In this document: positions 1 to 64,000 of the stretch, one piece after another | Position numbering within the stretch: position 1 is the first letter of the stretch | Layout: each line of letters starts with the position of its first letter | Assembly (NCBI GenBank): GCA_030434875.1 | Contig: JAUISW010000001.1 | Location: 1,189,501-1,253,500, forward strand | From: Lachnospiraceae bacterium C1.1 | GTDB taxonomy: Bacteria > Bacillota > Clostridia > Lachnospirales > Lachnospiraceae | Length of the DNA stretch: 64,000 nt | Direction of reading: 5' to 3' | Made by a program: the position numbers and the translations under genes | Notes under the pieces: model-generated | The model's input: the letters and a program-made list of their open reading frames with translations, nothing else | Told to the model about the DNA's origin: nothing | The model's database searches: none

Positions 1-613
1 TACCAAGTGCCCCTATTCTTTCTCTGTCGATATAGCTTAAACTGCCAAGATAATCTACACCTGCACTTAAATCTTCGACATAAGTCGATGAAGATCCTGT
101 ATAGCGTGGTGCACCACCGCTGTAACCATGATATGCCGGGTCAAATGCTAATGTAACGAATCCTCTTGATGCAAGTTCGTTGGCATAAACTCCGGGTCCC
201 TGTTCCTTAACGCCACCAAAAGGAGGGCCGATTACGATTCCAGCATAGCTTTTGGTTTCATCAAAATCCTTAGGACGATAGAGATCTGCCGCGATTTCTA
301 TACCGTAACGTGTTCTATAATATACTTTTTCTCTTGTTACATCATCCCTAAGCTCAAAGATATAATGATCTTCTTCATCCGAAACTCGCTCTGCAAGAGT
401 AAGGTCTGCCTGCTGTGATGCCTGTACTCCCGTTTCACTTGAGGCAGCTGCCTCTGAAACTTCCTGCTCTGCTCCATCAGATGATTCCGATTCAACAACT
501 GCTGCAGGATCAGAATCATCTGCACTTCTTACTTCCGATGATTGACTTCCGCAAGCTGTTGTAGATAGTGCCAATACTGTAACCATCAATACTGCTAAAA
601 GTTTATTTTTCAT
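1..613 (-). CDS. Lipoprotein alpha/beta hydrolase (3' end outside window)
   Basis: The reading frame is open from an ATG at 613 to the window edge (about 204 residues). The N-terminus is a lipoprotein signal peptide (KNKLLAVLMVTVLALSTTAC, lipobox cysteine at ~21). An acidic Ser/Glu/Ala linker of ~50 residues follows, then a hydrolase domain containing GPPFGGVKEQG and FDPAYHGYSGG. These motifs match the cytoplasmic hydrolase at 2898-3899 ([20 protein letters not shown]), so the two are paralogues, one anchored outside the cell and one inside. The nucleophile region lies beyond the window. It is divergent from the LysR gene at 825, which probably controls it. The substrate is unknown; an ester or peptide-like bond is an inference from the fold. 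Confidence 0.82.
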   Translation of the reverse strand, partial: MKNKLLAVLMVTVLALSTTACGSQSSEVRSADDSDPAAVVESESSDGAEQEVSEAAASSETGVQASQQADLTLAERVSDEEDHYIFELRDDVTREKVYYRTRYGIEIAADLYRPKDFDETKSYAGIVIGPPFGGVKEQGPGVYANELASRGFVTLAFDPAYHGYSGGAPRYTGSSSTYVEDLSAGVDYLGSLSYIDRERIGALG

Positions 614-769
614 TTTCTACCTCCATGCGTTATACATTGTTGAGTTTACTGATACCAATCATTTTCGTGTTTACAATTACAACTACATTCATGAGTTTGT
701 GCTGAATAAGAATTTTTATTATAATTTTATTCATGTCTACATTATAGAGGTAGATTTTAATATGATCAA

Positions 770-782
770 ATACTTATAGTAT
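770..782. promoter_or_regulatory. Candidate LysR-type operator
   Basis: The perfect inverted repeat ATACTTATAGTAT lies in the divergent promoter region between the lipoprotein hydrolase and the LysR gene. It has the ATAC-N5-GTAT and T-N11-A form typical of LysR-family boxes. Its role is inferred from position. Confidence 0.5.
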
Positions 783-824
783 ATACATATCCATGCTAAA
801 AATGCATAGGAAGGAGTGAGTGAT

Positions 825-1685
825 ATGGACATACGCATCATGGAGTATTATCTTGCCATAGTACGAGAAGGTAATATTTCCGCTGCAGCAGAAGCATTAC
901 ACGTTTCCCAGCCGGCATTATCAAGGCAGATAAAGGATCTTGAAGATGAGTTAGGTGCTAAACTTTTTGACAGAGGAAACAGAAAGATAAAACTAACCGA
1001 GGAAGGTATGATACTCCGCCGACGGGCTGAAGAAATGGTCAGACTTATGCAGATTACTGAAAGTGAAATCGGGCAGGCACACAATATTATTTCAGGCGAA
1101 ATACATATAGGAGCCGGTGAATCATTAGCTTTCCGTTACATTTCAAAGATTGCCGGTGCTATACACAAATCGTATCTGGATGTCCGTTTTTATATCACAA
1201 GTGGTGATACTACTGATCTCATGGAGCAGCTGAACAACGGACTTTTGGATGCTGTACTTATATTTAATGATTATGATAAAGAATTGTACCAAGGCATTCC
1301 ATTACCTTCGAAAGACAGACTCGGTATCCTGGTGAGGAAGGATGATTCTTTGGCACTTAGAAAAGAAATATCTATATCCGAACTAAAGGATATTCCATTA
1401 ATAATCCCACGCGAAGCAGTGAATATCTTTGCTTCAGACCCGAGATTATCAGATATGAATATAGTGACAATTTACAATCTGATATACAATGCTTCGCTTT
1501 TTGTAGAAAATAAAGTCGGATATGCAATAGGGTTTATAGATTTGATAAATACAACCGGGGATAGTGCACTTAAATATATACCAATTACCGACATAGTGTT
1601 GGATCCCGGAGTTGTTATATGGAAAAAATATAAGATATTCAATTCGGCTGTGAATTTGTTTCTTGATCAGTTAAAAAAAATATAA
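825..1685 (+). CDS. LysR-family transcriptional regulator
   Basis: This 286-residue protein has the LysR N-terminal winged helix (NISAAAEALHVSQPALSRQI, residues ~18-37) followed by a periplasmic-binding-protein-like effector domain. The ATG at 825 is chosen over a GTG at 816 because the GGAG at 813-816 overlaps that GTG and sits 8 bases before the ATG. It is divergent from the lipoprotein hydrolase and probably regulates it and itself through the palindrome at 770-782. It is related to the second LysR at 4257; both share the effector-domain motif ITSGDT. The effector is unknown. Confidence 0.9.
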   Translation: MDIRIMEYYLAIVREGNISAAAEALHVSQPALSRQIKDLEDELGAKLFDRGNRKIKLTEEGMILRRRAEEMVRLMQITESEIGQAHNIISGEIHIGAGESLAFRYISKIAGAIHKSYLDVRFYITSGDTTDLMEQLNNGLLDAVLIFNDYDKELYQGIPLPSKDRLGILVRKDDSLALRKEISISELKDIPLIIPREAVNIFASDPRLSDMNIVTIYNLIYNASLFVENKVGYAIGFIDLINTTGDSALKYIPITDIVLDPGVVIWKKYKIFNSAVNLFLDQLKKI

Positions 1686-1771
1686 ATAGGTACCGTGTAT
1701 CAAGGAAGTAAGAATTACGTCAATTTTCCTCATTTCTTTCAACTTGAAAATATAACACACCCATACGCGTG

Positions 1772-1802
1772 AAAACGGACTTTTTCACCAAAAGTCCGTT
1801 TT
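1772..1802. terminator. Bidirectional rho-independent terminator
   Basis: A perfect 13-bp stem (AAAACGGACTTTT / AAAAGTCCGTTTT) encloses a 5-base loop, with A/T tracts at both ends. It follows the LysR gene and also ends leftward transcription from the remnants at 1801-2271. Confidence 0.85.
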
Positions 1803-1959
1803 ATTCAATGCTAATGGTTATTGTAACATCACCATCTCTTGCCATATTCCGCAGTGCTTCTACAGCCTGGTTATCTTACCAGTCCACATTAACTTTTTTA
1901 TCGTCGATTTTCATTATCATAGAACCATCTCCAATAGCTTCATCCCCCCGCTGCCTCAT
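1801..1959 (-). pseudogene. Remnant resembling a cyclophilin-like-fold protein
   Basis: Read leftward from the ATG at 1959 there are 53 codons with an in-frame TAA after ...KKVNVDW, then DNQAVEALRNMARDGDVTITISIE and a stop. The pattern I-D-D-K-x-V-x-V-x-W-x-D-N-x-A-V-E-A-L resembles the start of small cyclophilin-like-fold proteins (COG2164-like), which normally continue for another ~70 residues. The frame begins inside the end of the hydrolase remnant. It is broken by both the stop codon and the 3' truncation, and its end overlaps the terminator. The family assignment is moderate; the broken state is clear. Confidence 0.5.
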
Positions 1960-2271
1960 TTTCTCCAGCAAGCTGATCCTCTATATACTGCAAGATGTAT
2001 GTTATTGCATCTTCAAATGGTTGTCCATAAAATTCATGTCCACCATCTTTTATAATTGCCATTCTCGCACCAGATTTCTTCTGTATGATACATAGTTGTT
2101 CCCTCCGGCGTGACATTCTCTTCTGGACTTTTCGTTTCATTATTTTCTGATGCTGATATTTCAGTTACGGCACTCTGATCATCGCTTATGTTCTTGGTTG
2201 TCCCTGCACAGGCACTCATGCAAAGAATTATGGTCATGCAGAATGCAAAAAAAAATCATTTTCGTTTTCAT
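1940..2271 (-). pseudogene. Degraded lipoprotein alpha/beta hydrolase
   Basis: An ATG at 2271 (AAAGGA upstream) starts MKTKMIFF, and the frame then shifts in a run of nine T. Removing one T restores a continuous lipoprotein signal peptide (...MTIILCMSAC). The sequence runs to about ENGNYKR and then continues in another frame as GARMAIIKDGGHEFYGQPFEDAITYILQYIEDQL, which looks like the C-terminal helix and catalytic-His end of an alpha/beta hydrolase. The ~200-residue catalytic core is missing. It is therefore a shortened, twice-frameshifted relative of the neighbouring hydrolases. Confidence 0.65.
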
Positions 2272-2307
2272 CGAAAAATTCCTTTCTTACTCATGTCATC
2301 CCATCCT

Positions 2308-2898
2308 TTATTTCTTTCCTATCGGTTCAACATTCTCTATCTTCTTGATGAATTTTGCAGGAACTCCTCCTACAATGGTGTTTTTCTCCACATCCTTTGT
2401 CACAACAGCTCCGGCTGCAATTACAGCACCGTCACCGATCGTAACTCCTCTGGTGATAATGGCTCCTGCTCCAATCCATACTCTGTTTCCAATATGTATA
2501 GGCGCGCAGATCAGATGCCTGTCATAAGGATTCAAGTCATGATCCAAAGTTGCTAATACAACCCTATGTCCAATCAGGGTATTATCGCCGATGTAAATGC
2601 CACCCTGATCCTGGAAGTTACAGCCGGAATTGATGAATACATTTTTTCCGATATGGATATTTCTCCCAAAATCCGTATAAAAAGGTGGAAACAGTCTGAA
2701 GCTTTCATCCACTTCCTCGCCTGTCAGCTCTGACATGATCCTGACTATTTCTTCCGGTGTATGATATTTGGTATTTAATTCCATAGTCCGCTTTATGGCC
2801 GTCTGGCTCTGCCTCATGGAACACTCATGCATCTCCTCTGTCATATCCTCTACTCTGTCCGAATTAAGATATTCCAGTATCTCTTCAACCGTTATCAT
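2308..2898 (-). CDS. Sugar O-acetyltransferase (maltose/galactoside acetyltransferase type)
   Basis: This 196-residue protein is full length for the Maa/LacA family. It has the N-terminal helical region typical of maltose acetyltransferases, then left-handed beta-helix hexapeptide repeats ([66 protein letters not shown]) and the ending [12 protein letters not shown]. The family acetylates sugar hydroxyls with acetyl-CoA in the cytoplasm; the histidine in LDHDLN fits the catalytic site. Its start overlaps the hydrolase stop as TAATG, so it is translationally coupled as the last gene of the 4132-2308 operon. Confidence 0.88.
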
Positions 2899-3899
2899 TA
2901 CTTCAGATTCTCCTTAAAGAAATTCTCCAGTTTGTCAAAAGGAATATAATCCTTATCACCACCATCATAAAGGTCAGTGTGCACAGCATCAGGGATTATC
3001 ATAAGTTCCTTATTATCTGCATACTTGCTGTCTTTGATCATATCTGCATAAGCATCCTTTGAGAAATAACATGAATGTGCCTTTTCTCCATGGACAAGTA
3101 AAACTGCACTTCTGATTTCATTGCTATACTTAAGGATTGGCTGATTAACGAAGGACTCACAACCAATCACATTCCATCCACCGTTGGAATTAAGGCTTCT
3201 CTTGTGATAACCTCTGTCAGTCTTGTAATAGTCATAGTAGTCTTTTACAAAGAAAGGTGCATCCTCCGGAAGTGGGTCTACAACTCCGCCTCCAAGCTTA
3301 TATTCGCCTGCCTTAAGATCTTCAAGTCTCTGAGCACACATGGCTGCTTTCTTCTGATATCTTGCTTCTTCACTGTCTTCTGAGTCAAAATATCCCTTGG
3401 CATTTACTCTTGTCATGTCATACATTGTCATAGCAGCTGTAGCCTTGATCCTTGTATCAAGAGCTGCCGTATTGATCGACATTCCGCCCCAGCCACAGAT
3501 ACCGATTATTCCAATCCTCTCATGATCTACTTTTTCGTTTAATGAAAGAAAGTCAACAGCAGCCATGAAATCTTCTGTATTGATATCCGGCGATGCCATG
3601 TATCTTACATTCCCACCGGACTCTCCTGTAAAAGAAGGGTCAAAGGCTATCGTCAAAAATCCTCTCTCAGCCATTGTCTGAGCATAGAGCCCTGAACACT
3701 GCTCCTTAACTGCTCCGAATGGTCCACATACAGCAATTGCAGGAAGTTTGCCCTCTGCATTCTTAGGAACATACATATCTGCTGCCAGTGTGATTCCATA
3801 TCTGTTTACGAATGTTACTTTGCTGTGGTCTACCTTATCACTTTTCTTAAATGTCTTATCCCACTCTGTTACAAGATTTAATTCCTCTTTTCTGATCAT
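2898..3899 (-). CDS. Alpha/beta hydrolase, COG1073-like
   Basis: This 333-residue cytoplasmic protein has no signal peptide. It shows the N-terminal strand block GPFGAVKEQ and [11 protein letters not shown] and the nucleophile-elbow region IGIICGWGGM-like (the sequence reads [12 protein letters not shown]). Here Cys, not Ser, sits at the elbow, as in dienelactone-hydrolase-like proteins. LLVHGEKAH and [10 protein letters not shown] carry the acid and the His. The RBS is AGGAGG seven bases upstream. It is the second gene of an operon with a 71-residue protein and an acetyltransferase, divergent from LysR 4257. It is a paralogue of the lipoprotein at 1-613. Confidence 0.85.
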
Positions 3900-3916
3900 T
3901 TTGTCATCCTCCTGAA

Positions 3917-4132
3917 TTATTTTTCTTTCTGAATCTGTCTTATCAAAAAATCCATGTTATCTACTTTTTTCTGGCTGTCATGAAGCTCATCCATAAGATG
4001 ACACCGACATTTCCTAAGATCTCGAAGAAGCGTATCGGTATCTCCTTCTTCATACATTTTCTTCATAAAGCATATTTGTTTATCGTCGCAGCCCATATCT
4101 GAAAGGTTTTCAAGAATCTTCTCTGTATCCAT
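3917..4132 (-). CDS. Small conserved-looking helical protein, function unknown
   Basis: This 71-residue, charged, probably all-helical protein contains CxC (KCRC) and other scattered cysteines. It has a good RBS (GAAGGAG) and sits 17 bases before the alpha/beta hydrolase, as the first gene of the operon divergent from LysR. It has no recognised domain. The spacing suggests it works with, or regulates, the hydrolase. Confidence 0.65.
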   Translation of the reverse strand: MDTEKILENLSDMGCDDKQICFMKKMYEEGDTDTLLRDLRKCRCHLMDELHDSQKKVDNMDFLIRQIQKEK

Positions 4133-4205
4133 CTTATTGCTCCTTCATATTTTCATATTAAAGCCTTGACTGGATTTTCGCTAATGAATAAAATAAATAT
4201 CATGT

Positions 4206-4222
4206 TATTCGATTTTTGAATA
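4206..4222. promoter_or_regulatory. Candidate LysR operator in divergent promoter region
   Basis: The inverted repeat TATTC-N7-GAATA lies between the divergent operon (ATG at 4132) and the LysR gene. A second palindrome, ATTCGAAT, lies at 4225-4232. Size and position fit a LysR-type binding site; binding is inferred. Confidence 0.45.
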
Positions 4223-4256
4223 TCATTCGAATTACTTGATTTACAGGAGGTTTCCC

Positions 4257-5129
4257 ATGGAAATAAAAAATCTCAGATACTTCCTTGCAGTAGCAAGGGA
4301 AGAAAATATGTCAAAGGCTGCTGAGCTGCTTCATGTATCGCAGCCCACTCTTTCAAAGACATTAAAAGCATTAGAGGAAGAACTTGGAAAAAAATTGTTT
4401 GTCAGGCACAGTTTCAGTATTTCACTTACTGATGAGGGGATGCTTCTGCGTGACCGAGCCCAGGATCTTGTGGCTATGTCAGATAAGATAGAGCAGGAAT
4501 TTAACTCCCTGGATGATATAACAGGCGGGAATATATATTTTGGACTTGCTGAAAGCTATCAGATCCGATACCTTGCCAGGGAGATTTATAGATTAAAAGA
4601 AAAATATCCCAATTTCACTTATCATATAACCAGTGGAGATACTGAGCAGGTTACTGAAAAGCTTGATAAGGGCATTTTAGACTTTGCTGTACTATGCGAA
4701 ACACCTGACAGCAATAAATATGAATATGTAAAATTTCCAGAAGCTGATGTATGGGGAGCAATCATATCTTCGTCCCACCTCCTTGCGAAGAAAAAATTCA
4801 TCCGTGTCTCTGACCTGATAGGTCAGCCTCTATTTGTCTCAGAACAAAGTTGGAATAATGAAATCAAAACATGGGCCAAAGACAGATTTGCTGAGCTTAA
4901 GCTTGAAGGCTCTTTTAGGCTTTCCTATAACGGCTCTGTATTTGCCAGGGAGAACCTTGGAATACTTCTTACGTTTAAGAATTTGATAAATACCGAAGGG
5001 ACTGACATGGTATTCAGGCCACTTTCACCAGAGCTGAAATCAGAGTTATATCTTATTTGGAATAAGTATCAGACTTTTACTCCTATTGCTGAAAAGTTTC
5101 TAGAGCAGATACAAAAGGCTTTCAAGTAA
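4257..5129 (+). CDS. LysR-family transcriptional regulator
   Basis: This 290-residue regulator has the LysR HTH (NMSKAAELLHVSQPTLSKTL) and an effector domain. The ATG at 4257 lies six bases after AGGAGG; an upstream in-frame TTG at 4236 would put the RBS inside the gene and is rejected. It is divergent from the hydrolase operon (4132-2308), which is its likely target. It is homologous to the LysR at 825, so the region holds two parallel regulator/hydrolase pairs. Confidence 0.9.
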   Translation: MEIKNLRYFLAVAREENMSKAAELLHVSQPTLSKTLKALEEELGKKLFVRHSFSISLTDEGMLLRDRAQDLVAMSDKIEQEFNSLDDITGGNIYFGLAESYQIRYLAREIYRLKEKYPNFTYHITSGDTEQVTEKLDKGILDFAVLCETPDSNKYEYVKFPEADVWGAIISSSHLLAKKKFIRVSDLIGQPLFVSEQSWNNEIKTWAKDRFAELKLEGSFRLSYNGSVFARENLGILLTFKNLINTEGTDMVFRPLSPELKSELYLIWNKYQTFTPIAEKFLEQIQKAFK

Positions 5130-5137
5130 TTTGCAGA

Positions 5138-5169
5138 AAGGCCATAGCATGGTGAATTGCTATGGCCTT
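5138..5169 (+). terminator. Rho-independent terminator
   Basis: The stem AAGGCCATAGCA / TGCTATGGCCTT with an 8-base loop and a T-rich tail lies just after the LysR stop. Confidence 0.85.
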
Positions 5170-5227
5170 CCTTTGTTCATATGTAATGCTATAAGTCTTG
5201 TTGCTGCCATAATATTTTTCTCCATAA

Positions 5228-5261
5228 AAATAAGTGCAGCTCCGAAGAGTTGCACTTATTT
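5228..5261 (-). terminator. Rho-independent terminator
   Basis: The stem AAATAAGTGCA / TGCACTTATTT continues inward through CTC/GAG to a CGAA loop. It lies directly downstream of the leftward esterase gene at 5305-6567. Confidence 0.75.
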
Positions 5262-5304
5262 GCTAAATCTAATATTTTTCATCTACAAGGAATAATTTGA
5301 TTCT

Positions 5305-6567
5305 CTATTTAGTCTGTTGGAACAGCCAGTCCATCACGGCTACGCTGCTGTATGCATAGTCAAACGATGCCATGTGGTATGTTGCTCCTCCACCAGCGCC
5401 TACGCCGTTGCCACCATTTCTTCTCGTCATCCCTTCTGGTTTTTCACCAGACATTTCAGATGATGCTATTTCCCCTTCGAGCATTTCAAGCTTTTCAGAA
5501 TTACCTTCGTCCGATTCAGGTTTCGCCATCTCTTCTCCTTCGCCGTTTTCTCCAAATCCGGTATTTCCACTCACAGGAGAATTACCCGAGCCTGCATCTA
5601 TGGTTCCTGTTGCCCAAGAAATAAAGTAAGCGCCTGAACTCTCCTCACTGAAAAGTTTTTCTGCTGCAGCTGTGCGCTCATCTGATGACCATGTTCCATC
5701 CCATTGCGCATAGGTATATGTTACTGAGTCTTCATCAAATCTTTCCATTAGTTCCTGCATTCCAGACCAGGCACTTGCATCATCCTCTGCTGCAAAATAT
5801 ACAAAAGTCTGTCCTTCAAGATTGGATAATAGTTCTGTATCCCACTGTCCGTCAACAAACATGCATGCTGCATAGAGATCCGGATATTCTGATGCAAGGA
5901 TAAGCGTTGTCATGCATCCCATTGACTGCCCTGTACCATAGATTCTGTTTGTATCTACTGCATATTCTTCTGTCATATAATCTATAAATCTCTTTGTGAG
6001 CTCGACGTACTCAGTAGTGCTGTAACCATCATGGTCATCAAGAATAGTCTCAGGATATGTTGGAACTGCAACGATTGTCTCATATACAGACTGCCATTCA
6101 GATGTAGCCCATACAAGGCCGCCAAGCCCTTGTGTAAGTGAGTATTCAGCATCTGTTCCTGCTGTTGTAGAATCTCCTATGAAAACTACCATGGGATATT
6201 CCTTGCTCTCATCGTAGTTTTCCGGAAGATACAGATTATATGTTATTGAAAGACCGGTTTCTTCGTCGGTATACTCGAGCTGCTCAAACTTATCTGTATA
6301 CGTATTGACAAGAGCCTCTTCATCTTCTGCCAGAGTATTATTTACTGTGAATGAAATCTCATCATTTCCTGTTACAGTTCCTTCCTCACTGGCAGCATTA
6401 CTATCCGACTCGTTACCTTCAGCAAGAGTACTTGCTTCGCGCTCTTCTGTGGTATCTGCTTCTGTTACATCCTTTTCTGTGGTAGTTGTAACCACATTAT
6501 TACCACATGCAACAAAAGTACAGGCTAAAGCTGCTGCCAAAAGTGTTGTCGCAATTTTCTTAAACAT
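5305..6567 (-). CDS. Lipoprotein esterase/PHB-depolymerase-like alpha/beta hydrolase
   Basis: This 420-residue protein has a lipoprotein signal peptide (lipobox FVAC at ~19-22), an acidic Thr/Glu/Ser linker of ~55 residues, then an alpha/beta hydrolase. The fold shows YPMVVFIGDS, the nucleophile elbow GTGQSMGCM and a C-terminal HMASFDYAYS that probably supplies the histidine. A ~70-residue Gly/Ser/Glu-rich insertion separates the last strand region from that histidine. The ATG at 6567 follows GGAGGT; an upstream in-frame start would overlap that site. The family (COG4099-like) cleaves extracellular esters. The protein probably sits on the outer face of the membrane. Confidence 0.82.
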   Translation of the reverse strand: MFKKIATTLLAAALACTFVACGNNVVTTTTEKDVTEADTTEEREASTLAEGNESDSNAASEEGTVTGNDEISFTVNNTLAEDEEALVNTYTDKFEQLEYTDEETGLSITYNLYLPENYDESKEYPMVVFIGDSTTAGTDAEYSLTQGLGGLVWATSEWQSVYETIVAVPTYPETILDDHDGYSTTEYVELTKRFIDYMTEEYAVDTNRIYGTGQSMGCMTTLILASEYPDLYAACMFVDGQWDTELLSNLEGQTFVYFAAEDDASAWSGMQELMERFDEDSVTYTYAQWDGTWSSDERTAAAEKLFSEESSGAYFISWATGTIDAGSGNSPVSGNTGFGENGEGEEMAKPESDEGNSEKLEMLEGEIASSEMSGEKPEGMTRRNGGNGVGAGGGATYHMASFDYAYSSVAVMDWLFQQTK

Positions 6568-6610
6568 TTTGAATACCTCCAATTTTAAGTTGTTTGTGAA
6601 ATATTTATAA

Positions 6611-6650
6611 TGCGGACTAGCATCCGCAGATGATTATCAAAAATGATAAT
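6611..6650. promoter_or_regulatory. Two inverted repeats in esterase upstream region
   Basis: TGCGGA-N6-TCCGCA (6611-6628) is followed by ATTATCA-AAAA-TGATAAT (6633-6650). Both lie upstream of the esterase and downstream of the 80-residue gene. The second has the AT-rich symmetry of a metal-regulator or TetR-type operator. The pair could also be part of the end of the upstream transcript. Confidence 0.4.
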
Positions 6651-6680
6651 AAATATGTACCTAAAAAAAGCCTAAAAGAA

Positions 6681-6923
6681 TCATTTTCTGTTATTTAATT
6701 CTTCTTGTTCCTTCTTAAGTCGGGCCTTGGCTTCCTCAACAGATTCTCCTTCATGTGCAAGATATCTTTCAACAAACTTGTCCTCAATCTTTGTATATCC
6801 GCCAACTACAGCATTCTCAATTTTTTTATAGCCGGATACGACTCCATCTGACATGTTATTAAAGCCTTCTGTTACATTTTTTGCGATTTTCTCATTTGCC
6901 TCTACTAATTTACTTCTGCTCAT
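6681..6923 (-). CDS. Small amphipathic repeat protein, function unknown
   Basis: This 80-residue protein has the RBS AAAGGAAAGGG. The middle holds an ~11-residue helical period (GVVSGYKKIEN, AVVGGYTKIED, KFVERYLAHEG), suggesting an amphipathic helix that could lie on a membrane or form bundles. A charged C-terminal tail follows. It has no signal peptide and no recognised domain. It is divergent from the TetR gene at 7054, which may regulate it. Confidence 0.65.
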   Translation of the reverse strand: MSRSKLVEANEKIAKNVTEGFNNMSDGVVSGYKKIENAVVGGYTKIEDKFVERYLAHEGESVEEAKARLKKEQEELNNRK

Positions 6924-7053
6924 TTTCCCTTTCCTTTATGTTTACCAAAGTTTTATTATTTGTATACTTGTTTATGTTTTGTGATTTAAACTATAATCAT
7001 TCTGATAGAACCCTTCAATCAACAATTTTTAAACATTTGTTGGGATAATAAAA

Positions 7054-7575
7054 ATGAATGTAAAGAATAACAAGAGAAGGCGTAAATCCATAGAGAAGAT
7101 CACGAAAGTCTTTATTGAGCTTATTCAAACACATGAACTGTCAGAAATCAGTGTCACAGATATATGCAAAAGAGCAGGCTTAAACAGGGCGACTTTCTAT
7201 GCCAATTACCTGGATGTTTATGATCTTGCAGACAAGGTGCTTGTAATGCTTCAGGAAGAAGTACAAAACCTGTACAGCGACGAGATTGCAAACTGTTATA
7301 ACAGCAATGATTACTTAAAGCTTTTAAAACACATCGCTGAAAACCAGCTCTTTTACAAGACCTGTTTCAAACTTGGAATTGGAGAAACTCCTCTTGTCAA
7401 ATACGACACAGAAGATGCTGAAAAGTATTTCCATGGTGAAGACATTATGTATCATATGGAGTTCTTCAGAGGTGGTTTTAACCGCATAGTAAAGATATGG
7501 CTTGATCATGGATGCGACAAGTCTCCGGAAGAAATAGCGCAGATTATCAGTTCAGAGTATCAGGGCAGAAACTAA
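7054..7575 (+). CDS. TetR/AcrR-family regulator
   Basis: This 173-residue protein has a classic TetR HTH (ISVTDICKRAGLNRATFYANYLDVYDL, residues ~30-54) preceded by a basic N-terminus (NNKRRRKSIEKIT). The C-terminal helical domain is of the type found in small Firmicute TetR proteins. The RBS is weak. The stop codon touches the left end of a palindromic repeat (7575-7730), so the element has landed exactly at the gene end. The downstream membrane gene at 7742 is a likely target. Confidence 0.85.
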   Translation: MNVKNNKRRRKSIEKITKVFIELIQTHELSEISVTDICKRAGLNRATFYANYLDVYDLADKVLVMLQEEVQNLYSDEIANCYNSNDYLKLLKHIAENQLFYKTCFKLGIGETPLVKYDTEDAEKYFHGEDIMYHMEFFRGGFNRIVKIWLDHGCDKSPEEIAQIISSEYQGRN

Positions 7576-7730
7576 GGAACTGTAGATAAATAACTTATGC
7601 ACACTTGCTTGTATAAACTTCCACTTGCTACGTTATCGTCAATCAGCGTAGCTCGCTACGCTTCATTCCTCTTCCTTGCAATTGAAAGTTTATCCTGCGC
7701 AATTGTACATGTTATTTATCTACAGTTCCT
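7575..7730. repeat. 156-bp palindromic (MITE-like) element
   Basis: Perfect 20-bp terminal inverted repeats (AGGAACTGTAGATAAATAAC at 7575-7594; its complement at 7711-7730) bound an imperfect long hairpin. The inner arm pairs are ATAAACTT/AAGTTTAT, and the central hairpin is AGCGTAGC-TC-GCTACGCT. There is no coding capacity. The element sits between a TetR gene and a membrane gene, and the RBS of the latter starts just outside its right end. Confidence 0.75.
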
Positions 7731-7741
7731 AAAGGAGTTTT

Positions 7742-8320
7742 ATGAAAAAAATATTACAGAGGCTTTTTATTCCTAAGCCATCCACCGCTATACTTATTTC
7801 TATCCCACTGTATGTATTAGTCGGAGCTGTGCTCGCAAAAGAAATCACAGGTACGGTGGCATATTTTGCATACTTTCTTTCCAGCTATGCTCTCGTAATA
7901 ACATGTATTGCTATCGCAGGACTTATCCCCTCATGGAAAAAATCTTTCCTTCACAGCAGATTTTATTTATGGCTGACATCACTTCCGATTATAGGAAGCT
8001 GGATTACTAACGATGCTATTCGAATAAGGGCAGCTCTTTACATTGGGGCCTTTATCAACCTTTTGTATGTGATCCTTAAGATCATAACCGGAGCAATATA
8101 TCACTCTGCATGGCTTATCCTTTTTGGGTTATACTACTTGTTCCTTGTTTCCATGCTTTCTCTTGAGATTGCAATGACTGCCCGTTTTGGTGCAGAAGAT
8201 ATCAGTTTCAGGAAGCAGATGACCGCACTTACAGGCTTAGGAGTATGCTCTATCGTATTAATAATGGCAGTCTCTATGATCATAAAGTCAAGCACCTGGT
8301 TTAAGCAAAACCACAACTGA
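7742..8320 (+). CDS. Integral membrane protein, function unknown
   Basis: This 192-residue protein has about five hydrophobic segments (e.g. ISIPLYVLVGAVLA, FAYFLSSYALVITCIAIAGLIP, ALYIGAFINLLYVILKIITGAIYHSAW, GLGVCSIVLIMAVSMII). It follows AAAGGAG directly after the palindromic element. No transporter signature is recognised. It could be a shortened form of a larger permease-like family. Confidence 0.6.
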   Translation: MKKILQRLFIPKPSTAILISIPLYVLVGAVLAKEITGTVAYFAYFLSSYALVITCIAIAGLIPSWKKSFLHSRFYLWLTSLPIIGSWITNDAIRIRAALYIGAFINLLYVILKIITGAIYHSAWLILFGLYYLFLVSMLSLEIAMTARFGAEDISFRKQMTALTGLGVCSIVLIMAVSMIIKSSTWFKQNHN

Positions 8321-8410
8321 ACTGCCTACGCTTCTGTACCCCAACTCATCATTTATTCAAATATCAACTTGAAGTGTAAATGTATCACCTTTATTTTAAT
8401 CGCCAGAATC

Positions 8411-8450
8411 AAAAAGCGGCCACAGGAATTTTTATTATTCCCATGGCCGT
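8411..8450 (-). terminator. Rho-independent terminator
   Basis: Read leftward, ACGGCCATGGGAATAATAA and its partner TTCCTGTGGCCGCTTTTTG form a long stem (GGCCA/TGGCC and GGAAT/ATTCC) followed by a T run, just past the mobC remnant. Confidence 0.7.
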
Positions 8451-8454
8451 TCTC

Positions 8455-8790
8455 TTAACTTATGTTGGCAAGCCTTTCAAGTATTCCTCTTACTGCTTCC
8501 CAGATTTCATCCTGCTGTGCCTAGAGCACTTTCATATCTTCACGGTACACTGCTCCACACTCATTTGCTTTCTTGGCATAATGGTTGAGATTGTTGCTGT
8601 TTATCCTGAGGAGACGTACTACCTCTTTTACATCTGACAGATCAAGCACGATGATATAACCATCTCTTGCCATCTTTCTGATATATGCGCTCCGGTTCTT
8701 TACTCCTGCCTGATCCATTTTGGTTTTTATGGCCTGCAGATCCTCCGGAGTCATTTTGATAAGGATGCTCTCTCCATAATTCACTGCCAT
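8455..8790 (-). pseudogene. mobC-like relaxosome protein with in-frame amber stop
   Basis: The frame from 8790 encodes a ribbon-helix-helix/MobC-type protein (ILIKMTPEDLQAIKTKMDQA..NRSAYIRKMARDG, then LRINSNNLNHYAKKANECG). It hits TAG after REDMKVL at 8521 but continues in the same frame as AQQDEIWEAVRGILERLANIS to a TAA at 8455. That continuation is the expected MobC C-terminal helix, so a single CAG-to-TAG change explains the break. MobC proteins help a relaxase at oriT of mobilisable or integrative elements; no relaxase or oriT remains nearby. This is a trace of a lost integrative element. Confidence 0.78.
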
Positions 8791-8791
8791 A

Positions 8792-8980
8792 TCACAGTAC
8801 CAGCTCTGGATGAAGCGCCCTGAGAGGATGTTCAGACGGTTCAGGAATGCTTACCCTGTGGTAGATAGTCACTCTTTTTACCAGCTCATCCGGATCATCT
8901 GTGTCTTCAAAGAAGTCCTCATCTAGATATCCTTCATCAACTGCCTTTGCAATCGTGATATTGTTGATTGCCTTATTCAT
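8792..8980 (-). CDS. Short accessory ORF upstream of mobC remnant
   Basis: This 62-residue acidic ORF (DEGYLDEDFFEDTDDPDELVKRV) has a stop that abuts the mobC start (TGATATG). It is probably part of the same lost mobilisable element, or the tail of a longer gene. No domain is recognised and no good RBS is seen. Confidence 0.35.
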   Translation of the reverse strand: MNKAINNITIAKAVDEGYLDEDFFEDTDDPDELVKRVTIYHRVSIPEPSEHPLRALHPELVL

Positions 8981-9120
8981 GGTCGGGTTACCCTGCTTTA
9001 TGCCTCGCCAATCAAAAGGTGCAGATCATCCTCCACCGTTCCAATGCCAGCGATGCCAACGGCAACATCCCCCTTATAAATTAGAATCCATCTTTCAAAA
9101 ACAGCTGTGAATCTGTTCGG

Positions 9121-9237
9121 CTATTTCTGCACAGCAGTTTTCAAACCGTGAAATAATAACATCACCGGTTTATCATCGCTGCCGCATTCTCTGTAAAAAA
9201 CGTTTAAGCCATTTATTTTTACTGTCTTATATCTCAT
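9121..9237 (-). pseudogene. N-terminal fragment of alpha/beta hydrolase
   Basis: An ATG at 9237 with a strong RBS (AGGAGAAAGG) starts a 38-residue ORF: RYKTVKINGLNVFYRECG, then DDKPVMLLFHG and four random residues. This is the typical first two strands and oxyanion HG of an epoxide-hydrolase/haloalkane-dehalogenase-like protein, cut at the HG motif. Confidence 0.65.
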
Positions 9238-9267
9238 AATCCTTTCTCCTGCAATCGAATCTTTCAG

Positions 9268-9357
9268 CTACAGTTCATGTTTTGCCATCAGAGGCATCGT
9301 TCCGAACAGAATTCCGGATATGATCGCACAGATCACGCCTTCTGTCTCGGAAGTCAA
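9268..9357 (-). pseudogene. Fragment resembling an EamA/DMT transporter N-terminus
   Basis: This is a 29-residue frame with ICAIISGILFGTMPLMAK, the usual first transmembrane helix of EamA-family exporters. It is cut immediately after and starts without a clear RBS. Confidence 0.45.
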
Positions 9358-9364
9358 CCCAACC

Positions 9365-9841
9365 TTACTTTTTCCTTGCTTTTCCCGTAGCTTCCCGTAT
9401 TTCAAGTTTGAGGACATAAATCTTATGAATCGCTCCTTCTATGTAGTTTAGCCCCTTCTCCACATGCTCAGGCGAATATTTACTAAGAATTGCTTCAATC
9501 CCTTTCTGCTTCTCAGGGCCTTCTTCTATGATTGCAACAGTCCCGAAAACATTGGCAGACCAGTATTTGGTTGCAAATTTATCTGGCAAAAGTTCTGACT
9601 GGCTCACGATGGTGAAGCAGGCATCAGGGTGAAGCCGAAGATTATCAATCTTCTGTCCACCCTCCGCAGAGCAGTGCATATAAATGACTTGACTTTCTTT
9701 ATCCAATGCATAGCTCAAGGGAATGCTGTAGGGCTTTCCATCATCCATTACGGTTGCTAATACACCGTATTCACCCATATTTAGAATCTCCAGTATTTCC
9801 TCTGGATCGAGTTTCCGATCCTGTCTTCTCATTTCTCTCAT
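9365..9841 (-). CDS. Pyridoxamine 5'-phosphate oxidase-fold flavin protein (NimA-like)
   Basis: This 158-residue split-barrel flavoprotein shows YGVLATVMDDGKPYSIPLSYAL, IYMHCSAEGGQKIDNLR and VCFTIV-like (ACFTIVSQS) strands. The arrangement is that of the nitroimidazole-resistance (Nim)/flavin-nucleotide-binding group, which binds FMN or a related cofactor in the cytoplasm. The RBS GGAGG is well placed. It lies 51 bases after a ferredoxin-type gene in the same direction, suggesting a small redox operon. Confidence 0.83.
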   Translation of the reverse strand: MREMRRQDRKLDPEEILEILNMGEYGVLATVMDDGKPYSIPLSYALDKESQVIYMHCSAEGGQKIDNLRLHPDACFTIVSQSELLPDKFATKYWSANVFGTVAIIEEGPEKQKGIEAILSKYSPEHVEKGLNYIEGAIHKIYVLKLEIREATGKARKK

Positions 9842-9892
9842 CGCTTAATCCTCCGTAAATAACAGCTGCGCCATGATAGGAACCTCCATTCT

Positions 9893-10708
9893 TCAATCTA
9901 TGATCCTGCCATCGCGTGAAATGGTCACGACCTGCCATGGGATAAACTTACCGCTGTTTTTTAATGCTGTTTCTGCCGCTCTCTGCAAACCTCCACAGCA
10001 TGGAACCTCCATGCGGGCGATGGTCACGCTCTTAATATCATTGTTTGCTATGATTTCCGTCAATTTTTCAGAATAATCGATGTCGTCCAATTTCGGGCAT
10101 CCAATCAATGTGATCTGTCCTTTCATGAAATCCTCATGCATATTGGCATAGGCATATGCCGTACAGTCCGCAGCAATCAGCAGTTTTGCCCCGTCATAGA
10201 ACGGTGCCTGTGTCGGCAGAAGCTTTATCTGACAGGGCCACTGCATGAGTCTTGATGCCGATTTCACATTGACGGTCAGTGCCTGCTCTTCCTGCTGTTC
10301 ATCATTATGATCGAACTTCATAAATCTTGATCCCGGACAGCCACCGGCATGCGCCTCATGCTGTTCCATCTCTGCTCTCATCTGTGATTCTCTCTCCGTC
10401 ATTACCTGTCTCCGTTCCACTTCGGTCGGCGCTAAACGAACGTCCACCGGACGTTCAGCGCCCTCCGCTTTCTTTCTCTGGCTATCTTTCACCGCTGCTT
10501 CGTCATACGCCGGTGCTTCTCTTTCTTCAAAAGTGATCGCTCCGGTCGGACAGCCCGGAAGGCAATCTCCAAAGCCATCACAGAAATTTTCTCTAACCAG
10601 TTTCGCCTTGCCGTCTATAATATCAATTGCACCTTCATGACAGGCATTAGCACAAACACCACATCCGTTACACTTTTCCTCATCAATATGAATGATCTGT
10701 CTTATCAT
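9893..10708 (-). CDS. 4Fe-4S ferredoxin-type protein with extra C-terminal domain
   Basis: This 271-residue protein starts at the ATG at 10708 after AAGGAAAGG; the in-frame ATG at 10744 lacks an RBS. Two 4Fe-4S motifs (CNGCGVCANACHEGA and CDGFGDCLPGCPTGA) occupy residues ~12-60. A charged linker and a ~130-residue domain with further cysteines (QWPCQIKLLP, ADCTAYAYANMHEDF, GCPKLDD, VPCCGGLQRA) follow. The whole matches clostridial ATP-independent ferredoxin-like proteins of unknown partner. It is divergent from a Crp/Fnr regulator, suggesting redox control. Confidence 0.85.
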   Translation of the reverse strand: MIRQIIHIDEEKCNGCGVCANACHEGAIDIIDGKAKLVRENFCDGFGDCLPGCPTGAITFEEREAPAYDEAAVKDSQRKKAEGAERPVDVRLAPTEVERRQVMTERESQMRAEMEQHEAHAGGCPGSRFMKFDHNDEQQEEQALTVNVKSASRLMQWPCQIKLLPTQAPFYDGAKLLIAADCTAYAYANMHEDFMKGQITLIGCPKLDDIDYSEKLTEIIANNDIKSVTIARMEVPCCGGLQRAAETALKNSGKFIPWQVVTISRDGRIID

Positions 10709-10774
10709 CGCTGCACTATTCCTTTCCTTGTTTTCATGATGCAAGTATAGTATGATTAAAAAAATTATTATGTT

Positions 10775-10782
10775 GTTATAAC
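10775..10782. promoter_or_regulatory. Short palindrome in ferredoxin/Crp divergent promoter
   Basis: GTTATAAC within ATGTTGTTATAACCAT lies in the 100-base gap between the divergent genes. It may be half of a Crp/Fnr-type site. The evidence is weak. Confidence 0.25.
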
Positions 10783-10811
10783 CATATTTTTAAAAATAAA
10801 GGAATAATTTT

Positions 10812-11474
10812 ATGCCTTGGGATAAGAATATGTTAAAAGATAACATCATCTTCAACGGGATGATGCCTGAAGAAATTGACCTTGCTCTTAAAGAGCTCTC
10901 TTCTGTAGAGAAAACATATATGAAGGATTCTATAATTTTGCGTGCCGGTGATATTACAGACTCTTTAGGTCTTGTCATTTCAGGAAGTGTGACAATAGAA
11001 AGCAATGATGCATGGGGAAACCGCACTATTCTGAGCAATGTAGCAAAGGGTGGATTCTTTGCTGAGACCTATGCCCTGCTTGAGAACGAACCTCTATTAG
11101 TAGATGTTAGAGCAAATGAAAACTGCCGAATCCTCTTTTTTAAGGTTGGCAGTTTAAAAAAACTAAAATCAAATATGAACTTATGGAGCTTTAAGCTGAT
11201 ATCTAATCTTCTCATGATATCCGCTAACAAAAATCTGCACTTATCCGGGAGAAGTTTTCATACATCTCCAAAGACAATCCGCGGACGTGTTATGGCTTAC
11301 CTGAATTCCGTATCCCTGAAAAAGGGCAGCAACGAATTTGACATCCCTTTCGACCGCCAACAACTTGCAGATTATCTTAATCTTGAGCGCAGTGCTCTCT
11401 CAAAAGAACTTGGCAAAATGAAAAAAGACGGTCTTATCGAAGTCAGGAAAAATCATTTTAAATTGATGTCCTGA
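10812..11474 (+). CDS. Crp/Fnr-family transcriptional regulator
   Basis: This 220-residue protein has an N-terminal cyclic-nucleotide-binding-like beta barrel (ILRAGDITDSLGLVISGSVTI) and a C-terminal winged helix (FDRQQLADYLNLERSALSKELGKMKKDGLIEV). No N-terminal cysteine cluster is present, so direct iron-sulphur sensing like Fnr is unlikely; a small-molecule or haem effector is possible. The RBS is AAAGGAAT. It probably controls the divergent ferredoxin/flavoprotein pair. Confidence 0.88.
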   Translation: MPWDKNMLKDNIIFNGMMPEEIDLALKELSSVEKTYMKDSIILRAGDITDSLGLVISGSVTIESNDAWGNRTILSNVAKGGFFAETYALLENEPLLVDVRANENCRILFFKVGSLKKLKSNMNLWSFKLISNLLMISANKNLHLSGRSFHTSPKTIRGRVMAYLNSVSLKKGSNEFDIPFDRQQLADYLNLERSALSKELGKMKKDGLIEVRKNHFKLMS

Positions 11475-11570
11475 ATTTATCCATTTCGATAGCTATATAA
11501 AGCACATATGCCATGTCAAAGAGTTTGTATATTGTGAAATCACTACAAAACGCAAAAAATAATTGTCAAA

Positions 11571-11768
11571 ATATATATGATGTTAAGGTCAAAAGTGATG
11601 TCAGGGATTGTTCCGCACTTCGTGCTCCTACAATCCCACCCAATATTCGTGTTTTCGTGGTGCTTCGCCCCACTCCACACTCATATTGGGGCGGGTCATA
11701 AAGTCATTCACCCACTGGCAAGCTTGCTTGCCATGGATGATGACTTTTGACCCTGACATCATATATAT
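11571..11768. repeat. 198-bp palindromic element, family with GATGTCAGGGTCAAAAG ends (copy 1)
   Basis: Terminal inverted repeats of 26 bp (11571-11596 and 11743-11768) differ at two positions. Internal hairpins include GCACTTCGTGC, CCCAATAT/ATATTGGG and TGGCAAG/CTTGCCA. There is no convincing ORF. A second copy with the same ends is at 15733-15936. The gap between the Crp gene and the MBL gene holds nothing else visible. Confidence 0.75.
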
Positions 11769-11793
11769 TCACATCTAAAGCTGTCCCATTGTC

Positions 11794-12420
11794 TTACCGA
11801 CGATATCTCTGTTTTTCAATCCCAACAGTCGTTTTATCCGAGTGCCCTGATAACAGCATAGTCTCATCAGGCAAGGTAAATATCTTGTCAATTATGCTAT
11901 CCTGAAGATCCCTGAGATTGCCACCTGGATATTTATAGTTGCCGATGCATCCTTTAAAGATTGTATCTCCTACAAAGGCAACATGATCCGTTTCTGAATA
12001 TAAAGTAATCGAATCCGTCGTGTGTCCCGGAGTATATATAACCTTTAGCTTAAAATCCGGATTTGCTTCAAGTGCCAGAATATCACCATCACTGGCATAC
12101 TGTACGCCCTCTATGGTTATAGAGGAGCCGCATTGCGCAGAAAGATTCATATAGTCATCAAGCAGATACTGATCTGAATTTATATGAGCAATGACCGGGA
12201 TTCCAAGAACACCTCTGATCTCATTTAACGCCCCGGTATGATCAAAATGACCGTGGGTAAGCAATATCTTTTCGATATTCCACCCCTTATCAGATATAAG
12301 TTTTAAAAGCTTTTTAGGTTCTGCGCCTGGATCAATCAGGAACCCGTGCTTTGTTTCATCATCAATATAGAAATAGCAGTTTTCATCAAAATAGCCTTTT
12401 ACCGGAACTTCTACAATCAT
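11794..12420 (-). CDS. MBL-fold hydrolase, glyoxalase II-like
   Basis: This 208-residue metallo-beta-lactamase-fold enzyme has the metal motif THGHFDH, then GHT, GDTIFKG and a final GHSDKTT. These are the positions of histidine/aspartate ligands in glyoxalase II-like thioester hydrolases. It starts four bases after the DsbA-family gene stop, as the second gene of that operon, and is likely under the TetR at 13249. A role in thiol or aldehyde detoxification is plausible from context. Confidence 0.87.
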   Translation of the reverse strand: MIVEVPVKGYFDENCYFYIDDETKHGFLIDPGAEPKKLLKLISDKGWNIEKILLTHGHFDHTGALNEIRGVLGIPVIAHINSDQYLLDDYMNLSAQCGSSITIEGVQYASDGDILALEANPDFKLKVIYTPGHTTDSITLYSETDHVAFVGDTIFKGCIGNYKYPGGNLRDLQDSIIDKIFTLPDETMLLSGHSDKTTVGIEKQRYRR

Positions 12421-12424
12421 ATCT

Positions 12425-13132
12425 TTATCCTATCCTGCAGCCATCTGAACCGCATGTCATTCCCTGTGACTCATCTGCTTTACTGCTTTCTTTTTCCATC
12501 GCTTTTAGTAGCGCCGACTTCATATACTCAGCAGGCTGTGCTCCTTGCAAAGCATAATCACCGATTATAAAACATGGCACTGCATGGATTCCGTATCTGG
12601 CTGCTTCTCTTTCATCGAGAACAACCTCATCGTGATATTTATCTGAGTCTAAAACAGCCTTTACTTCACCTGCATCAAATCCACAATCCACAGCAATACC
12701 TAACAGTAAATCCTTGTCAGCAAGTTCCCTATTATCTGTGAAATATGCTGCATACAATCTCTCAATCAGCTTGTCTGTCAGCTCTTTATCGCCCTTTTCC
12801 ATGGCAAATTTAGTAAGCCTGTGTGCATCCATGGTATTGGTAAAAAGAGTTGTTGCGTATTTGAAGTCAATGTCCTCATCCCTTCCAAGCTGGGAAATAT
12901 GTTCAATTGTATCTCCTGCCTCTTCCATAGAGATGCCATACTTCTTGGCAAATCTTGTCTGTGTATCACCAGTCGCATGTACTCCGGCATATGGATCAAG
13001 CTGAAATGCCTTCATTTCAAATTCAACTTCTTCATCCTTAAACTCCGGCATATCTTTAATAACATTCCTAAGTCTTGTCTCTCCAATATAGCAATAAGGA
13101 CATGCATAATCTGACCAATATGTAATCTTCAT
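12425..13132 (-). CDS. DsbA-family oxidoreductase, FrnE-like
   Basis: This 235-residue cytoplasmic thioredoxin-fold protein has the active-site motif CPYC (residues 11-14) in WSDYACPYCYIGE and the C-terminal cis-Pro region AVPCFIIGDYALQGAQP. It matches the FrnE group (COG2761), which acts on glutathione-like or other thiol adducts. A CxxxxxC pair ends the protein (MTCGSDGCRIG). The RBS is AAGGAGG. It is the first gene of an operon with an MBL hydrolase and divergent from a TetR gene, with two operator-like palindromes between them. Confidence 0.88.
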   Translation of the reverse strand: MKITYWSDYACPYCYIGETRLRNVIKDMPEFKDEEVEFEMKAFQLDPYAGVHATGDTQTRFAKKYGISMEEAGDTIEHISQLGRDEDIDFKYATTLFTNTMDAHRLTKFAMEKGDKELTDKLIERLYAAYFTDNRELADKDLLLGIAVDCGFDAGEVKAVLDSDKYHDEVVLDEREAARYGIHAVPCFIIGDYALQGAQPAEYMKSALLKAMEKESSKADESQGMTCGSDGCRIG

Positions 13133-13150
13133 AATGATAACCTCCTTAAA

Positions 13151-13202
13151 TAGAACGTGTTTTATTTGTTTGCGATTGCAATTATATAGAACATGTTCTA
13201 TA
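13151..13202. promoter_or_regulatory. Pair of TetR operators
   Basis: A perfect 18-bp palindrome TATAGAACATGTTCTATA (13185-13202) and a near copy TAGAACGTGTTTTA (13151-13164) lie between the DsbA-family operon and its divergent TetR regulator. Their symmetry, duplication and position strongly suggest that the TetR at 13249 binds here and represses both directions. Confidence 0.75.
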
Positions 13203-13248
13203 ATGTCAATAGGTCAAATTTAAAATATTTATAAATGAGGATTTAAAT

Positions 13249-13890
13249 ATGCCAAGAAAATGCGGTAGACCTGCAAAAGATACAAATAAGCAGGATTCAA
13301 AACAAAAAATCATAGATGCAACCATACGTCTTATCAAAAAAAGCGGTGCAGACTCTGTAACTGTAAGAAATGTTTGTACAGAAGCTGATTCATCAATAGG
13401 CACTTTTTATCATTACTTTAGAGATAAAGATGATCTTCTCATGTATTTTATCCAGGAGATACCTTTTAAAGAATGTGAACTTATAAAAGACTTATCCCAT
13501 CCAGCTGACAGGATCATTGAACTATATATGAAGCTTGTAAACAGATACATGGATTTGGGGTTAGATTTCATGAAGAGCTTTTATTCTACCTCTAACTCAT
13601 CACTCAGTTCCTATATGAGTGAGGTAGATGGAAAGTTCCTTGATGGCACTGTTATGGCAAGATGTGAGGATGAATTAAAAAACTCAAAGGAAGGTGGATA
13701 CATAAAAAACAATGCAGACGTACACACTATGAGTGTAGACATCTGCACTATTGTAAAAGGCTGTATTTTTGAGTGGTGCTTAACAGATGGAAAAATTGAC
13801 ATTGAAAAATCCATAGACCGTATAATCCATTCTTATTTCTTGCAATATGAAATCCCTCAGCTTTTTTCCAATATGTTCCATCAGCTCTGA
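13249..13890 (+). CDS. TetR/AcrR-family regulator
   Basis: This 213-residue protein has a basic N-terminus (RKCGRPAKDTNK) and a TetR HTH (VTVRNVCTEADSSIGTFYHYFRDKDDL, residues ~37-63). The helical ligand domain is followed by a stop nine bases from the convergent SDR gene. It is divergent from the FrnE/MBL operon and probably represses it from the operators at 13151-13202. The ligand is unknown. Confidence 0.9.
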   Translation: MPRKCGRPAKDTNKQDSKQKIIDATIRLIKKSGADSVTVRNVCTEADSSIGTFYHYFRDKDDLLMYFIQEIPFKECELIKDLSHPADRIIELYMKLVNRYMDLGLDFMKSFYSTSNSSLSSYMSEVDGKFLDGTVMARCEDELKNSKEGGYIKNNADVHTMSVDICTIVKGCIFEWCLTDGKIDIEKSIDRIIHSYFLQYEIPQLFSNMFHQL

Positions 13891-13898
13891 AAGGAATA

Positions 13899-14675
13899 TC
13901 ACTGATTCATCCCTGCTGCGTATTTTCTTACCACGGATCTTGGAACAATTCTGCATAAAAGACTCATGCACTTTGTGTAGCTGCCAAAATAGCTTAATGT
14001 CTTTCCATGCATCATTGCACGTATTCCACCCTTTGCTACATCCTCTGCTTTGGCTGCTTTCCTAAACATAGTTGACCCTTTATCCATTGAAGCAGCCTGC
14101 TCAAAGCTTGTTGCTGTTGGTCCAGGACAGAAGGCTGTTACAGTGACACCGGTTCCTTTTACTTCTTCAGAAACTGCCTCTGAAAAGCTGCGTACAAAAT
14201 CTTTGGTTGCGTAATATATACTCATGTATGGACCAGCAGAAAATGCAGCCACAGAGGACATATTCAGGATTTTACCATGTCCCTGCTCTATCATCGTATT
14301 TAAGAAACAGTGAGTGAGCTGCATGAGAGCTATGACATTGAGCTGCACCATTTCATACTGCTTCTGCCAGTCGCTGTCTGCAAAGCTTCCCAAGTCTCCA
14401 AATCCGGCATTATTTATAAAAACATCTATGGCAATATCTCGCTCAAGAGTGTAATTGAACACATCAAGTGCCGCATCCACTTTTGAAAGATCCGCTGCGC
14501 AGACATTCACCTCAATCCCATATTTACTTTCCAGTTCATTTTTTATTGAATAGAGTTTTCCTTCGTTCCTGGCTACGAGAACAAGATTGTACTTTTTCTT
14601 TGCTAGGATTTTAGCAAATTCAAGGCCAAGTCCTCCGGAAGCTCCGGTAATCAGTGCTGTTTTGTGTTTCCTCAT
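13899..14675 (-). CDS. Short-chain dehydrogenase/reductase
   Basis: This 258-residue Rossmann-fold protein has the cofactor motif TGASGGLG (residues ~10-17), NNAGFG, the active-site Ser in MSSVAAFS and the catalytic YxxxK (YATKD). The family uses NAD(P)H to interconvert alcohols and carbonyls. Its ATG overlaps the stop of the 53-residue membrane peptide (ATGA), so it is the last gene of a coupled operon starting at 15690. Confidence 0.9.
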   Translation of the reverse strand: MRKHKTALITGASGGLGLEFAKILAKKKYNLVLVARNEGKLYSIKNELESKYGIEVNVCAADLSKVDAALDVFNYTLERDIAIDVFINNAGFGDLGSFADSDWQKQYEMVQLNVIALMQLTHCFLNTMIEQGHGKILNMSSVAAFSAGPYMSIYYATKDFVRSFSEAVSEEVKGTGVTVTAFCPGPTATSFEQAASMDKGSTMFRKAAKAEDVAKGGIRAMMHGKTLSYFGSYTKCMSLLCRIVPRSVVRKYAAGMNQ

Positions 14676-14833
14676 CTCATTCTCCCATCTGTGCTGTTTA
14701 TCAAGTGTATGTCTGATATACTTTTATCATATCCTATTGTCATATATGTGATTGCAGGAGTAAAAAGGCAGTACACGCCTGAGATCACCATAACCATTCC
14801 AAGAATCAGTGTGATTATTCTGTTTGTTTTCAT
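14672..14833 (-). CDS. 53-residue membrane peptide (HdeD/DUF308-like N-terminus)
   Basis: A short ORF lies between the MBL and SDR genes. Its GAGGTGGG RBS overlaps the MBL stop and its own stop overlaps the SDR start, so it is translated in a coupled chain. One hydrophobic helix (IITLILGMVMVISGVYCLF) is followed by TPAITYMTIGYD. This resembles the first helix and loop of DUF308/HdeD membrane proteins and then ends abruptly. It may be a truncated gene kept because it couples translation, or a real micro-membrane protein. Confidence 0.6.
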   Translation of the reverse strand: MKTNRIITLILGMVMVISGVYCLFTPAITYMTIGYDKSISDIHLINSTDGRMR

Positions 14834-14841
14834 AGCCCACC

Positions 14842-15690
14842 TCACAGTTCAATGGCATGCGGAGCTATGTCAGGATCATGATTTGCCAGAGATTCCACGC
14901 AGTTCTCATCAAGGCTCTGCTCCCTTATCCATACAAGGGACTGTTTCTGGAGTTGCTTATCTGCAGCAATTCCTGATGTGATCTGCTCTTCCCAGCTCTT
15001 TCTTGCATAACCACCATCTGAAAATAGAAGTACAAACTTTCCTTCTTCATTCTTAACCTTTACAGCGTAAAGTCCATCTGCATGTCCCGGGATGTTAATA
15101 AGCTCAATGGAACCGTCGCCGAGAAGATCGTATGATTTTCCCACAGGTCCCTGATTATCATTCCACTCAAATTCGGTAAGGTCGATACCTTCCCACCATC
15201 CTTTATAGTAGCGGACCTTGTTGGTTATCTTATTTGCAAACTTAACTTCATCAGCAGAAACCATGAACTTCTTGGCGTTCTTTACCTGCTTAAGACCGTT
15301 TGCATGGTCACAGTCAAGGTGGGTGATAAGCACTGCATCTATATCAGAATCCTTTATTCCCATTTCAAGGAGCTGCTCATCTATGCACTGTCCAAGACCA
15401 ATCCTTCCCTGATTTACCTCGTAGAGCATAACTGAACCTAGAGACTTTATCTGTGCCTTTTTATCAAATTCTCCATTAGGGCTCACATCTCTTGCCCAAC
15501 CGGTATCCACAAGGAATTTTCCCTTGGGATGCTCGATAAGGTATGCGGAGACCGGACGCCACAACCGGTCTTCCTTTTTTCCAAATACACCTGACGCCTT
15601 AACGGCATTACAATTATCTCCACCAAATGGAAGATCAGGCGCTACACACACTTCACCGGTATGGAATACATGAATCTTGATATCAGCCAT
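14842..15690 (-). CDS. MBL-fold hydrolase, N-acyl homoserine lactonase-like group
   Basis: This 282-residue metallo-beta-lactamase-fold protein has the metal motif THLDCDHANG (HxDxDH), later NIPGHADG and LLFSDGGYA. This arrangement is found in the AiiA/AttM-like group of lactonases and related hydrolases. The true substrate is unknown; these proteins are common in Firmicutes that do not use acyl homoserine lactones. The RBS is AGGAGGG. It is the first gene of the MBL/peptide/SDR operon. A palindromic element lies 43 bases upstream of its start. Confidence 0.82.
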   Translation of the reverse strand: MADIKIHVFHTGEVCVAPDLPFGGDNCNAVKASGVFGKKEDRLWRPVSAYLIEHPKGKFLVDTGWARDVSPNGEFDKKAQIKSLGSVMLYEVNQGRIGLGQCIDEQLLEMGIKDSDIDAVLITHLDCDHANGLKQVKNAKKFMVSADEVKFANKITNKVRYYKGWWEGIDLTEFEWNDNQGPVGKSYDLLGDGSIELINIPGHADGLYAVKVKNEEGKFVLLFSDGGYARKSWEEQITSGIAADKQLQKQSLVWIREQSLDENCVESLANHDPDIAPHAIEL

Positions 15691-15732
15691 AATAAAAAGC
15701 CCTCCTATCTATGAGATATTGGTTTGTTTTCT

Positions 15733-15936
15733 TTATATGATGTCAGGGTCAAAAGGTCAAAATCCGATTGTGCTTGCACAAAGAGGATTGAGACCTTGGG
15801 ACCCGCAAAACACGAGCAAGTAGCGTTATTACGCGGAATGCAAGTGTTCTAGGATTGCGGGAATTGCGTAGCAATGAAGCAATCCGTGACATCAGTAAGG
15901 GGCAAAATTTACTTTTGACCCTTACATCCTTTATAT
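15733..15936. repeat. ~204-bp palindromic element, GATGTCAGGGTCAAAAG family (copy 2)
   Basis: The left end TATATGATGTCAGGGTCAAA and the right end (complement of GATGTAAGGGTCAAAAGT) match the ends of the element at 11571-11768. The interior is different and again full of hairpins (AAGGTC/GACCTT; TTGTGC-TT-GCACAA). It lies in the upstream region of the MBL operon and may move or replace its promoter. Confidence 0.72.
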
Positions 15937-15997
15937 CCCAATTATAGGAGAGCCGCATATTAAATTAACACTACACATTTGGCAAAAGTGTTCGGAC

Positions 15998-16534
15998 TTA
16001 AATTGAATGAACAAGATCATCAAGTAGTTTGGTGATAAGAGGCTCAAACTCTCTAAGCCCCATTTCATCAGGATGTTCCATCCAATATGTATATGCACTG
16101 AGTACTGATGATGCTGCAATTTCAGCAACCACTTCAAATCTGCCTTTTCCTGAAATATCCGGATACTTCTTACTGAAATTACTCTTTATCGCATCCTTCC
16201 ATTTCCTCATAAACTTAAGGTCAGGCTGAGTAACGAGGAAAGCATATATGTACGTCCAGTTCTCCTTTATATACTTTTCAAGCTCTTCAAGGAAAACATG
16301 AAAGTCCATCTCTTTGAGATTTCCACCGCATACCTTTACCGGTACTTCTGCCAGACCCTTTACCAGGTCGTCCTCTACAGCTTCCAACACATCGGAAGTA
16401 TTTTCAAAATATGAGTAAAAGGTTGTCCTGGCCACAGGTGTGCTGCCGCAAAGACCTTTCACCGTAATCTGGGAGAAGTCCTTATTCATATATTCCTTCA
16501 TAAACTGAGTTTTTATGGCTTCTTTTGTACCCAA
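15998..16534 (-). CDS. TetR/AcrR-family regulator (TTG start)
   Basis: This 178-residue protein has the HTH ITVKGLCGSTPVARTTFYSYFENTSDVLEAV and a TetR C-terminal domain rich in aromatic residues. It starts at TTG 16534, eight bases after AGGAAGG; no ATG is available before the HTH. Targets are not evident, since the downstream neighbour is an opposite-end palindromic element and the upstream neighbours are remnants. Confidence 0.83.
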   Translation of the reverse strand: MGTKEAIKTQFMKEYMNKDFSQITVKGLCGSTPVARTTFYSYFENTSDVLEAVEDDLVKGLAEVPVKVCGGNLKEMDFHVFLEELEKYIKENWTYIYAFLVTQPDLKFMRKWKDAIKSNFSKKYPDISGKGRFEVVAEIAASSVLSAYTYWMEHPDEMGLREFEPLITKLLDDLVHSI

Positions 16535-16577
16535 ATCGTAATCCTTCCTACTATCAATATCCAGAGCAAATAGCTCT

Positions 16578-16721
16578 TTAGATAGTTAATTTCTCCATCT
16601 TCACATGCGGAATACCATCTTCCATAAACGACTCTGATACCACCTCAAAGCCCTCTTTTGCATAATATCCATAAAGCTCTGTGGTACTGAGCTCATTAAA
16701 ATGTTTAACTATCAAATCCAT
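16578..16721 (-). pseudogene. Internally deleted GNAT acetyltransferase (47 codons)
   Basis: The ORF begins DLIVKHFNELSTTELY, the usual first strand and helix of an ElaA-type GNAT protein. It then joins in frame to GYYAKEGFEVVSESFMEDGIPHVKMEKL, the usual last strand of the same family. About 90 central residues, including the acetyl-CoA loop, are absent. It overlaps the end of the MmcQ/YjbR fragment by ten bases. Confidence 0.6.
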
Positions 16722-16927
16722 CCAGTATCTTCATTTAAAACATCAACTTCATCAGTGTATTCAATCCCCAGCTTATCTCTGCTTATAGTAGCTATCAGAG
16801 CAAACCACTTACGATTGTCTTCATGCCTGTATACTGTAAAGCTTGGATATCTCTTCCAAAGGTATTCCGGAGATGCCTTGTATTTATTCTTTATGTACTT
16901 GGATACATCATCTCTTACAGATGCCAT
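16712..16927 (-). pseudogene. C-terminally truncated MmcQ/YjbR-family protein
   Basis: Starting at the ATG at 16927 (GGAGG upstream), 71 residues match the N-terminal part of MmcQ/YjbR (DUF419) proteins (YIKNKYKASPEYLWKRYPSF, YRHEDNRKWFALIATISRDKLG). The frame ends after EVDVLN with a few foreign residues, where ~40 family residues should follow. The break coincides with the GNAT remnant. Both point to one deletion near 16715. Confidence 0.6.
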
Positions 16928-16959
16928 TAAAACACCTCCCGCTATAATCCCACACATCA

Positions 16960-17556
16960 TTAGTCCGGCTGCTGACCATCATGAGCCTTCCAGGCGCACT
17001 CTGTTATTTGCATATCTGTAAACACAGCCTTGAAGCTGGAATCTTCCGGACTGCACGCATAGATTCCAAAGGAAATCGTTCCGGCTCCTTCCCACATATG
17101 GCAGACTCTCATTTGGGAAAAATCTTTTCCATCGTTGGAACACTCAATACAGTAATCATCTTCTCTCCTGCTAAATCTATACCACATCTGTTTTACATCA
17201 GCTGGAATAGCCGTAGTTGCCCAATCAGAATATCCGTGGTTTGTAACAACAGAGCCAAGATGCTGGAACTTTTCATTTTCATACTCAACAGAAGCCTTAA
17301 GCCAGTTCTCTGAATCAAGATACATGACAATTCCGCACTGATCAAAACGATGATGGCTGTCGGTAAAGTCTGTCTTTACTATATATGAGAAGAATTTATC
17401 ATCTGTTTCCATCTGCAAAACAGGAGCATTGTCATTCCTAAAATGATAGTAAGTTCTCTGCCACAAATCTGTGTGCGGCATCGTTGTTACCTCAATGCAC
17501 TTTTCTGTGATTTTATAATCCTCCGGCTCCCTGAGCCATTTCATTTTTTCAATCAT
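16960..17556 (-). CDS. DUF1349 (concanavalin-like) domain protein
   Basis: This 198-residue cytoplasmic protein has no signal peptide. It has the DUF1349 pattern: W.R.Y..F.NDNAPVL, FDQCGIVMYLDSENWLKASVEYE, LGSVVTNHGYSDWATT, W.RFSRREDDYCIECSNDG and MRVCHMW..G.ISFGIYACSPEDSSFKA. The fold is a jelly roll that may bind carbohydrate, but the biochemical role of the family is not established. The RBS GGAGGGG is good. It appears to be the first gene of the decayed 16.5-17.5 kb operon. Confidence 0.82.
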   Translation of the reverse strand: MIEKMKWLREPEDYKITEKCIEVTTMPHTDLWQRTYYHFRNDNAPVLQMETDDKFFSYIVKTDFTDSHHRFDQCGIVMYLDSENWLKASVEYENEKFQHLGSVVTNHGYSDWATTAIPADVKQMWYRFSRREDDYCIECSNDGKDFSQMRVCHMWEGAGTISFGIYACSPEDSSFKAVFTDMQITECAWKAHDGQQPD

Positions 17557-17646
17557 CTCGTTGCCCCTCCTTTTAATTGGAATAGTCTATGCCATTATTC
17601 TATAAAACCAGGTCTCACCCCGAAATCCGAAGATTTTGGAATACTT

Positions 17647-17666
17647 TATTCCATTTTATTGGAATA
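17647..17666. promoter_or_regulatory. Inverted repeat upstream of DUF1349 gene
   Basis: TATTCCA-N6-TGGAATA lies about 90 bases upstream of the DUF1349 start, between that gene and a terminator. Its size suggests a regulator binding site. Confidence 0.4.
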
Positions 17667-17690
17667 TACTTATATTCGATCTTGTTAAGC

Positions 17691-17719
17691 AAAAGGTCAG
17701 ACAGCGTCTGACCTTTTTT
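17691..17719. terminator. Rho-independent terminator
   Basis: AAAAGGTCAGAC-AGC-GTCTGACCTTTT is a perfect 12-bp stem with a three-base loop and T tracts. It separates the ATPase gene region from the DUF1349 operon. Confidence 0.8.
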
Positions 17720-17813
17720 ACACTGTCAAAATCACGCAATTACAGATAAAAAATGAACCTGTATTTTTCTCATAACCGCCGTTCACCGGCTTACTCACCC
17801 ATTTGCAATTTAT

Positions 17814-17850
17814 GTGCCACAATTTAGGTTATTTTCTCAATTTATGGCAC
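17814..17850. repeat. GTGCCAC inverted repeat at 3' side of the ATPase gene
   Basis: GTGCCACAATTTAG (17814-17827) faces TCAATTTATGGCAC (17837-17850), touching the ATPase stop. A similar motif (TGCCACAAATCT / AGATTTGTGGCA) lies on the gene's other side at 19112-19146. The two together frame the gene. Confidence 0.55.
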
Positions 17851-19073
17851 TAAGTTAGCGTAAGTTCTTTCTTTCCAAGCAGAAAATCCACTATATTTAT
17901 ATGAGAAATGCCATCCCGGGAAAAATCCAATCTGTCCATAGACAATACATATTTGGGTGACGCATCCCTGATAGGCTTAAACGCTCCAAACTCCCTGTCT
18001 ATCGTCTGTTGCCCGCTCAAATAATACGCAACCTGGATAAAACACTTCTTTTTCCCGTCAATAACAACGAAGTCTATTTCTCCCTTATATGTCTTGCCCA
18101 CAAATACTTCATAATCTCTTGAAATGAGCTCGTTATAGATTATGTTTTCCAGGAAAAAGGTATCCTCGATGTTAACCAGATTTGTATTTATCATTCTAAA
18201 GCCGGTATCTACCGCATATTGCTTCTCTACATATGTCATGGCCTGTTTCCCGGCGATATTAAATCTCTTAACGCGGTCTATCAGGCAGGCTTTCTCCATT
18301 TTATCCAGGTATCTGTAAATGGTTTTTTTATCAATCTGCTCCTCATTGAGATTTTCAAAATAACTGCCTATATTTTTAGCAGAAAACTCTTTGCCGGCAT
18401 TTGCCATAACATAAGTGGCGATTTTTTCAAAATTCTGCCTGTTAATCTTAGACCGGTCAGTGATAATATCTTTATCCAGAATTCCTTGATATGTCTGATC
18501 TATGTACTTTTTGATATCACTCTCACGGTTAAATGTAAATCTTAAAGGCATACCGCCCCAGTTAATATAATCAATGAACAACTCATCTGCCGCCTGTTCT
18601 TTTCCCAACTGCTTGCAGTATTCATAACTCTCTGCGAACGAAAACGGCATAATCCTGAACTCTATACACCTACCGACCAGGAGCGTAGCCATTTTTCCCG
18701 ATAAGAGTTTTGAATTGCTTCCTGTGATGAATATAGAACAGTTGGTCGTAGCTCTTAATGACGAGAGGACTTTCTCAAAACTCCGTACATGCTGTATTTC
18801 ATCCAAAAAAATCAGATATTTCCTTTTGTCACTCATTCGACCGGTTATGAACTTATTTAAACGCTCTGCATTGCGGATTTTTTCAAACTGTAAATCCTCA
18901 AAATTGACTTTAATGATGTGTTCATCATCATAGCCTTCAGCTCTGATTTCTTCTTCAATCTGTTCGAGCAATACGGATTTCCCACAACGTCTTACACCTG
19001 TGAGTACCTTGATGAGATCCGCATCATAAAACGGCCGTATTTTTTCAAGGTATCGTTCTCTCTTTATATACAT
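17850..19073 (-). CDS. AAA+ ATPase with DUF4143 domain
   Basis: This 407-residue protein has Walker A GVRRCGKSVLLEQ (residues ~27-39), Walker B YLIFLDEIQHV, sensor region FITGSNSKLLSGKMATLLVGR, then a winged-helix part and a C-terminal DUF4143 nuclease-like domain (VFVGKTYKGEIDFVVIDGKKKCFIQVAYYLSG). In this, E..FVV..K..F.QV resembles the PD-(D/E)xK layout. The family (COG1373) is abundant and mobile in anaerobes; its role is unsettled. The RBS is GGAAG. The gene stands alone, framed by GTGCCAC inverted repeats. Confidence 0.88.
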   Translation of the reverse strand: MYIKRERYLEKIRPFYDADLIKVLTGVRRCGKSVLLEQIEEEIRAEGYDDEHIIKVNFEDLQFEKIRNAERLNKFITGRMSDKRKYLIFLDEIQHVRSFEKVLSSLRATTNCSIFITGSNSKLLSGKMATLLVGRCIEFRIMPFSFAESYEYCKQLGKEQAADELFIDYINWGGMPLRFTFNRESDIKKYIDQTYQGILDKDIITDRSKINRQNFEKIATYVMANAGKEFSAKNIGSYFENLNEEQIDKKTIYRYLDKMEKACLIDRVKRFNIAGKQAMTYVEKQYAVDTGFRMINTNLVNIEDTFFLENIIYNELISRDYEVFVGKTYKGEIDFVVIDGKKKCFIQVAYYLSGQQTIDREFGAFKPIRDASPKYVLSMDRLDFSRDGISHINIVDFLLGKKELTLT

Positions 19074-19111
19074 ATCCGTTGCTTCCTTTCTCGTGAAATA
19101 TGTAAATATTA

Positions 19112-19146
19112 TGCCACAAATCTGAAATTTTTCAAGATTTGTGGCA
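19112..19146. repeat. GTGGCA inverted repeat at 5' side of the ATPase gene
   Basis: TGCCACAAATCT (19112-19123) and AGATTTGTGGCA (19135-19146) form a perfect 12-bp inverted repeat with an 11-base spacer in the promoter region. It is related to the motif at 17814-17850 and could be an operator or an end of a transferred cassette. Confidence 0.6.
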
Positions 19147-19241
19147 CATATTTGCTTTTTCTTTATTCAGAAATCCTTATACCTATCCGTTTGGCTTCCT
19201 TTGCATCCCGGGGTTTGCGTAACACTGTCTTGCAAATTTAT

Positions 19242-19363
19242 GACTTCTTGTGGGCCAATCAAGGAAAAGACCCACAAGAATCCGGCTTCGCCTGACACGC
19301 CTTCACCTTCCGGTGAAGCCTGGTCCAATACGATTCCCGTTTTTCTGAGGAAAAACAGGAATC
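19242..19363. repeat. 122-bp mobile repeat, copy A
   Basis: This is a non-coding element of 122 bp, the reverse complement of copies at 21795-21916 and 24883-25004, with only a handful of differences. It is flanked by TAT on both sides. Its internal hairpins are CTTGTGGG/CCCACAAG, CTTCACC/GGTGAAG and GAAAAAC/GTTTTTC. It lies at the broken 3' end of a HIRAN gene. Confidence 0.85.
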
Positions 19364-19602
19364 TATAGATTTTTGCAGCAAAGCCTCAAAAATCCCGCAA
19401 ACAAGCCATTTAAATGCAGCTGCGCTGCGGGCTTGTTTGCCACATAGCCGATCTTGCCCAGACCTTTAAACTCAACGCGGATTGCCTCCTTGTCATACTC
19501 ATTGTCAGGCTCCTTGATCAGCTTTACCTTCATTCCCTTCTTAAGGAAATCGCTGCCAAGATAATGGTTCATTCCGGTAATGGTGAAATATACTTCTTTC
19601 AT
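19363..19602 (-). pseudogene. Truncated HIRAN-domain protein
   Basis: From the ATG at 19602 (AAAGGTGG upstream) the protein shows a HIRAN core: YFTITGMNHYLGSDFLKKG, VKLIKEPDNEYDKEAIRV, LGKIGYVANK. HIRAN domains bind DNA or accompany helicases; stand-alone versions occur in Firmicutes. After VANK the family's remaining strands are replaced by a palindromic segment (GCAAACAAGCC / GGCTTGTTTGC, 19390-19440). The stop comes from the flank of repeat copy A. The 3' half was probably lost to repeat insertion. Confidence 0.65.
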
Positions 19603-19771
19603 AGACTTACCCACCTTTCTGTTGCGGATCGTTTTTTGCTATGATACAAGTATGCATCTTAAGGTGTCCGATAAACACACATCTAAACCGCCATTTTCTC
19701 GAACGCATGTGCTTTTAGTAGTCTTACGCATCTTTTTTTATCAGCAGTTCACAAATATTTCACAATAATTG

Positions 19772-19798
19772 TTAGCACTTTCCCTTGACGAGTGCTAA
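19772..19798. promoter_or_regulatory. CIRCE operator (HrcA binding site)
   Basis: TTAGCACTT-N9-GAGTGCTAA matches the CIRCE consensus (TTAGCACTC-N9-GAGTGCTAA) with one difference. It overlaps the promoter of the small heat-shock gene, so HrcA repression released by heat is expected. Confidence 0.93.
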
Positions 19799-19813
19799 TT
19801 TAAGTGTTATAAC
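19785..19813 (+). promoter_or_regulatory. Sigma-A-type promoter of hsp20
   Basis: The -35 TTGACG (19785-19790) and the -10 TATAAC (19808-19813) are separated by 17 bases. The -35 sits inside the CIRCE element, which explains repression. Confidence 0.8.
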
Positions 19814-19929
19814 ATAATCGAACAGAGGAACAGAGAAGACCAAAAGAACGGTATGTTCCAATGATCTAATCCCTCCTTCCCCTTGCTCAGTAGCTATTAA
19901 CAGTATTGAGTGAAAAGGAGGTAAGCATT

Positions 19930-20379
19930 ATGTTAAGACCTAGTATTTTTGGAGAGGATTTATTTGACGATTGGTTTGCATTCCCGGATTTCAGAGATCT
20001 GGACAGAACCGAAAGAAAGCTGTACGGCAGACATGCCGACAGGATGATGAAGACCGATGTTCACGAGCATGACGATCACTACGAAGTAGATATCGACCTG
20101 CCCGGCTTCAAGAAAGAAGAGATTAGTCTGGAGCTGAACAATGGATATCTCATTGTCAGCGCAAACAAGGGTCTGGATAAGGACGAAAAGGATAAGAAGG
20201 GTAAACTTATCAGACAGGAGCGTTATTCCGGATCAATGCAGAGAAGCTTCTATGTCGGCGAGAACATCACCGAAGAAGATATCAAGGCAAGCTTCAAGCA
20301 CGGTGTTTTGAATCTCACCCTTCCTAAGAAGGAAAAAGAGAAACTTCCCGAAAAGAAACAGATACTCATCGAAGGATGA
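19930..20379 (+). CDS. Small heat-shock protein, Hsp20/alpha-crystallin family
   Basis: This 149-residue protein starts at the ATG at 19930 after AAAAGGAGG; a GTG at 19906 lies before the RBS and is rejected. The alpha-crystallin domain runs from ~41 to ~135 (TDVHEHDDHYEVDIDLPGFKKEEISLELNNGYLIVSA, IRQERYSGSMQRSFYVGENI, LNLTLPKKE) and ends with the I-x-I-type tail motif ILIEG. It is an ATP-independent holdase of the cytoplasm. A CIRCE operator controls it and a strong terminator follows. Confidence 0.95.
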   Translation: MLRPSIFGEDLFDDWFAFPDFRDLDRTERKLYGRHADRMMKTDVHEHDDHYEVDIDLPGFKKEEISLELNNGYLIVSANKGLDKDEKDKKGKLIRQERYSGSMQRSFYVGENITEEDIKASFKHGVLNLTLPKKEKEKLPEKKQILIEG

Positions 20380-20389
20380 TGTTAAAATG

Positions 20390-20420
20390 GGCCTGCGGCT
20401 TTCCCGCAGGCCTTTCTTTT
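20390..20420 (+). terminator. Rho-independent terminator of hsp20
   Basis: GGCCTGCGG-CTTTC-CCGCAGGCC is followed by TTTCTTTT. Confidence 0.92.
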
Positions 20421-20428
20421 CAATGATT

Positions 20429-20782
20429 CTATCTATTGCTTCCTCCAATCAACGTCTTGGAAAGATCGGTATGATCAGCATACATCTTATAATCCGTATT
20501 ATAAGTTGATACAGCAAAAATACCTATCTCATGTTCTGCAAGTATCCCTGACAACTTTGATAATATTCCGATCAGTGAAAAATCAAGTATTCGCTGGATT
20601 CGAAATCCTCTCCATCCATCATCACGTTCTGTCGTGAGCGAGGGAGTATCCTCAGTCCTGCAGACCAAGGAAATTTCTTCATCAATCTTCCCAAAAAAGT
20701 AAAAGTCCGAATCCATATCAACAGCAGAAATATCTGCCACTTTACAAACAGTCAGTCCATAAGGAATTCTCTTAAGTTCCAT
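20429..20782 (-). CDS. ACT-domain protein
   Basis: This 117-residue protein starts at the ATG at 20782 (GGTGGGG upstream). It has the two-part ACT layout of COG3603-like proteins: FFGKIDEEISLVCRTED near residue 35-50 and IGILSKLSGILAEHEIGIFAVSTYNTDY near 75-105. Such stand-alone ACT proteins bind amino acids and may act as sensors; targets are unknown. The tail after TYNTDY (KMYADHTDLSKTLIGG) looks less typical. It ends close to the hsp20 terminator, convergent with hsp20. Confidence 0.78.
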   Translation of the reverse strand: MELKRIPYGLTVCKVADISAVDMDSDFYFFGKIDEEISLVCRTEDTPSLTTERDDGWRGFRIQRILDFSLIGILSKLSGILAEHEIGIFAVSTYNTDYKMYADHTDLSKTLIGGSNR

Positions 20783-20820
20783 ATTTACCCCACCCATAAA
20801 ATAATATCTTCTTATGCAAT

Positions 20821-21300
20821 CTACAGTTCATGGTAATATGGACAGATGTTTTCATAATGCCCATCCTTCATACGAAATCCCCCAGGAATAGTCCCAAGTT
20901 GAGTGAATCCCAGTCGCTCATACAAGTGTCTGGCATGAGTATTGCTTTCGACAACTGCATTGAATTGAAGAACTCGAAATCCAAATTCTTTACCTTTCTT
21001 GAGACAATCCAGAACTAATTGCTCTCCGATATGCCTTCCTCGGGCATCAGATGAAACTGCATAGCTCGCATTACAAATATGACCGCAGCGTCCTACATTG
21101 TTTGGATGGAGAATATACAAGCCATATATCTTACCATCTTCTTCTGCAACAGCCGTATAACTCTGTGCCGCAAAAAACTCTGCTCCGCCTTTCGAATTCA
21201 ATAATTCCTCCTGCGGAAAAGCGATTCCTTCTTCTACAACTTCGTTCCAAATCCTGATAATCTCCGGCAGATCCCGTTCAGCATATTTTCTAATGATCAT
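20821..21300 (-). CDS. GNAT-family N-acetyltransferase
   Basis: This 159-residue protein starts at the ATG at 21300 after GGAG; the longer frame has no RBS. GNAT motifs are IIRKYAERDLPEIIRIWNEVV, a typical acetyl-CoA loop SSDARGRHIGEQLV, and LQFNAVVESNTHARHLYERLGF. It is full length for the family. The substrate is unknown. It begins 25 bases downstream of the broken GNAT fragment, so the two were probably an operon. Confidence 0.88.
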   Translation of the reverse strand: MIIRKYAERDLPEIIRIWNEVVEEGIAFPQEELLNSKGGAEFFAAQSYTAVAEEDGKIYGLYILHPNNVGRCGHICNASYAVSSDARGRHIGEQLVLDCLKKGKEFGFRVLQFNAVVESNTHARHLYERLGFTQLGTIPGGFRMKDGHYENICPYYHEL

Positions 21301-21323
21301 TTTTCTCTCCATTGTCAATATAT

Positions 21324-21646
21324 TCAAAGTTCTTTACGCATATATATCACATCATCCATAGGATTATGATAATATGCCTCGCACTCCTCGAATCCGTGTT
21401 TTTTATATAGCGATATTGCGGCCTTCAAGGGTACTATGGTATCAAGAACCATTTCCTTATACCCTGCTGTCCTTGCATGTTCTATTATTGCTTCAACAAG
21501 GGAATCCCCCAGATGCATTCCCCTTGTTTCCGGTCTAACATATAAGCGCTTCATCTCACACCGTTCATCTGAATGTCTGTGATACGCAACCATCCCCATC
21601 ACCTTTTCATTCTCGATTGCAACAAGTATTTCACCTTCCGGTGCTA
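21324..21646 (-). pseudogene. N-terminally truncated GNAT acetyltransferase
   Basis: The frame APEGEILVAIENEKVMGMVAYHRH..ERCEMKRLYVRPETRGMHLGDSLVEAI..KKHGFEECEAYY is the C-terminal two thirds of a GNAT protein. The first ~40 residues are missing. They are replaced at about 21646 by the broken end of a membrane-protein gene. A short product from GTG/ATG 21602 is conceivable but lacks a complete fold. Confidence 0.65.
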
Positions 21647-21932
21647 ACTATATTTTTTACTAACATTCCCGCTTCTGTATAACATAATGCGTACATTGAC
21701 CCATCGCCAAAATCTATCGAAACCCAAGGTTCCTGAAGATTAAATCCAAAAAGTAAAGATATAAATATAAAACCATAAATAACAAATAATAATAGATTCC
21801 TGTTTTTCCTCAGAAAAACGGGAATCGTATTGGACCAGGCTTCACCGGAAGGTGAAGGCGTGTCCGGCGAAGCCGGATTCTTGTGGGTCTTTTCCTTGAT
21901 TGACACACAAGAAGTCATAATTTCTTTCTCAT
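21647..21932 (-). pseudogene. Membrane-protein gene interrupted by the 122-bp repeat
   Basis: The start ATGAGAAAGAAATTA (21932 leftward) overlaps the LRR stop, then the 122-bp element intervenes. The gene resumes as LLFVIYGFIFISLLFGFNLQEPWVSIDFGDGSMYALCYTEAGMLVKNIVS. This is close to the intact paralogue at 25011-25400 (LLFIIYGFIFISFFYGFNLQEP). Homology ends near 21647, where GNAT sequence begins, so the gene is also 3'-truncated. Confidence 0.8.
21795..21916. repeat. 122-bp mobile repeat, copy B (inside a gene)
   Basis: This element of 122 bp is flanked by ATA on both sides (21792-21794 and 21917-21919). Comparison with the intact paralogue at 25,380-25,400 gives the empty site: the flanks join as AAATAATAATAATTTCT. 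This directly shows insertion with a 3-bp duplication (or TA-type target). Confidence 0.9.
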
Positions 21933-23482
21933 CCTGCACTCATTCCATCATTTATATATGCACTGTCAACACCTGTAATCTCCGTATCCCTATCACATCT
22001 GATTCCATATATTTCTGTGAATTGTGATAAATCCATCTGTTTAATCTGTGTTCCTTTAATATCCAGATAGCCAAGTTCAGTGTTATTAGTTAAATCGATG
22101 TCCTTTATACCTGCACAATTGCTACATGACAGATGTCTAAGCTTACTATTTTGTGAAAAGTCTGTATCACTTATATCTGTATCTGAAATATCAAGATACA
22201 TGAGATTTTTATTATTACTGACATCAATCTCGTTTATCCGGCTCCCTGCGCAAATAAACGTTTCCAGATTTGGCAAATCAGATAATTCTACCCTTGTCAT
22301 GGCTGATTTACTGCAATCCAGGTATTCAATAGATTTATTTGATGAAAGATTGATTGCGCTTATTTCTGTGTTCTGAAATACGAGTTCGGTTAATTTCTTA
22401 TTCTCTGACAGATTCAGTCCTGTTATTTTGGTCTCGGAACACTTTAACTTCTGCAAATTGACGTTATGTGACAAATCAAGTTTTTCTATCGCTGTATCGT
22501 TGCAATAGAGTTTTTCAAGCAACTCATTTTTTGACAGATCAATGTCTTTGACCGACGAACCATAACAATCAAGATACTTTAATTCAGTAAGGTATTCTAT
22601 CCCCGCAAGACTCGCCATATTTCTACATCCCTGGTCACAATTAATGTATAGTCTTTCAGCAAGGCCGATCTCATCACCTGACAATATGTTATTTTTATCC
22701 ATATCGAATTTTTCTTTCAGATAATTTCTGAAACACTCGTCAGGAAAGTATTCTTCATTAAGCGGAATACTTTTATGATTTTCAGAATCCGCTTTTTCTG
22801 ACTGATAATTATCTATCATATCATCATCTGTCACCTTATAATCACCATAATTATCAATACTATAAGCAGTCTTATCATTATAAATAACCCAGTCCTTCAG
22901 TACCTTATCATAGATAAACCAATGCTTTTTCCTTTTGAGATCTTCTTCGGATATTCCATTGCTTTTAAACCAGTCCATTATCTCTGCTTCACTGTAGTCA
23001 ATAGCATTACCGTCTTCACCGTATAACACCTTACCATTTTCAATCTTATACAGATGTATTTTATCGAATGAGAGTGTGGAATCTGCCAAATCATATCTGA
23101 AGTACATGTAATACATACCATTATCATATTTTTCACATAATTCAAATGATATATACCTTGGTTTTTTGTAATAATATATGACTATACCCTGATTTGGGTT
23201 CAACTCATCATCTCTGTATTCGGAGGTGATTGATTCATATTCATGTAAATTGCGGTATTCTCTTTCAGGATCTTCATATTTGAATTGAGGCAACTTATCA
23301 TATACAGTCTCCTCTGCTTTAAAAGTAGCAAATACAGGTTCTATTTTACGCTGTCTTTCATAGTAGATTTCATCAAATATATTGTTTTTTGTTTTACGTG
23401 AAGGCATGAACAATTTTGCCGCAAAAATAGAACATACCACTATTACTGCGGTTACAATTATGTGTATAGTCTTCCTTTGCAT
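21929..23482 (-). CDS. Membrane-anchored leucine-rich-repeat protein
   Basis: This 517-residue protein has an N-terminal signal/anchor helix (IHIIVTAVIVVCSIFAAKLF), a ~220-residue non-repeat region rich in Tyr/Lys/Asp, then an EF-hand-like segment (FDMDKNNILSGDEIG, ~265-280). At least nine short ~21-23-residue leucine-rich repeats follow (pattern LxxLxCSxTxIxxLDLSxNxxL). The repeats resemble those of surface proteins of gut and rumen Clostridia, suggesting extracellular binding of protein or carbohydrate. The RBS is AAGGAAGG. Its stop overlaps the start of the interrupted downstream gene. Confidence 0.85.
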   Translation of the reverse strand: MQRKTIHIIVTAVIVVCSIFAAKLFMPSRKTKNNIFDEIYYERQRKIEPVFATFKAEETVYDKLPQFKYEDPEREYRNLHEYESITSEYRDDELNPNQGIVIYYYKKPRYISFELCEKYDNGMYYMYFRYDLADSTLSFDKIHLYKIENGKVLYGEDGNAIDYSEAEIMDWFKSNGISEEDLKRKKHWFIYDKVLKDWVIYNDKTAYSIDNYGDYKVTDDDMIDNYQSEKADSENHKSIPLNEEYFPDECFRNYLKEKFDMDKNNILSGDEIGLAERLYINCDQGCRNMASLAGIEYLTELKYLDCYGSSVKDIDLSKNELLEKLYCNDTAIEKLDLSHNVNLQKLKCSETKITGLNLSENKKLTELVFQNTEISAINLSSNKSIEYLDCSKSAMTRVELSDLPNLETFICAGSRINEIDVSNNKNLMYLDISDTDISDTDFSQNSKLRHLSCSNCAGIKDIDLTNNTELGYLDIKGTQIKQMDLSQFTEIYGIRCDRDTEITGVDSAYINDGMSAG

Positions 23483-23589
23483 ATCTTTCGCCTTCCTTAT
23501 CCTTCAGTTTTTTCTATATGTTCATGACCTGTAAGACTTATACTTCAACATCATTAAATGAAATAAACAATAACCTCCTCATGCGTAAC

Positions 23590-24591
23590 TTATTTTTCCC
23601 TAATGATATTGTTACAGCCTGTTATGAATTCCTGCAGGTCATTATACATATCTTTTATGCTTTCCGGATCACCATCACCCATGTCACAGTTCCAATCCTG
23701 CAGATCATCATAATACTCTTTGCTGTTTGCGCCATCTGAAGTGTAATAATCCTTAAGTGTAAAGTATTTTGCATACATATCAGCTATGTTGTTACTAAAG
23801 TTATTGGCAATGTCTGTTCCAAAGCAGTACTCGTTAGCTGCCCCTATATGTTCACCCTTTTCCCTAAGTTCCTGAGGGAAGCCATCTTTTCCAATAGTTT
23901 TCATAACCCATCTTCCAAGGTTGTTCGCTTCTCTATATATTGAGTCAGGATTCTGTACAGGGCGTGATGCACGGAACTTCTCAAGAATATCATAAGAAAC
24001 AAGGCCTACCAGTGGATCAGGGCCTGCATCTGTAAGCCCTTTTACAACCTCTTCATCATTTACTACTTCTATAGTTGCCTTACCAACGTAATCTAAAGGC
24101 TCTTCCATATCGCTTCCGTAAACATATGTTATCTTAAACTCCTCATATAAATGGTTCTTCACAAATTGTATCTGATCCGAATCAAGCTTAACAGCAACAT
24201 TGCCTTCATATGTAACATCATCTGCAGATCTATCGAAATCAACATGAATCCAGGGATCATCTATCCATTCACTACTATACCAACCATAGAAGGAATGCTT
24301 CTCGCCGGATTTTTCAGCTTCACTTGTAGAAATTTCCTCTCCGATATATTGTCCATCATCATTTATTTCAGACTCATTATTTTCTATAGAAACCGCCTCA
24401 TTACTTTCAGATGAAGCTTCTATATTGTCAGCAAATGAGGACTTCTTCTCTTTTGTTTCAGGCTGTTCTACCACAGTCTCCTCTGAACTTTTTCCTGTAA
24501 TGGATTTAGCCTTATCAAACCGGTTGCCGCAGCCGCAAGTCGCTGTCAACATCGAAGCTACTAATAAACATGTAATAAACTTTTTCTTCAT
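23590..24591 (-). CDS. Putative lipoprotein, function unknown
   Basis: This 333-residue protein starts at the second ATG (24591; GAGG eight bases upstream). The signal peptide ends in the lipobox TATCGC, followed by a ~75-residue Ser/Glu-rich linker. The folded part contains HSFYGWYSSEWIDDPWIHVDF and many acidic and aromatic residues, with a helical C-terminal half. No known domain is recognised. It lies upstream of and parallel to the LRR gene, so the two may be co-expressed surface proteins. Confidence 0.72.
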   Translation of the reverse strand: MKKKFITCLLVASMLTATCGCGNRFDKAKSITGKSSEETVVEQPETKEKKSSFADNIEASSESNEAVSIENNESEINDDGQYIGEEISTSEAEKSGEKHSFYGWYSSEWIDDPWIHVDFDRSADDVTYEGNVAVKLDSDQIQFVKNHLYEEFKITYVYGSDMEEPLDYVGKATIEVVNDEEVVKGLTDAGPDPLVGLVSYDILEKFRASRPVQNPDSIYREANNLGRWVMKTIGKDGFPQELREKGEHIGAANEYCFGTDIANNFSNNIADMYAKYFTLKDYYTSDGANSKEYYDDLQDWNCDMGDGDPESIKDMYNDLQEFITGCNNIIREK

Positions 24592-24643
24592 ACTCATTTC
24601 CTCTGTAAATTCATTTTTATCGCACTAATACTGTGTTCAACGC

Positions 24644-24829
24644 TTAATATTGTATCACACATGCTTCACATATAAAAAAATAGAGGGGCTGTCGCTTTAG
24701 ATAAGTTCCTAGAGGTACTGTATGCTGTGTTCCTGGAAATATCGTCCATACCAAATGATCGATTGTCATTGCGATAATAGCGATAAGCTTAATCTGATTA
24801 GAATTTAATCCCGTTTTTTTAGTCTCCAT
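24644..24829 (-). pseudogene. Fragment of a TraX-like membrane acyltransferase
   Basis: The first ~32 residues (NSNQIKLIAIIAMTIDHLVWTIFPG) are the usual first helix of TraX-family proteins. Sequence after PGTQHTVP departs from the family and stops at residue 61, where ~200 residues would be expected. Confidence 0.55.
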
Positions 24830-24882
24830 TTTTCAGTCCTTCCAATTCGTTGGTACTATTTTTGCACCATTCAAAAAGCATA

Positions 24883-25004
24883 GATTCCTGTTTTTCCTCA
24901 GAAAAACGGGAATCGTATTGGACCAGGCTTCACCGGAAGGTGAAGGCGTGTCCGGCGAAGCCGGATTCTTGTGGGTCTTTTCCTTGATTGATCCACAAGA
25001 AGTC
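24883..25004. repeat. 122-bp mobile repeat, copy C
   Basis: This copy has the same orientation and length as copy B and differs from it at only a few positions near the right end (GATCCACAAG against GACACACAAG). It is flanked by ATA on both sides. It lies between the TraX fragment and the intact membrane gene at 25011. Confidence 0.88.
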
Positions 25005-25010
25005 ATAGTT

Positions 25011-25400
25011 TCAAAGGATTTCCAAATATTGCATCTTTACGGCATTTTCATTAAAAAAAATAAATGCCTTGTGTGATAATTCTGCTATAGGATTATAATG
25101 GAAAATCATAATAAAACATATACCCAAGGCAATGGTATAACTAACCAATATAGGCCATATCTTATACGTTAATTTTATTTTTTTATTCAATAAATCTATA
25201 ATCAACGGAATAATCATTATGATTGCAAAAATAGCGCTAACTATATTATTTATTAACCTTCCCGCTTCTGTATAACATACTGCGTACATAGTACCATCGC
25301 CAAAATCTACCGAAAGTGAAGGTTCCTGAAGATTAAATCCATAAAAAAAAGATATAAATATAAAACCATAAATAATAAATAATAATAATTTCTTTCTCAT
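25011..25400 (-). CDS. Small membrane protein, intact paralogue of the interrupted gene
   Basis: This 129-residue protein has an N-terminal helix (KLLLFIIYGFIFISFFYGF), an extracellular-looking segment (NLQEPSLSVDFGDGTMYAVCYTEAG), two more helices (IVSAIFAIIMIIPLIIDLL, IWPILVSYTIALGICFIMIF) and a polar tail. The start at 25400 follows AGAGGA. The function is unknown. The ending of the gene lies seven bases from repeat copy C. Confidence 0.65.
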   Translation of the reverse strand: MRKKLLLFIIYGFIFISFFYGFNLQEPSLSVDFGDGTMYAVCYTEAGRLINNIVSAIFAIIMIIPLIIDLLNKKIKLTYKIWPILVSYTIALGICFIMIFHYNPIAELSHKAFIFFNENAVKMQYLEIL

Positions 25401-25500
25401 CATGTCCTCTGGCAATTTGAAGTTATCAAGCTTTTCGCTTATAGAAGAGCCCTACAAACTGCGATTCTTAATTATTCTATCATGTGCAACACAAATGTAA

Positions 25501-25524
25501 AAAGGGAGAAATGTATCTCCCTTT
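25501..25524 (-). terminator. Rho-independent terminator
   Basis: AAAGGGAGA-N6-TCTCCCTTT, followed on the leftward strand by a T run, lies directly after the sirtuin gene. Confidence 0.8.
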
Positions 25525-25554
25525 AATACCGATAATATCTTTCTTTTTCTGAAA

Positions 25555-26571
25555 TCATGCCAGTTTATCCAAAAGCTCATCTATATCACAGTTAATGCAT
25601 ACGCTCCTATCTTCTATCTCTTTGGGACAGTATGCCTCTTTGTAATTCAAGCATGCATATGTAGCTTTTTCATTTTCCATTGTCATTTGCCAGAATGGAT
25701 ACTTGATTATTACTGGAGTATTGCCTCCTACACCCAATTCCATATATAAAATATTCATATCCTTATGCCTGCTGATAAAATCTGCATAGGCTGCCGATGC
25801 TCTTCTCCAGCCTTCATCCTCTAAGAAATTGTCATCTGCTCTTAAATTTGTGGTCATATCGGAACCATCATCAGGGCATTTTGGTATCATCTCTGAAGGA
25901 ATTTCCATTTTTATATTTTTATCCTCCGGAGCTATAAATACACCATTGGCATCTTTAATAAATCCCTGGGCTTCCATTGCGGACATTACCCATTCTTCAT
26001 TATCGTAGGTCTTTTTAATCTCGGGATTCACACTTTGAAAAAGCCCATAATCACCCTGAGTATAAAATAATCTCTTTTTATCAAAACCGGCTTTCTGAAA
26101 ACAATGATCCACATTTGTTGTTATGACAAAATAGTCTTTATCCTTAACAAGCTGATAAAGCTTTTCGTAGCTGTCTTTCGGAGGATCAATGTATCTGTTT
26201 ACATATATGTATCTAGCCCAATATGCCCAGAAAATCTCTTTTTGGGGATATGGATAAAATCCACCGGAATACATTTCTTTAATTCCGAATCTTTCCTGAA
26301 AATCAAAAAAATATTTTTCAAATCTCGGCCCTTTATAAATAAAACCGGCAGCGGTGGACATTCCGGCCCCTGCGCCAATTATGACCGTATCGATCTCACT
26401 AAGTGTATCTTTTAAATTCTGAACCCTTTCATGCAGACTCCCATTTCCAAATGAAACTCCTCTGCTGAATTGTCTCACTGCAGCAAGTCCTTTAGAAATT
26501 GTTTCCTGGTATCCATTTGGCATGGTCTCAAATAATTGTCTTATCAATGCTTTTTTACTAATATCAAACAT
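25555..26571 (-). CDS. Sir2-family NAD-dependent enzyme, class M-like
   Basis: This 338-residue sirtuin has the NAD-binding loop GAGAGMSTAAGF (residues 66-77), FYPYPQ and the TTNVDHCFQKAGF motif (151-163). In classical sirtuins the catalytic His follows as ..HG; here that place reads FYTQGDYG, with Gln 172 instead of His. Established work on macrodomain-linked class M sirtuins (SirTM) reports this type of replacement and protein ADP-ribosyltransferase rather than deacylase activity. A C-terminal CINCDIDELLDKL ends the protein. No macrodomain or GcvH-like partner is adjacent. The RBS is AAAGGA. Confidence 0.82.
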   Translation of the reverse strand: MFDISKKALIRQLFETMPNGYQETISKGLAAVRQFSRGVSFGNGSLHERVQNLKDTLSEIDTVIIGAGAGMSTAAGFIYKGPRFEKYFFDFQERFGIKEMYSGGFYPYPQKEIFWAYWARYIYVNRYIDPPKDSYEKLYQLVKDKDYFVITTNVDHCFQKAGFDKKRLFYTQGDYGLFQSVNPEIKKTYDNEEWVMSAMEAQGFIKDANGVFIAPEDKNIKMEIPSEMIPKCPDDGSDMTTNLRADDNFLEDEGWRRASAAYADFISRHKDMNILYMELGVGGNTPVIIKYPFWQMTMENEKATYACLNYKEAYCPKEIEDRSVCINCDIDELLDKLA

Positions 26572-26703
26572 CTTGCATCCTTTATATGATCAAAATATTT
26601 CCAATAAAAATACAAAAGTTATTTCTGTATTTTTATTTTAACAACTTTTTACATTAATAATATAACTTTATAAAATACAAAATATAAGTAGGCACTTTTT
26701 TCT

Positions 26704-26904
26704 GACTGTACCCACGGGCAAGCCCGTGGGGTTCTGATTGGCAAGTGTAGCTTGTAATCGTACATCATTTTCAGACTTTGGAGTTACAAGTGTAAATCTG
26801 TTTGAATCAGGACTTTTATTACCAAGTAGTCCAACGACCACATTAGCGGTAAATTTTTGCTTTTTAGCAAGGAAGTACAGTCAATCTCCCTGATTATTAA
26901 GTTG
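26704..26904 (-). ncRNA. Candidate TnpB guide RNA (omega/reRNA) region
   Basis: The 200 bases between the tnpB stop and the element end form a plausible folded RNA. A closing stem GACTGTAC/GTACAGTC (26704-26711 and 26875-26882) encloses CTTGTAA/TTACAAG pairing, a TTGC/GCAA hairpin and the terminal hairpin CCCACGGGC/GCCCGTGGG. TnpB guide RNAs are known to be made from just this place and to end at the element's right end with the guide beyond it. No expression evidence is available here. Confidence 0.5.
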
Positions 26905-28515
26905 TTAAGCTATTTTAATACCGCTGTTTAATATTTTAAGTTTATTAGCCTTAATCCAAGTGATTAGGGCTTTTTCTCTGTTGTATTGTTCCTCAAATTT
27001 TGCGTTGCATTTATTTTTATCTATATCATGTGTCATATGATCATAGCAGTATAGCAGGAACGATGAATACCAATCTCTCTGTACTTCAGTTCCATCATGT
27101 AGTTTAAACAATCTGTCGGACAGTTTCTTTTTTATATAATCATCTGCTGTATGGTCATACTGCGAAGCCCTGTAGTTGTTCGGGACTTCTATATATGTGC
27201 CACCTGTGGCTTTGAATTTCTTCTCTACATTTGACTGAAAACCTCCGGGACATCTGTTTTTTATGGATTTACCGAACCGCTTTTTCCTGTTAAATCTACC
27301 CTTGTCGTTCTTAGTGGTTTCCATGGCTCGCTTCATGAGCTTACTTGCATTTTTAGGCTCAGTAACAAATACATCTCCAAGACTCCGCAGGTGATTTACA
27401 TCCTCGTTTATTGCAAGCTTTCTGTTTACAGCATTGATACGACATAGTTCAGAATGTCTGGCTCTCAGTTTCTTATAATGATTTGAGTATTTCCAAGTCT
27501 TATGACCTTTCTTTACAGTACCATCATAATTGTAATTTTGTGGGTTGGTTGCTCTCCTTGACCTGTCCATAGCACGATAAAGCTGACGTTCTTTCCGTTC
27601 GGAAGTCTGTATACTGTTGCCACGTTCTGCAAGGTTCTTCAGACCGACTTCCGTATCAGATGTATATGCAACTGTCTGTGTCCCGATGTCAGCACCTATC
27701 ATGCCCCTGCCATACTTATGACGGGGATTACCATGCTTATCATATTTAGGTTTTGCCTTACCCTCGATAGTCAGATGCAGATATACTCTGTATTTACCTC
27801 TTATTATTTTTGGAACCAATGTTGCATAGCAGGGTCTGTATGTATCCATGCAGTAAGCATCCTCGATTAACGTGCTGACAGCCTTTTTGTCAATGACTTC
27901 AGGTTCGGAAAGATACGACAGGACAGCATTTAATTCGTCCTGCTGGAACCTGTCGTTTATCTGTATCCCAAAGACAGTTTTTCCAAGTTTGAACCATAGA
28001 CCGTTATCCTTTACAGATATCGGTATGCCACGGTTTATCTGTTTTGCCCGTATACAGGGAAGCTCCCCATATTTCGAGAAATGTATGCTTTTACCATTAC
28101 CATAAAGGCAATTTTCCATGCCTCGCCAAACATCTTCAGCTTTGGTTAGAGCAAAGACAGCATCGACACCATACTTTTTGCCTATTGGAATCATAGATTT
28201 TCTACAGTGATCCCATGTGACATTATAGGATTTCTGCATTTCATTAAGCTGATCAGCAAGAATTTTGCGTTTAGCTTTATCTCCTGTATTACCATACAGG
28301 GATAATAGTTTGCGATACCTCTTTGTACGAAAAAGCTGATCATAATTTTTTCTCATAAGACCAACAAGTTCATTGCCTGCCTTGCGGATTTTATCAGAAA
28401 GAACCACGATCTTAAGCATATCAGAATAAGGCATATCAGTCTCAGCGACTAAAATATGCCTGTCAGAAAGTTTATGATATTGTTTCAGAATCTTCTTGTA
28501 TTCTCCATCAATCAT
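26905..28515 (-). CDS. tnpB: TnpB-family RNA-guided nuclease-like protein
   Basis: This 536-residue protein starts at the ATG at 28515 (GAGGAGC upstream), overlapping the tnpA stop by 8 bases. RuvC-like motifs are visible: IGADIGTQTVAY (Asp ~276), VFVTEPKNA (Glu ~386) and VQRDWYSSFL (Asp ~481). The usual zinc ribbon (two CxxC pairs between the second and third motifs) is absent; that stretch reads ASQYDHTADD..KKLSDRLFKLHDGTEVQRD. It is longer than common ~400-residue TnpB because of a long N-terminal helical part. The active-site acids suggest an active nuclease. Confidence 0.85.
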   Translation of the reverse strand: MIDGEYKKILKQYHKLSDRHILVAETDMPYSDMLKIVVLSDKIRKAGNELVGLMRKNYDQLFRTKRYRKLLSLYGNTGDKAKRKILADQLNEMQKSYNVTWDHCRKSMIPIGKKYGVDAVFALTKAEDVWRGMENCLYGNGKSIHFSKYGELPCIRAKQINRGIPISVKDNGLWFKLGKTVFGIQINDRFQQDELNAVLSYLSEPEVIDKKAVSTLIEDAYCMDTYRPCYATLVPKIIRGKYRVYLHLTIEGKAKPKYDKHGNPRHKYGRGMIGADIGTQTVAYTSDTEVGLKNLAERGNSIQTSERKERQLYRAMDRSRRATNPQNYNYDGTVKKGHKTWKYSNHYKKLRARHSELCRINAVNRKLAINEDVNHLRSLGDVFVTEPKNASKLMKRAMETTKNDKGRFNRKKRFGKSIKNRCPGGFQSNVEKKFKATGGTYIEVPNNYRASQYDHTADDYIKKKLSDRLFKLHDGTEVQRDWYSSFLLYCYDHMTHDIDKNKCNAKFEEQYNREKALITWIKANKLKILNSGIKIA

Positions 28516-28921
28516 GATTTTTCTGCTCCTCAATGTATCTAATTACCGTAGCTTCGCTTATATGCCCTACTGTTGATACAAAATATCCTTTTGACCACAA
28601 AACGCCGCATCTTGCATAGAATTGTTTAAGCTGCGGAAATGTCCTGAATAGTTCTATTGCACTGATACTTTTAAGAGTTCTGACAACATCACATGGTGCA
28701 ACAGTCTGTGGGACATCTATGAAAATATGTATATGGTCAGGCATTACTTCAAGTGCCTTAATACGATAATTATAATCATTACAGATTTTTTGAAGTATCA
28801 GCTTGAGTGTATCTTCAACATTACCTTTTAATACTGAAAATCTAAATTTAGGACACCATATAATGTGGTACTGTATCAGATATTTGCAATGCGAAGCACT
28901 ATGATATTGCTCCTCACTCAT
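28508..28921 (-). CDS. tnpA: IS200/IS605 Y1 transposase TnpA
   Basis: This 137-residue HUH single-strand transposase has the metal motif MPDHIHIFID, a strand YLIQYHIIWCPKFR and the catalytic-tyrosine helix ATVIRYIEEQ. The length is normal (~130-150). It overlaps the RHH gene upstream and tnpB downstream, so all are made from one transcript. It cuts and joins single-stranded ends that are recognised through the subterminal hairpins. Confidence 0.92.
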   Translation of the reverse strand: MSEEQYHSASHCKYLIQYHIIWCPKFRFSVLKGNVEDTLKLILQKICNDYNYRIKALEVMPDHIHIFIDVPQTVAPCDVVRTLKSISAIELFRTFPQLKQFYARCGVLWSKGYFVSTVGHISEATVIRYIEEQKNHD

Positions 28922-29096
28922 TGTCCTTAACTCCTAACTGATATTTTTCCTGAATCCCCCTACGCATCAGGTCAAGAAATGTTATGGTTTTACCTTCCTC
29001 AACGGAATAAATACGTGCAAGGTTTTCCAGTTCCTTTTTCCATTCGGAAGGAATAGAAATATTGATCTGTACATTATTACTTTTAGGTCGTGCCAT
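28914..29096 (-). CDS. Ribbon-helix-helix-like protein of the IS605-type element
   Basis: This 60-residue protein shows VQINISIPSEWKKELENLARIYSVEEGKTITFLDLMRRGIQ, a ribbon-helix-helix layout of a small DNA-binding dimer. Its RBS GGAGGGG is strong and its end overlaps the tnpA start. It may autoregulate the transposition operon. Confidence 0.7.
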   Translation of the reverse strand: MARPKSNNVQINISIPSEWKKELENLARIYSVEEGKTITFLDLMRRGIQEKYQLGVKDNE

Positions 29097-29549
29097 CTAT
29101 CTGCCCCTCCACACTTTCAATAATTCACCAGCTGTAAAATCGGGTTCCAAACTTTCTCCTCTTAAAAGAATTCTCACAAACTTTGCATCAAATTTATCGT
29201 CGTGAGCCATTGTACCTTTAGCAATCTCAAATGCATAGGAATCCATCAGTTTTACAAAAGGCTTGTTCTTTTCCATCCATTGTTCAATATGTCGCTTTTT
29301 TGCAAGATGCTCCTTGTCTTTATTCTTGTCTCTATTTTTATATGCAAAAGCGGCATATGCCTTTTGTGCTGTTTTATATCCATACCCCTGAGCATCATCA
29401 AGAACCTCACCGGTATCGGTTGACACTATACAATATCTCATTTCAAATGTGTCATATGCGGGAGAATTATTCCAAGGTTCTTCCTTGTCCACAACTGCAT
29501 CATGATGTGTGGTTACTTTGTATTGGATTGCTTTGTAGGTTTTATCCAT
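29097..29549 (-). CDS. Unknown protein, first gene of the IS605-type element
   Basis: This 150-residue charged protein contains FEMRYCIVSTDTGEVLDDAQGYGYKTAQKAYAAF, followed by a Lys-rich helix (NRDKNKDKEHLAKKRHIEQWM). It ends with FTAGELLKVW. The stop touches the RHH start. No clear RBS is seen. The YGYKTAQKAYAA segment resembles small proteins linked to element control, but no family is recognised. Its position in the transcript suggests an accessory transposition or regulatory function. Confidence 0.6.
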   Translation of the reverse strand: MDKTYKAIQYKVTTHHDAVVDKEEPWNNSPAYDTFEMRYCIVSTDTGEVLDDAQGYGYKTAQKAYAAFAYKNRDKNKDKEHLAKKRHIEQWMEKNKPFVKLMDSYAFEIAKGTMAHDDKFDAKFVRILLRGESLEPDFTAGELLKVWRGR

Positions 29550-29887
29550 AATTTTTGTGTACCATATGTATTCGTTACATAGATTATATATTATTTCTAT
29601 GTATGTGTCAAAAAGAAAACGGCTTCATCCCACAGGCGAGCCTGTGAGTTTTCGCCTACGTTAAGCTAAAATTTACTTTATAACCTGATCATTGACTTTA
29701 TCAAAAGTTAAAAATATATGACTAATGTTTATGATCTATTATATCGATATATTTTTAAGAATATGTGCTTTTCCATAGATTATTAAATTATCTCATAAAT
29801 TTGGTATTCTTGAACCTGTTGTTTGTTTTATGCAAAAGTTCTCGACACAACTGTCTTAATTTATTTTAGCTCAGGGTGATAAAGATT
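29550..29887. other. Intergenic AT-rich stretch
   Basis: It contains the outer hairpin of the IS605-type element (29631-29646), then about 240 bases of AT-rich sequence that must hold the HD-GYP promoter. No ORF or further repeat was seen. Confidence 0.6.
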
Positions 29888-31115
29888 ATGCACAAAAGAC
29901 TCAGTAAATATCAGATCGCACTATTATTTTCCATATCCCTTATATTAATTATAATCTGTTTTATCATAAGTATATTGAAAACAGATGCTTACAATAAAGT
30001 GCATCATATTGAAGATTATAAAGGATCAGATATCCTCTCTTCTAAAGAAGATAAGATCCAGGAAACCGGTGTTTCCATAGAAGTAGCGCCAAGAGGTGAT
30101 ACCTGGAGCAAGGCTTTTGATCTGAATAATGAAGGAATCACAGAGCATAATTACGAAGCTCATACCTTTGATATCACTGTAGCTAACAATACAAAGGACG
30201 AGGTTTCTGACTTTTCCCTTAGAATCGATCTGACTCAGAATGCGTTTCTGGCATCTGCCTGGAATGGTTCTCTCGAGATACATCAGCAGCAAAATGAACG
30301 CCATGGAGATACCTATAGAACCATTTGAAGCAACAACCCCCGGTATTATCATGTATTTAGCCATTGGCAACACCCTTTCAGATTCAACGTTTGAATTTAA
30401 TTATACCTTCCATAGACTTTTTACAAGTGAGCCATTGTTCCGGATATCTATCACCGGAATGCTATTATGGCTGCTGATTATAGTAAACTATGCATATATC
30501 AGCTCTAAGCTCAAAAAATTTAATGAACGACATGAACGCGACAACAAGATAATTAATGAATCTATAGAAACCTTTACCGGATTTATTGATGTAAAAGATC
30601 CTTATACTAACGGCCATTCAAAAAGAGTTGCGGAATATACCAGACTCATCGCTGAGGAAATGGGATTTGAAGGGGATGAACTGGAACGTATTTATTATGT
30701 TGCACTCCTTCATGATTGCGGAAAGATCGGAGTACCTGACAACATCCTGAGGAAACCGGAAAGACTCACTGACGATGAATTCCAAGTAATAAAATCTCAC
30801 GCTGCCAAAGGCGGCGACATATTAAAAAGCTTTAAGAGTCTTGAAAGAGCTGAAGAAGGTGCACTCTATCACCATGAGCGCTACGACGGAAAGGGCTATC
30901 CTGAGGGCCGATCCGGAGAGGATATACCTCTGATCGCCAGGATAATATGTGTGGCAGATTCATTTGACGCCATGAACACTGATCGTGTCTATAGGGGAAA
31001 GCTGCCTATTGACCATATCATAAATGAAATCGAAAAGAATAAAGGCCTTCAATTCGATCCGGCTATAGCAGATATTATGTTAAAACTTTTAAGAAAAGGT
31101 GTGATCAGTAAATAA
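29888..31115 (+). pseudogene. HD-GYP c-di-GMP phosphodiesterase gene with a frameshift
   Basis: The 5' part from the ATG at 29888 gives an N-terminal helix (IALLFSISLILIIICFIISIL) and a beta-rich extracellular domain (FDITVANNTKDEVSDFSLRIDL..AFLASAWNGSLEIHQ). About position 30,285 the frame changes by +1. The rest (PIEPFEATTPGIIMYLAIGNTL, a second helix ITGMLLWLLIIVNYAYISS, then the HD-GYP domain with LLHDCGKIGVPD and HHERYDGKGYPEG) reads on to 31115. One inserted base near the CAGCAGCAAAATG stretch explains the break. All catalytic residues are intact downstream, so this is a recent break, a sequencing error or a frameshift site. Confidence 0.8.
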
Positions 31116-31151
31116 GTTCGGCTTTTTATATTTCCAGATAAAAAGCCGAAC
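31116..31151 (+). terminator. Rho-independent terminator
   Basis: A perfect 14-bp stem (GTTCGGCTTTTTAT / ATAAAAAGCCGAAC) with an 8-base loop lies directly after the HD-GYP stop. It can work in both directions. Confidence 0.88.
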
Positions 31152-31234
31152 TTTATATTTCTAAACTGTAAGCAAAGGAAACCACATTTACTGAGAAATA
31201 CTGCTATTATTTCAACAAAACATATATTTATTGA

Positions 31235-33196
31235 TCAGATATTTTTACCTGCTTCATATCCCTCATGGGTTGCATGAGTTACCTTTCTTGCGCGGATTGC
31301 ATCACCTACTGCAGTGTAAGAAATTCCTGCTTTATCAAGCTCTTCTTTAAGCTCCTCATTTGAGCGATATCCGGTAGCAACAACAACTGTATCTGCAGCC
31401 ACAAATTTTTCATTGCCGTCAGCATCTTCATATGATACGCCGTCATTCTTAATCTCAAGGACCTTAACGCTCGTTAAAATATTTACTTTACGCTTCTCTA
31501 AGGATTCTCTTAAATGCCACTTGACAGCAAGTGCTGCATCTTTAGCTATTTCAGGCATCATTTCCAATATAGTTACATTCCTTAAAAGCTGGGCTAAAAA
31601 ATGAGCTGTTTCTGAGCCAACCTGTCCGCCACCTATAACTACACAATTCTGACCCGGAAGTACGCGGCCTTCAAGTAATTCCTGTGCATTTGTAACGATA
31701 GATGATTCCTTAAGACCCTTGATAGGCGGTACTGCAGGATGCGATCCGGTTGCAACTATTACATTATCGAACTGGCCTGCTTTGATCATTTCAGCATTAG
31801 CTTCAGTATTATATTTAAACTCTACACCAAGCTTTTCACACTGAACTCTCTGCCATACAAGGAAATCTGTGATCTCACCCTTTGTTGGCGGAATTGATGC
31901 AGTATAGAAATTACCACCGTTATGATCATTTCTTTCGTAAACTGTAACTTTATGTCCTGCTTTCGCTGCTGCAATTGCTGCATAAAGACCTGCCGGACCT
32001 GCACCGATAACTGCAACCTTCTTTGATTCTTCTGCTTTTTTGATCTCGCCTTCATATTCGTGACCAAGGGTAGGATTTAATACGCATGTAAAAGGCTTAT
32101 TTTCAAAAAGGACACCTTCACAGCCGTCATTACATCCTATACATCTGCGGATATCTTCAAATCGACCCTCTTTTGCCTTGTTAGGCATTCCGGGATCACA
32201 TAAAGAAGCTCTGCCCATAGCTACCAGGTCAGCCTTTCCTGAAGCTAAAATTTCATCAGCGAGAAAAGGATCATTTATTCTTGAAACAGTGATAACAGGA
32301 ACGTTTACAACTTCCTTTATCTGTTTTGCCCAATCAGAGAACCATCCATGTCCACTGTAGCTTGATGCAATATTCAAATCAACAGATAAATAGTTTCCTA
32401 CAGAAATGTGTAATAGGTCAACACCTGCATCAACCATCATACGGGCAATTGCTTTTGTATCTTCTACATTCAAGCCGCCTTCTACAAATTCATCTGCAGA
32501 AAGTCGCATTCCGACAATAAAATCATCCCCGCATTTTTTTCGGACATCAGCGATTATCTCTCTGGCAAATCTTGTTCTGTTCCAGAAATTTCCGCCATAT
32601 TCATCTAATCTTTTGTTAGAATAAGGAGAGAAAAACTGAGTGATCAGATAACCATGTGCACCATGAATTTCAACGCCGTCAAATCCGCATTTCTTTGCAC
32701 GAAGTGCTGTATCTCCATACTTTGTTACCATATCTTTTACTTCTTCTGTTGTAAAAGGAACCGGGATCTCATCCCCAAAAGGACAAAGCATTGCGCTCGA
32801 GGATCTTGTATGACATCCTTCCGGAATCGCACCTTTATGAGTCTGTCTGCCGCAATGATAAATCTGAGCCAGAATTGTTGTTCCATATTTATGAACTCTC
32901 TTTGGAAGTTCTGTGTGGCTTTCAATCTGACCATCGTTCCAAAGACCTGCAGTACAGCTAAATCCATGTCCTTCAGGTGCAACATTATAATCCTCGGTAA
33001 TAATCAGACCCCAGCCACCCTTTGCTTTTGCTTCATGGTAAGCAATATAGCGTTCTGTTGCTGTTCCGTCCTCGTTACAGAAGTTTGTAACCATAGCCGG
33101 TACTGTGAGCCTATTCTTAATCGTATGTCCCTTTGTATCCCTGTAATTTTTCATATCTCTGCAGCGAAGTGCAACATGATGTATTCCTTTTATCAT
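31235..33196 (-). CDS. NADH:flavin oxidoreductase / 2,4-dienoyl-CoA reductase-type enzyme
   Basis: This 653-residue protein has an old-yellow-enzyme barrel (KNRLTVPAMVTNFCNEDG, EIHGAHGYLITQFFSPYSNKR, VGMRLSADEF, VAMGRASLCDP). The iron-sulphur cysteines CIGCNDGCEG and CVLNP follow, then FAD and NAD Rossmann domains (VIGAGPAGLYAAIAAAKAGHKV; VVIGGGQVGSETAHFLA). The family reduces C=C bonds of enoates, dienoyl-CoA or bile-acid-like enones in anaerobes. The first 15 residues (IKGIHHVALRCRDM) are foreign to this family and look like a glyoxalase/VOC start. It lies one base after the radical SAM gene stop. Confidence 0.87.
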   Translation of the reverse strand: MIKGIHHVALRCRDMKNYRDTKGHTIKNRLTVPAMVTNFCNEDGTATERYIAYHEAKAKGGWGLIITEDYNVAPEGHGFSCTAGLWNDGQIESHTELPKRVHKYGTTILAQIYHCGRQTHKGAIPEGCHTRSSSAMLCPFGDEIPVPFTTEEVKDMVTKYGDTALRAKKCGFDGVEIHGAHGYLITQFFSPYSNKRLDEYGGNFWNRTRFAREIIADVRKKCGDDFIVGMRLSADEFVEGGLNVEDTKAIARMMVDAGVDLLHISVGNYLSVDLNIASSYSGHGWFSDWAKQIKEVVNVPVITVSRINDPFLADEILASGKADLVAMGRASLCDPGMPNKAKEGRFEDIRRCIGCNDGCEGVLFENKPFTCVLNPTLGHEYEGEIKKAEESKKVAVIGAGPAGLYAAIAAAKAGHKVTVYERNDHNGGNFYTASIPPTKGEITDFLVWQRVQCEKLGVEFKYNTEANAEMIKAGQFDNVIVATGSHPAVPPIKGLKESSIVTNAQELLEGRVLPGQNCVVIGGGQVGSETAHFLAQLLRNVTILEMMPEIAKDAALAVKWHLRESLEKRKVNILTSVKVLEIKNDGVSYEDADGNEKFVAADTVVVATGYRSNEELKEELDKAGISYTAVGDAIRARKVTHATHEGYEAGKNI

Positions 33197-33197
33197 T

Positions 33198-34076
33198 TTA
33201 TAGACTGGCTACTCCACTTCTGTAGTTATCAAATGCTCCGTTTTTAGCCGCATCGATCAAACTATCAAGATAACCACATATTTCAACCTTATCCTTAGGC
33301 AAGGTTCCTCTGATAGGTGCCGGCATAGTTACATGCTCTGCCTTGAAAACTGTAGGAATATTGATAGCTTCGATCAAGGCTTTCAGCTCTTCAAATCTTT
33401 CCTCTTCAGTAGATTCTACAAATTTTCCGGTATACAGATCTTTAGAAAGCGGAGTATCCGGGAAAAGTGTTAATTCTGAGGCATAAACCATAGTTGGATG
33501 TAATTGATTTATGACATCCGCAGATTTTAATGCATGATCTAAACCATAACCATGACCACCAAGTCCTCCAAGGAAATTCATGATGTAGGGCATACCTGCC
33601 TCGTCAAGTTTACTCAGCATCTCTACTACAACCTTTGCCTCATAGCCCTTATTCATTCTCTTTAGGATATAGTCATCTCCGGATTCGTTACCAAAGTAGA
33701 AATTACTGTATCCCATATCTTTAAGTTTTCTCAGCTCTTCTACTGTCTTGTTTTTTACATTATCAACTCTTGCATAACCACCTATAGATTGAACCTGCGG
33801 CATATATTTATGAATAAGCTCTGCAACCTTTGCAAGTTTTTCATATGATAAAATAAATGGATCCGCTCCCTGTAAATAGATTCTTTTGAAATCCCATCCA
33901 TAATTTGCCAGTTCCTTTATATCTTCTTCTACTTCAGCCATATCGGAAATCTTAAAAGGTGCATCTTTATAAAATGTGCAAAACTCACACTGGCCATGAG
34001 AACATCCGCTTGTTACCTGTAAAAATCCATCCATAGCTTCATATGGAGGTCTGTTTATTCCACTTGAAAAATGCAT
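33198..34076 (-). CDS. Radical SAM protein (Elp3-like clade)
   Basis: This 292-residue enzyme has the cluster motif CSHGQCEFC (Cx4Cx2C, residues ~24-32) typical of Elp3/YgiQ-like radical SAM proteins. IYLQGADPF, GYARVDNVKNKTVEELRKLKDMGYSNFYFGNESG and NFLGGLGGHGYGLDHA define the barrel. The substrate is unknown. The operon with the flavin oxidoreductase and the shared upstream box with the monooxygenase gene suggest a common anaerobic pathway. No SPASM domain or B12-binding domain is present. Confidence 0.82.
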   Translation of the reverse strand: MHFSSGINRPPYEAMDGFLQVTSGCSHGQCEFCTFYKDAPFKISDMAEVEEDIKELANYGWDFKRIYLQGADPFILSYEKLAKVAELIHKYMPQVQSIGGYARVDNVKNKTVEELRKLKDMGYSNFYFGNESGDDYILKRMNKGYEAKVVVEMLSKLDEAGMPYIMNFLGGLGGHGYGLDHALKSADVINQLHPTMVYASELTLFPDTPLSKDLYTGKFVESTEEERFEELKALIEAINIPTVFKAEHVTMPAPIRGTLPKDKVEICGYLDSLIDAAKNGAFDNYRSGVASL

Positions 34077-34140
34077 ATTATTTTTTTCCTTTCAGTTTTT
34101 TCACAATTCAATTGACAATTGTTATGATATATCCAATTTC

Positions 34141-34195
34141 TTGCTATTTCTATTCCAATAAACAGTATTAATAGTTTAAAATCTTGTCATTCAAA
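34141..34195. promoter_or_regulatory. Conserved box 1 upstream of radical SAM operon
   Basis: This ~55-bp segment contains TTTCTATTCCAATAAA and, 13 bases on, TTTAAAATCTTGTCATT. It is repeated upstream of the monooxygenase gene at 34724-34778 in the same orientation and spacing. It is a likely binding region for the AraC-type regulator at 34939. Confidence 0.65.
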
Positions 34196-34312
34196 ATTCT
34201 TAAAAAGCTTTATTTTACAACGCTTAAAAAAATCTATTATATTTTCTTATCTATTTTTTTGTTAATGTAGTTTAAAATATTGTTTTAGCAGGAAAATTAT
34301 AGTTAAAAGCGA

Positions 34313-34347
34313 AAAAGCCGCAGTGATTTAACTTCACTGTGGCTTTT
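34313..34347 (-). terminator. Rho-independent terminator
   Basis: AAAAGCCGCAGTGA-N7-TCACTGTGGCTTTT (one G-U pair) lies directly downstream of the monooxygenase gene. Confidence 0.85.
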
Positions 34348-34369
34348 ATGGAGGAATCATCTATAAAAT

Positions 34370-34657
34370 TTAGTCTACTAACACTGTCTGCTCGATGACG
34401 GGATCAGATGAAACGAGCGAACCAAAGGCACCGAGGAATTTGCGGAAATGCTCGGATGCATTATGATCATCGATTGCCTTTTCATCCTTCCAGACTTCTA
34501 CAAAGAAGAACTTTGTCTTATCTTCTTTTCCGGTATAAAGATGATAATCTACGTTCCCTTCCTCTTTTCTGGAAGCTGCGATACACTCCTTTGCAAGTGT
34601 TTCGAATTCATTTACACAATCTTTTTTTACATTAAATGTTGCAATTATTGTAATCAT
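34370..34657 (-). CDS. Antibiotic-biosynthesis-monooxygenase (ABM) domain protein
   Basis: This 95-residue ferredoxin-like-fold protein has IIATFNVKKDCVNEFETLAKECIAASRKEEGNVDYHLY and FFFVEVWKDEKAIDDHNASEHFRKF, the typical ABM/quinol-monooxygenase (YgiN-like) layout. Full length for the family. In anaerobes these proteins may act on quinones or reactive carbonyls without oxygen. It is transcribed alone, between two terminator/box units. Confidence 0.88.
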   Translation of the reverse strand: MITIIATFNVKKDCVNEFETLAKECIAASRKEEGNVDYHLYTGKEDKTKFFFVEVWKDEKAIDDHNASEHFRKFLGAFGSLVSSDPVIEQTVLVD

Positions 34658-34723
34658 ATTTCTCCATTTCTATAATTTTTGCTTTTTGTTAATACGTTAT
34701 GAATATATAATATATTTAAAATA

Positions 34724-34778
34724 TTGCCTTTTCTATTCCAATAAATTATTTTCCTGTTTTAAAATCTTGCCATTTAGT
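34724..34778. promoter_or_regulatory. Conserved box 2 upstream of monooxygenase gene
   Basis: TTTCTATTCCAATAAA and GTTTTAAAATCTTGCCATT occur with the same order and spacing as in box 1. Shorter related motifs (ATCTTGTTATT; ATCTTGCTATGG) follow towards the AraC gene. This layout suggests one regulator acting on all three transcripts. Confidence 0.65.
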
Positions 34779-34938
34779 CTTTCATATATCGCGTATTTAT
34801 CGGATTTAAAATTTTGAACTTTTCTAAAATTTACAATATCTTGTTATTATTTTCTGAAATCTTGCTATGGTGCATTTTTCTATGTATCATAATATCAGTA
34901 ACAGCTGAATATTGGCATTGACTATAAGGAGCTTTTTT

Positions 34939-35805
34939 ATGTATAATGCAAATTTCCCATCTATCACTAATGAAAATAATTTATTCAAAGGCATCTCTAT
35001 TTCTAATTTAAGCTATATTCATGCTGCATCCGACCCAAACTGGTCTTTTCATACTCACTCACACCCCGATACACTTGAAATATCTTATGTATTTGCAGGT
35101 CAGAGCGCACTTTATTGCGGAGAGAAGTTCTATGAAACTCATCCCGGAGACATCATTATAAAAAACTGCAATGTAATGCATGCAGAGAAATCTGATAAAA
35201 ACAATCCGATAGAGCAGATATGTATAAATATCAAAGGAATTAAAATACCCGGTTGTCAGGAAAATACGATAATTTCTGAAGATGATACTCCTGTTTTTAA
35301 TGTCGCATCCAATAAAACCTTCTTTGACGCATTATTTAAGTATATTCTGGATCAGACTGTCGATACTATGGCAGTAGATCTGGAAAAGGTTAACTGCCTC
35401 CTTGAATCTATAGTTGAAATAATCTATAAAGATTATCATTTAAGTGTTCAAAAAAAAGAAGTAGAAGTTAAGGGAAAAGATATAAGACCTATATTAAGGT
35501 ATATGGAAGAAAATTTTGCTCTTAATCTGTCACTGGATGATCTATCAAAGAAATTTTTTATAAGTCCCTTTTATCTTTCAAAGAAATTTAAGGCAGAAAC
35601 AGGATTTACTATTAACCAGTATCTGATCAGCTGCCGTATGGGTGAAGCTGAAAGACTCCTTATTTTTTCGGATGCCCAGATAAAAGATATCGCGATCCAA
35701 TGCGGATATGAGAACTTATCCTATTTCTATTCAACCTTTAAGAAATATACAGGCTGTACACCTGTTGAATTTAAAGAAAAATATGAGTCCTCGCTTCAAA
35801 ACTGA
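34939..35805 (+). CDS. AraC-family transcriptional regulator
   Basis: This 288-residue protein starts at the ATG at 34939 after AAGGAG. An N-terminal cupin (WSFHTHSHPDTLEISYVFAGQSALYCGEKFYETHPGDIIIKNCNVMHAE) precedes two C-terminal AraC HTH motifs (LSLDDLSKKFFISPFYLSKKFKAETGF and IKDIAIQCGYENLSYFYSTFKKYTGCTPVEFK). It is divergent from the monooxygenase gene and close to the radical SAM operon; the repeated boxes upstream of both point to co-regulation by this protein. The effector is unknown. Confidence 0.9.
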   Translation: MYNANFPSITNENNLFKGISISNLSYIHAASDPNWSFHTHSHPDTLEISYVFAGQSALYCGEKFYETHPGDIIIKNCNVMHAEKSDKNNPIEQICINIKGIKIPGCQENTIISEDDTPVFNVASNKTFFDALFKYILDQTVDTMAVDLEKVNCLLESIVEIIYKDYHLSVQKKEVEVKGKDIRPILRYMEENFALNLSLDDLSKKFFISPFYLSKKFKAETGFTINQYLISCRMGEAERLLIFSDAQIKDIAIQCGYENLSYFYSTFKKYTGCTPVEFKEKYESSLQN

Positions 35806-35847
35806 GCGGGGACTCATTAATTTTATTTATTCATTGATTTCATAATC

Positions 35848-35999
35848 TTGTTACTGTTCACACGCTTTCAGCGTGCTCCAGTAACGGGTTTTGCCATTTA
35901 AGATTGCCTACGGCAATGGGCAAAACCCAGTGTTCAGTCAAAGTTATTGTGGCATAACTGCGCAGCGGAGTGCGCAGTTTGCCTGTGAACAGTAACAAA
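35848..35999. repeat. 152-bp palindromic element with TTGTTACTGTTCAC ends
   Basis: Perfect 14-bp terminal inverted repeats (35848-35861; 35986-35999) enclose hairpins CACGC/GCGTG, GGGTTTTGCC/GGCAAAACCC, ATTGCC/GGCAAT and AACTGCGCA/TGCGCAGTT. It is non-coding. It lies between the AraC gene and remnants of two genes and appears to cut into the tannase-like remnant. Confidence 0.78.
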
Positions 36000-36131
36000 A
36001 TCTTTTCTAACATAGCTATCTGCTGAATTTACATCTCCTGTACCTGAATATTCAGCATAACCCGGATACTGATACAAAGGCATCGTACGACCATAAGTTG
36101 CTTCATTGACATCCTTTTGTTGCAGTATTGT
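36000..36131 (-). pseudogene. C-terminal remnant, tannase/feruloyl-esterase-like
   Basis: The open frame encodes VNEATYGRTMPLYQYPGYAEYSGTGDVNSADSYV. The pattern R-x-x-P-x-Y-x-Y-P-x-Y-A-x-Y-x-G-x-G-D-x-N is like the last part of tannase/feruloyl-esterase proteins. There is no start, and it ends at the palindromic element. The assignment rests on a short stretch only. Confidence 0.4.
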
Positions 36132-36139
36132 TAATTTAG

Positions 36140-36262
36140 TTATCCATAAGCAAACTCCTCTCTGACGAGCTGCTTTAAGGGGATCATCTCCTCTCCTGTT
36201 GCAGCAGATAATTCCTGCGCTACGTATTTATTGGTTCCTGTAGCACTATAATAAATAATCAT
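36140..36262 (-). pseudogene. N-terminal flavodoxin fragment
   Basis: The ATG at 36262 starts IIYYSATGTNKYVAQELSAATGEEMIPLK, the classical flavodoxin FMN phosphate-binding loop (T/S-x-T-G-x-x), as in clostridial flavodoxin/EFR1 proteins. It stops after 40 residues. It begins six bases after the MDR gene stop, so it was once the next gene of that operon. Confidence 0.6.
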
Positions 36263-36267
36263 TCAAA

Positions 36268-37230
36268 TCACTCCATTAAAACTATTATTTTTCCGCCTGC
36301 TTTACCTGATTCCTGCATTTGCATTGCTTCTTTAATATTTGAAAATTTATATACAGCTCCATAATGAGGCTTAAGATTATGTTTATTAAAGAATGAAAAC
36401 ATATCATTTACTGTTCCCTGCGTCGGATAATTAGAATAAAAACCTGTAAGGTAAACTCCGTTTGGAATATCTTTTATAGGATCAAAATTATTTAAGCTAT
36501 AAATCCCACCAAGGATGCCGGTCTGACAGACAATTCCGCCTTTATCTACTGCAGTCAGGCTGTCTAAAAGATTCTTAGGACCTACCAGATCAAGAATTTT
36601 ATTGATACCGCTGACTTTTCCGGTCAATTTCCCATCGTCAAGCAGAACCTCATCTGCCTCAGACAAAGCCTTCAAATATTTTTCTTTGTGTGTTGTTGCT
36701 GTTACTTTACAGTCAAGAGCTTTTGCGATCTGTATTGCAGCATATCCCAATGCACAGGATGCACCTCTGATAAGAAGACTGTCATCAGCCTTCAGATTTA
36801 ATGATTCAAAGAGTGAACCCCAGGCTGTAAAATAAGTTTCAGGAATAGCCCCCAGCTCCTCCCAGGTCAGATCACTATCAATCTTAAATAGATGATGAGA
36901 AGGGACCAAAGCATATTCAGCATAGCTTCCGTCAAACGAACGTCCCATTCCACCCATCATTGCTATGACCTTATCTCCGGTCTTAAAATCACTGTCAGAG
37001 GGATCGACTATTTCACCAACAGCTTCAATTCCCGGAATTACCGGCTTTTTTATGTAGTCGTATTTGATCTCTTCTTTACGAAGGATCAATTCAGAATGAT
37101 TCATTCCAAAAGCTTTTACCTTGATCAAAACCCATCCCGGACTGACTCCGGGTATTTTTATTTCATCTATATTTATGTCTTTAATTTCAACAGCTTCTTT
37201 AAGAACAATTGCTTTCATTTTTTTATTCAT
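36268..37230 (-). CDS. MDR-family zinc-type alcohol dehydrogenase/quinone reductase
   Basis: This 320-residue protein has a GroES-like domain (PGWVLIKVKAFGMNHSELILR, PVIPGIEAVGEIVD) and a Rossmann domain (SLLIRGASCALGYAAIQIAKALDCKVTATT). The structural- and catalytic-zinc cysteines are lacking, which fits NADPH:quinone-reductase-like members. The RBS is CAGGAG. It starts 16 bases after the radical SAM/SPASM maturase, so it belongs to the peptide-modification operon. It may reduce the product or supply reducing power; that is inference from context only. Confidence 0.84.
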   Translation of the reverse strand: MNKKMKAIVLKEAVEIKDINIDEIKIPGVSPGWVLIKVKAFGMNHSELILRKEEIKYDYIKKPVIPGIEAVGEIVDPSDSDFKTGDKVIAMMGGMGRSFDGSYAEYALVPSHHLFKIDSDLTWEELGAIPETYFTAWGSLFESLNLKADDSLLIRGASCALGYAAIQIAKALDCKVTATTHKEKYLKALSEADEVLLDDGKLTGKVSGINKILDLVGPKNLLDSLTAVDKGGIVCQTGILGGIYSLNNFDPIKDIPNGVYLTGFYSNYPTQGTVNDMFSFFNKHNLKPHYGAVYKFSNIKEAMQMQESGKAGGKIIVLME

Positions 37231-37245
37231 GAATTCAGCTCCTGT

Positions 37246-38298
37246 TTATTTAATAAATAAGTCACTATTCATGTCTGCCCAGCATTGAGGATCATCGCTG
37301 TAAAAGCTGCCATTTGTTCCGTTGGCTACGGCCGGACAACCTCTGCACCAGGGCTTAAGCTTACATTTACTGCATTTTTCAAACTTTTCGTAATCTCTGT
37401 ATTTTTCAAAGCTTGTTTCCCAGAGATCTGCCATCCTGTCTAAGAAGACGTTTCCTACTTTACTGTCAGCAACACGTCTGCAGGCATAAATATCACCGGT
37501 AGGAAGAATAGTTGCATGGCAGTTTCCACAGTTACAGCCGCCGTATATCATTCCGGCTTCAGCATCTTCAGGGATTTTGAATTCCCCGATTTCATATTCA
37601 TATAAAGTCCAAAGATGATCTTTTTTATTAAAATAAGTGTCACATCCTTCAGCTTCATATTCCTTAAATTTTTTATCACATGCAGCAAGTAGGTCTCTAT
37701 ACTCCTGCGCTGTCATCGACGCATCAAGCTCTCCGCCGCTTGGTACATATCTTGCAAAAGCAAAAATATTTGCCCCTGCTTTTACTACTTCGTCGATAAT
37801 CCCCGGTACTTCCATTCTGTTTGTTTTAGAAACTGTAGTCATGATAATGCTTCGGATTCCTGCTCTGTTTAAGCATCCGATCTTTTCTAAAGTACAGTCA
37901 TAGGAACCGGGTTTTCTAAACCAGTCATGGTTTTCACGAAGTCCGTCTATGGACATCTGATATCTTTCGCATCCATACCATTTCAATTCTCTGCATACCT
38001 GGTCATTTAAATGAAAAGGATTGCCCAGTATCGTGAATTTAATCCCATGATCATGCATGAGATCCAATAATCTCCAAAAGTCAGGATGTAATATCGGATC
38101 TCCACCTGTTATATAAAAATAAGGAGTACGTCCATAAACCTCGCAGAAATCCAGACAATTGTAGAAGGTATCTTCCATTTGCTGCCAGCTCATTGAAACA
38201 AGACAGTTATGATTTCCTGCTGAATATATATAGCAGTGCTTGCATCTTTGGTCACACTCATCTGTAATATGCCATTGAAAAGAAAAAAAAGGTTTCAT
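37246..38298 (-). CDS. Radical SAM/SPASM peptide maturase
   Basis: This 350-residue enzyme has the radical SAM motif ECDQRCKHCYIY (Cx3Cx2C at 15, 19 and 22) and FYITGGDP as the GGDP strand. SPASM cysteines follow at the C-terminus (GGCNCGNC..GDIYACRR, then KCSKCKLKPWCRGCP and QCW), holding auxiliary 4Fe-4S clusters. This build is that of sactipeptide/ranthipeptide-type maturases, which link Cys sulphur to a carbon of another residue. It lies 84 bases downstream of a 48-residue Cys-repeat peptide gene, its probable substrate. The RBS is GGAGG. Confidence 0.9.
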   Translation of the reverse strand: MKPFFSFQWHITDECDQRCKHCYIYSAGNHNCLVSMSWQQMEDTFYNCLDFCEVYGRTPYFYITGGDPILHPDFWRLLDLMHDHGIKFTILGNPFHLNDQVCRELKWYGCERYQMSIDGLRENHDWFRKPGSYDCTLEKIGCLNRAGIRSIIMTTVSKTNRMEVPGIIDEVVKAGANIFAFARYVPSGGELDASMTAQEYRDLLAACDKKFKEYEAEGCDTYFNKKDHLWTLYEYEIGEFKIPEDAEAGMIYGGCNCGNCHATILPTGDIYACRRVADSKVGNVFLDRMADLWETSFEKYRDYEKFEKCSKCKLKPWCRGCPAVANGTNGSFYSDDPQCWADMNSDLFIK

Positions 38299-38330
38299 AA
38301 ACGTCCTCCATTAGTTTCTGATAGAATTAA

Positions 38331-38358
38331 TCCTCCGATCCATATCTGAACCGGAGGA
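38331..38358 (-). terminator. Possible attenuating hairpin between peptide and maturase
   Basis: TCCTCCG-N14-CGGAGGA lies in the 84-base gap between the peptide gene and the maturase gene. There is no strong T run, so it may only lower read-through or protect the peptide mRNA. This would favour peptide over enzyme. Confidence 0.45.
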
Positions 38359-38382
38359 CAACAGCGACAAATTGTATTTTAA

Positions 38383-38529
38383 TTACTTGTTATCGCCTGC
38401 ACCGCAAGCTGTTCCACAAGCAGCAGCCTTTTTCTCGGGCTTTCCGTCACCTGCACCACAAGCTGTTCCGCAAGCAGCAGCCTTCTCAGCTTTTTCGTTA
38501 ACCCATCCGTAAAGATTTGATAATGCCAT
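38383..38529 (-). CDS. 48-residue Cys-repeat RiPP precursor peptide
   Basis: A short ORF starts at the ATG at 38529, seven bases after CAGGAGG. A leader (MALSNLYGWVNEKAEK, 1-16) precedes two exact core repeats AAACGTACGAGD (17-28 and 35-46), joined by GKPEKK. Cysteines lie at 20, 24, 38 and 42. Each repeat has CxxxC and CxxxD spacing; CxxxD is the thioether motif described for freyrasin-type ranthipeptides. It matches what I recall as ACGX-repeat peptides. It is immediately upstream of the SPASM maturase in the same operon, and an HxlR regulator is divergent. Confidence 0.85.
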   Translation of the reverse strand: MALSNLYGWVNEKAEKAAACGTACGAGDGKPEKKAAACGTACGAGDNK

Positions 38530-38611
38530 AATTTTGTCCTCCTGTATCAATCTTATTTTTCAGAAGCGTTATTGCTTTCTGTGATTTCAATATAACCCAT
38601 GCAAAAAATCA

Positions 38612-38655
38612 AAAAAAGTACGCACTTTTTTATTACCCGGTTACTTTTTTGTAAC
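38612..38655. promoter_or_regulatory. Candidate HxlR operators in divergent promoter
   Basis: Two inverted repeats lie between the peptide gene and the HxlR gene: AAAAAAGT-ACGC-ACTTTTTT (38612-38631) and GTTAC-N6-GTAAC (38640-38655). Their location fits control of the RiPP operon by the HxlR protein. Which one is bound is not known. Confidence 0.5.
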
Positions 38656-38752
38656 TTATCGACTTATGCTTTTTATAATGTTATATTGATTGTAAGATTA
38701 AAATCTGATATAGGATGAAATTTTTAACCTTAGTTTTTGAAAGGAGTCTTTT

Positions 38753-39076
38753 ATGAAGACAAAAGATGAACTTCCGGAATGTCCTGTAGCTACAACCGTC
38801 AGTCTCATAGGAAGTAAATGGAAATTGCTCATAATGCGAAATCTTCTGGCTCGCCCCTGGCGCTTTAATGAATTGAAAAAAAATCTGGACGGGATCAGTC
38901 AGAAAGTACTCACTGACTCGCTCCGCTCAATGGAGGATGACGGAATAATTACCCGTACCGTTTATCCCGAAGTACCTCCCAGAGTTGAATATGCTCTTTC
39001 GGAACTCGGCGAATCAATGCGCCCTATAATAAAATCAATGGAAGAATGGGGCGTTGATTATAAAAGTAAGATCTAA
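38753..39076 (+). CDS. HxlR-family transcriptional regulator
   Basis: This 107-residue winged-helix protein has the family's conserved Cys near the start (ECPVATTVSLIGSKWKLLIMRNLL) and RFNELKKNLDGISQKVLTDSLRSMEDDGIITRTVYPEVPPRVEYALSELG. HxlR proteins often sense thiol-reactive or aldehyde stress through that Cys. RBS AAAGGAG. It is divergent from the RiPP operon, its likely target. Confidence 0.9.
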   Translation: MKTKDELPECPVATTVSLIGSKWKLLIMRNLLARPWRFNELKKNLDGISQKVLTDSLRSMEDDGIITRTVYPEVPPRVEYALSELGESMRPIIKSMEEWGVDYKSKI

Positions 39077-39087
39077 GAATAAATAAA

Positions 39088-39125
39088 AAATGGACTTTAC
39101 GGATTGATTTTTATAAAGTCCATTT
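39088..39125. terminator. Bidirectional terminator
   Basis: AAATGGACTTTA-N14-TAAAGTCCATTT lies between the HxlR gene and the convergent cNMP-binding gene. Confidence 0.8.
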
Positions 39126-39188
39126 ATTTATATAATAATAGAATTCTAATGCTAATTCTCGGAATAGTTTTAATCTATGAAAATATAA

Positions 39189-39671
39189 CTATATTTTCGT
39201 TTGAAAAGCCTGCTGCAGCGCATATTGCCGCATTATATATTTAGCGTTGTGTCTATTTTTCTCCATATCTTTCTGAGCCTTATTTGAACTTTCTTTTTCT
39301 TCCAGTTCATGCTGCATCAGATCCATCTGTAAACGCATGATCATAATGGTGTTTGCCATATTTGTCATCATATCTAATACATTCTTTTGATTGTCTTTTA
39401 TAAATTCCCCGATATTTACTTCGGTGAACTTCATTACTAATAAATCAGAATAAGCAACTACAGTATATATGGACGGTTTTTTAAGAAGAAGACCAAATTC
39501 TCCAAAACATTTCTGCTTGCCAATGATCCCAACAATAGTCTCCTTTTCAGTTCCGTATCCCAAATAAATTTCGGCGTGGCCTTTAAGTATTTTATACATA
39601 ACCCCGCTGGTCTCGCCTTCTTTTAAGATTACGCTTCCCTCTTTAAACTTGATTATTTTCGCGTCAGACAT
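39189..39671 (-). CDS. Cyclic-nucleotide-binding-domain protein without DNA-binding domain
   Basis: This 160-residue protein has one Crp-like cNMP-binding barrel (FKEGSVILKEGETSGVMYKILKGHAEIYLG, FGEFGLLLKKPSIYTVVAYSDLLVMKF, residues ~8-90). A helical tail (KNVLDMMTNMANTIMIMRLQMDLMQHELEEKE) can form a coiled coil. There is no HTH. It could be a sensor that acts through protein contact. It follows the 82-residue gene by 20 bases. Confidence 0.8.
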   Translation of the reverse strand: MSDAKIIKFKEGSVILKEGETSGVMYKILKGHAEIYLGYGTEKETIVGIIGKQKCFGEFGLLLKKPSIYTVVAYSDLLVMKFTEVNIGEFIKDNQKNVLDMMTNMANTIMIMRLQMDLMQHELEEKESSNKAQKDMEKNRHNAKYIMRQYALQQAFQTKI

Positions 39672-39691
39672 AGGCCATCCTCCCTATTCTT

Positions 39692-39940
39692 CTAAATTTC
39701 AGCGTCGATTATAAATTCATTATTTGCCTTTCTGCTTCCACGTAATACTATTGTTGCCTTATTGTCTTCGAGTTTATATTCCTCAGAGATTTTTTCTCCC
39801 ACAGGAGACTTTTTAAGCATCTTCTGAAAATCTGCAAGGATCCCGGGCATAATTGTCATATATACCTGTCTTCCCTTTTCGATACCATATATTTTCTCAA
39901 GCTCTTTCATTATTTTTTCTGTATTCATGCTTTGATCCAT
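39692..39940 (-). CDS. Small protein of unknown function
   Basis: This 82-residue protein (IMKELEKIYGIEKGRQVYMTIMPGILADFQKMLKKSP..ATIVLRGSRKANNEFIIDAEI) has a helical first half and a beta second half. An ATG at 39928 (weak GGAT upstream) is an alternative start. It is in tandem with the cNMP-binding protein, so probably its partner. No family is recognised. Confidence 0.55.
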   Translation of the reverse strand: MDQSMNTEKIMKELEKIYGIEKGRQVYMTIMPGILADFQKMLKKSPVGEKISEEYKLEDNKATIVLRGSRKANNEFIIDAEI

Positions 39941-40090
39941 TTAATAAAACAAGTGAATATGCGCCGGATTCAGCGTCCTCATCATAGTATTTACAATGTG
40001 TATGACTAGTCTGAATATTTATTGTTCTTTTAGAAACAGTATATCATTATAAACAGTGAAATAATATGTCTTACAATTCAAAAATCAAAG

Positions 40091-40126
40091 AATAACCGCT
40101 CCGGTCAGGACGACTGAGCGGTTATT
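40091..40126 (-). terminator. Rho-independent terminator
   Basis: AATAACCGCTC-N14-GAGCGGTTATT lies directly after the acyltransferase gene and ends the asd-topB operon. Confidence 0.85.
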
Positions 40127-40147
40127 CTTTTAATATATTGCTTAAAT

Positions 40148-40816
40148 TCAGGATCTCTTTACGATATTATCCTGTGCCTTGTAGATCGAGCCCTCAGGGA
40201 TAACGCCTCTTACGCAGGAAGTAGGATAAACATTGCTTCCGCGGCCAACCACCGTACCGGGATTAAGGACGCTGTTGCATCCGATCTCTACATGATCTCC
40301 GAGCATGGCACCGAATTTCTTGAGTCCGGTTTCGATTTTTTCGCCATCAAGGGATTTAACAACAACGAGTGCTTTGTCGGATTTTACATTTGAGGTAATT
40401 GAACCGGCGCCCATGTGTGAATAAAATCCGAGGATAGAATCACCAACATAGTTATAATGAGGTACCTGAACGTGGTTAAAAAGGATAACATTTTTCAGCT
40501 CTGTTGAGTTACCTACAACACAGTCGTCACCGACAAGAGCTTTACCACGGATGAAAGCACACTGTCTAACCTCTGTTCTTTCACCGATTATGCAAGGACC
40601 GGTAATTGAAACAGTCGGCCATACTTTTGCTGACTTTGCGATCCATATATTTTCGCCCTTTTTCTCATATATATCAGGATCAAGGCTTTCTCCGATCTTA
40701 ATTATCATATCACCTATTCCACTTAAGGCTTCCCAGGGATATTCAAACTGTTTAAGATAATCAGCTGCCTTAGTTTCGTTTAAATCATAAAGATTATTTA
40801 TTTTTGCTGCTTCCAC
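40148..40816 (-). CDS. Left-handed beta-helix nucleotidyl/acyltransferase-like protein (GlmU C-terminal type)
   Basis: This 222-residue protein starts at the GTG at 40816, after AAAGGAAG, overlapping the topB end by 23 bases; an ATG at 40855 would overlap 62 bases and lacks a good RBS. Hexapeptide repeats run IWIAKSAKVWPTVSITGPCIIGERTEVRQCAFIRGKALVGDDCVVGNSTELKN, then HYNYVGDSILGFYSHMGAGSITSN and VEIGCNSVLNPGTVVGRGSNVYP. They match the GlmU-like acyltransferase domain, but no N-terminal pyrophosphorylase domain is present. It probably transfers an acyl group to a nucleotide sugar; the substrate is unknown. Confidence 0.8.
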   Translation of the reverse strand: MEAAKINNLYDLNETKAADYLKQFEYPWEALSGIGDMIIKIGESLDPDIYEKKGENIWIAKSAKVWPTVSITGPCIIGERTEVRQCAFIRGKALVGDDCVVGNSTELKNVILFNHVQVPHYNYVGDSILGFYSHMGAGSITSNVKSDKALVVVKSLDGEKIETGLKKFGAMLGDHVEIGCNSVLNPGTVVGRGSNVYPTSCVRGVIPEGSIYKAQDNIVKRS

Positions 40817-42845
40817 TTTTTTTGCTTCCTTTCTTTTTTGCAGGTGCTTTTTCATCAGATGACTTAGCCACTGTACGGGGAACCGCCCGGATCCTCTGCT
40901 CGAGGATTCTGCTTAAGTTCTTTCCTCTTACATTTTCTACGTATTTTGTAACGTATTTTTCAAGAGTTTCCCTGTATTTTTCTGTGGTAAGGCTTCCGTC
41001 TTCGACCATAGAAAGACCTTTTTCCCAGCTTGCGGTCATTTCCGGATTAAGCATTGACGGCATAGTCATGAAAACTACCTCGTATACCATTTCTCCAAAA
41101 GGCATAGGTGTCAGGATCTGTGTCTTTTTATTAACTGCAATATATCCGATTTTTATTAGTTTTTCAATAATCCCGGCTCTTGTCGCTGAAGTTCCGATTC
41201 CCGCACCTTTTATCTGTGCCCTGAGTTCCTCGTCTTCGATCAGCTGACCGGCATTTTCCATTGCCAGTATCATCGAACCGGAACTGTATCGTTTAGGAGG
41301 TGACGTTTTACCTGTCTTGGTATTCATCTCCTCTATTTTTACTGTATCGCCTTTATGTAATTTATCTGAAAGCGCTGAAAGTCCTGAATTTCCCTCTTCA
41401 TCTCCTTCAGCGTCGTCTTTTTCTTCTTTTTGTTTATCCTGTCCTGTTATTACCAGAAATCCAGGATCTTTCAATACCTTAGATGAAGTGTAAAACTTCT
41501 CCTTGCCAACTGCAGTAGTTATCGAAAGCTTTTCATAAACGGCCGGAGGATAAAATATTGAGAGAAAACGTCTCACTATCGTATCATATACCCTTTTTGA
41601 AAGATCAGAGAGATTATTATACTCACTGACATTTCCCGTAGGGATTATCGCATAGTGGTCTGTAACCTTTGAGTCATCGGTATATTGTGACTTTATAAGG
41701 CTGCTGTATAACTTTTCTTCGAGTATCTTTTTGGCAAATGCCGCTGTAGGCGGGTATTTTGCTACGCCATTCAGATTCTTTACAATTTCCTTTGCGGCAG
41801 CGGTCGAAAGTACCCTGGCATCTGTTCTCGGATAAGTTGTAAGCTTTTTCTCATATAATTCCTGAGCAACATTTAAGGTCTGGTCAGGACTGATCTTGTA
41901 TTTCTTAGTACATATGGCCTGAAGCTCCGCCAGATTGAAAAGTAACGGAGGTCTTTTGTTCTCACTGCTCTTAGTGATCGAACTAACCTTTCCGTTTTCC
42001 AGAGGCAGAAGTTTTTCTATCAGATCCTTTGCGTCTTTTTCTTCCTTAAATCCCTTTTCACTGTATAACTTCGGTGATTCAAAATATTCTGAACCCTTGA
42101 CAGCCTTCCATTCACCTGTATAAGATTCTCCATCAAAACTGAAACTGCCAATTATACGATAGAAGAAAGTTTCTTTGAAATCCCTGATCTCCCTCTCTCT
42201 TCTGACTACCATTCCAAGTACGCAGGTCATTACCCGTCCTACTGCAATAGCCGCATACTTCTTTGTTCCGGCGCTGTTATTTAAAAGCTGGCCGTATTTT
42301 ACAGATAATGCTCTGGAGAAATTTATTCCCATGGCATAATCTTCAATACTTCGCATGATACCGGCATTTGCAAGGTTGGCATATGCTGAGTAGGGTTTTG
42401 CTTCTCGCATTCCGCGCTGAACTTCCTCTTCCGTGCAGGAATCTATCCATACACGTTTTTCTTCCATACCTTCCCTGACTCCGCCGTACATACGGATAAG
42501 TTCTTCTATTACCTGACCTTCACGTCCCGAGTCTCCTGCCCATAAAACAGTGGAGATATCATCTCTGTGAAGTGCACCCGTAACGATTTTATACTGCTTT
42601 GCAACAGAATTTATAACATCATATTTATAAACTTCCGGAAGGAAAGGCAGATCTTCCATCTTCCAACGTTTGTATTTCTGATCATATTTTTCCGGGTAGG
42701 ACATTTCTATTAAATGACCTACACACCAGGTTATAACATAATCCTGATTTTCAAGAAAGCCGTCGCGACGGCCGGAAACGCTCAATATCTGAGCGTATTC
42801 CCTTGCGACGGACGGCTTTTCTGTAATAATTAAAGTTTTTCCCAT
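40794..42845 (-). CDS. topB: DNA topoisomerase III
   Basis: This 683-residue type IA topoisomerase has an N-terminal TOPRIM domain (LIITEKPSVAREYAQIL; LWAGDSGREGQVIEE), IDSCTEEEVQRGM, and the active-site tyrosine region (KKLTTYPRTDARVLS). GIGTSATRAGIIEKLIKIGYI follows, and a Lys/Ser-rich tail ends the protein. It unlinks DNA in replication and recombination, or serves mobile elements. It starts two bases after the asd stop, so it is coupled to it. The length fits TopB (~650-730), not TopA with zinc fingers. Confidence 0.93.
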   Translation of the reverse strand: MGKTLIITEKPSVAREYAQILSVSGRRDGFLENQDYVITWCVGHLIEMSYPEKYDQKYKRWKMEDLPFLPEVYKYDVINSVAKQYKIVTGALHRDDISTVLWAGDSGREGQVIEELIRMYGGVREGMEEKRVWIDSCTEEEVQRGMREAKPYSAYANLANAGIMRSIEDYAMGINFSRALSVKYGQLLNNSAGTKKYAAIAVGRVMTCVLGMVVRREREIRDFKETFFYRIIGSFSFDGESYTGEWKAVKGSEYFESPKLYSEKGFKEEKDAKDLIEKLLPLENGKVSSITKSSENKRPPLLFNLAELQAICTKKYKISPDQTLNVAQELYEKKLTTYPRTDARVLSTAAAKEIVKNLNGVAKYPPTAAFAKKILEEKLYSSLIKSQYTDDSKVTDHYAIIPTGNVSEYNNLSDLSKRVYDTIVRRFLSIFYPPAVYEKLSITTAVGKEKFYTSSKVLKDPGFLVITGQDKQKEEKDDAEGDEEGNSGLSALSDKLHKGDTVKIEEMNTKTGKTSPPKRYSSGSMILAMENAGQLIEDEELRAQIKGAGIGTSATRAGIIEKLIKIGYIAVNKKTQILTPMPFGEMVYEVVFMTMPSMLNPEMTASWEKGLSMVEDGSLTTEKYRETLEKYVTKYVENVRGKNLSRILEQRIRAVPRTVAKSSDEKAPAKKKGSKKSGSSKNK

Positions 42846-42847
42846 AA

Positions 42848-43933
42848 TTATTTAGCGTGAATATATCCCTTTGCTTTAAGTAATTCAGCACAAAGAACAG
42901 CACCACCTGCGGCACCTCTTACAGTGTTGTGTGAAAGACCTACAAACTTATAATCAAAAATTGTATCCTCTCTCAGACGTCCGATCGAGATACCGAAACC
43001 ACGCTCGAAGTTAACGTCAAGAGCTACCTGCGGACGATTATCATCCTCAAGGTACTGGATAAACTGCTTAGGCGCAGAAGGAAGTTCAAGCTTCTGAGGC
43101 TCGCCCTTATATGAAACCATTCTTTCAATAAGCTCTTCTTTTGAAGGCTTCTTTGCGAAATCAACAAATACTGTTGTTGTGTGACCATAGAGAACAGGAA
43201 CACGGATGCACTGGCTAGTGATAAGAGGACCTGCAGCTGCTTCGATATGATCGCCGGCAACATGACCATAAATCTTCAAAGGCTCTTTCTCACTCTTCTC
43301 TTCCTCTCCGGAAATGAAAGGAATGATGTTGGCATTCATCTCAGGCCAGTCCTTAAAAGTCTTACCAGCACCGGAAATAGCCTGGTATGTTGAAACTACA
43401 GCCTTTGTAGGCTCGAATTCTTTCCATGAGAAAAGAACAGGTGCATATGACTGGATCGAGCAGTTAGGCTTAACTGCGATAAATCCGTTTGTTGTTCCAA
43501 GTCTCTTTTTCTGAGCTTCGATAACTTCAGCATGCTCGGGATTGATCTCCGGGATTATCATAGGTACATCGGGAGTCCAACGATGAGCGCTGTTATTTGA
43601 AACAACAGGTGTTTCAGTCTTTGCATACTCTTCCTCGATGCGGCGGATCTCATCCTTGCTCATATCTACAGCTGAAAAACAGAAATCTACGTCTGCAGCA
43701 ACATTAGCAACATCGCTAACGTCCTTAACGACGATATTCTTTACAGCTTCCGGCATAGGAGTTTCTAATTTCCAACGATCTCCAATAGCCTGCTCATAGG
43801 TTTTGCCTGCACTTCTGGGACTTGCAGCTATTGTGTGAACCTCAAACCAGGGATGATTTTCCAATAAAGCGATAAAACGCTGTCCTACCATACCTGTGCC
43901 ACCAAGGATGGCAACCTTCAATTTCTCTGACAT
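42848..43933 (-). CDS. asd: Aspartate-semialdehyde dehydrogenase
   Basis: This 361-residue enzyme shows the NADP loop AILGGTGMVGQRF, VSNNSAHRW, and the active-site cysteine in VKPNCSIQ. YQAISGAGKTFKDWPEMNANIIPF and the later GHTTTVFVDF also fit. It converts aspartyl phosphate to aspartate semialdehyde, the branch to lysine, threonine and methionine. It is of the longer archaeal/fungal-like type seen in some Clostridia. The RBS is AAGGAGG. It is the first gene of asd-topB-acyltransferase. Confidence 0.93.
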   Translation of the reverse strand: MSEKLKVAILGGTGMVGQRFIALLENHPWFEVHTIAASPRSAGKTYEQAIGDRWKLETPMPEAVKNIVVKDVSDVANVAADVDFCFSAVDMSKDEIRRIEEEYAKTETPVVSNNSAHRWTPDVPMIIPEINPEHAEVIEAQKKRLGTTNGFIAVKPNCSIQSYAPVLFSWKEFEPTKAVVSTYQAISGAGKTFKDWPEMNANIIPFISGEEEKSEKEPLKIYGHVAGDHIEAAAGPLITSQCIRVPVLYGHTTTVFVDFAKKPSKEELIERMVSYKGEPQKLELPSAPKQFIQYLEDDNRPQVALDVNFERGFGISIGRLREDTIFDYKFVGLSHNTVRGAAGGAVLCAELLKAKGYIHAK

Positions 43934-44005
43934 GATTTTTTCTTTCCTCCTTGTTTTGCCGGATGAATCTTTAGTCGATTAAATCTTTAAGAAACCCAAG
44001 CATCA

Positions 44006-45394
44006 TCATTTATTAAAACCTGTTAAATACTGCCTGTAATAGTCAACATTTTTCTGCATAGCGGCGTGGCCGGGAGCTCCAAATGTGAGGCGGTTTTCAA
44101 CACAAGTTTTCAAACTTATAGCTTCATATATATCATTTTCAAAAACGTCTGACTCTTCTTTCCATTCATCGAGTGTAAGATCATCAAGAGCTTTATTCTC
44201 ATCGATGCATTTTAATACAAGACGTCCGATAATGCCATGTGCATCTCTGAAAGGCACACCTTTTTTTACGAGATAATCTGCAGCATCTGTTGCATTTGTA
44301 AATCCATTTTTTGCACTTCTCTCCATGACATCATTTCTGAATTTCATGGTTGAGATCATTCCATCAAAAAGCTCTATACAAGCCGAAACATTGTCAAATG
44401 CATCAAATGCAACTTCTTTATCTTCCTGCATGTCCTTGTCATAGGCAAGCGGAATACCTTTCATTGTTGTAAGAAGGCTCATAAGTGCACCATAAACACG
44501 GCCTGTTTTTCCTCTTACAAGCTCTGCTATATCAGGATTCTTCTTCTGAGGCATTATACTTGAACCTGTAGAATATGCATCCGATATTTCAACAAATCTG
44601 TATTCATTAGAATTCCATATGATGATTTCCTCTGAAAATCTGGAAAGATGCATCATTATTATTGAAAGTGCATCAAGGAATTCAATAAGATAATCTCTGT
44701 CAGAAACTGAGTCCATACTGTTGCGTGTAGGACCTAAGTCAAATTTAAGAAGCTCGGCTGTTCTTTCGCGGTTAAGCGGATAGGTCGTTCCGGCAAGAGC
44801 ACCGCTTCCGAGCGGGCAGCTGTTCATTCTTGCACGTAAATCTGCAAGTCTGGAGCGATCCCTTATGAACATTTCAAAATATGCACTTAAATGATGTGCG
44901 AGTGTGACCGGCTGAGCCTTCTGTAAATGGGTAAATCCCGGCATAAATGTATCAAGATTATTTTCAATAATATTTAATAATGACATCTGAAGCTTTGCTA
45001 ATTTTCCATCGATCAGATCAATGTTCTTTCTTGTATAAAGCTTCATATCAAGGGCAACCTGATCATTTCTGCTTCGACCCGTATGGAGTCTCTTTCCTGC
45101 ATCGCCTATTCTGTCTGTAAGAATAGCTTCTACAAAGCTGTGAATATCTTCATACTGATCTGTAATTTCAAGTTTTCCGTTTTCAAGGTCAGATAATATC
45201 TCTTTTAAACCATCTACAATTGAAGAAGCATCTTCTTCACTGATGATCTTTTGCTCACCGAGCATTGTTGCGTGTGCAATGCTGCCTTCGATATCTTCTT
45301 TATACATACGAGAGTCAAATGAAATTGACGCGTTAAACTCGTAGGCCTCTCTATCTGTACCTGACTTAAAACGTCCGCCCCAGAGCTGTGCCAT
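44006..45394 (-). CDS. argH: Argininosuccinate lyase
   Basis: This 462-residue enzyme begins [23 protein letters not shown] and carries [50 protein letters not shown] and the lyase signature [12 protein letters not shown]. It makes arginine and fumarate from argininosuccinate in the cytoplasm. Full length. The RBS is AGAGG. It follows a small membrane protein gene by 24 bases. No argG is nearby. Confidence 0.95.
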
Positions 45395-45418
45395 TATTTA
45401 CCTCTTTCTTGATTTTAA

Positions 45419-45829
45419 TTAAAATCTCTGATTTCTTTCTTTTATTGCAAAAACAGTAGCCAGGAAAACAACTACTCCAATTGTAACTTCTGCGTACATA
45501 CCGGTTGCTGCGCCTGCGATCATGATAGCTGCAACAAGAAGCATCGTGATCCACGAAGGTGAATTTCCCAAAAATAATCCCATTAAAATAACTATTATCA
45601 ATGTAATAAGTAAAACGGGAAGTGAAACTGTATTCATCTGCACATGCAGAACAGCGCATGCAATAGTAACTATTACTATAACGGCTAACGAGATCAGCGT
45701 AAGCGCTTCTGATGAAATATAACCTTCAAAAACAGGTTCCGGTTCACGCCATCTTACTTTCTTTTCCTCTACATGTTTAAGAACATCAGCTTTTACATTT
45801 CCCTTTGAATCCTTTTTTTCAGATTCCAT
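45419..45829 (-). CDS. Small integral membrane protein
   Basis: This 136-residue protein starts at the ATG at 45829 after GAGGAGG. A charged N-terminus (KKDSKGNVKADVLKHVEEKKVRWREPEP) is followed by four hydrophobic helices (ALTLISLAVIVIVTIACAVL, SLPVLLITLIIVILMGLFLG, SPSWITMLLVAAIMIAGAATGMY, AEVTIGVVVFLATVFAI). The function is unknown. It may be co-transcribed with argH. Confidence 0.72.
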   Translation of the reverse strand: MESEKKDSKGNVKADVLKHVEEKKVRWREPEPVFEGYISSEALTLISLAVIVIVTIACAVLHVQMNTVSLPVLLITLIIVILMGLFLGNSPSWITMLLVAAIMIAGAATGMYAEVTIGVVVFLATVFAIKERNQRF

Positions 45830-46053
45830 ACTCAACCTCCTCAATAATGATTTATGTAAAATCAAAAATCAATAATCTGATTTTATAGAATACGGAACAA
45901 AATTCGGGAATAACATATTAAATGTATCCTCAATTTGTTCCGTACACCCACTAAACATCTATAAACAATTACAGACTATTAAACTGTCCCCCAGTTATAT
46001 ACACAAACCTAATACATTTTAACGCTTCAAAGTGGTAAACGTCAACTCTATTT

Positions 46054-46509
46054 TTAACTTAATGCATCTAATACATCCTGTGGGTTATCAGCAGCTTTAA
46101 CTTTACCCATTGATTTAACGATAATGCCCTCTTCATCGATCAGATATGTTGTTCTCACAACTCCCATCGATACTTTACCATAAAGCTTCTTTTCTTTCCA
46201 TACATCATATGCCTTTATTGCTGTTAATTCAGTATCTGATAAGAGTGTAAACGGTAAAGTATATTTTTCCTCAAATTTTTTATGAGATGCAACGCTGTCT
46301 TTACTTACTCCGAGAACTACCGCCCCTTTTTCCTGTAATTGAGGATATCTTTCAGCAAAACCACAGGCCTGCTTTGTACATCCGGATGTATTGTCTTTTG
46401 AATAGAAATACAATATGACTTTTTTCCCTTTATAATCTGATAAAGAATGCATATCTCCATTCTGATCCGGCAATGAAAACTCCGGTGCTTTTGTTCCGAT
46501 CTCAAGCAT
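46054..46509 (-). CDS. bcp: Thiol peroxidase, Bcp/PrxQ family
   Basis: This 151-residue-class protein (ATG 46509 after GGGAGG; the longer frame is unlikely) has the peroxidatic Cys in FYSKDNTSGCTKQACGF. The second Cys four residues on (SGCTKQAC) is the resolving Cys of PrxQ-type enzymes. LGVSKDSVASHKKFEEKYTLPFTLLSD also fits. It reduces peroxides with thioredoxin in the cytoplasm. It is a single-gene unit. Confidence 0.92.
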   Translation of the reverse strand: MLEIGTKAPEFSLPDQNGDMHSLSDYKGKKVILYFYSKDNTSGCTKQACGFAERYPQLQEKGAVVLGVSKDSVASHKKFEEKYTLPFTLLSDTELTAIKAYDVWKEKKLYGKVSMGVVRTTYLIDEEGIIVKSMGKVKAADNPQDVLDALS

Positions 46510-46841
46510 AGAAATGACCTCCCTCGTATTATATAATTTAAAAAATCCGAAACAGACCCTTAGCATATCATATCAGTTATATTATACATTATATTTTCCA
46601 ACATACACGTTTAAAAGGATATAATTGCAAAAAAATTTTATAAAATCTTCTTATAATTATATCCGATTTATAAATTTTCTTTAACTTTATTTTTGTAGAA
46701 AAATCATATAAAATTATTTTATACGATGACCCTTAGACAATGGGTTGTTTGCCACTTGTTATACGTTATCACACGGAACCCGCAGTAAATGCGGCTTCCT
46801 GCAATTTACAATTCAAAACATATACTAAACAGGAGGATTAA
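46510..46841. other. Intergenic region with a hairpin
   Basis: It contains an AT-rich stretch and, at 46775-46799, the hairpin GGAACCCGCA-GTAAA-TGCGGCTTCC (one mismatch). It lies 43 bases before the shikimate dehydrogenase family start, so it would be in the leader RNA. No ORF or known riboswitch was seen. Confidence 0.45.
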
Positions 46842-47690
46842 ATGAATATCGATATCAATACTAAGTTCATAACACTTATCGGAACACCTCTTTCCCAGTC
46901 TTACGCTGCAGCAATGCAGAATGCAGCTTATGAAGCAATGGGGTTAAATTATTGCTATTTTTATACTGAGAGGGACAGTACACACCTCGAGGCCATACTT
47001 AACGGCATTCGCCATATGAATTTTGCAGGATGCGCTGTTACTAAACCAAATAAAGTAAATGTAATGAAATATCTTGATGAGACCGATCCCCTTTGTGCAC
47101 TTGCAGGATCCAGCAATACTATCGTTATTAAAGACGGAAAACTTATCGGACATAACACTGATGCCACAGGATTTTTCAGAGCTTTGGTTGAAAAACATGG
47201 TTCTGTAGCAGGCAAAAAAGTATTCTGTTTCGGTGCAGGCGGTGTAGGACGTGCAATTATAATGGCTCTCGCAGACGGCAAAGCATCAAAAATATTTATA
47301 AGTGATTATTTTAATGATGCTGCTCAGAAAATGGCAAATGATGTCAATGCACATTTTGCAAATGTAGGTGTATATGTTCCATTTGAAACTTTCGAGCATA
47401 TTGATGAAGCGTCGATAGTTATTAATGCAACTGGTATTGGTATGGCTCCGCATATCGGTGAAACGCCTCTTCCTGAAAAATATGTAAGATCAGATGCATT
47501 TTATTTTGACGCATGCTACAATCCTGAAAAAACCCAGTTCCTTCTGAATGCTGAAAAAGCCGGAGCTGAAATTCTTAATGGTCTTTCTATGAGCCTTTAT
47601 CAGGGTGTCGATCAGATAAGACTCTGGACAGGCGAGGAACCACCTGTAGAAATAATGCGACAGACGCTTGAAAAAATAACTGCAAAATAA
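46842..47690 (+). CDS. Shikimate/quinate dehydrogenase family protein
   Basis: This 282-residue protein shows LIGTPLSQSYAAAMQNAAYEAMGLNYCY, GCAVTKPNKVNVMKYLDETDPLCALAGSSNTIV, HNTDATGFFRAL and FCFGAGGVGRAIIMALAD. The catalytic Lys (TKPNK) and Asp (NTDATGF) are present. In AroE the N-terminal substrate serines read S-x-S; here the site reads LSQSYAAAM. The enzyme may thus act on shikimate, quinate or a relative. RBS AGGAGG. It stands alone, away from the aromatic-pathway genes. Confidence 0.85.
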   Translation: MNIDINTKFITLIGTPLSQSYAAAMQNAAYEAMGLNYCYFYTERDSTHLEAILNGIRHMNFAGCAVTKPNKVNVMKYLDETDPLCALAGSSNTIVIKDGKLIGHNTDATGFFRALVEKHGSVAGKKVFCFGAGGVGRAIIMALADGKASKIFISDYFNDAAQKMANDVNAHFANVGVYVPFETFEHIDEASIVINATGIGMAPHIGETPLPEKYVRSDAFYFDACYNPEKTQFLLNAEKAGAEILNGLSMSLYQGVDQIRLWTGEEPPVEIMRQTLEKITAK

Positions 47691-47703
47691 TTTTTCAATA
47701 TTG

Positions 47704-47844
47704 ACCATAATAAAGAATCCTGCTCCGCAGGATTCTCCGCGCAAGCGCGGGAGCCGCAGGCTCTTCCTATCCGCGCTTGACGCATCATACGCACGCAGTG
47801 CGTTTTTTGCATTATGGGGAATTCCATCGGAATTTCCTATAATG
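47704..47844. repeat. Hairpin-cluster element
   Basis: This ~140-bp non-coding block between convergent genes contains AGAATCCTGC/GCAGGATTCT, CCGCGC-AA-GCGCGG, GAGCC/GGCTC, and CATTATGGGGAATTCC paired with GGAATTTCCTATAATG. It is far more GC-rich than its surroundings. It resembles the other palindromic elements in build but shares no ends with them. Confidence 0.55.
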
Positions 47845-47845
47845 T

Positions 47846-47881
47846 AAAAAATAGCCCCCACGATTAAGTGAGAGCTATTTT
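47846..47881 (-). terminator. Rho-independent terminator of alaS
   Basis: AAAAAATAGC..CAC-N6-GTG..GCTATTTTTT, with a small internal bulge, lies directly after the alaS stop. Confidence 0.8.
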
Positions 47882-47887
47882 TTTGAC

Positions 47888-50596
47888 TTATTTTATCATA
47901 GCTTCAAGTGCTTTAGGAGCTTCTGCGATAGCTGCTGCTATACCTGCAGGATTCTTTCCACCGGCCTGAGCCATTCCGGGACGACCACCGCCGCCTCCTC
48001 CTACAAGACCTGCAATAGCCTTTATAAGGTTACCGCTATGAGCACCCTTACTCTGTGCTCCGTCTGTAGCTGAAACAACGATAGAAACCTTTCCGTCAGT
48101 ATTACTTAAAAGAACAACTACACCTTCTCCAAGGCTCTGCTTAAGCTTATCTGAAAGGTCTCGAAGTCCGTTCATGTCAACGCCATCCACCTGTGTAGCA
48201 ATGAGCTTAACACCCTTAACTTCCTGAACCTGATTCGAAACATCACCAAGCTGATTTGATGCAGCCTTGCTCTTGAGAGATTCGTTCTCGCTCTTAAGGC
48301 TCTTGAGTTCAGCCTGTAAGTGCTCGATCTTATCAACAACAGTCTGAGGTGTTGCCTTAAGAAGATGCGCTGCTTTCTTAAGCATATCTTCTGTCTCATG
48401 ATAATAATTGAATACGTTTGCTCCGGTAAGTGCCTCGATACGTCTGATTCCAGCTGCTACACCAGACTCAGAAATGATCTTAAATGCCTGAATCTCGCCA
48501 GTATTCTTTACATGAGTACCACCACAGAATTCTTTTGAATACTCTTCTATCTCAACTACTCTGACCTTTTCTCCGTATTTCTCACCGAAGAGTGCCATTG
48601 CACCGGTCTTTCTTGCTTCATCAATTGTCATAACCTCTGTTACAACAGGAATCTGCTCAGCTATCTTTTTATTAACAGCATCTTCAACCTTTTTGATCTC
48701 TTCATCAGTCATTGCCTGGAAGTGGCTGAAATCAAATCTGGTTCTGTAAGGATCCTGATATGAACCGGACTGCTCAACGTGTGTACCAAGAACATCACGA
48801 AGTGCCTTCTGTAAAAGGTGTGTAGCCGTGTGATTGCGGCAGGTTGCGCGACGATTTTCAACATCAACCTTAAGTGTAACCTTATCACCAAGCTTGAACA
48901 TACCCTTTGTCATTCTACCGATATGAGCAATCTTGGAACCTGCAACATGAAGTGTTTCCTTAACTTCGAATACACCATCAGCTGATTCGATGATTCCGAT
49001 ATCACCGACCTGTCCGCCCATTGTTCCGTAGAAAGGTGTCTCACTTGTGATAACAGCTCCAAATGAACCATCAGCAAGAGCATCAACGATTTCATCTGAA
49101 ACTTCTTCACCTAGACCGTTTTCACCAATTTCTTCTTTAACAGAAATTGAAAATTCCTTATCCTCATGAAGCTGGCAAAGAGCAACTATTCCACTTTCAA
49201 GAACAGTCTTGTCATATCCGTCAAATGTTGAATTGATGGCAGCGTCGATCTGCTCATAAATTGTAGCATCTGCGCCCATGTAGTTAGAGGTCTTACGAGC
49301 ATTACGAGCCTTATCTGACTGCTCTTTCATTGCTGCATGATAGCCATCCTCATCTACTGTGAAGTTCTTTTCCTCAAGAATTTCCTTTGTAAGATCAAGA
49401 GGGAAACCATATGTATCATAAAGTTTGAATGCGTCCTTACCGGCAAGAACAGTTTTGCCTGCTGCTGCAAGATCATCCTCAAAGCCTTCAAGAATAGAAA
49501 GACCTGCATCAAGAGTTTTTGCAAACTTCTTTTCTTCCTGATCTATAACCTTTAAGATAAAGTCCTTCTTTTCCTCAAGTTCCGGATAACCATCTTTTGA
49601 ATCTGCAATAACAGTCTGTGCAAGCTCTGAAAGGAATGTATCCTTGATACCGAGCATTCTGCCATGACGTGCTGCACGACGGATAAGACGACGAAGAACA
49701 TATCCTCTTCCTGCATTTGAGGGCTGGATACCATCTGAAATCATGAATGTCATTGATCTTAAATGATCAGTGATGATTCTGATCGATACATCAGTCTTGT
49801 GCTCTTTAAGATATTCAACGCCTGCTTTAGCACAAACAGTATTTCTAAGTGATGCAATAGTATCAACATCAAATATAGAATCAACATCCTGAACAGCAAC
49901 TGCAAGTCTCTCAAGACCCATACCTGTATCTATATTCTTCTGAACAAGGTCGGAATAGTTTCCGTGTCCGTCGTTGTTAAACTGAGAGAATACGATGTTC
50001 CAAACTTCCATGAAACGGTCGCCTTCACCGCCGAGAACATCCTCCGGACCTGTACCGTATTTTTCTCCACGATCATAGTAAATCTCTGAGCAGGGACCGC
50101 AGGGACCTGAACCATGCTCCCAGAAGTTATCTTCCTTGCCAAGCTTGATAATACGCTCAGCCGGAATATGCATCTGATCTGTCCAGATCTCGAATGCTTC
50201 ATCATCATCCACATAAACGGAAGGATAAAGTCTGTCAGCATCAAGACCTACAACCTCAGTAAGGAATTCCCAAGCCCACGGAATAGACTCTGTCTTGAAA
50301 TAATCACCGAAAGAAAAGTTTCCGAGCATTTCAAAGAAAGTACCATGTCTTGCTGTCTTACCTACATTTTCAAGGTCACCTGTACGGATACATTTCTGAC
50401 ATGTAGTAACACGATTTCTCGGCGGAACTTCCTGGCCTGTAAAGTAAGGCTTTAAAGGAGCCATACCGGAATTTATTATCAAAAGAGAATCGTCATTATG
50501 CGGAACGAGAGAAAAACTCTTCATTGCAAGATGACCTTTGCTTTCAAAGAACTCAAGGAACATACGTCTGAGTTCGTTAACACCATATTTCTTCAT
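47888..50596 (-). CDS. alaS: Alanine--tRNA ligase
   Basis: This 902-residue class II synthetase starts KKYGVNELRRMFLEFFESKGH (ATG 50596, AAAGG upstream). Its parts are the catalytic core (FTGQEVPPRNRVTTCQKCIRTGDLENVGKTARHGTFFEMLGNFSFGDYFK), the editing domain with NHTATHLLQKALRDVLG and CGGTHVKNTGEI, and a C-terminal coiled coil plus Gly-rich C-Ala tail (GLVGGGGGGRPGMAQAGG). It charges tRNA-Ala and edits Ser/Gly errors. It lies 23 bases after glyS, and no T-box leader fits in this gap. Confidence 0.97.
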   Translation of the reverse strand: MKKYGVNELRRMFLEFFESKGHLAMKSFSLVPHNDDSLLIINSGMAPLKPYFTGQEVPPRNRVTTCQKCIRTGDLENVGKTARHGTFFEMLGNFSFGDYFKTESIPWAWEFLTEVVGLDADRLYPSVYVDDDEAFEIWTDQMHIPAERIIKLGKEDNFWEHGSGPCGPCSEIYYDRGEKYGTGPEDVLGGEGDRFMEVWNIVFSQFNNDGHGNYSDLVQKNIDTGMGLERLAVAVQDVDSIFDVDTIASLRNTVCAKAGVEYLKEHKTDVSIRIITDHLRSMTFMISDGIQPSNAGRGYVLRRLIRRAARHGRMLGIKDTFLSELAQTVIADSKDGYPELEEKKDFILKVIDQEEKKFAKTLDAGLSILEGFEDDLAAAGKTVLAGKDAFKLYDTYGFPLDLTKEILEEKNFTVDEDGYHAAMKEQSDKARNARKTSNYMGADATIYEQIDAAINSTFDGYDKTVLESGIVALCQLHEDKEFSISVKEEIGENGLGEEVSDEIVDALADGSFGAVITSETPFYGTMGGQVGDIGIIESADGVFEVKETLHVAGSKIAHIGRMTKGMFKLGDKVTLKVDVENRRATCRNHTATHLLQKALRDVLGTHVEQSGSYQDPYRTRFDFSHFQAMTDEEIKKVEDAVNKKIAEQIPVVTEVMTIDEARKTGAMALFGEKYGEKVRVVEIEEYSKEFCGGTHVKNTGEIQAFKIISESGVAAGIRRIEALTGANVFNYYHETEDMLKKAAHLLKATPQTVVDKIEHLQAELKSLKSENESLKSKAASNQLGDVSNQVQEVKGVKLIATQVDGVDMNGLRDLSDKLKQSLGEGVVVLLSNTDGKVSIVVSATDGAQSKGAHSGNLIKAIAGLVGGGGGGRPGMAQAGGKNPAGIAAAIAEAPKALEAMIK

Positions 50597-50619
50597 GATC
50601 AACAACTACCTTTCAAAAA

Positions 50620-52011
50620 TTAGTCTATATCAAATTTTCCTCTGAAATAGTTCTCAAGCTCAGAGATAGCAACTCTTTCCTGCTGCATGCTGTCACGATC
50701 ACGGATTGTAACTGCATTATCAGTCTCAGAGTCAAAATCATATGTAATACAGTAAGGAGTACCTATCTCATCCTGTCTTCTGTATCTCTTACCGATATTT
50801 CCACGATCATCGAACTCGCAGTTGTAATGCTTGGAAAGCATGTCATAAACCTTCTCAGCACCTTCGTTGAGTTTCTTTGAAAGAGGAAGCACACCGATCT
50901 TAACAGGTGCAAGTGCCGGATGGAAATGAAGAACTGTTCTTACATCTCCGCCCTCGAGCTCTTCCTCATCATAAGCTTCGCAGAGGAATGCAAGAACAAC
51001 TCTGTCAGCTCCAAGTGAAGGCTCGATAACATAAGGAAGATATCTTTCATTTGTTGCATCATCAAAGTAAGTAAGATCTTCACCTGATGTATTCTGATGC
51101 TGTGAAAGGTCATAATCTGTTCTGTCGGCAATTCCCCAAAGCTCGCCCCAGCCAAACGGGAACATGAACTCAAGGTCTGTAGTTGCTTTTGAGTAGAAAG
51201 CAAGTTCTGCCTGATCGTGATCACGTGTACGCATATCCTCAGGCTTGATTCCGAGATCCTGAAGGAACTTTATGCAGTAATCTTTCCAGTAGTTAAACCA
51301 GTCAAGATCTGTTCCGGGTTTGCAGAAGAACTCAAGCTCCATCTGCTCGAACTCTCTCGTTCTGAATGTGAAGTTACCCGGTGTGATCTCGTTTCTGAAA
51401 GATTTACCGATCTGACCGATTCCAAAAGGAATTTTCTTTCTCGATGTTCTCTGAACGTTCTTAAAATTAACAAAGATACCCTGTGCTGTTTCCGGACGAA
51501 GATAAACTGTATTCTTTGCATCTTCAGTAACGCCCTGGAAAGTCTTGAACATAAGGTTGAACTGACGGATATCCGTGAAATTATGCTTACCGCATGTAGG
51601 GCATGCAATAGAATGCTCGTGGATGAAGTCCATCATTGCTTCATTTGTCCATCCATCAACACTTGAATCAAGTGTGAAATCGTTGTCAGAAGCCCAGTCT
51701 TCAATGATCTTATCAGCTCTGAAACGTTCATGACATTCCTTACAATCTATAAGAGGATCAGAGAATGATTTAATATGACCTGAAGCCACATAAGTCTGAG
51801 TATTCATTAGAATAGCACAGTCAACACCGACATTATATTTGCTGCCGGTAACAAATCTCTGCCACCATGCTTTCTTTACGTTGTTTTTAAGCTCAACACC
51901 GAGATTACCATAATCCCATGTATTAGCCAAACCACCGTAAATCTCAGAGCCGGGATAGATAAATCCACGTCCTTTTGCCAATGTGACAATCTTGTCCATC
52001 GTTTTTTCCAT
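50620..52011 (-). CDS. glyS: Glycine--tRNA ligase (single-chain alpha2 type)
   Basis: This 463-residue class II synthetase is of the eukaryotic/archaeal-like type, found in some Firmicutes instead of GlyQ/GlyS. It shows [51 protein letters not shown] and [18 protein letters not shown]. Zn-type cysteines (CKECHERF and CPTCGKHNF) lie near residues 100-150. It charges tRNA-Gly. It is upstream of alaS in one operon. Confidence 0.96.
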
Positions 52012-52068
52012 TTTGAAATCTCCTCATTATAATAGAATTTAATAAATAAATTTATTTATATCGCAAAA

Positions 52069-52647
52069 TCAATATATGATATAGGAATCACTACTTCCTT
52101 CCTTAACAACCGCGACTTTTGAATCTGTTATTTCAACATTTCCGGATGAATCCTTTATCTTGGAAGGCGTTATTACCGATACATCCATATTAAGAGACAG
52201 TTTTGTTCCATCGTCAGATTCGGAAATAGTTAAAGGAATATTATTGAAGTCAGTATAAACTTCCGGACTTGCGTATTCCATTACCATTATCGCATTTCCT
52301 TTTTTTATCTTCAGACTGGATAACTTGACTGCATCCTTTTCTTCCGAATCATTATTATATTCCGCTATCGTATCATTAACCATTTTCTCGAGCTCTTCTT
52401 CACTGTATTTTTCAGTATCGAAATCCTCGTATATAGTTTCTTTGATCACACCTGATTTAGATATTTTAATAGAATTTCCTGAAACGGCAGGGCCGGAAAA
52501 AGCTGAACTAACCTTACGGATCAGGCTTCTGCCTCCAAAAAAGATAAGCAATACAGCCGCAAGTAGGATTAAAAGAAAAATCGTTCTTGCAATATATGCC
52601 TGAATTCTCCTGATTTTCTGTCGTCTACTCTTTCTTCTGCGTCTCAC
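52069..52647 (-). CDS. Membrane-anchored protein of unknown function (GTG start)
   Basis: This 192-residue protein starts at GTG 52647 after AGAGG. A very basic head (RRRRKSRRQKIRR) is followed by one helix (TIFLLILLAAVLLIFFG). The extracellular domain runs ISKSGVIKETIYEDFDTEKYSEEELEKMVNDTIAEYN..AVKLSSLKIKKGNAIMVMEYAS and ends SYIIY. No family is recognised. It lies between glyS and recO and is probably co-transcribed. Confidence 0.68.
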   Translation of the reverse strand: MRRRRKSRRQKIRRIQAYIARTIFLLILLAAVLLIFFGGRSLIRKVSSAFSGPAVSGNSIKISKSGVIKETIYEDFDTEKYSEEELEKMVNDTIAEYNNDSEEKDAVKLSSLKIKKGNAIMVMEYASPEVYTDFNNIPLTISESDDGTKLSLNMDVSVITPSKIKDSSGNVEITDSKVAVVKEGSSDSYIIY

Positions 52648-52743
52648 GTAAAATTACCTCTGATCATTTTTTGATAAATTCCCAATTCCAAAGAATCATT
52701 ATATAAAACTATTGTATTATTTTCAAGGCAAAGTTCTCATATA

Positions 52744-53391
52744 CTATAGGAGTCGCATAACTTCCAGACTTTTAGATCTGAAATGGATAAATCTTGCTGT
52801 ATAAATATCAGCGGCATATTTCAGTTCTTTTTCAATATCCTCCCTAAGCTTAAAATTATACAGCTTTTCTACAGGAGAAGAAAAAATGTAATTTATAGCA
52901 TGCACAGTGCCTTCTTTAAGTCCTACACCATTTATTATCCCGGGAAACTCACCATTAACTACCAATGTTTTAATTTCATAAACCGCTTTTACGAGATAAT
53001 TGTCATAATTTTCGGATATAAGTGCTCGAAGCGATTGATATAAAAGCTTTAGCATTTCCAGATCATCATTGTTCTCTCTCGTGTAATATTCTGCAAGTTC
53101 AAGAAAATAGGAGCCAAGATAATAGGCTTCAAGATTTCCTCGAAGCCCTTCGAAATAATTCGTTATTTCAGCGTCTCTGAGATTATAAGCTGTTCTGCCT
53201 TCACCGAGTGAAAAATTACCAAATGCAAAAGGCTCTGTTGCAGCCATAAAACGATTGCCGCTTCTTCTTACACCATGTGCAAAGGCAGTGATCTTACCGC
53301 GCTCTGCGGTAAGAAGCACCAGCCTTCTGTCATATTCGGAATAGTCCACTGCCCTCAGAATAATTCCTGTGAGCTTTACAGCCTCGCTCAT
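52744..53391 (-). CDS. recO: DNA repair protein RecO
   Basis: This 215-residue protein has an N-terminal OB fold (LTGIILRAVDYSEYDRRLVLLTAERGKITAFAHGVRRSGNRF) and a helical middle (NLEAYYLGSYFLELAEYYTRENNDDLEMLKLLYQSLRAL). It is ~30 residues shorter than typical RecO and lacks the CxxC zinc site, as in several Lachnospiraceae. It works with RecF/RecR to load RecA. Its ATG directly follows the era stop (TAAATG). Confidence 0.9.
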   Translation of the reverse strand: MSEAVKLTGIILRAVDYSEYDRRLVLLTAERGKITAFAHGVRRSGNRFMAATEPFAFGNFSLGEGRTAYNLRDAEITNYFEGLRGNLEAYYLGSYFLELAEYYTRENNDDLEMLKLLYQSLRALISENYDNYLVKAVYEIKTLVVNGEFPGIINGVGLKEGTVHAINYIFSSPVEKLYNFKLREDIEKELKYAADIYTARFIHFRSKSLEVMRLL

Positions 53392-54294
53392 TTACTGATT
53401 GTCCTTTTTATTAAAACCAAAGAAACGCATCTGTTTTTCATCATTTCTCCAGTCTTTTTTTACCTTTACCCATAATTTTAAAGTAACCCGGCAGTCTAAA
53501 AGTTTTTCCGCCTCTATTCTGGCAGCGGTGCCAATTTTTTTTAACATTGCCCCGCCCTTGCCTATGACAATTCCCTTATGGGAATTTCTTTCACAGTATA
53601 TAGTGGCATCTATAAAATACATGCCGTTTTTGTCTTTCATGCTGTCAATTTCAACCGCAATCCCATGAGGTACTTCTTCCGAGAGATTTCTAAGAGCCTG
53701 CTCTCTGATGAGCTCAGAAACAATATTTCGCTCTGTCTCATCAGTTACAGTATCCTCATCATAAAAAGGTTCACCATAAGGAAGCAGATTAAATACAGCA
53801 CTCAAAAGTTCATCCTTACCAATACTATGCTTTGCGGAAACAGGAATGATCTCCTTAAAATCCATTAAATCCTTATAAGCATCAACAACAGCAGGAATCT
53901 CACCTTTTTTTACCGTATCTGTTTTATTTATTACGAGGATTACCGGTACATTTGCCTTTTCGAGAACTTCTACTATGTAGCGCTCTCCGGCACCTATATA
54001 TGTAGTCGGTTCAACTAACCAAAGAACACAGTCAACTTCTTCTATGGTCTTGATCGCTGCTCTGTCCATGTATTCACCAAGAGCATTGGCAGCCTTATGA
54101 ATACCGGGTGTATCAAGAAATACTATCTGTCCGGCATCTGAAGTATAAACTGTCTGCATTCTTTTACGCGTTGTCTGTGGTTTTCTTGATGTTATTGCAA
54201 GCTTCATTCCGATAAGATGGTTCATAAGTGTTGATTTACCAACATTCGGACGGCCGATTATAGTTACAAATCCGGCTCTTTTTTCCTGACTCAA
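53392..54294 (-). CDS. era: GTPase Era (TTG start)
   Basis: This 300-residue protein starts at TTG 54294, seven bases after GGAGG; upstream ATGs lie within the M16C gene end and lack an RBS. The G motifs are GRPNVGKST, DTPGIH and NKTD. The KH domain is C-terminal (RNSHKGIVIGKGGAMLKKIGTAARIEAEKLL, LKLWVKVKKDWR). Era helps mature 16S rRNA and 30S subunits at the membrane. The era-recO order is common in Firmicutes. Confidence 0.96.
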   Translation of the reverse strand: MSQEKRAGFVTIIGRPNVGKSTLMNHLIGMKLAITSRKPQTTRKRMQTVYTSDAGQIVFLDTPGIHKAANALGEYMDRAAIKTIEEVDCVLWLVEPTTYIGAGERYIVEVLEKANVPVILVINKTDTVKKGEIPAVVDAYKDLMDFKEIIPVSAKHSIGKDELLSAVFNLLPYGEPFYDEDTVTDETERNIVSELIREQALRNLSEEVPHGIAVEIDSMKDKNGMYFIDATIYCERNSHKGIVIGKGGAMLKKIGTAARIEAEKLLDCRVTLKLWVKVKKDWRNDEKQMRFFGFNKKDNQ

Positions 54295-54313
54295 TATAAA
54301 TCCTCCTCTAACA

Positions 54314-57235
54314 TCACGCCAATGTTCTTGTTGACTTGAAAATATCCTCATTATTTCGGATTTTTTCTTCACTTCCTACAGCAACTACTACTTCGCTGTC
54401 GCGAATAGCTGCAGCATAAGGTGCAAGACTTCTGATAGTCTCTACATTGCAGGAAAGAACCTCATCACGTTCCTTCTGTACATCTTCAAAGGTATAGTTT
54501 CCTAAATATGCTGAAAGACTTCTCAAGCCTCTTGCCTTAGGATTCAGAGGTGTATCCATATTGCTGATAGCACCTATAACATACTTTGTCATATCTCTTT
54601 CTGAAGCATCATATTCTTTCAGATAATCTGCCGCACCATTGTATATATCAATAGTTTCCGTAAGATGCGGGTCTCTGTAGGATACCATGTAACTATCACC
54701 GGATCTTGTAAAGCCGCTCATACATCCATATGCTCCGCCTTTAACTCTGATGTTCATCCAGAGATAATCATATCCCATCATAACCTGAAGAACTTTTAAG
54801 GCACCGTTATACGGCAGGCCGTACTTTTTAAAATTAGCAGCCTTTGCAACATACTGAACCTGTGAAGCTGTCTTAAAGCCTTCATTTTTATTCTCAGGCT
54901 TAAATACCCAGTTATCGCGTTCACCTTTTTCAGATGACAAATTATTCTTAAATTCTGCAGCCTTTTCGGAAATGAATTTGAATCCATCCTTTGAACCTGT
55001 AAAATCAACCATTAGATTATCTTTATGGAAAAGAATTTCTTTTACACGATTGATTTTTTCGACGAGCTCCTCATATTTGTCATCAAAATTATCCGCATAA
55101 TCGGATACACAATCATAGAAAGTTATACCATTTACTTCATCTATATATTTAGAAGTTGCTGAAAAATACGAATCAGCTCTGGCAACCGCTGTAGAATGTC
55201 CGGCTGAGATCATTGAAGATGCCATTCTGCTCTTAAGCATTAAGAGAGATTCTTTTATTCTCTTTTTATCATCAAATTTTGATTTAAAAAGAATTTCCGG
55301 AATGATCTCAAAAGCAAATCCAAGCTTATCCTCTAAAAACTTTCCTCTTGCCTCAAAAGTAGAAATAAATTTTCCATCATTTTTTATATCTGAGTATGTG
55401 CTGATAGAGAAATTTACTCCTCCGCTTTCTAAATTGATCTCATTATTAAGGTCACTATAGCTGTAATTTTCTGTATCTATCTGACAGAGAAGATTCTTAA
55501 ATATACCAAGATATGGTGTGAGCTCAGAAGGAATGCCATCTGTCTTAAACATTAATCCAAGATAAGCTATACCATTGGTAAATATATCATGATGAAGGAA
55601 AAGAGTTCCATCCTCTGTCATCGGACTGTTATCGAATTTTTCTGCTGACTTTTCAATATCATCGATAGTAAGCATAGGAATAGATTCAAGCTCTTCCTGG
55701 CTGCTTGGCTCATCCTGATAAGCCTTAAGAGCTGCAGTCTCTTCTACAATTTTATTGATCTCATCAGCTGAAAGTGAATTTTTGTAATCAGCAAGCTTTG
55801 CGGCAACTTCAGCATCATGTTTCTCTGTAAGCCCCTTTACAGGCTTAAGGATTACCATCGATGTAAAGTTGTTATCAAGAAGATATTTCTGGATCAGTTC
55901 TTCGAACCAGCCACTATCAACTCTCTTCTTAAGCTCTGCAAAAGTGTCATTCTCTGCAATATGGATAAATGGTTCGTTTGAATCATAAAGCCAGCTGTCA
56001 AATGACTGAAGACCATACATAAGTCCCTTCGGATAATGTCCAAAGTCTGCCTCGCGGTATCTGAATTCAAATGAATTGATCCCAGCACGAAGAGCCTTTT
56101 TATCAATACCGTTTTTAACCTGTTCCTCAAGGACTTTTCTGATAGTCTGAAGGAATTTATCCTTCTGCTCATAATCTGCTTTTCTGGCGATAACAGAGAA
56201 ATAAGGCTGATAAATACCATTATCATAGCTTCCGTCAATGTCAGAGCCAATGCCCTCATCAAGCAGTGCCTGCATAAGCGGTGCTCCCGGAACATCAAGC
56301 AGCGCATACTCAAGGATCTGGAAGGCAAGATAATTAATCTTATCAAGGTTATTTCCAATTGAAACATTCCATGAAAGGAAGGTATTATGCTCTGTCGATT
56401 CATCAGCAGCTATCGAATAATCCTTTTCAACTGTTTTCATTGAATCAAAAGGAGCCTGCACTTTTATAGAGCTGTCAATCTCAATTTTGTCATACTCAGA
56501 GAGATATTCCTTATCAATCCATTCAAGTTTTTCAACCATATCGCAATTTCCATACAGATAAATGTAGGAATTTGACGGATGATAATATTTTGAATGCATA
56601 GAAAGAAATTTTTCATAGCTAAGCTCAGGTATAACATCCGGATCTCCACCTGACTCTACCGCATACTGTGTATCGGGATAAAGTGAGTTTAAGATAAATC
56701 TCGATAAAACGTCATCAGGAGAAGAAAAAGCTCCCTTCATTTCATTGTAAACAACTCCATTAATGGTAAGCGGAGAATCAGCATTCTCCATTTCATAATG
56801 CCATCCCTCCTGCCTGAAGATCTCTTCTCTGCTATAAATATTCGGATGAAAAACAGCATCGAGATAGACATCCATAAGATTCTGGAAATCCTTGTCATTG
56901 ACAGATGCTATCGGATAGACTGTTTTATCTGGATATGTCATTGCATTAAGAAAAGTATTCAATGAACCCTTTGCAAGCTCAAGAAAAGGATCCTTCACCG
57001 GGAATTTCTTTGATCCGCAAAGTACAGAATGCTCAAGAATATGCGGAGTACCTGTAGAATCAAAAGGAGGTGTTCGAAATCCTATCGTAAATACTTTGTT
57101 TTTATCATCATTTTCAAGAAGCATTACCTTTGCACCGGTTTTTACATGCTCCAAAAGATAGCCCATAGAATTAAGGTCCGGGATATTCTCTTTTTTAATA
57201 AGTCTATATGTCGTTAAATCTTCTATTTTACGCAT
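54314..57235 (-). CDS. M16C-family zinc peptidase (presequence-protease-like)
   Basis: This 973-residue insulinase-type protein has the inverted zinc motif HILEH (65-69), with the distal Glu in the helix further on (..NEMKGAFSSPDDVLSRF-type region). Full length for the M16C group, with four repeated half-domains. PYNGALKVLQVMMGYDYLWMNIRVKGGAYGCMSGF at the C-terminus holds the R/Y substrate pair typical of M16. The protein is cytoplasmic and degrades peptides. The RBS is AAGGAG. It lies 20 bases upstream of era. Confidence 0.93.
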   Translation of the reverse strand: MRKIEDLTTYRLIKKENIPDLNSMGYLLEHVKTGAKVMLLENDDKNKVFTIGFRTPPFDSTGTPHILEHSVLCGSKKFPVKDPFLELAKGSLNTFLNAMTYPDKTVYPIASVNDKDFQNLMDVYLDAVFHPNIYSREEIFRQEGWHYEMENADSPLTINGVVYNEMKGAFSSPDDVLSRFILNSLYPDTQYAVESGGDPDVIPELSYEKFLSMHSKYYHPSNSYIYLYGNCDMVEKLEWIDKEYLSEYDKIEIDSSIKVQAPFDSMKTVEKDYSIAADESTEHNTFLSWNVSIGNNLDKINYLAFQILEYALLDVPGAPLMQALLDEGIGSDIDGSYDNGIYQPYFSVIARKADYEQKDKFLQTIRKVLEEQVKNGIDKKALRAGINSFEFRYREADFGHYPKGLMYGLQSFDSWLYDSNEPFIHIAENDTFAELKKRVDSGWFEELIQKYLLDNNFTSMVILKPVKGLTEKHDAEVAAKLADYKNSLSADEINKIVEETAALKAYQDEPSSQEELESIPMLTIDDIEKSAEKFDNSPMTEDGTLFLHHDIFTNGIAYLGLMFKTDGIPSELTPYLGIFKNLLCQIDTENYSYSDLNNEINLESGGVNFSISTYSDIKNDGKFISTFEARGKFLEDKLGFAFEIIPEILFKSKFDDKKRIKESLLMLKSRMASSMISAGHSTAVARADSYFSATSKYIDEVNGITFYDCVSDYADNFDDKYEELVEKINRVKEILFHKDNLMVDFTGSKDGFKFISEKAAEFKNNLSSEKGERDNWVFKPENKNEGFKTASQVQYVAKAANFKKYGLPYNGALKVLQVMMGYDYLWMNIRVKGGAYGCMSGFTRSGDSYMVSYRDPHLTETIDIYNGAADYLKEYDASERDMTKYVIGAISNMDTPLNPKARGLRSLSAYLGNYTFEDVQKERDEVLSCNVETIRSLAPYAAAIRDSEVVVAVGSEEKIRNNEDIFKSTRTLA

Positions 57236-57250
57236 TAATGTCTCCTTATA

Positions 57251-58135
57251 TTATTTTTCAAGCCATGTGATCAGATCATCATAAATATCAACGGCTGTAT
57301 TATAACCATGTTCATAAAATGCCTCGAGCTTATGGACATTCTGCTCTGTACGTCCAACCACCTTCTCGCTCGGACGGATCACAAAAAGGCGACCTTCATT
57401 TTCCAGCCTTTCCATTATGCTCATCTGTCTGTTATAAACAGCAGGTCTTGAAAGGATTGCCCTTACAAGTTTTGGATATTCAGCAAATTTCTTTTTTATA
57501 AGAGCAGCAAATTTGTTTTCAGGATCTTTTCTGTATCCGGCTTCTCTTGTAGCTATAACAACTACTTTTTTATAACCCAGCATTATTGCCCTTCCGTAAG
57601 GAATGGAATCTGCCAGTCCGCCATCCATATAAATCCTGCCATCTAATTTCACTGGATCAGCAGCAAACGGAAGTGTTGATGACGCTCTGCAAATTTTCAT
57701 AAGTCGTTCAAAATCAAAATATTCACTTAAATACTCTGCCTTGCCGTTTTCTATATTTGTAACAACGCACTCTGTCTTCATTCCACGCTTCTGATATTCT
57801 GTGAAATCGAACGGAAACCATTCTTTTGGAAAAGTTTCAAAAGCTTTTTTCATATCATAAAAGCATCCGATTTTAGCAATATTGGAATATGAAAAAAGTC
57901 TTTTTGATCTATCGGGAATTATAAATGTTTCCCTTGTTCTGCCAATCTGCGCTGAAGCATAATCCACAGCATTGCATGATCCTGCAGAAACCCCGACTAC
58001 ATAAGGAAGAAAAAGATTTTTTTCCATAAAGTAGTCAAGAACTCCGGCAGTAAATACTCCTCTGGAACCACCGCCTTCAAGCACCATCGCAGATTTACTG
58101 TAATCATTCCAGTTTTTAAAATCAGTAGTTGTCAT
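57251..58135 (-). CDS. Patatin-like phospholipase
   Basis: This 294-residue protein has the oxyanion loop LEGGGSRGVFTAG (residues ~19-31), the nucleophile GVSAGS (Ser ~50) and the catalytic Asp in DGGLADSIPYGRA. The Ser-Asp dyad is intact. It hydrolyses acyl esters; no signal peptide is seen. Its ATG overlaps the sigma-like gene's stop (ATGA), and it lies 15 bases before the M16C gene. Confidence 0.92.
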   Translation of the reverse strand: MTTTDFKNWNDYSKSAMVLEGGGSRGVFTAGVLDYFMEKNLFLPYVVGVSAGSCNAVDYASAQIGRTRETFIIPDRSKRLFSYSNIAKIGCFYDMKKAFETFPKEWFPFDFTEYQKRGMKTECVVTNIENGKAEYLSEYFDFERLMKICRASSTLPFAADPVKLDGRIYMDGGLADSIPYGRAIMLGYKKVVVIATREAGYRKDPENKFAALIKKKFAEYPKLVRAILSRPAVYNRQMSIMERLENEGRLFVIRPSEKVVGRTEQNVHKLEAFYEHGYNTAVDIYDDLITWLEK

Positions 58136-58875
58136 TTTACCAATCCTTCAATCTTTCCGCCGGTAATCCTAATGGCTTCATATATATCTTCAAGCTCAAT
58201 ATCTGTCTCTTCTGCAAGCTCTGCTGCGGTAACATCTCTTCGAAGCATTTCTGAGAGTTCCTTGGCTTCTTTACCTATCTGCTCAATACGTTCCAGTACA
58301 TCTTCTATTCCGCTTTTATCATCGCTGTCCCTGGCTATAGCAGCATCCATGGAATCCATAATAGTCTTACCGATCAGACCTTCTATCTCATCCGGACCCT
58401 CTACAGTGCCAAGAAGATCTATTGCCATCATTAAACCGATATTCCCCTCACCGATAAGATCTTCGATCGGCATTCCATGATAGACATAAAGCTTTGCAAT
58501 ATCAACAACATCCGGCAAATGCATATTTATAAGCTTTTGCTTTGAATCATCGTCATCTTCTTCAATGGCAAGTCGGATTATTTCCTTCTTTTCATCATCC
58601 GAATACTTTGGAAGATCTGCAAGTTCTTCTAAGTAAAAATTAAGATAATTTCCATCAGTTTCACTGAAATTGAATTCCTCGGGATCATTTCCATCCCATT
58701 CGCCAAACTTAATATTCAATCCATTGAAATAGTCCCTTGTAAGTTTTATATGCTCTTCAGTAAGATCAAGAGGAGCAAAAAAGCGATTGAATTCTTCTTC
58801 AGTTATGTAATTGTGATTTTCATGTGCTGCACGTACTGCAGCATCAAGTACTTTTTTATATTCTTCTGCGTTCAT
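58132..58875 (-). CDS. Sigma-70-like protein lacking region 4
   Basis: This 247-residue protein has an N-terminal part like region 1.1 (YITEEEFNRFFAPLDLTEEHIKLTRDYFNGLNIKFGE). A region 2-like core follows (KQKLINMHLPDVVDIAKLYVYHGMPIEDLIGEGNIGLMMAIDLL), as in RpoD's L-x-L-V..IA..Y..G....DLIQEGN-IGLM. The region 2.3/2.4 part that melts and reads -10 is reduced. Region 3-like LSEMLRRDVTAAELAEETDIELEDIYEAIRI is present. There is no region 4. It could bind core RNA polymerase without promoter reading. It is coupled to the patatin gene. Confidence 0.75.
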   Translation of the reverse strand: MNAEEYKKVLDAAVRAAHENHNYITEEEFNRFFAPLDLTEEHIKLTRDYFNGLNIKFGEWDGNDPEEFNFSETDGNYLNFYLEELADLPKYSDDEKKEIIRLAIEEDDDDSKQKLINMHLPDVVDIAKLYVYHGMPIEDLIGEGNIGLMMAIDLLGTVEGPDEIEGLIGKTIMDSMDAAIARDSDDKSGIEDVLERIEQIGKEAKELSEMLRRDVTAAELAEETDIELEDIYEAIRITGGKIEGLVK

Positions 58876-58906
58876 TTAGTTTCCTTATTTAAAATTATAA
58901 AATTTA

Positions 58907-59791
58907 TTATTTTATATGTGTATGGGTAAACAGATGATCCTGACAATACTCGTAATTACCATTACATTTTGAACAGAAGCGGAACTCTAAAGTTGGATCA
59001 TCAAGCTCTGTTCTGCCACAGACTGCACATTTATGCTTTGAAATAACACCGTTGGAATTTTTATAATTTCCCTCTGGCCTCTGCCTTGACATGGATTTTC
59101 TGAAATCCGATTTTCTTCGCATATTTTTTGTTCTCTTACTCATTGCCATAAAATAGAAAATGATAAGATTTAATAAAGAAGCCAATATGATTATCTTACC
59201 GTACCAGCTTACAATGAGCAGCTGAAGAAAAATATAAACAAGATCAATAATTCCTAACCACTTAATTTTAATCGGGATAAGAAAATAAAGCATTACCTGT
59301 ACATCGGGATAAGTTGCCGCAAAAGCAAGAAAAACTGATGCTGATATATAATAAGTTGTTACACAGAGAGCTATTCTGTATCCCAAAGTCTGTGAATACA
59401 TTAAATATTCTACGCCATCTGCCTGAATTCCAAGTCTTGCAATGAAATACATTGCAAAAGCAGCTATAATTGTAAATATGATTCCCGAGAATATATAGAG
59501 ATTATAACGAAAATCCCCCCAGGTTCTTTCCATTGCTGTTCCTATAGAAAAGAAGAACAAGAGCATGATAATGGAAGCGATCCCCGGTGCCGAAGGCGGC
59601 ATCAGAACCCAAGAAAAGACTCTCCATATCTGTCCATGTGTTATCAAATATGGGTCAAATGATACAAAATCAGTAGCTTTGAAAAAATAAAACAAATAGC
59701 CAACTATATAAGTAATTATTATTATTTTCGTCATTTCGGGAATAGCATACTTACCATATTTTCTTTCAAGATCATTTATAAAATTTCCCAA
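58907..59791 (-). CDS. Rhomboid-fold membrane protein with C-terminal zinc ribbon (TTG start)
   Basis: This 294-residue protein starts at TTG 59791, nine bases after GGAGG. It has about six helices. QIWRVFSWVLMPP and FFFSIGTAMERTWGDFRYNLYIFSG resemble the start of rhomboids/derlins (H-x-x-WRL-T..F.P; ..G..LE..WG..R). The catalytic GxSG and His are not found, so it is likely a pseudoprotease. The tail holds a Cys4 zinc ribbon (CAVCGRTELDD..FRFCSKCNGNYEYCQDH). It is upstream of the sigma-like gene. Confidence 0.78.
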   Translation of the reverse strand: MGNFINDLERKYGKYAIPEMTKIIIITYIVGYLFYFFKATDFVSFDPYLITHGQIWRVFSWVLMPPSAPGIASIIMLLFFFSIGTAMERTWGDFRYNLYIFSGIIFTIIAAFAMYFIARLGIQADGVEYLMYSQTLGYRIALCVTTYYISASVFLAFAATYPDVQVMLYFLIPIKIKWLGIIDLVYIFLQLLIVSWYGKIIILASLLNLIIFYFMAMSKRTKNMRRKSDFRKSMSRQRPEGNYKNSNGVISKHKCAVCGRTELDDPTLEFRFCSKCNGNYEYCQDHLFTHTHIK

Positions 59792-60056
59792 ATTATATTT
59801 CCTCCAAATTTATTTCTTTATCTATAAAGCTACAATTACTGACTTATAATCATAGCACATCTGTTCATTTTTGAAAAGATATTATCAGGTAAGACGAAAG
59901 CCATATTTCCTCTGCACCCTTTATTTGTCTATATCAATTTTATTTTTTGTAAGCCATGTATAACATAGTTTTTAATACCACTTGCTAAATTTTCATTCTC
60001 GTCGTATACTATGGAATGTTACCTTAAAATATTGGCAGTTCAGAGGTTTATTACAC

Positions 60057-63000
60057 ATGAAGTATTCACTTGGAATAGATATTGGATCAACGACTGTAAA
60101 AGTCGCTCTCCTTGATGAAAACAAAAACAGAAGATATTCTGATTACAGACGTCATTATGCAAATATAAAAGAAACTCTCCGCGAACTTTTGGAAGATGCT
60201 TTTAAAGAGGTTGGAGATGTTGATATTTCACCGGTCATAACAGGTTCCGGTGGTCTTACATTGGCGCAGTGCCTTAATATTCCTTTTGTTCAGGAGGTTG
60301 TTGCAGTATCAACAGCCCTTCAGGACTATGCACCAAATACTGATGTTGCTATCGAGCTTGGCGGTGAAGATGCCAAGATCATATATTTTGAAGACGGAAA
60401 TATTGAGCAGCGAATGAACGGTATATGTGCCGGAGGAACAGGTTCTTTTATAGATCAGATGGCTTCTTTGCTTCATACTGATGCTTCCGGACTAAACGAA
60501 TACGCAAAAAATTATCAGTCTTTATATACAATCGCTGCAAGATGCGGAGTTTTCGCAAAAAGTGATATTCAGCCTCTTATCAATGAAGGTGCTGCTAAGG
60601 AAGATCTTGCTGCATCCATTTTCCAGGCTGTTGTAAACCAGACAATTTCCGGTCTTGCCTGCGGAAAACCCATCAGAGGACATGTCGCTTTTCTCGGAGG
60701 ACCTCTTCATTTCCTTTCCGAGCTTAAGAATGCATTTATCCGTACTCTCAATCTCGATGATGAGCATACGATCGCACCTGATCACTCACACCTTTTTGCA
60801 GCAATAGGTTCAGCTTTAAATCATGAAGAAGCTACAGTAACTCTTAGCTCCGTTATAGAGCAGCTCAGAGGCGAGATCAAAATAGCATTCGAAGTAGCAA
60901 GAATGGAACCTCTTTTTGCAAATAAAGATGAATACAATGAATTCAAAGAGAGACACGCTAAGCACAAGGTTGAGTCTGCTGACCTGGCTTCTTACAAAGG
61001 TAATGCCTATCTCGGAATAGATGCCGGATCAACAACAACAAAATGTGCATTAATATCCGAAGAAGGAAAACTTCTTTATTCCTTCTATTCAAGCAATAAT
61101 GGTTCTCCTTTGAAGACCGCTATAAGATCTATAAAGGAAATTTATGAGCTCAAACCGCGTGCAGTCCGAATTGTAGGCGCCTGCTCTACCGGTTATGGTG
61201 AAGCTCTTATTAAATCCGCACTTATGCTTGATGAAGGTGAAGTAGAGACAGTTGCACATTATTATGCTGCTTCTTTCTTTGAGCCTGATGTTGACTGTAT
61301 CCTTGATATCGGCGGACAGGATATGAAGTGCATAAAGATAAAGAATCATTCTGTAGATTCTGTTCAGCTTAACGAAGCTTGTTCTTCAGGATGCGGTTCC
61401 TTTATTGAAACTTTCGCAAAATCACTTAATTTTTCAGTTGAAGACTTTGCTTCAGAAGCACTTTTTGCCGAGCATCCCATCGATCTTGGTACCAGATGTA
61501 CTGTTTTCATGAATTCAAAGGTTAAACAGGCACAGAAGGAAGGTGCTCAGGTTTCTGATATCTCTGCAGGACTTGCATATTCTGTAATAAAAAATGCACT
61601 CTTCAAGGTTATCAAAGTTTCAGATGCTTCTGAACTTGGTAAAAATATAGTTGTACAGGGCGGAACCTTCTACAATAATGCGGTTCTTCGCTCTTTCGAG
61701 AAAATTGCAAACTGTAAGGCCATAAGACCTGACATTGCCGGTATAATGGGTGCTTTCGGAGCAGCTCTTATAGCCCGCGAAAGACACGAAGCCGGCACAG
61801 AGTCTTCAATGCTTTCAATTAAGCAGATCAATGAGCTCGAATACACTACTTCAATGGCAAAGTGTCAGGGATGTACAAACCACTGCCGTCTTACTATCAA
61901 CCGTTTCACCGGCGGAAGAACATTTATCTCCGGAAACCGTTGTGAAAAGGGAATCGGTAAGGCAAATGCCCATAAGGATGTTCCTAATCTTTATGATTAT
62001 AAATATCACAGAATATTTGATTATGAACCCCTTACGGCAGATGAGGCATCAAGAGGCAAGATTGGTATTCCCAGAGTCCTCAATATGTATGAGAACTATC
62101 CTTTTTGGTTTACTTTCCTTACCGAGCTTGGATTTGAAGTTGTACTTTCACCACGTTCAACCCACGATATCTATTCACTCGGCATCGAATCAATTCCAAG
62201 TGAATCAGAGTGCTATCCTGCAAAACTTGCACATGGTCATGTTACCTGGCTTATAAAACATGGTATCAAAACTATCTTCTATCCTTCTATTTTCTATGAA
62301 AGAGAAGAATTTAAAGATGCAGGAAACCATTATAACTGTCCTATTGTTACCTCTTATCCGGAAAATATAAAAAACAACGTAGATGAGATCACCTCAGGAC
62401 AGATAAATTTCATAAAACCTATGCTCTCATTTGCAGCACCGGAAACAATTTATCCAAGGCTTATCGAGTGCTTCCCGGATATTCAGCCGTCTTTGATAAT
62501 AAAGGCTGTTCAGAAAGCATGGAAAGAGCTCGCTGCTGCAAGACGTGACGTACAGAGACGCGGAGAGGAAACTCTCAGATACATGGCTCAGAACCATAAA
62601 CGCGGTATCGTGCTTGCAGGAAGACCTTATCATGTGGATCCTGAGATCAATCATGGTATCCCCGAGCTTATAACACAGCATGATATCTGTGTACTTACCG
62701 AGGACTCGATCTCTCATCTTGCAAATATAGACAGAGATCTCCGTGTAATGGATCAGTGGATGTATCATACAAGACTTTATGCAGCTGCTGAATTCGTAAA
62801 AACAAGAGATGATCTCGACCTTATACAGCTTAACTCATTCGGCTGCGGACTTGACGCAGTAACAACTGATCAGGTTTATGAGATACTCTCTTCATCAGGA
62901 AAGATATATACCTGCCTTAAAATAGACGAGGTCAATAACCTCGGTGCGGCAAGGATCCGTGTACGCTCACTCCTGGCAGCTCTTCGTGTAAAGGATATGA

Positions 63001-64000
63001 AGAAGGAAACAAGGGAAATAAAGTCTTCTGCTTACAAACGTGTGGTTTATACTGAAGAAATGCAGGCTCAGGGCTATACAATCCTCTGTCCTCAGATGTC
63101 GCCTGTTCATTTTGACATTATAGAGAAAGCTTTCCAGAGTGCGGGATATAATCTCGTGATCCTTGGTAATGACGGTCGTGAAGCTGTTGATGTAGGTCTT
63201 AAATATGTAAATAACGATGCATGCTACCCTTCATTAATGGTCATCGGACAGATAATGGATGCTCTTCTCTCCGGCAAATATGACCTTAACAAGACTGCAG
63301 TAATAATGTCCCAAACCGGAGGCGGATGCAGAGCTACAAACTATATCGGATTTATCAGGCGAGCACTTGAAAAGGCAGACATGCAGCAGGTACCTGTAAT
63401 ATCTCTTAACCTAGTTGGCTTAGAGGGCAATCCCGGATTCAAGCTTTCACGCGACCTTATAATGAAAGCAATGTACGGTCTTGTATTTGGTGATATTTTC
63501 TTAAGATGTATCCTTAGAATGCGTCCTTATGAACGTGTTAAGGGATCTACGGATGCTATTCATGCAAAGTGGCTTAAAACTGTACAGGATTTTGTATCTG
63601 AGTCAAAACCGTCATTCTTTAAGTTCAGAAAGCTTTGCCGTGATATAGTTAAAGACTTTGATAATATCGCAATAGATGAAGACTTAAGAAAGCCCAGGGT
63701 AGGTATTGTCGGCGAGATTCTCGTTAAATTCATGCCTGAAGCAAATAATCATCTTGCAGACCTCTTAGAGACTGAAGGTGCAGAGCCTGTGGTTCCGGAT
63801 CTTATAGACTTCCTTCTCTACTGCTTCTATAACCAGATTTATAAAGCACAGAAACTGGGAACTTCAAGAAAAACAGCGGCAAATGCATGGCTTGGTATCA
63901 GAGCTATGGAATTTTTAAGATCTGCTGCTGCATCAGAGCTCAAAAAATCAAAGCATTTTGAAGCTCCTGAGCATATAGAAACACTCGTTAACTATGCAAA
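60057..64000 (+). CDS. 2-hydroxyacyl-CoA dehydratase activase/dehydratase fusion-type protein (3' end outside)
   Basis: The frame is open from the ATG at 60057 (AGAGGT upstream) to the window edge: 1,314 full codons. Two BadF/HgdC-type ASKHA ATPase domains are in tandem. The first is YSLGIDIGSTTVKVAL, AIELGGEDAK, NGICAGGTGSFIDQMA. The second is YLGIDAGSTTTKCALI, CILDIGGQDMKCI, EACSSGCGSFIETF. A DUF2229/HgdB-like region follows (KCQGCTNHCRL; SESECYPAKLAHGH; FGCGLDAVTTDQ; NNDACYPSLMVIGQ). These giant proteins occur in many Clostridia; activators pump an electron into radical dehydratases at ATP cost. The actual substrate is unknown. Confidence 0.92.
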   Translation, partial: MKYSLGIDIGSTTVKVALLDENKNRRYSDYRRHYANIKETLRELLEDAFKEVGDVDISPVITGSGGLTLAQCLNIPFVQEVVAVSTALQDYAPNTDVAIELGGEDAKIIYFEDGNIEQRMNGICAGGTGSFIDQMASLLHTDASGLNEYAKNYQSLYTIAARCGVFAKSDIQPLINEGAAKEDLAASIFQAVVNQTISGLACGKPIRGHVAFLGGPLHFLSELKNAFIRTLNLDDEHTIAPDHSHLFAAIGSALNHEEATVTLSSVIEQLRGEIKIAFEVARMEPLFANKDEYNEFKERHAKHKVESADLASYKGNAYLGIDAGSTTTKCALISEEGKLLYSFYSSNNGSPLKTAIRSIKEIYELKPRAVRIVGACSTGYGEALIKSALMLDEGEVETVAHYYAASFFEPDVDCILDIGGQDMKCIKIKNHSVDSVQLNEACSSGCGSFIETFAKSLNFSVEDFASEALFAEHPIDLGTRCTVFMNSKVKQAQKEGAQVSDISAGLAYSVIKNALFKVIKVSDASELGKNIVVQGGTFYNNAVLRSFEKIANCKAIRPDIAGIMGAFGAALIARERHEAGTESSMLSIKQINELEYTTSMAKCQGCTNHCRLTINRFTGGRTFISGNRCEKGIGKANAHKDVPNLYDYKYHRIFDYEPLTADEASRGKIGIPRVLNMYENYPFWFTFLTELGFEVVLSPRSTHDIYSLGIESIPSESECYPAKLAHGHVTWLIKHGIKTIFYPSIFYEREEFKDAGNHYNCPIVTSYPENIKNNVDEITSGQINFIKPMLSFAAPETIYPRLIECFPDIQPSLIIKAVQKAWKELAAARRDVQRRGEETLRYMAQNHKRGIVLAGRPYHVDPEINHGIPELITQHDICVLTEDSISHLANIDRDLRVMDQWMYHTRLYAAAEFVKTRDDLDLIQLNSFGCGLDAVTTDQVYEILSSSGKIYTCLKIDEVNNLGAARIRVRSLLAALRVKDMKKETREIKSSAYKRVVYTEEMQAQGYTILCPQMSPVHFDIIEKAFQSAGYNLVILGNDGREAVDVGLKYVNNDACYPSLMVIGQIMDALLSGKYDLNKTAVIMSQTGGGCRATNYIGFIRRALEKADMQQVPVISLNLVGLEGNPGFKLSRDLIMKAMYGLVFGDIFLRCILRMRPYERVKGSTDAIHAKWLKTVQDFVSESKPSFFKFRKLCRDIVKDFDNIAIDEDLRKPRVGIVGEILVKFMPEANNHLADLLETEGAEPVVPDLIDFLLYCFYNQIYKAQKLGTSRKTAANAWLGIRAMEFLRSAAASELKKSKHFEAPEHIETLVNYA

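Follow-up and report, generated by a model that had tools for sequence, protein, structure and literature searches.

The ACGX system is not new: NCBIfam models exist for its peptide (TIGR04341, acgA) and its maturase (TIGR04340, acgM), Pfam holds the entry PF27855, and acgA and acgM are gene names in RefSeq. Among the papers listed in our searches of mainly open-access literature, none dealt with this system or reported a function for it. The extended SirTM operon of Staphylococcus and Streptococcus comprises genes for GcvH-L, LplA2, a Zn-macrodomain protein, SirTM, OYE and LLM; in these bacteria, lipoylated GcvH-L is reversibly ADP-ribosylated by SirTM and freed by the Zn-macrodomain protein. 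To our knowledge, lipoylated GcvH-L is the only SirTM target known. Two other systems have features in common with the locus studied here. The maturase of freyrasin-type ranthipeptides, PapB, is described in PMC9413430 as forming Cys-Asp/Glu thioethers in CX3D/E motifs and as accepting Cys-Xn-Asp with n from 0 to 6. According to PMC6943732, quinones, HOCl and diamide are sensed by DUF24 regulators via N-terminal Cys residues, and the nitroreductase YodC, a member of one such regulon, contributes to the detoxification of quinones and diamide.

We analyzed a stretch of 64,000 nucleotides of Lachnospiraceae DNA, hereafter the window, and Table 1 gives the positions of the relevant features. A preliminary description had proposed a 48-residue Cys peptide with two repeats, a SPASM enzyme, an MDR oxidoreductase and a divergent HxlR regulator, and all four were confirmed in kind and position. 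The core of the locus is identical in kind to the ACGX system; the window differs from it only outside this core, by a short operon and a SirTM gene located 9.7 kb away. The short form consists of the peptide, maturase and MDR genes, and it ends after the last of these.

Table 1. Features of the ACGX locus and of the distant SirTM gene in the window.
Feature	Position	Strand	Remarks
SirTM-like sirtuin, 338 aa	25555..26571	(-)	QG replacing catalytic HG; 179.6 bits to 5a3a
HxlR-type operator core AAAAAAGTGCCTACTT	26686..26701	(-)	115-130 bases before SirTM start; 1 mismatch of 16
MDR-family NAD(P)H:quinone reductase-like gene	36268..37230	(-)	ADH_N + ADH_zinc_N_2
acgM, radical SAM/SPASM maturase, ACGX system	37246..38298	(-)	TIGR04340; Radical_SAM + SPASM Pfam matches
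acgA-acgM spacer, 13-bp hairpin	38299..38382	(-)	z -2.6; candidate partial terminator or mRNA stabiliser
acgA, ACGX-repeat peptide, 48 aa	38383..38529	(-)	two exact AAACGTACGAGD units, 4 Cys; start MALSNLYGW
Candidate HxlR operator GTTACAAAAAAGTAAC-CGG-GTAATAAAAAAGTGCGTACTT	38616..38655	(-)	upstream motif conserved in relatives
HxlR/DUF24 regulator, N-terminal CPV	38753..39076	(+), divergent	PF01638 109.3 bits

In the acgA translation, each copy of AAACGTACGAGD contains CGTAC (CX3C) and CGAGD (CX3D), and at the DNA level the two copies are 92% identical across 38 bases. As had been noted, the gene lies upstream of the maturase gene and has a good RBS (aggagg before the ATG); the gap to acgM is 84 bases. 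A search against the ACGX-repeat model had been recommended; with TIGR04341 (cut-off 28) it gave 51.8 bits for the peptide, which is the single match of this type in the window's genome. The maturase scores 572.7 bits against TIGR04340 (cut-off 400). We then considered the 80 loci closest to the window's maturase, which are mostly from MAGs and unthinned, with one peptide shared by L039, L043 and L047 and thus counted three times. An ACG-repeat ORF is present upstream of the maturase gene in 77 of these loci; in the other three, the sequence available before the gene is just 77, 106 and 113 bases long. The model scores and this recurrence exceed chance, and the view that peptide and maturase form one system is supported. 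In an alignment of acgM with 31 relatives, which are 77-90% identical to the window's copy, the radical SAM and SPASM cysteines are invariant, and the number of repeats in the relatives' peptides varies widely. The spacer has a z below -2 in 55 of the 65 distinct acgA-acgM spacers of the window and its relatives. The MDR ORF, 15 bases from the maturase stop, scores 144.6 bits against the PIG3 quinone reductase model, under its cut-off of 296.8.

The preliminary description had drawn attention to the CX3D motif. Its significance is upheld by the 69 distinct peptides: of their 418 cysteines, 401 are followed four positions on (Cys+4) by D, E or C, with D or E in 264 cases and C in 137. The Cys content of the peptides ranges from 3 to 10 over a variable number of units, many of them CX3CX3D, and CX3C is present in 65 of the 69. 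They show the ranthipeptide trait of a Cys paired at a fixed spacing with an acidic residue (or Thr) and, like freyrasin-type ranthipeptides, combine repeated CX3D/E units with a SPASM maturase. However, membership of the freyrasin/PapB group was not borne out: acgM is distant from PapB (65.8 bits against the model, cut-off 340). Further differences from freyrasin-type ranthipeptides are that many units are CX3CX3D and that no recurring exporter was seen.

The regulator has both an HxlR domain and an N-terminal Cys, and scores 118.8 bits against the RrpB model NF047364, below its cut-off of 175. Among the 68 HxlR ORFs of the set, CPVA occurs near the start in 61 and CP in 64. In the upstream regions, AAGTACGCAC or its complement is present in 60 of 71 distinct sequences. 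Genome-wide, the operator core was found at 10 sites with two or fewer mismatches versus 14 for the reversed control, so sites with two mismatches are no evidence by number; the operator argument rests on three genome sites with no or one mismatch and on their position. One of these three lies 52-68 bases before a gene for an AMP-binding enzyme.

The preliminary description held that the MDR enzyme and the HxlR regulator set the locus apart. Instead, they follow the rule in the family: a divergent HxlR gene is present in 59 of the 61 loci with enough upstream DNA, and all 56 loci with at least 4 kb downstream contain an MDR, nitroreductase or PNPOx-ferredoxin gene there (MDR itself in 32). As judged from the sequences of the 80 closest loci, the operon has the appearance of a thiol-stress module. 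It resembles the YodB/HypR/CatR-type DUF24 regulons of Bacillus in combining a regulator that has an N-terminal Cys with genes of the nitroreductase or quinone-reductase type, but the ACGX loci additionally contain a RiPP and, in many cases, an ADP-ribosylation pair. SirTM and/or a Zn-macrodomain gene is located downstream of acgM on the same strand in 37 of the 56 loci (SirTM in 35, macrodomain in 34, both in 32), and 19 loci have neither. This link was not part of the preliminary description, which covered a region without these genes. Independent support for the operon content comes from the RefSeq annotation of a Roseburia plasmid, which gives the order HTH, acgA, acgM, nitroreductase, 4Fe-4S protein, protein-ADP-ribose hydrolase and Sir2.

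The window's SirTM carries QG, the mark of class M sirtuins, when aligned to 5a3a, as do all 42 SirTMs of the ACGX set, the window's included. It scores 499 bits against a profile of SirTMs from ACGX loci and clusters with those of the ACGX operons L012, L013 and L015 (SH-aLRT 99). No macrodomain gene was found beside it; another SirTM copy in the same genome does adjoin one. The macrodomains of the ACGX operons carry the catalytic-loop zinc motif and resemble solved Zn-macrodomains: 36 of 38 have GC..P.H.C, a pattern that we derived from an alignment with 8rsi, and the protein of locus L048 scores 371.4 bits against NF003163 (cut-off 272) with 8rsi as its best PDB match (293 bits). The ACGX loci with a QG SirTM resemble the extended SirTM operon in this enzyme, in a macrodomain of the same family, in flavin oxidoreductases, in stress control and, we infer, in a small carrier onto which a sulphur group is installed. 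They differ from it in that the regulator is HxlR/DUF24 and that a radical-SAM-modified Cys peptide would replace GcvH-L and LplA2. No counterpart of the GcvH-L gene of the extended operon was found, as the window's genome yielded no GCV_H match. GcvH is not absent everywhere, since three of 10 ACGX genomes have a GCV_H match over the cut-off, two weak and one strong.

Our tentatively favoured reading is that AcgA is a cytosolic RiPP of thiol and electrophile stress, modified by AcgM, which acts as a redox carrier or electrophile sink and is reversibly ADP-ribosylated by SirTM and the Zn-macrodomain protein. It starts from features established by sequence, namely the gene content, the upstream motif, the hairpin, the Cys-acid spacing and the identities of SirTM and the Zn-macrodomain. 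The N-terminal Cys of the HxlR/DUF24 protein would sense reactive compounds, upon which the protein would release the divergent acgA promoter, and the hairpin behind acgA may favour the peptide over the maturase. AcgM would modify the Cys-X3-Asp/Glu units, most likely into Cys-to-Asp/Glu thioethers, leaving further Cys free. Together with the NAD(P)H, flavin or ferredoxin proteins of the operon (MDR, nitroreductase, PNPOx-ferredoxin), modified AcgA could then act as a sulphur-based carrier in redox reactions or as a sink for electrophiles. In many relatives, SirTM would reversibly ADP-ribosylate AcgA on Asp/Glu or Cys and the Zn-macrodomain would free it; in the window, this would involve the SirTM gene that lies apart from the operon and has an HxlR-type site of its own. 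Because the enzyme pair is often in the same gene cluster, AcgA is a possible missing target of SirTM and the macrodomain. That modified AcgA is indeed their substrate, a RiPP taking the place of lipoylated GcvH-L as a reversibly ADP-ribosylated intracellular redox carrier, we consider rather doubtful. If true, SirTM would have a target of a second kind, and AcgA would be, as far as we know, the first example of a RiPP under ADP-ribose control. ACGX operons supply a concrete candidate for a SirTM target that is small, purifiable and part of the same operon, as well as a functional hypothesis for a widespread, named and uncharacterised family.

How tight the link between ACGX and SirTM is bears on a different explanation, which we hold to be almost as probable: AcgA would be a thioether/thiol redox or electrophile-defence peptide of a DUF24 regulon, and SirTM and the Zn-macrodomain co-regulated neighbours with another target, e.g., a flavin/ferredoxin enzyme. 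In a sample of 196 genomes of the order, SirTM matches at E 1e-40 were found in six of the 10 genomes with ACGX over the cut-off versus 40 of the 186 without (Fisher p 0.012, a modest value uncorrected for kinship); the other four ACGX genomes have no match at this threshold. Since SirTM occurs in only 46 of the 196 genomes, the physical linkage probably exceeds chance. SirTM is, however, accessory to the ACGX system. Also counting against AcgA as its target are the early end of the window's operon, the remote SirTM gene that has no macrodomain gene next to it, and the GCV_H matches in some ACGX genomes. Across the acgM tree, SirTM presence switches 14 times, near random (a mean of 16.8 on shuffling, with 34 of 500 shuffles giving as few), and with six of these changes forced by starred branches, SirTM presence as one old trait was rejected. 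The ACGX-linked SirTMs are clustered without forming one clade (10 changes versus 24.8 when shuffled). Such frequent gain and loss fits a neighbour with another target, as does the lack of a difference between the peptides from the 33 loci with and the 18 without SirTM/macrodomain in Cys, CX3D, CX3E, CX3C and length (p >=0.105), which speaks against a peptide specialised as a SirTM substrate. In genomes without ACGX, moreover, several loci with SirTM and a Zn-macrodomain carry PNPOx-ferredoxin and HxlR or Rrf2 genes, and an HxlR-type site heads the non-ACGX SirTM loci L133, L136 and L142; the SirTM target may therefore be something common to both kinds of operon. Weakly against this, PNPOx-ferredoxin scores 343-405 bits in the ACGX loci L150, L151, L153 and L154 of the order sample versus 35-216 bits in loci without ACGX, which suggests an ACGX-specific subfamily, although this profile derives from ACGX loci and is biased in that direction. 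AcgA is also the sole small carrier encoded in the operon, which again argues weakly for it as the target.

Other readings concern the peptide itself. It is improbable that AcgA gives rise to a small redox cofactor, comparable to PQQ or mycofactocin, for use by MDR, nitroreductase and flavin enzymes. All 56 loci encode at least one of these enzymes, and a comparison with the mycofactocin maturase model (cut-off 265) gave 79.8 bits for the maturase, but 3 to 10 Cys in variable units are odd for a fixed small cofactor, and no protease recurs among the gene classes or the 25 commonest other-ORF families. Still less probable is a metal-binding or metal-sulphur peptide, in which CX3C would bind Fe, Zn or Cu and the maturase would modify acidic ligands. 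The near-ubiquity of CX3C and the 4Fe-4S domains in neighbouring genes are consistent with it; yet CX3C is a weak metal motif, and no metal transporter or metal regulator was found among the recurring gene classes of ACGX loci. A secreted antimicrobial, whether ranthipeptide or sactipeptide, would account for a Cys-rich repeat precursor adjoining a SPASM maturase, but is very unlikely. In agreement with the preliminary description, none of the eight window proteins scanned is an exporter or leader peptidase, and neither recurs among the gene classes or the 25 commonest of 161 other-ORF families. The regulator is of a stress type, and the strong conservation of the maturase accompanies widely variable repeat numbers. 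Because of the missing recurring exporter or peptidase and this conservation, the secreted bacteriocin was set aside, and an intracellular redox role, as had been proposed, is likelier.

Among the 120 other downstream ORFs of relatives that were scanned, ABC_tran had three matches, MFS two and MatE two. ABC transporter genes, named from the sequence letters, are present in L133, a locus without ACGX. We found 833 homologues for this family, which carry the name ACGX-repeat peptide, e.g., in Dorea; the producers are gut and rumen bacteria.

All four genes of the compact locus put forward in the preliminary description were confirmed at the positions given there, i.e., those encoding a 48-residue peptide (acgA), a radical SAM/SPASM maturase (acgM), an NAD(P)H:quinone reductase-like protein (MDR) and a regulator of the HxlR/DUF24 family. 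The peptide contains two exact AAACGTACGAGD units, encoded by DNA copies that share 92% identity across 38 bases. NCBIfam assigned the peptide to TIGR04341 and the maturase to TIGR04340, which define the ACGX system, and each model has one match over the cut-off in the window's genome. Public-database homologues bear the ACGX name (833 were found; Pfam PF27855 is on the 120 matches listed), and RefSeq names the genes acgA and acgM. A Pfam search with the window's peptide gave no match. Among other NCBIfam models, the maturase comes closest to SbtM, at 157.5 bits, and to heme b synthase, at 119.5 bits, without reaching the cut-off of either, and the PapB model scored 65.8 bits; PapB has been described as forming thioethers in CX3D/E motifs (PMC9413430). 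The locus originally noticed is real, yet by these memberships and names part of an already named family.

Features of the ACGX locus and of the region downstream (positions in the window)
Feature	Position	Strand	Remarks
acgA	38529-38383	-	first operon gene
acgM	38298-37246	-	second operon gene
MDR	37230-36268	-	third operon gene
HxlR	38753-39076		divergent from operon
Short ORF	36140-36262		after MDR; no Pfam match
OYE ORF	31235-33196		534 bits to BaiCD model NF041087, under cut-off 825
IS element	26702-29684		ends approximate, set by comparison with other copies in the same genome
IS200-type Y1 transposase	28508-28921		in IS element; 128.7 bits
542-aa ORF	26905-28533		in IS element; TnpB-like by position only; no Pfam match
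SirTM	25555-26571	-	same strand as operon; 9.7 kb downstream of MDR

Relatives were collected by scanning one genome per species, and the best 80 of 201 were used for counts, with near copies left unthinned. The window's maturase is 77-90% identical to those of 31 sampled relatives, the radical SAM and SPASM cysteines being invariant. Four maturases that are 79-86% identical to it (L019, L030, L033 and L054) come from MAGs with the labels Succinivibrio, Prevotella, Spirochaetales and Sphaerochaetaceae, which reflects either binning errors or transfer. An ACG-repeat ORF is present in 77 of the 80 loci, and the remaining three loci end at most 113 bases upstream. Cysteine spacing was analyzed in 69 distinct peptides with a MAL start (418 cysteines; identical copies and four peptides lacking MAL were excluded). 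Position Cys+1 is Gly in 413 cases, and position Cys+4 is Asp in 234, Cys in 137, Glu in 30 and other or absent in 17, counts that are not independent because the units are related by duplication. Methanosphaera sp. ISO3-F5, an archaeon from sheep rumen, carries a far relative on a plasmid (L191, 6673-8025), together with an MDR gene and a maturase gene annotated in two pieces; its peptide is of the Cys-X2-Glu type (ACGTE, ACGGE and ACGSE), with the acid at Cys+3. Taken with the bacterial pattern, a cysteine followed by an acid three or four residues on is thus the feature that recurs.

We scored operon gene classes with profiles made from the loci themselves (E 1e-8), the classes being named from single members by Pfam and NCBIfam. 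A divergent HxlR gene is present in 59 of the 61 loci having 1.5 kb upstream. Among same-strand genes in the 56 loci with at least 4 kb downstream, MDR (32), nitroreductase (33) and PNPOx-ferredoxin (29) genes are found, and all 56 loci have at least one of the three. In two loci (L029 and L062), the gene immediately after acgM encodes a 3-keto-disaccharide hydrolase-like domain. Downstream on the same strand, these 56 loci also contain genes for the class M sirtuin SirTM, the predicted ADP-ribose writer (35), and for the zinc-macrodomain hydrolase, the predicted eraser (34), with either in 37 and both in 32. Against NF003163, a protein-ADP-ribose hydrolase model with a cut-off of 272, the L048 macrodomain scored 371.4 bits; it is best related to solved structure 8rsi. 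The L050 SirTM gave no match in Pfam and only weak sirtuin matches in NCBIfam, its identity resting on likeness to a solved SirTM; for the window's SirTM, the best solved relative is 5a3a. QG is present in all 42 SirTMs above 250 bits, including the window's, and the zinc-site motif in 36 of 38 macrodomains above 200 bits.

Upstream of acgA, AAGTACGCAC or its complement is present in 60 of 71 distinct regions, usually with an adjoining GTTACAAAAAGGTAAC-like half. In the window's genome, cores with two mismatches are found at L173 (G000:C1 near 157353) and L174 (near 1187709), each between a divergent HxlR gene and a thioredoxin or flavin-reductase gene, which supports the prediction that the motif is an HxlR-family site. 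Scanning 40 stretches (529 kb; 38 from other genomes) with at most one mismatch yielded 12 cores: eight in ACGX or HxlR loci, two heading SirTM loci without ACGX (L133 and L142) and two elsewhere. In most loci the acgA-acgM spacer forms a stable hairpin: among 65 distinct spacers that are 40-200 bases long, z is below -2 in 55.

DUF24 regulators are described as using N-terminal Cys residues to sense quinones, diamide and HOCl, and the nitroreductase YodC as having a role in quinone and diamide detoxification (PMC6943732). For Staphylococcus and Streptococcus, SirTM is reported to ADP-ribosylate lipoylated GcvH-L, with Glu24 and Asp27 implicated, the macrodomain to undo this modification, and an Old Yellow Enzyme (OYE) to bind the lipoylated protein (PMC4518038, PMC11490716); OYE genes are described as accompanying SirTM in GcvH-L operons. 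Compared with these, the ACGX operon would follow the same logic using different parts: AcgA may be a small carrier receiving sulphur chemistry from its own enzyme, to which the operon would add flavin or NAD(P)H reductases and stress control, with the same writer and eraser. Searching the window's genome for GCV_H gave no match, and in the ACGX genomes it was over the cut-off in three of ten (one strong, two weak and partial); the window's SirTM, if active, probably has a target other than GcvH. The ACGX system does not need SirTM: a SirTM match is absent in four of ten ACGX genomes, and neither ADP-ribosylation gene lies downstream in 19 of the 56 loci, three of which (L057, L058 and L084) carry one or both within 6 kb upstream. 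Since SirTM is dispensable and scattered nearly at random over the acgM tree, SirTM/macrodomain pairs also occur without ACGX, and no difference was found between peptides of loci with and without these genes, the redox reading is firmer than the ADP-ribosylation reading. What is new lies at the operon level, where ACGX is linked with SirTM/Zn-macro ADP-ribosylation as well as with a DUF24-type regulon, this genome included; our literature search found no report of either, and the word "radical" does not occur in the main text of the two SirTM papers (PMC4518038, PMC11490716).

A whole-genome search of the window's genome detected SirTM-like genes at three places and a weak sirtuin at a fourth. 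In a quick tree of 76 SirTMs, the window's SirTM clusters (SH-aLRT 99) with those of L012, L013 and L015, all located in ACGX operons; the records they come from carry the names Butyrivibrio, Pseudobutyrivibrio or Lachnospiraceae. An acgA-type operator core with one mismatch is present 115-130 bases upstream of its start codon, and the right end of an IS element lies within a few bases of this candidate operator. The element additionally holds two small ORFs, and its ends recur elsewhere in the genome. We infer that the window's SirTM is likely part of the same regulon and likely stood formerly with the ACGX operon. The N-terminal residues of the OYE ORF resemble what we take to be the start of a glyoxalase-fold protein, and the short ORF after MDR, in our reading, resembles the beginning of an EFR1-type flavodoxin and is perhaps a remnant. 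Another SirTM gene of this genome (L131, G000:C1:2327000-2340000) adjoins genes for a macrodomain, a PNPOx-ferredoxin-like protein and an Rrf2 regulator, with no ACGX.
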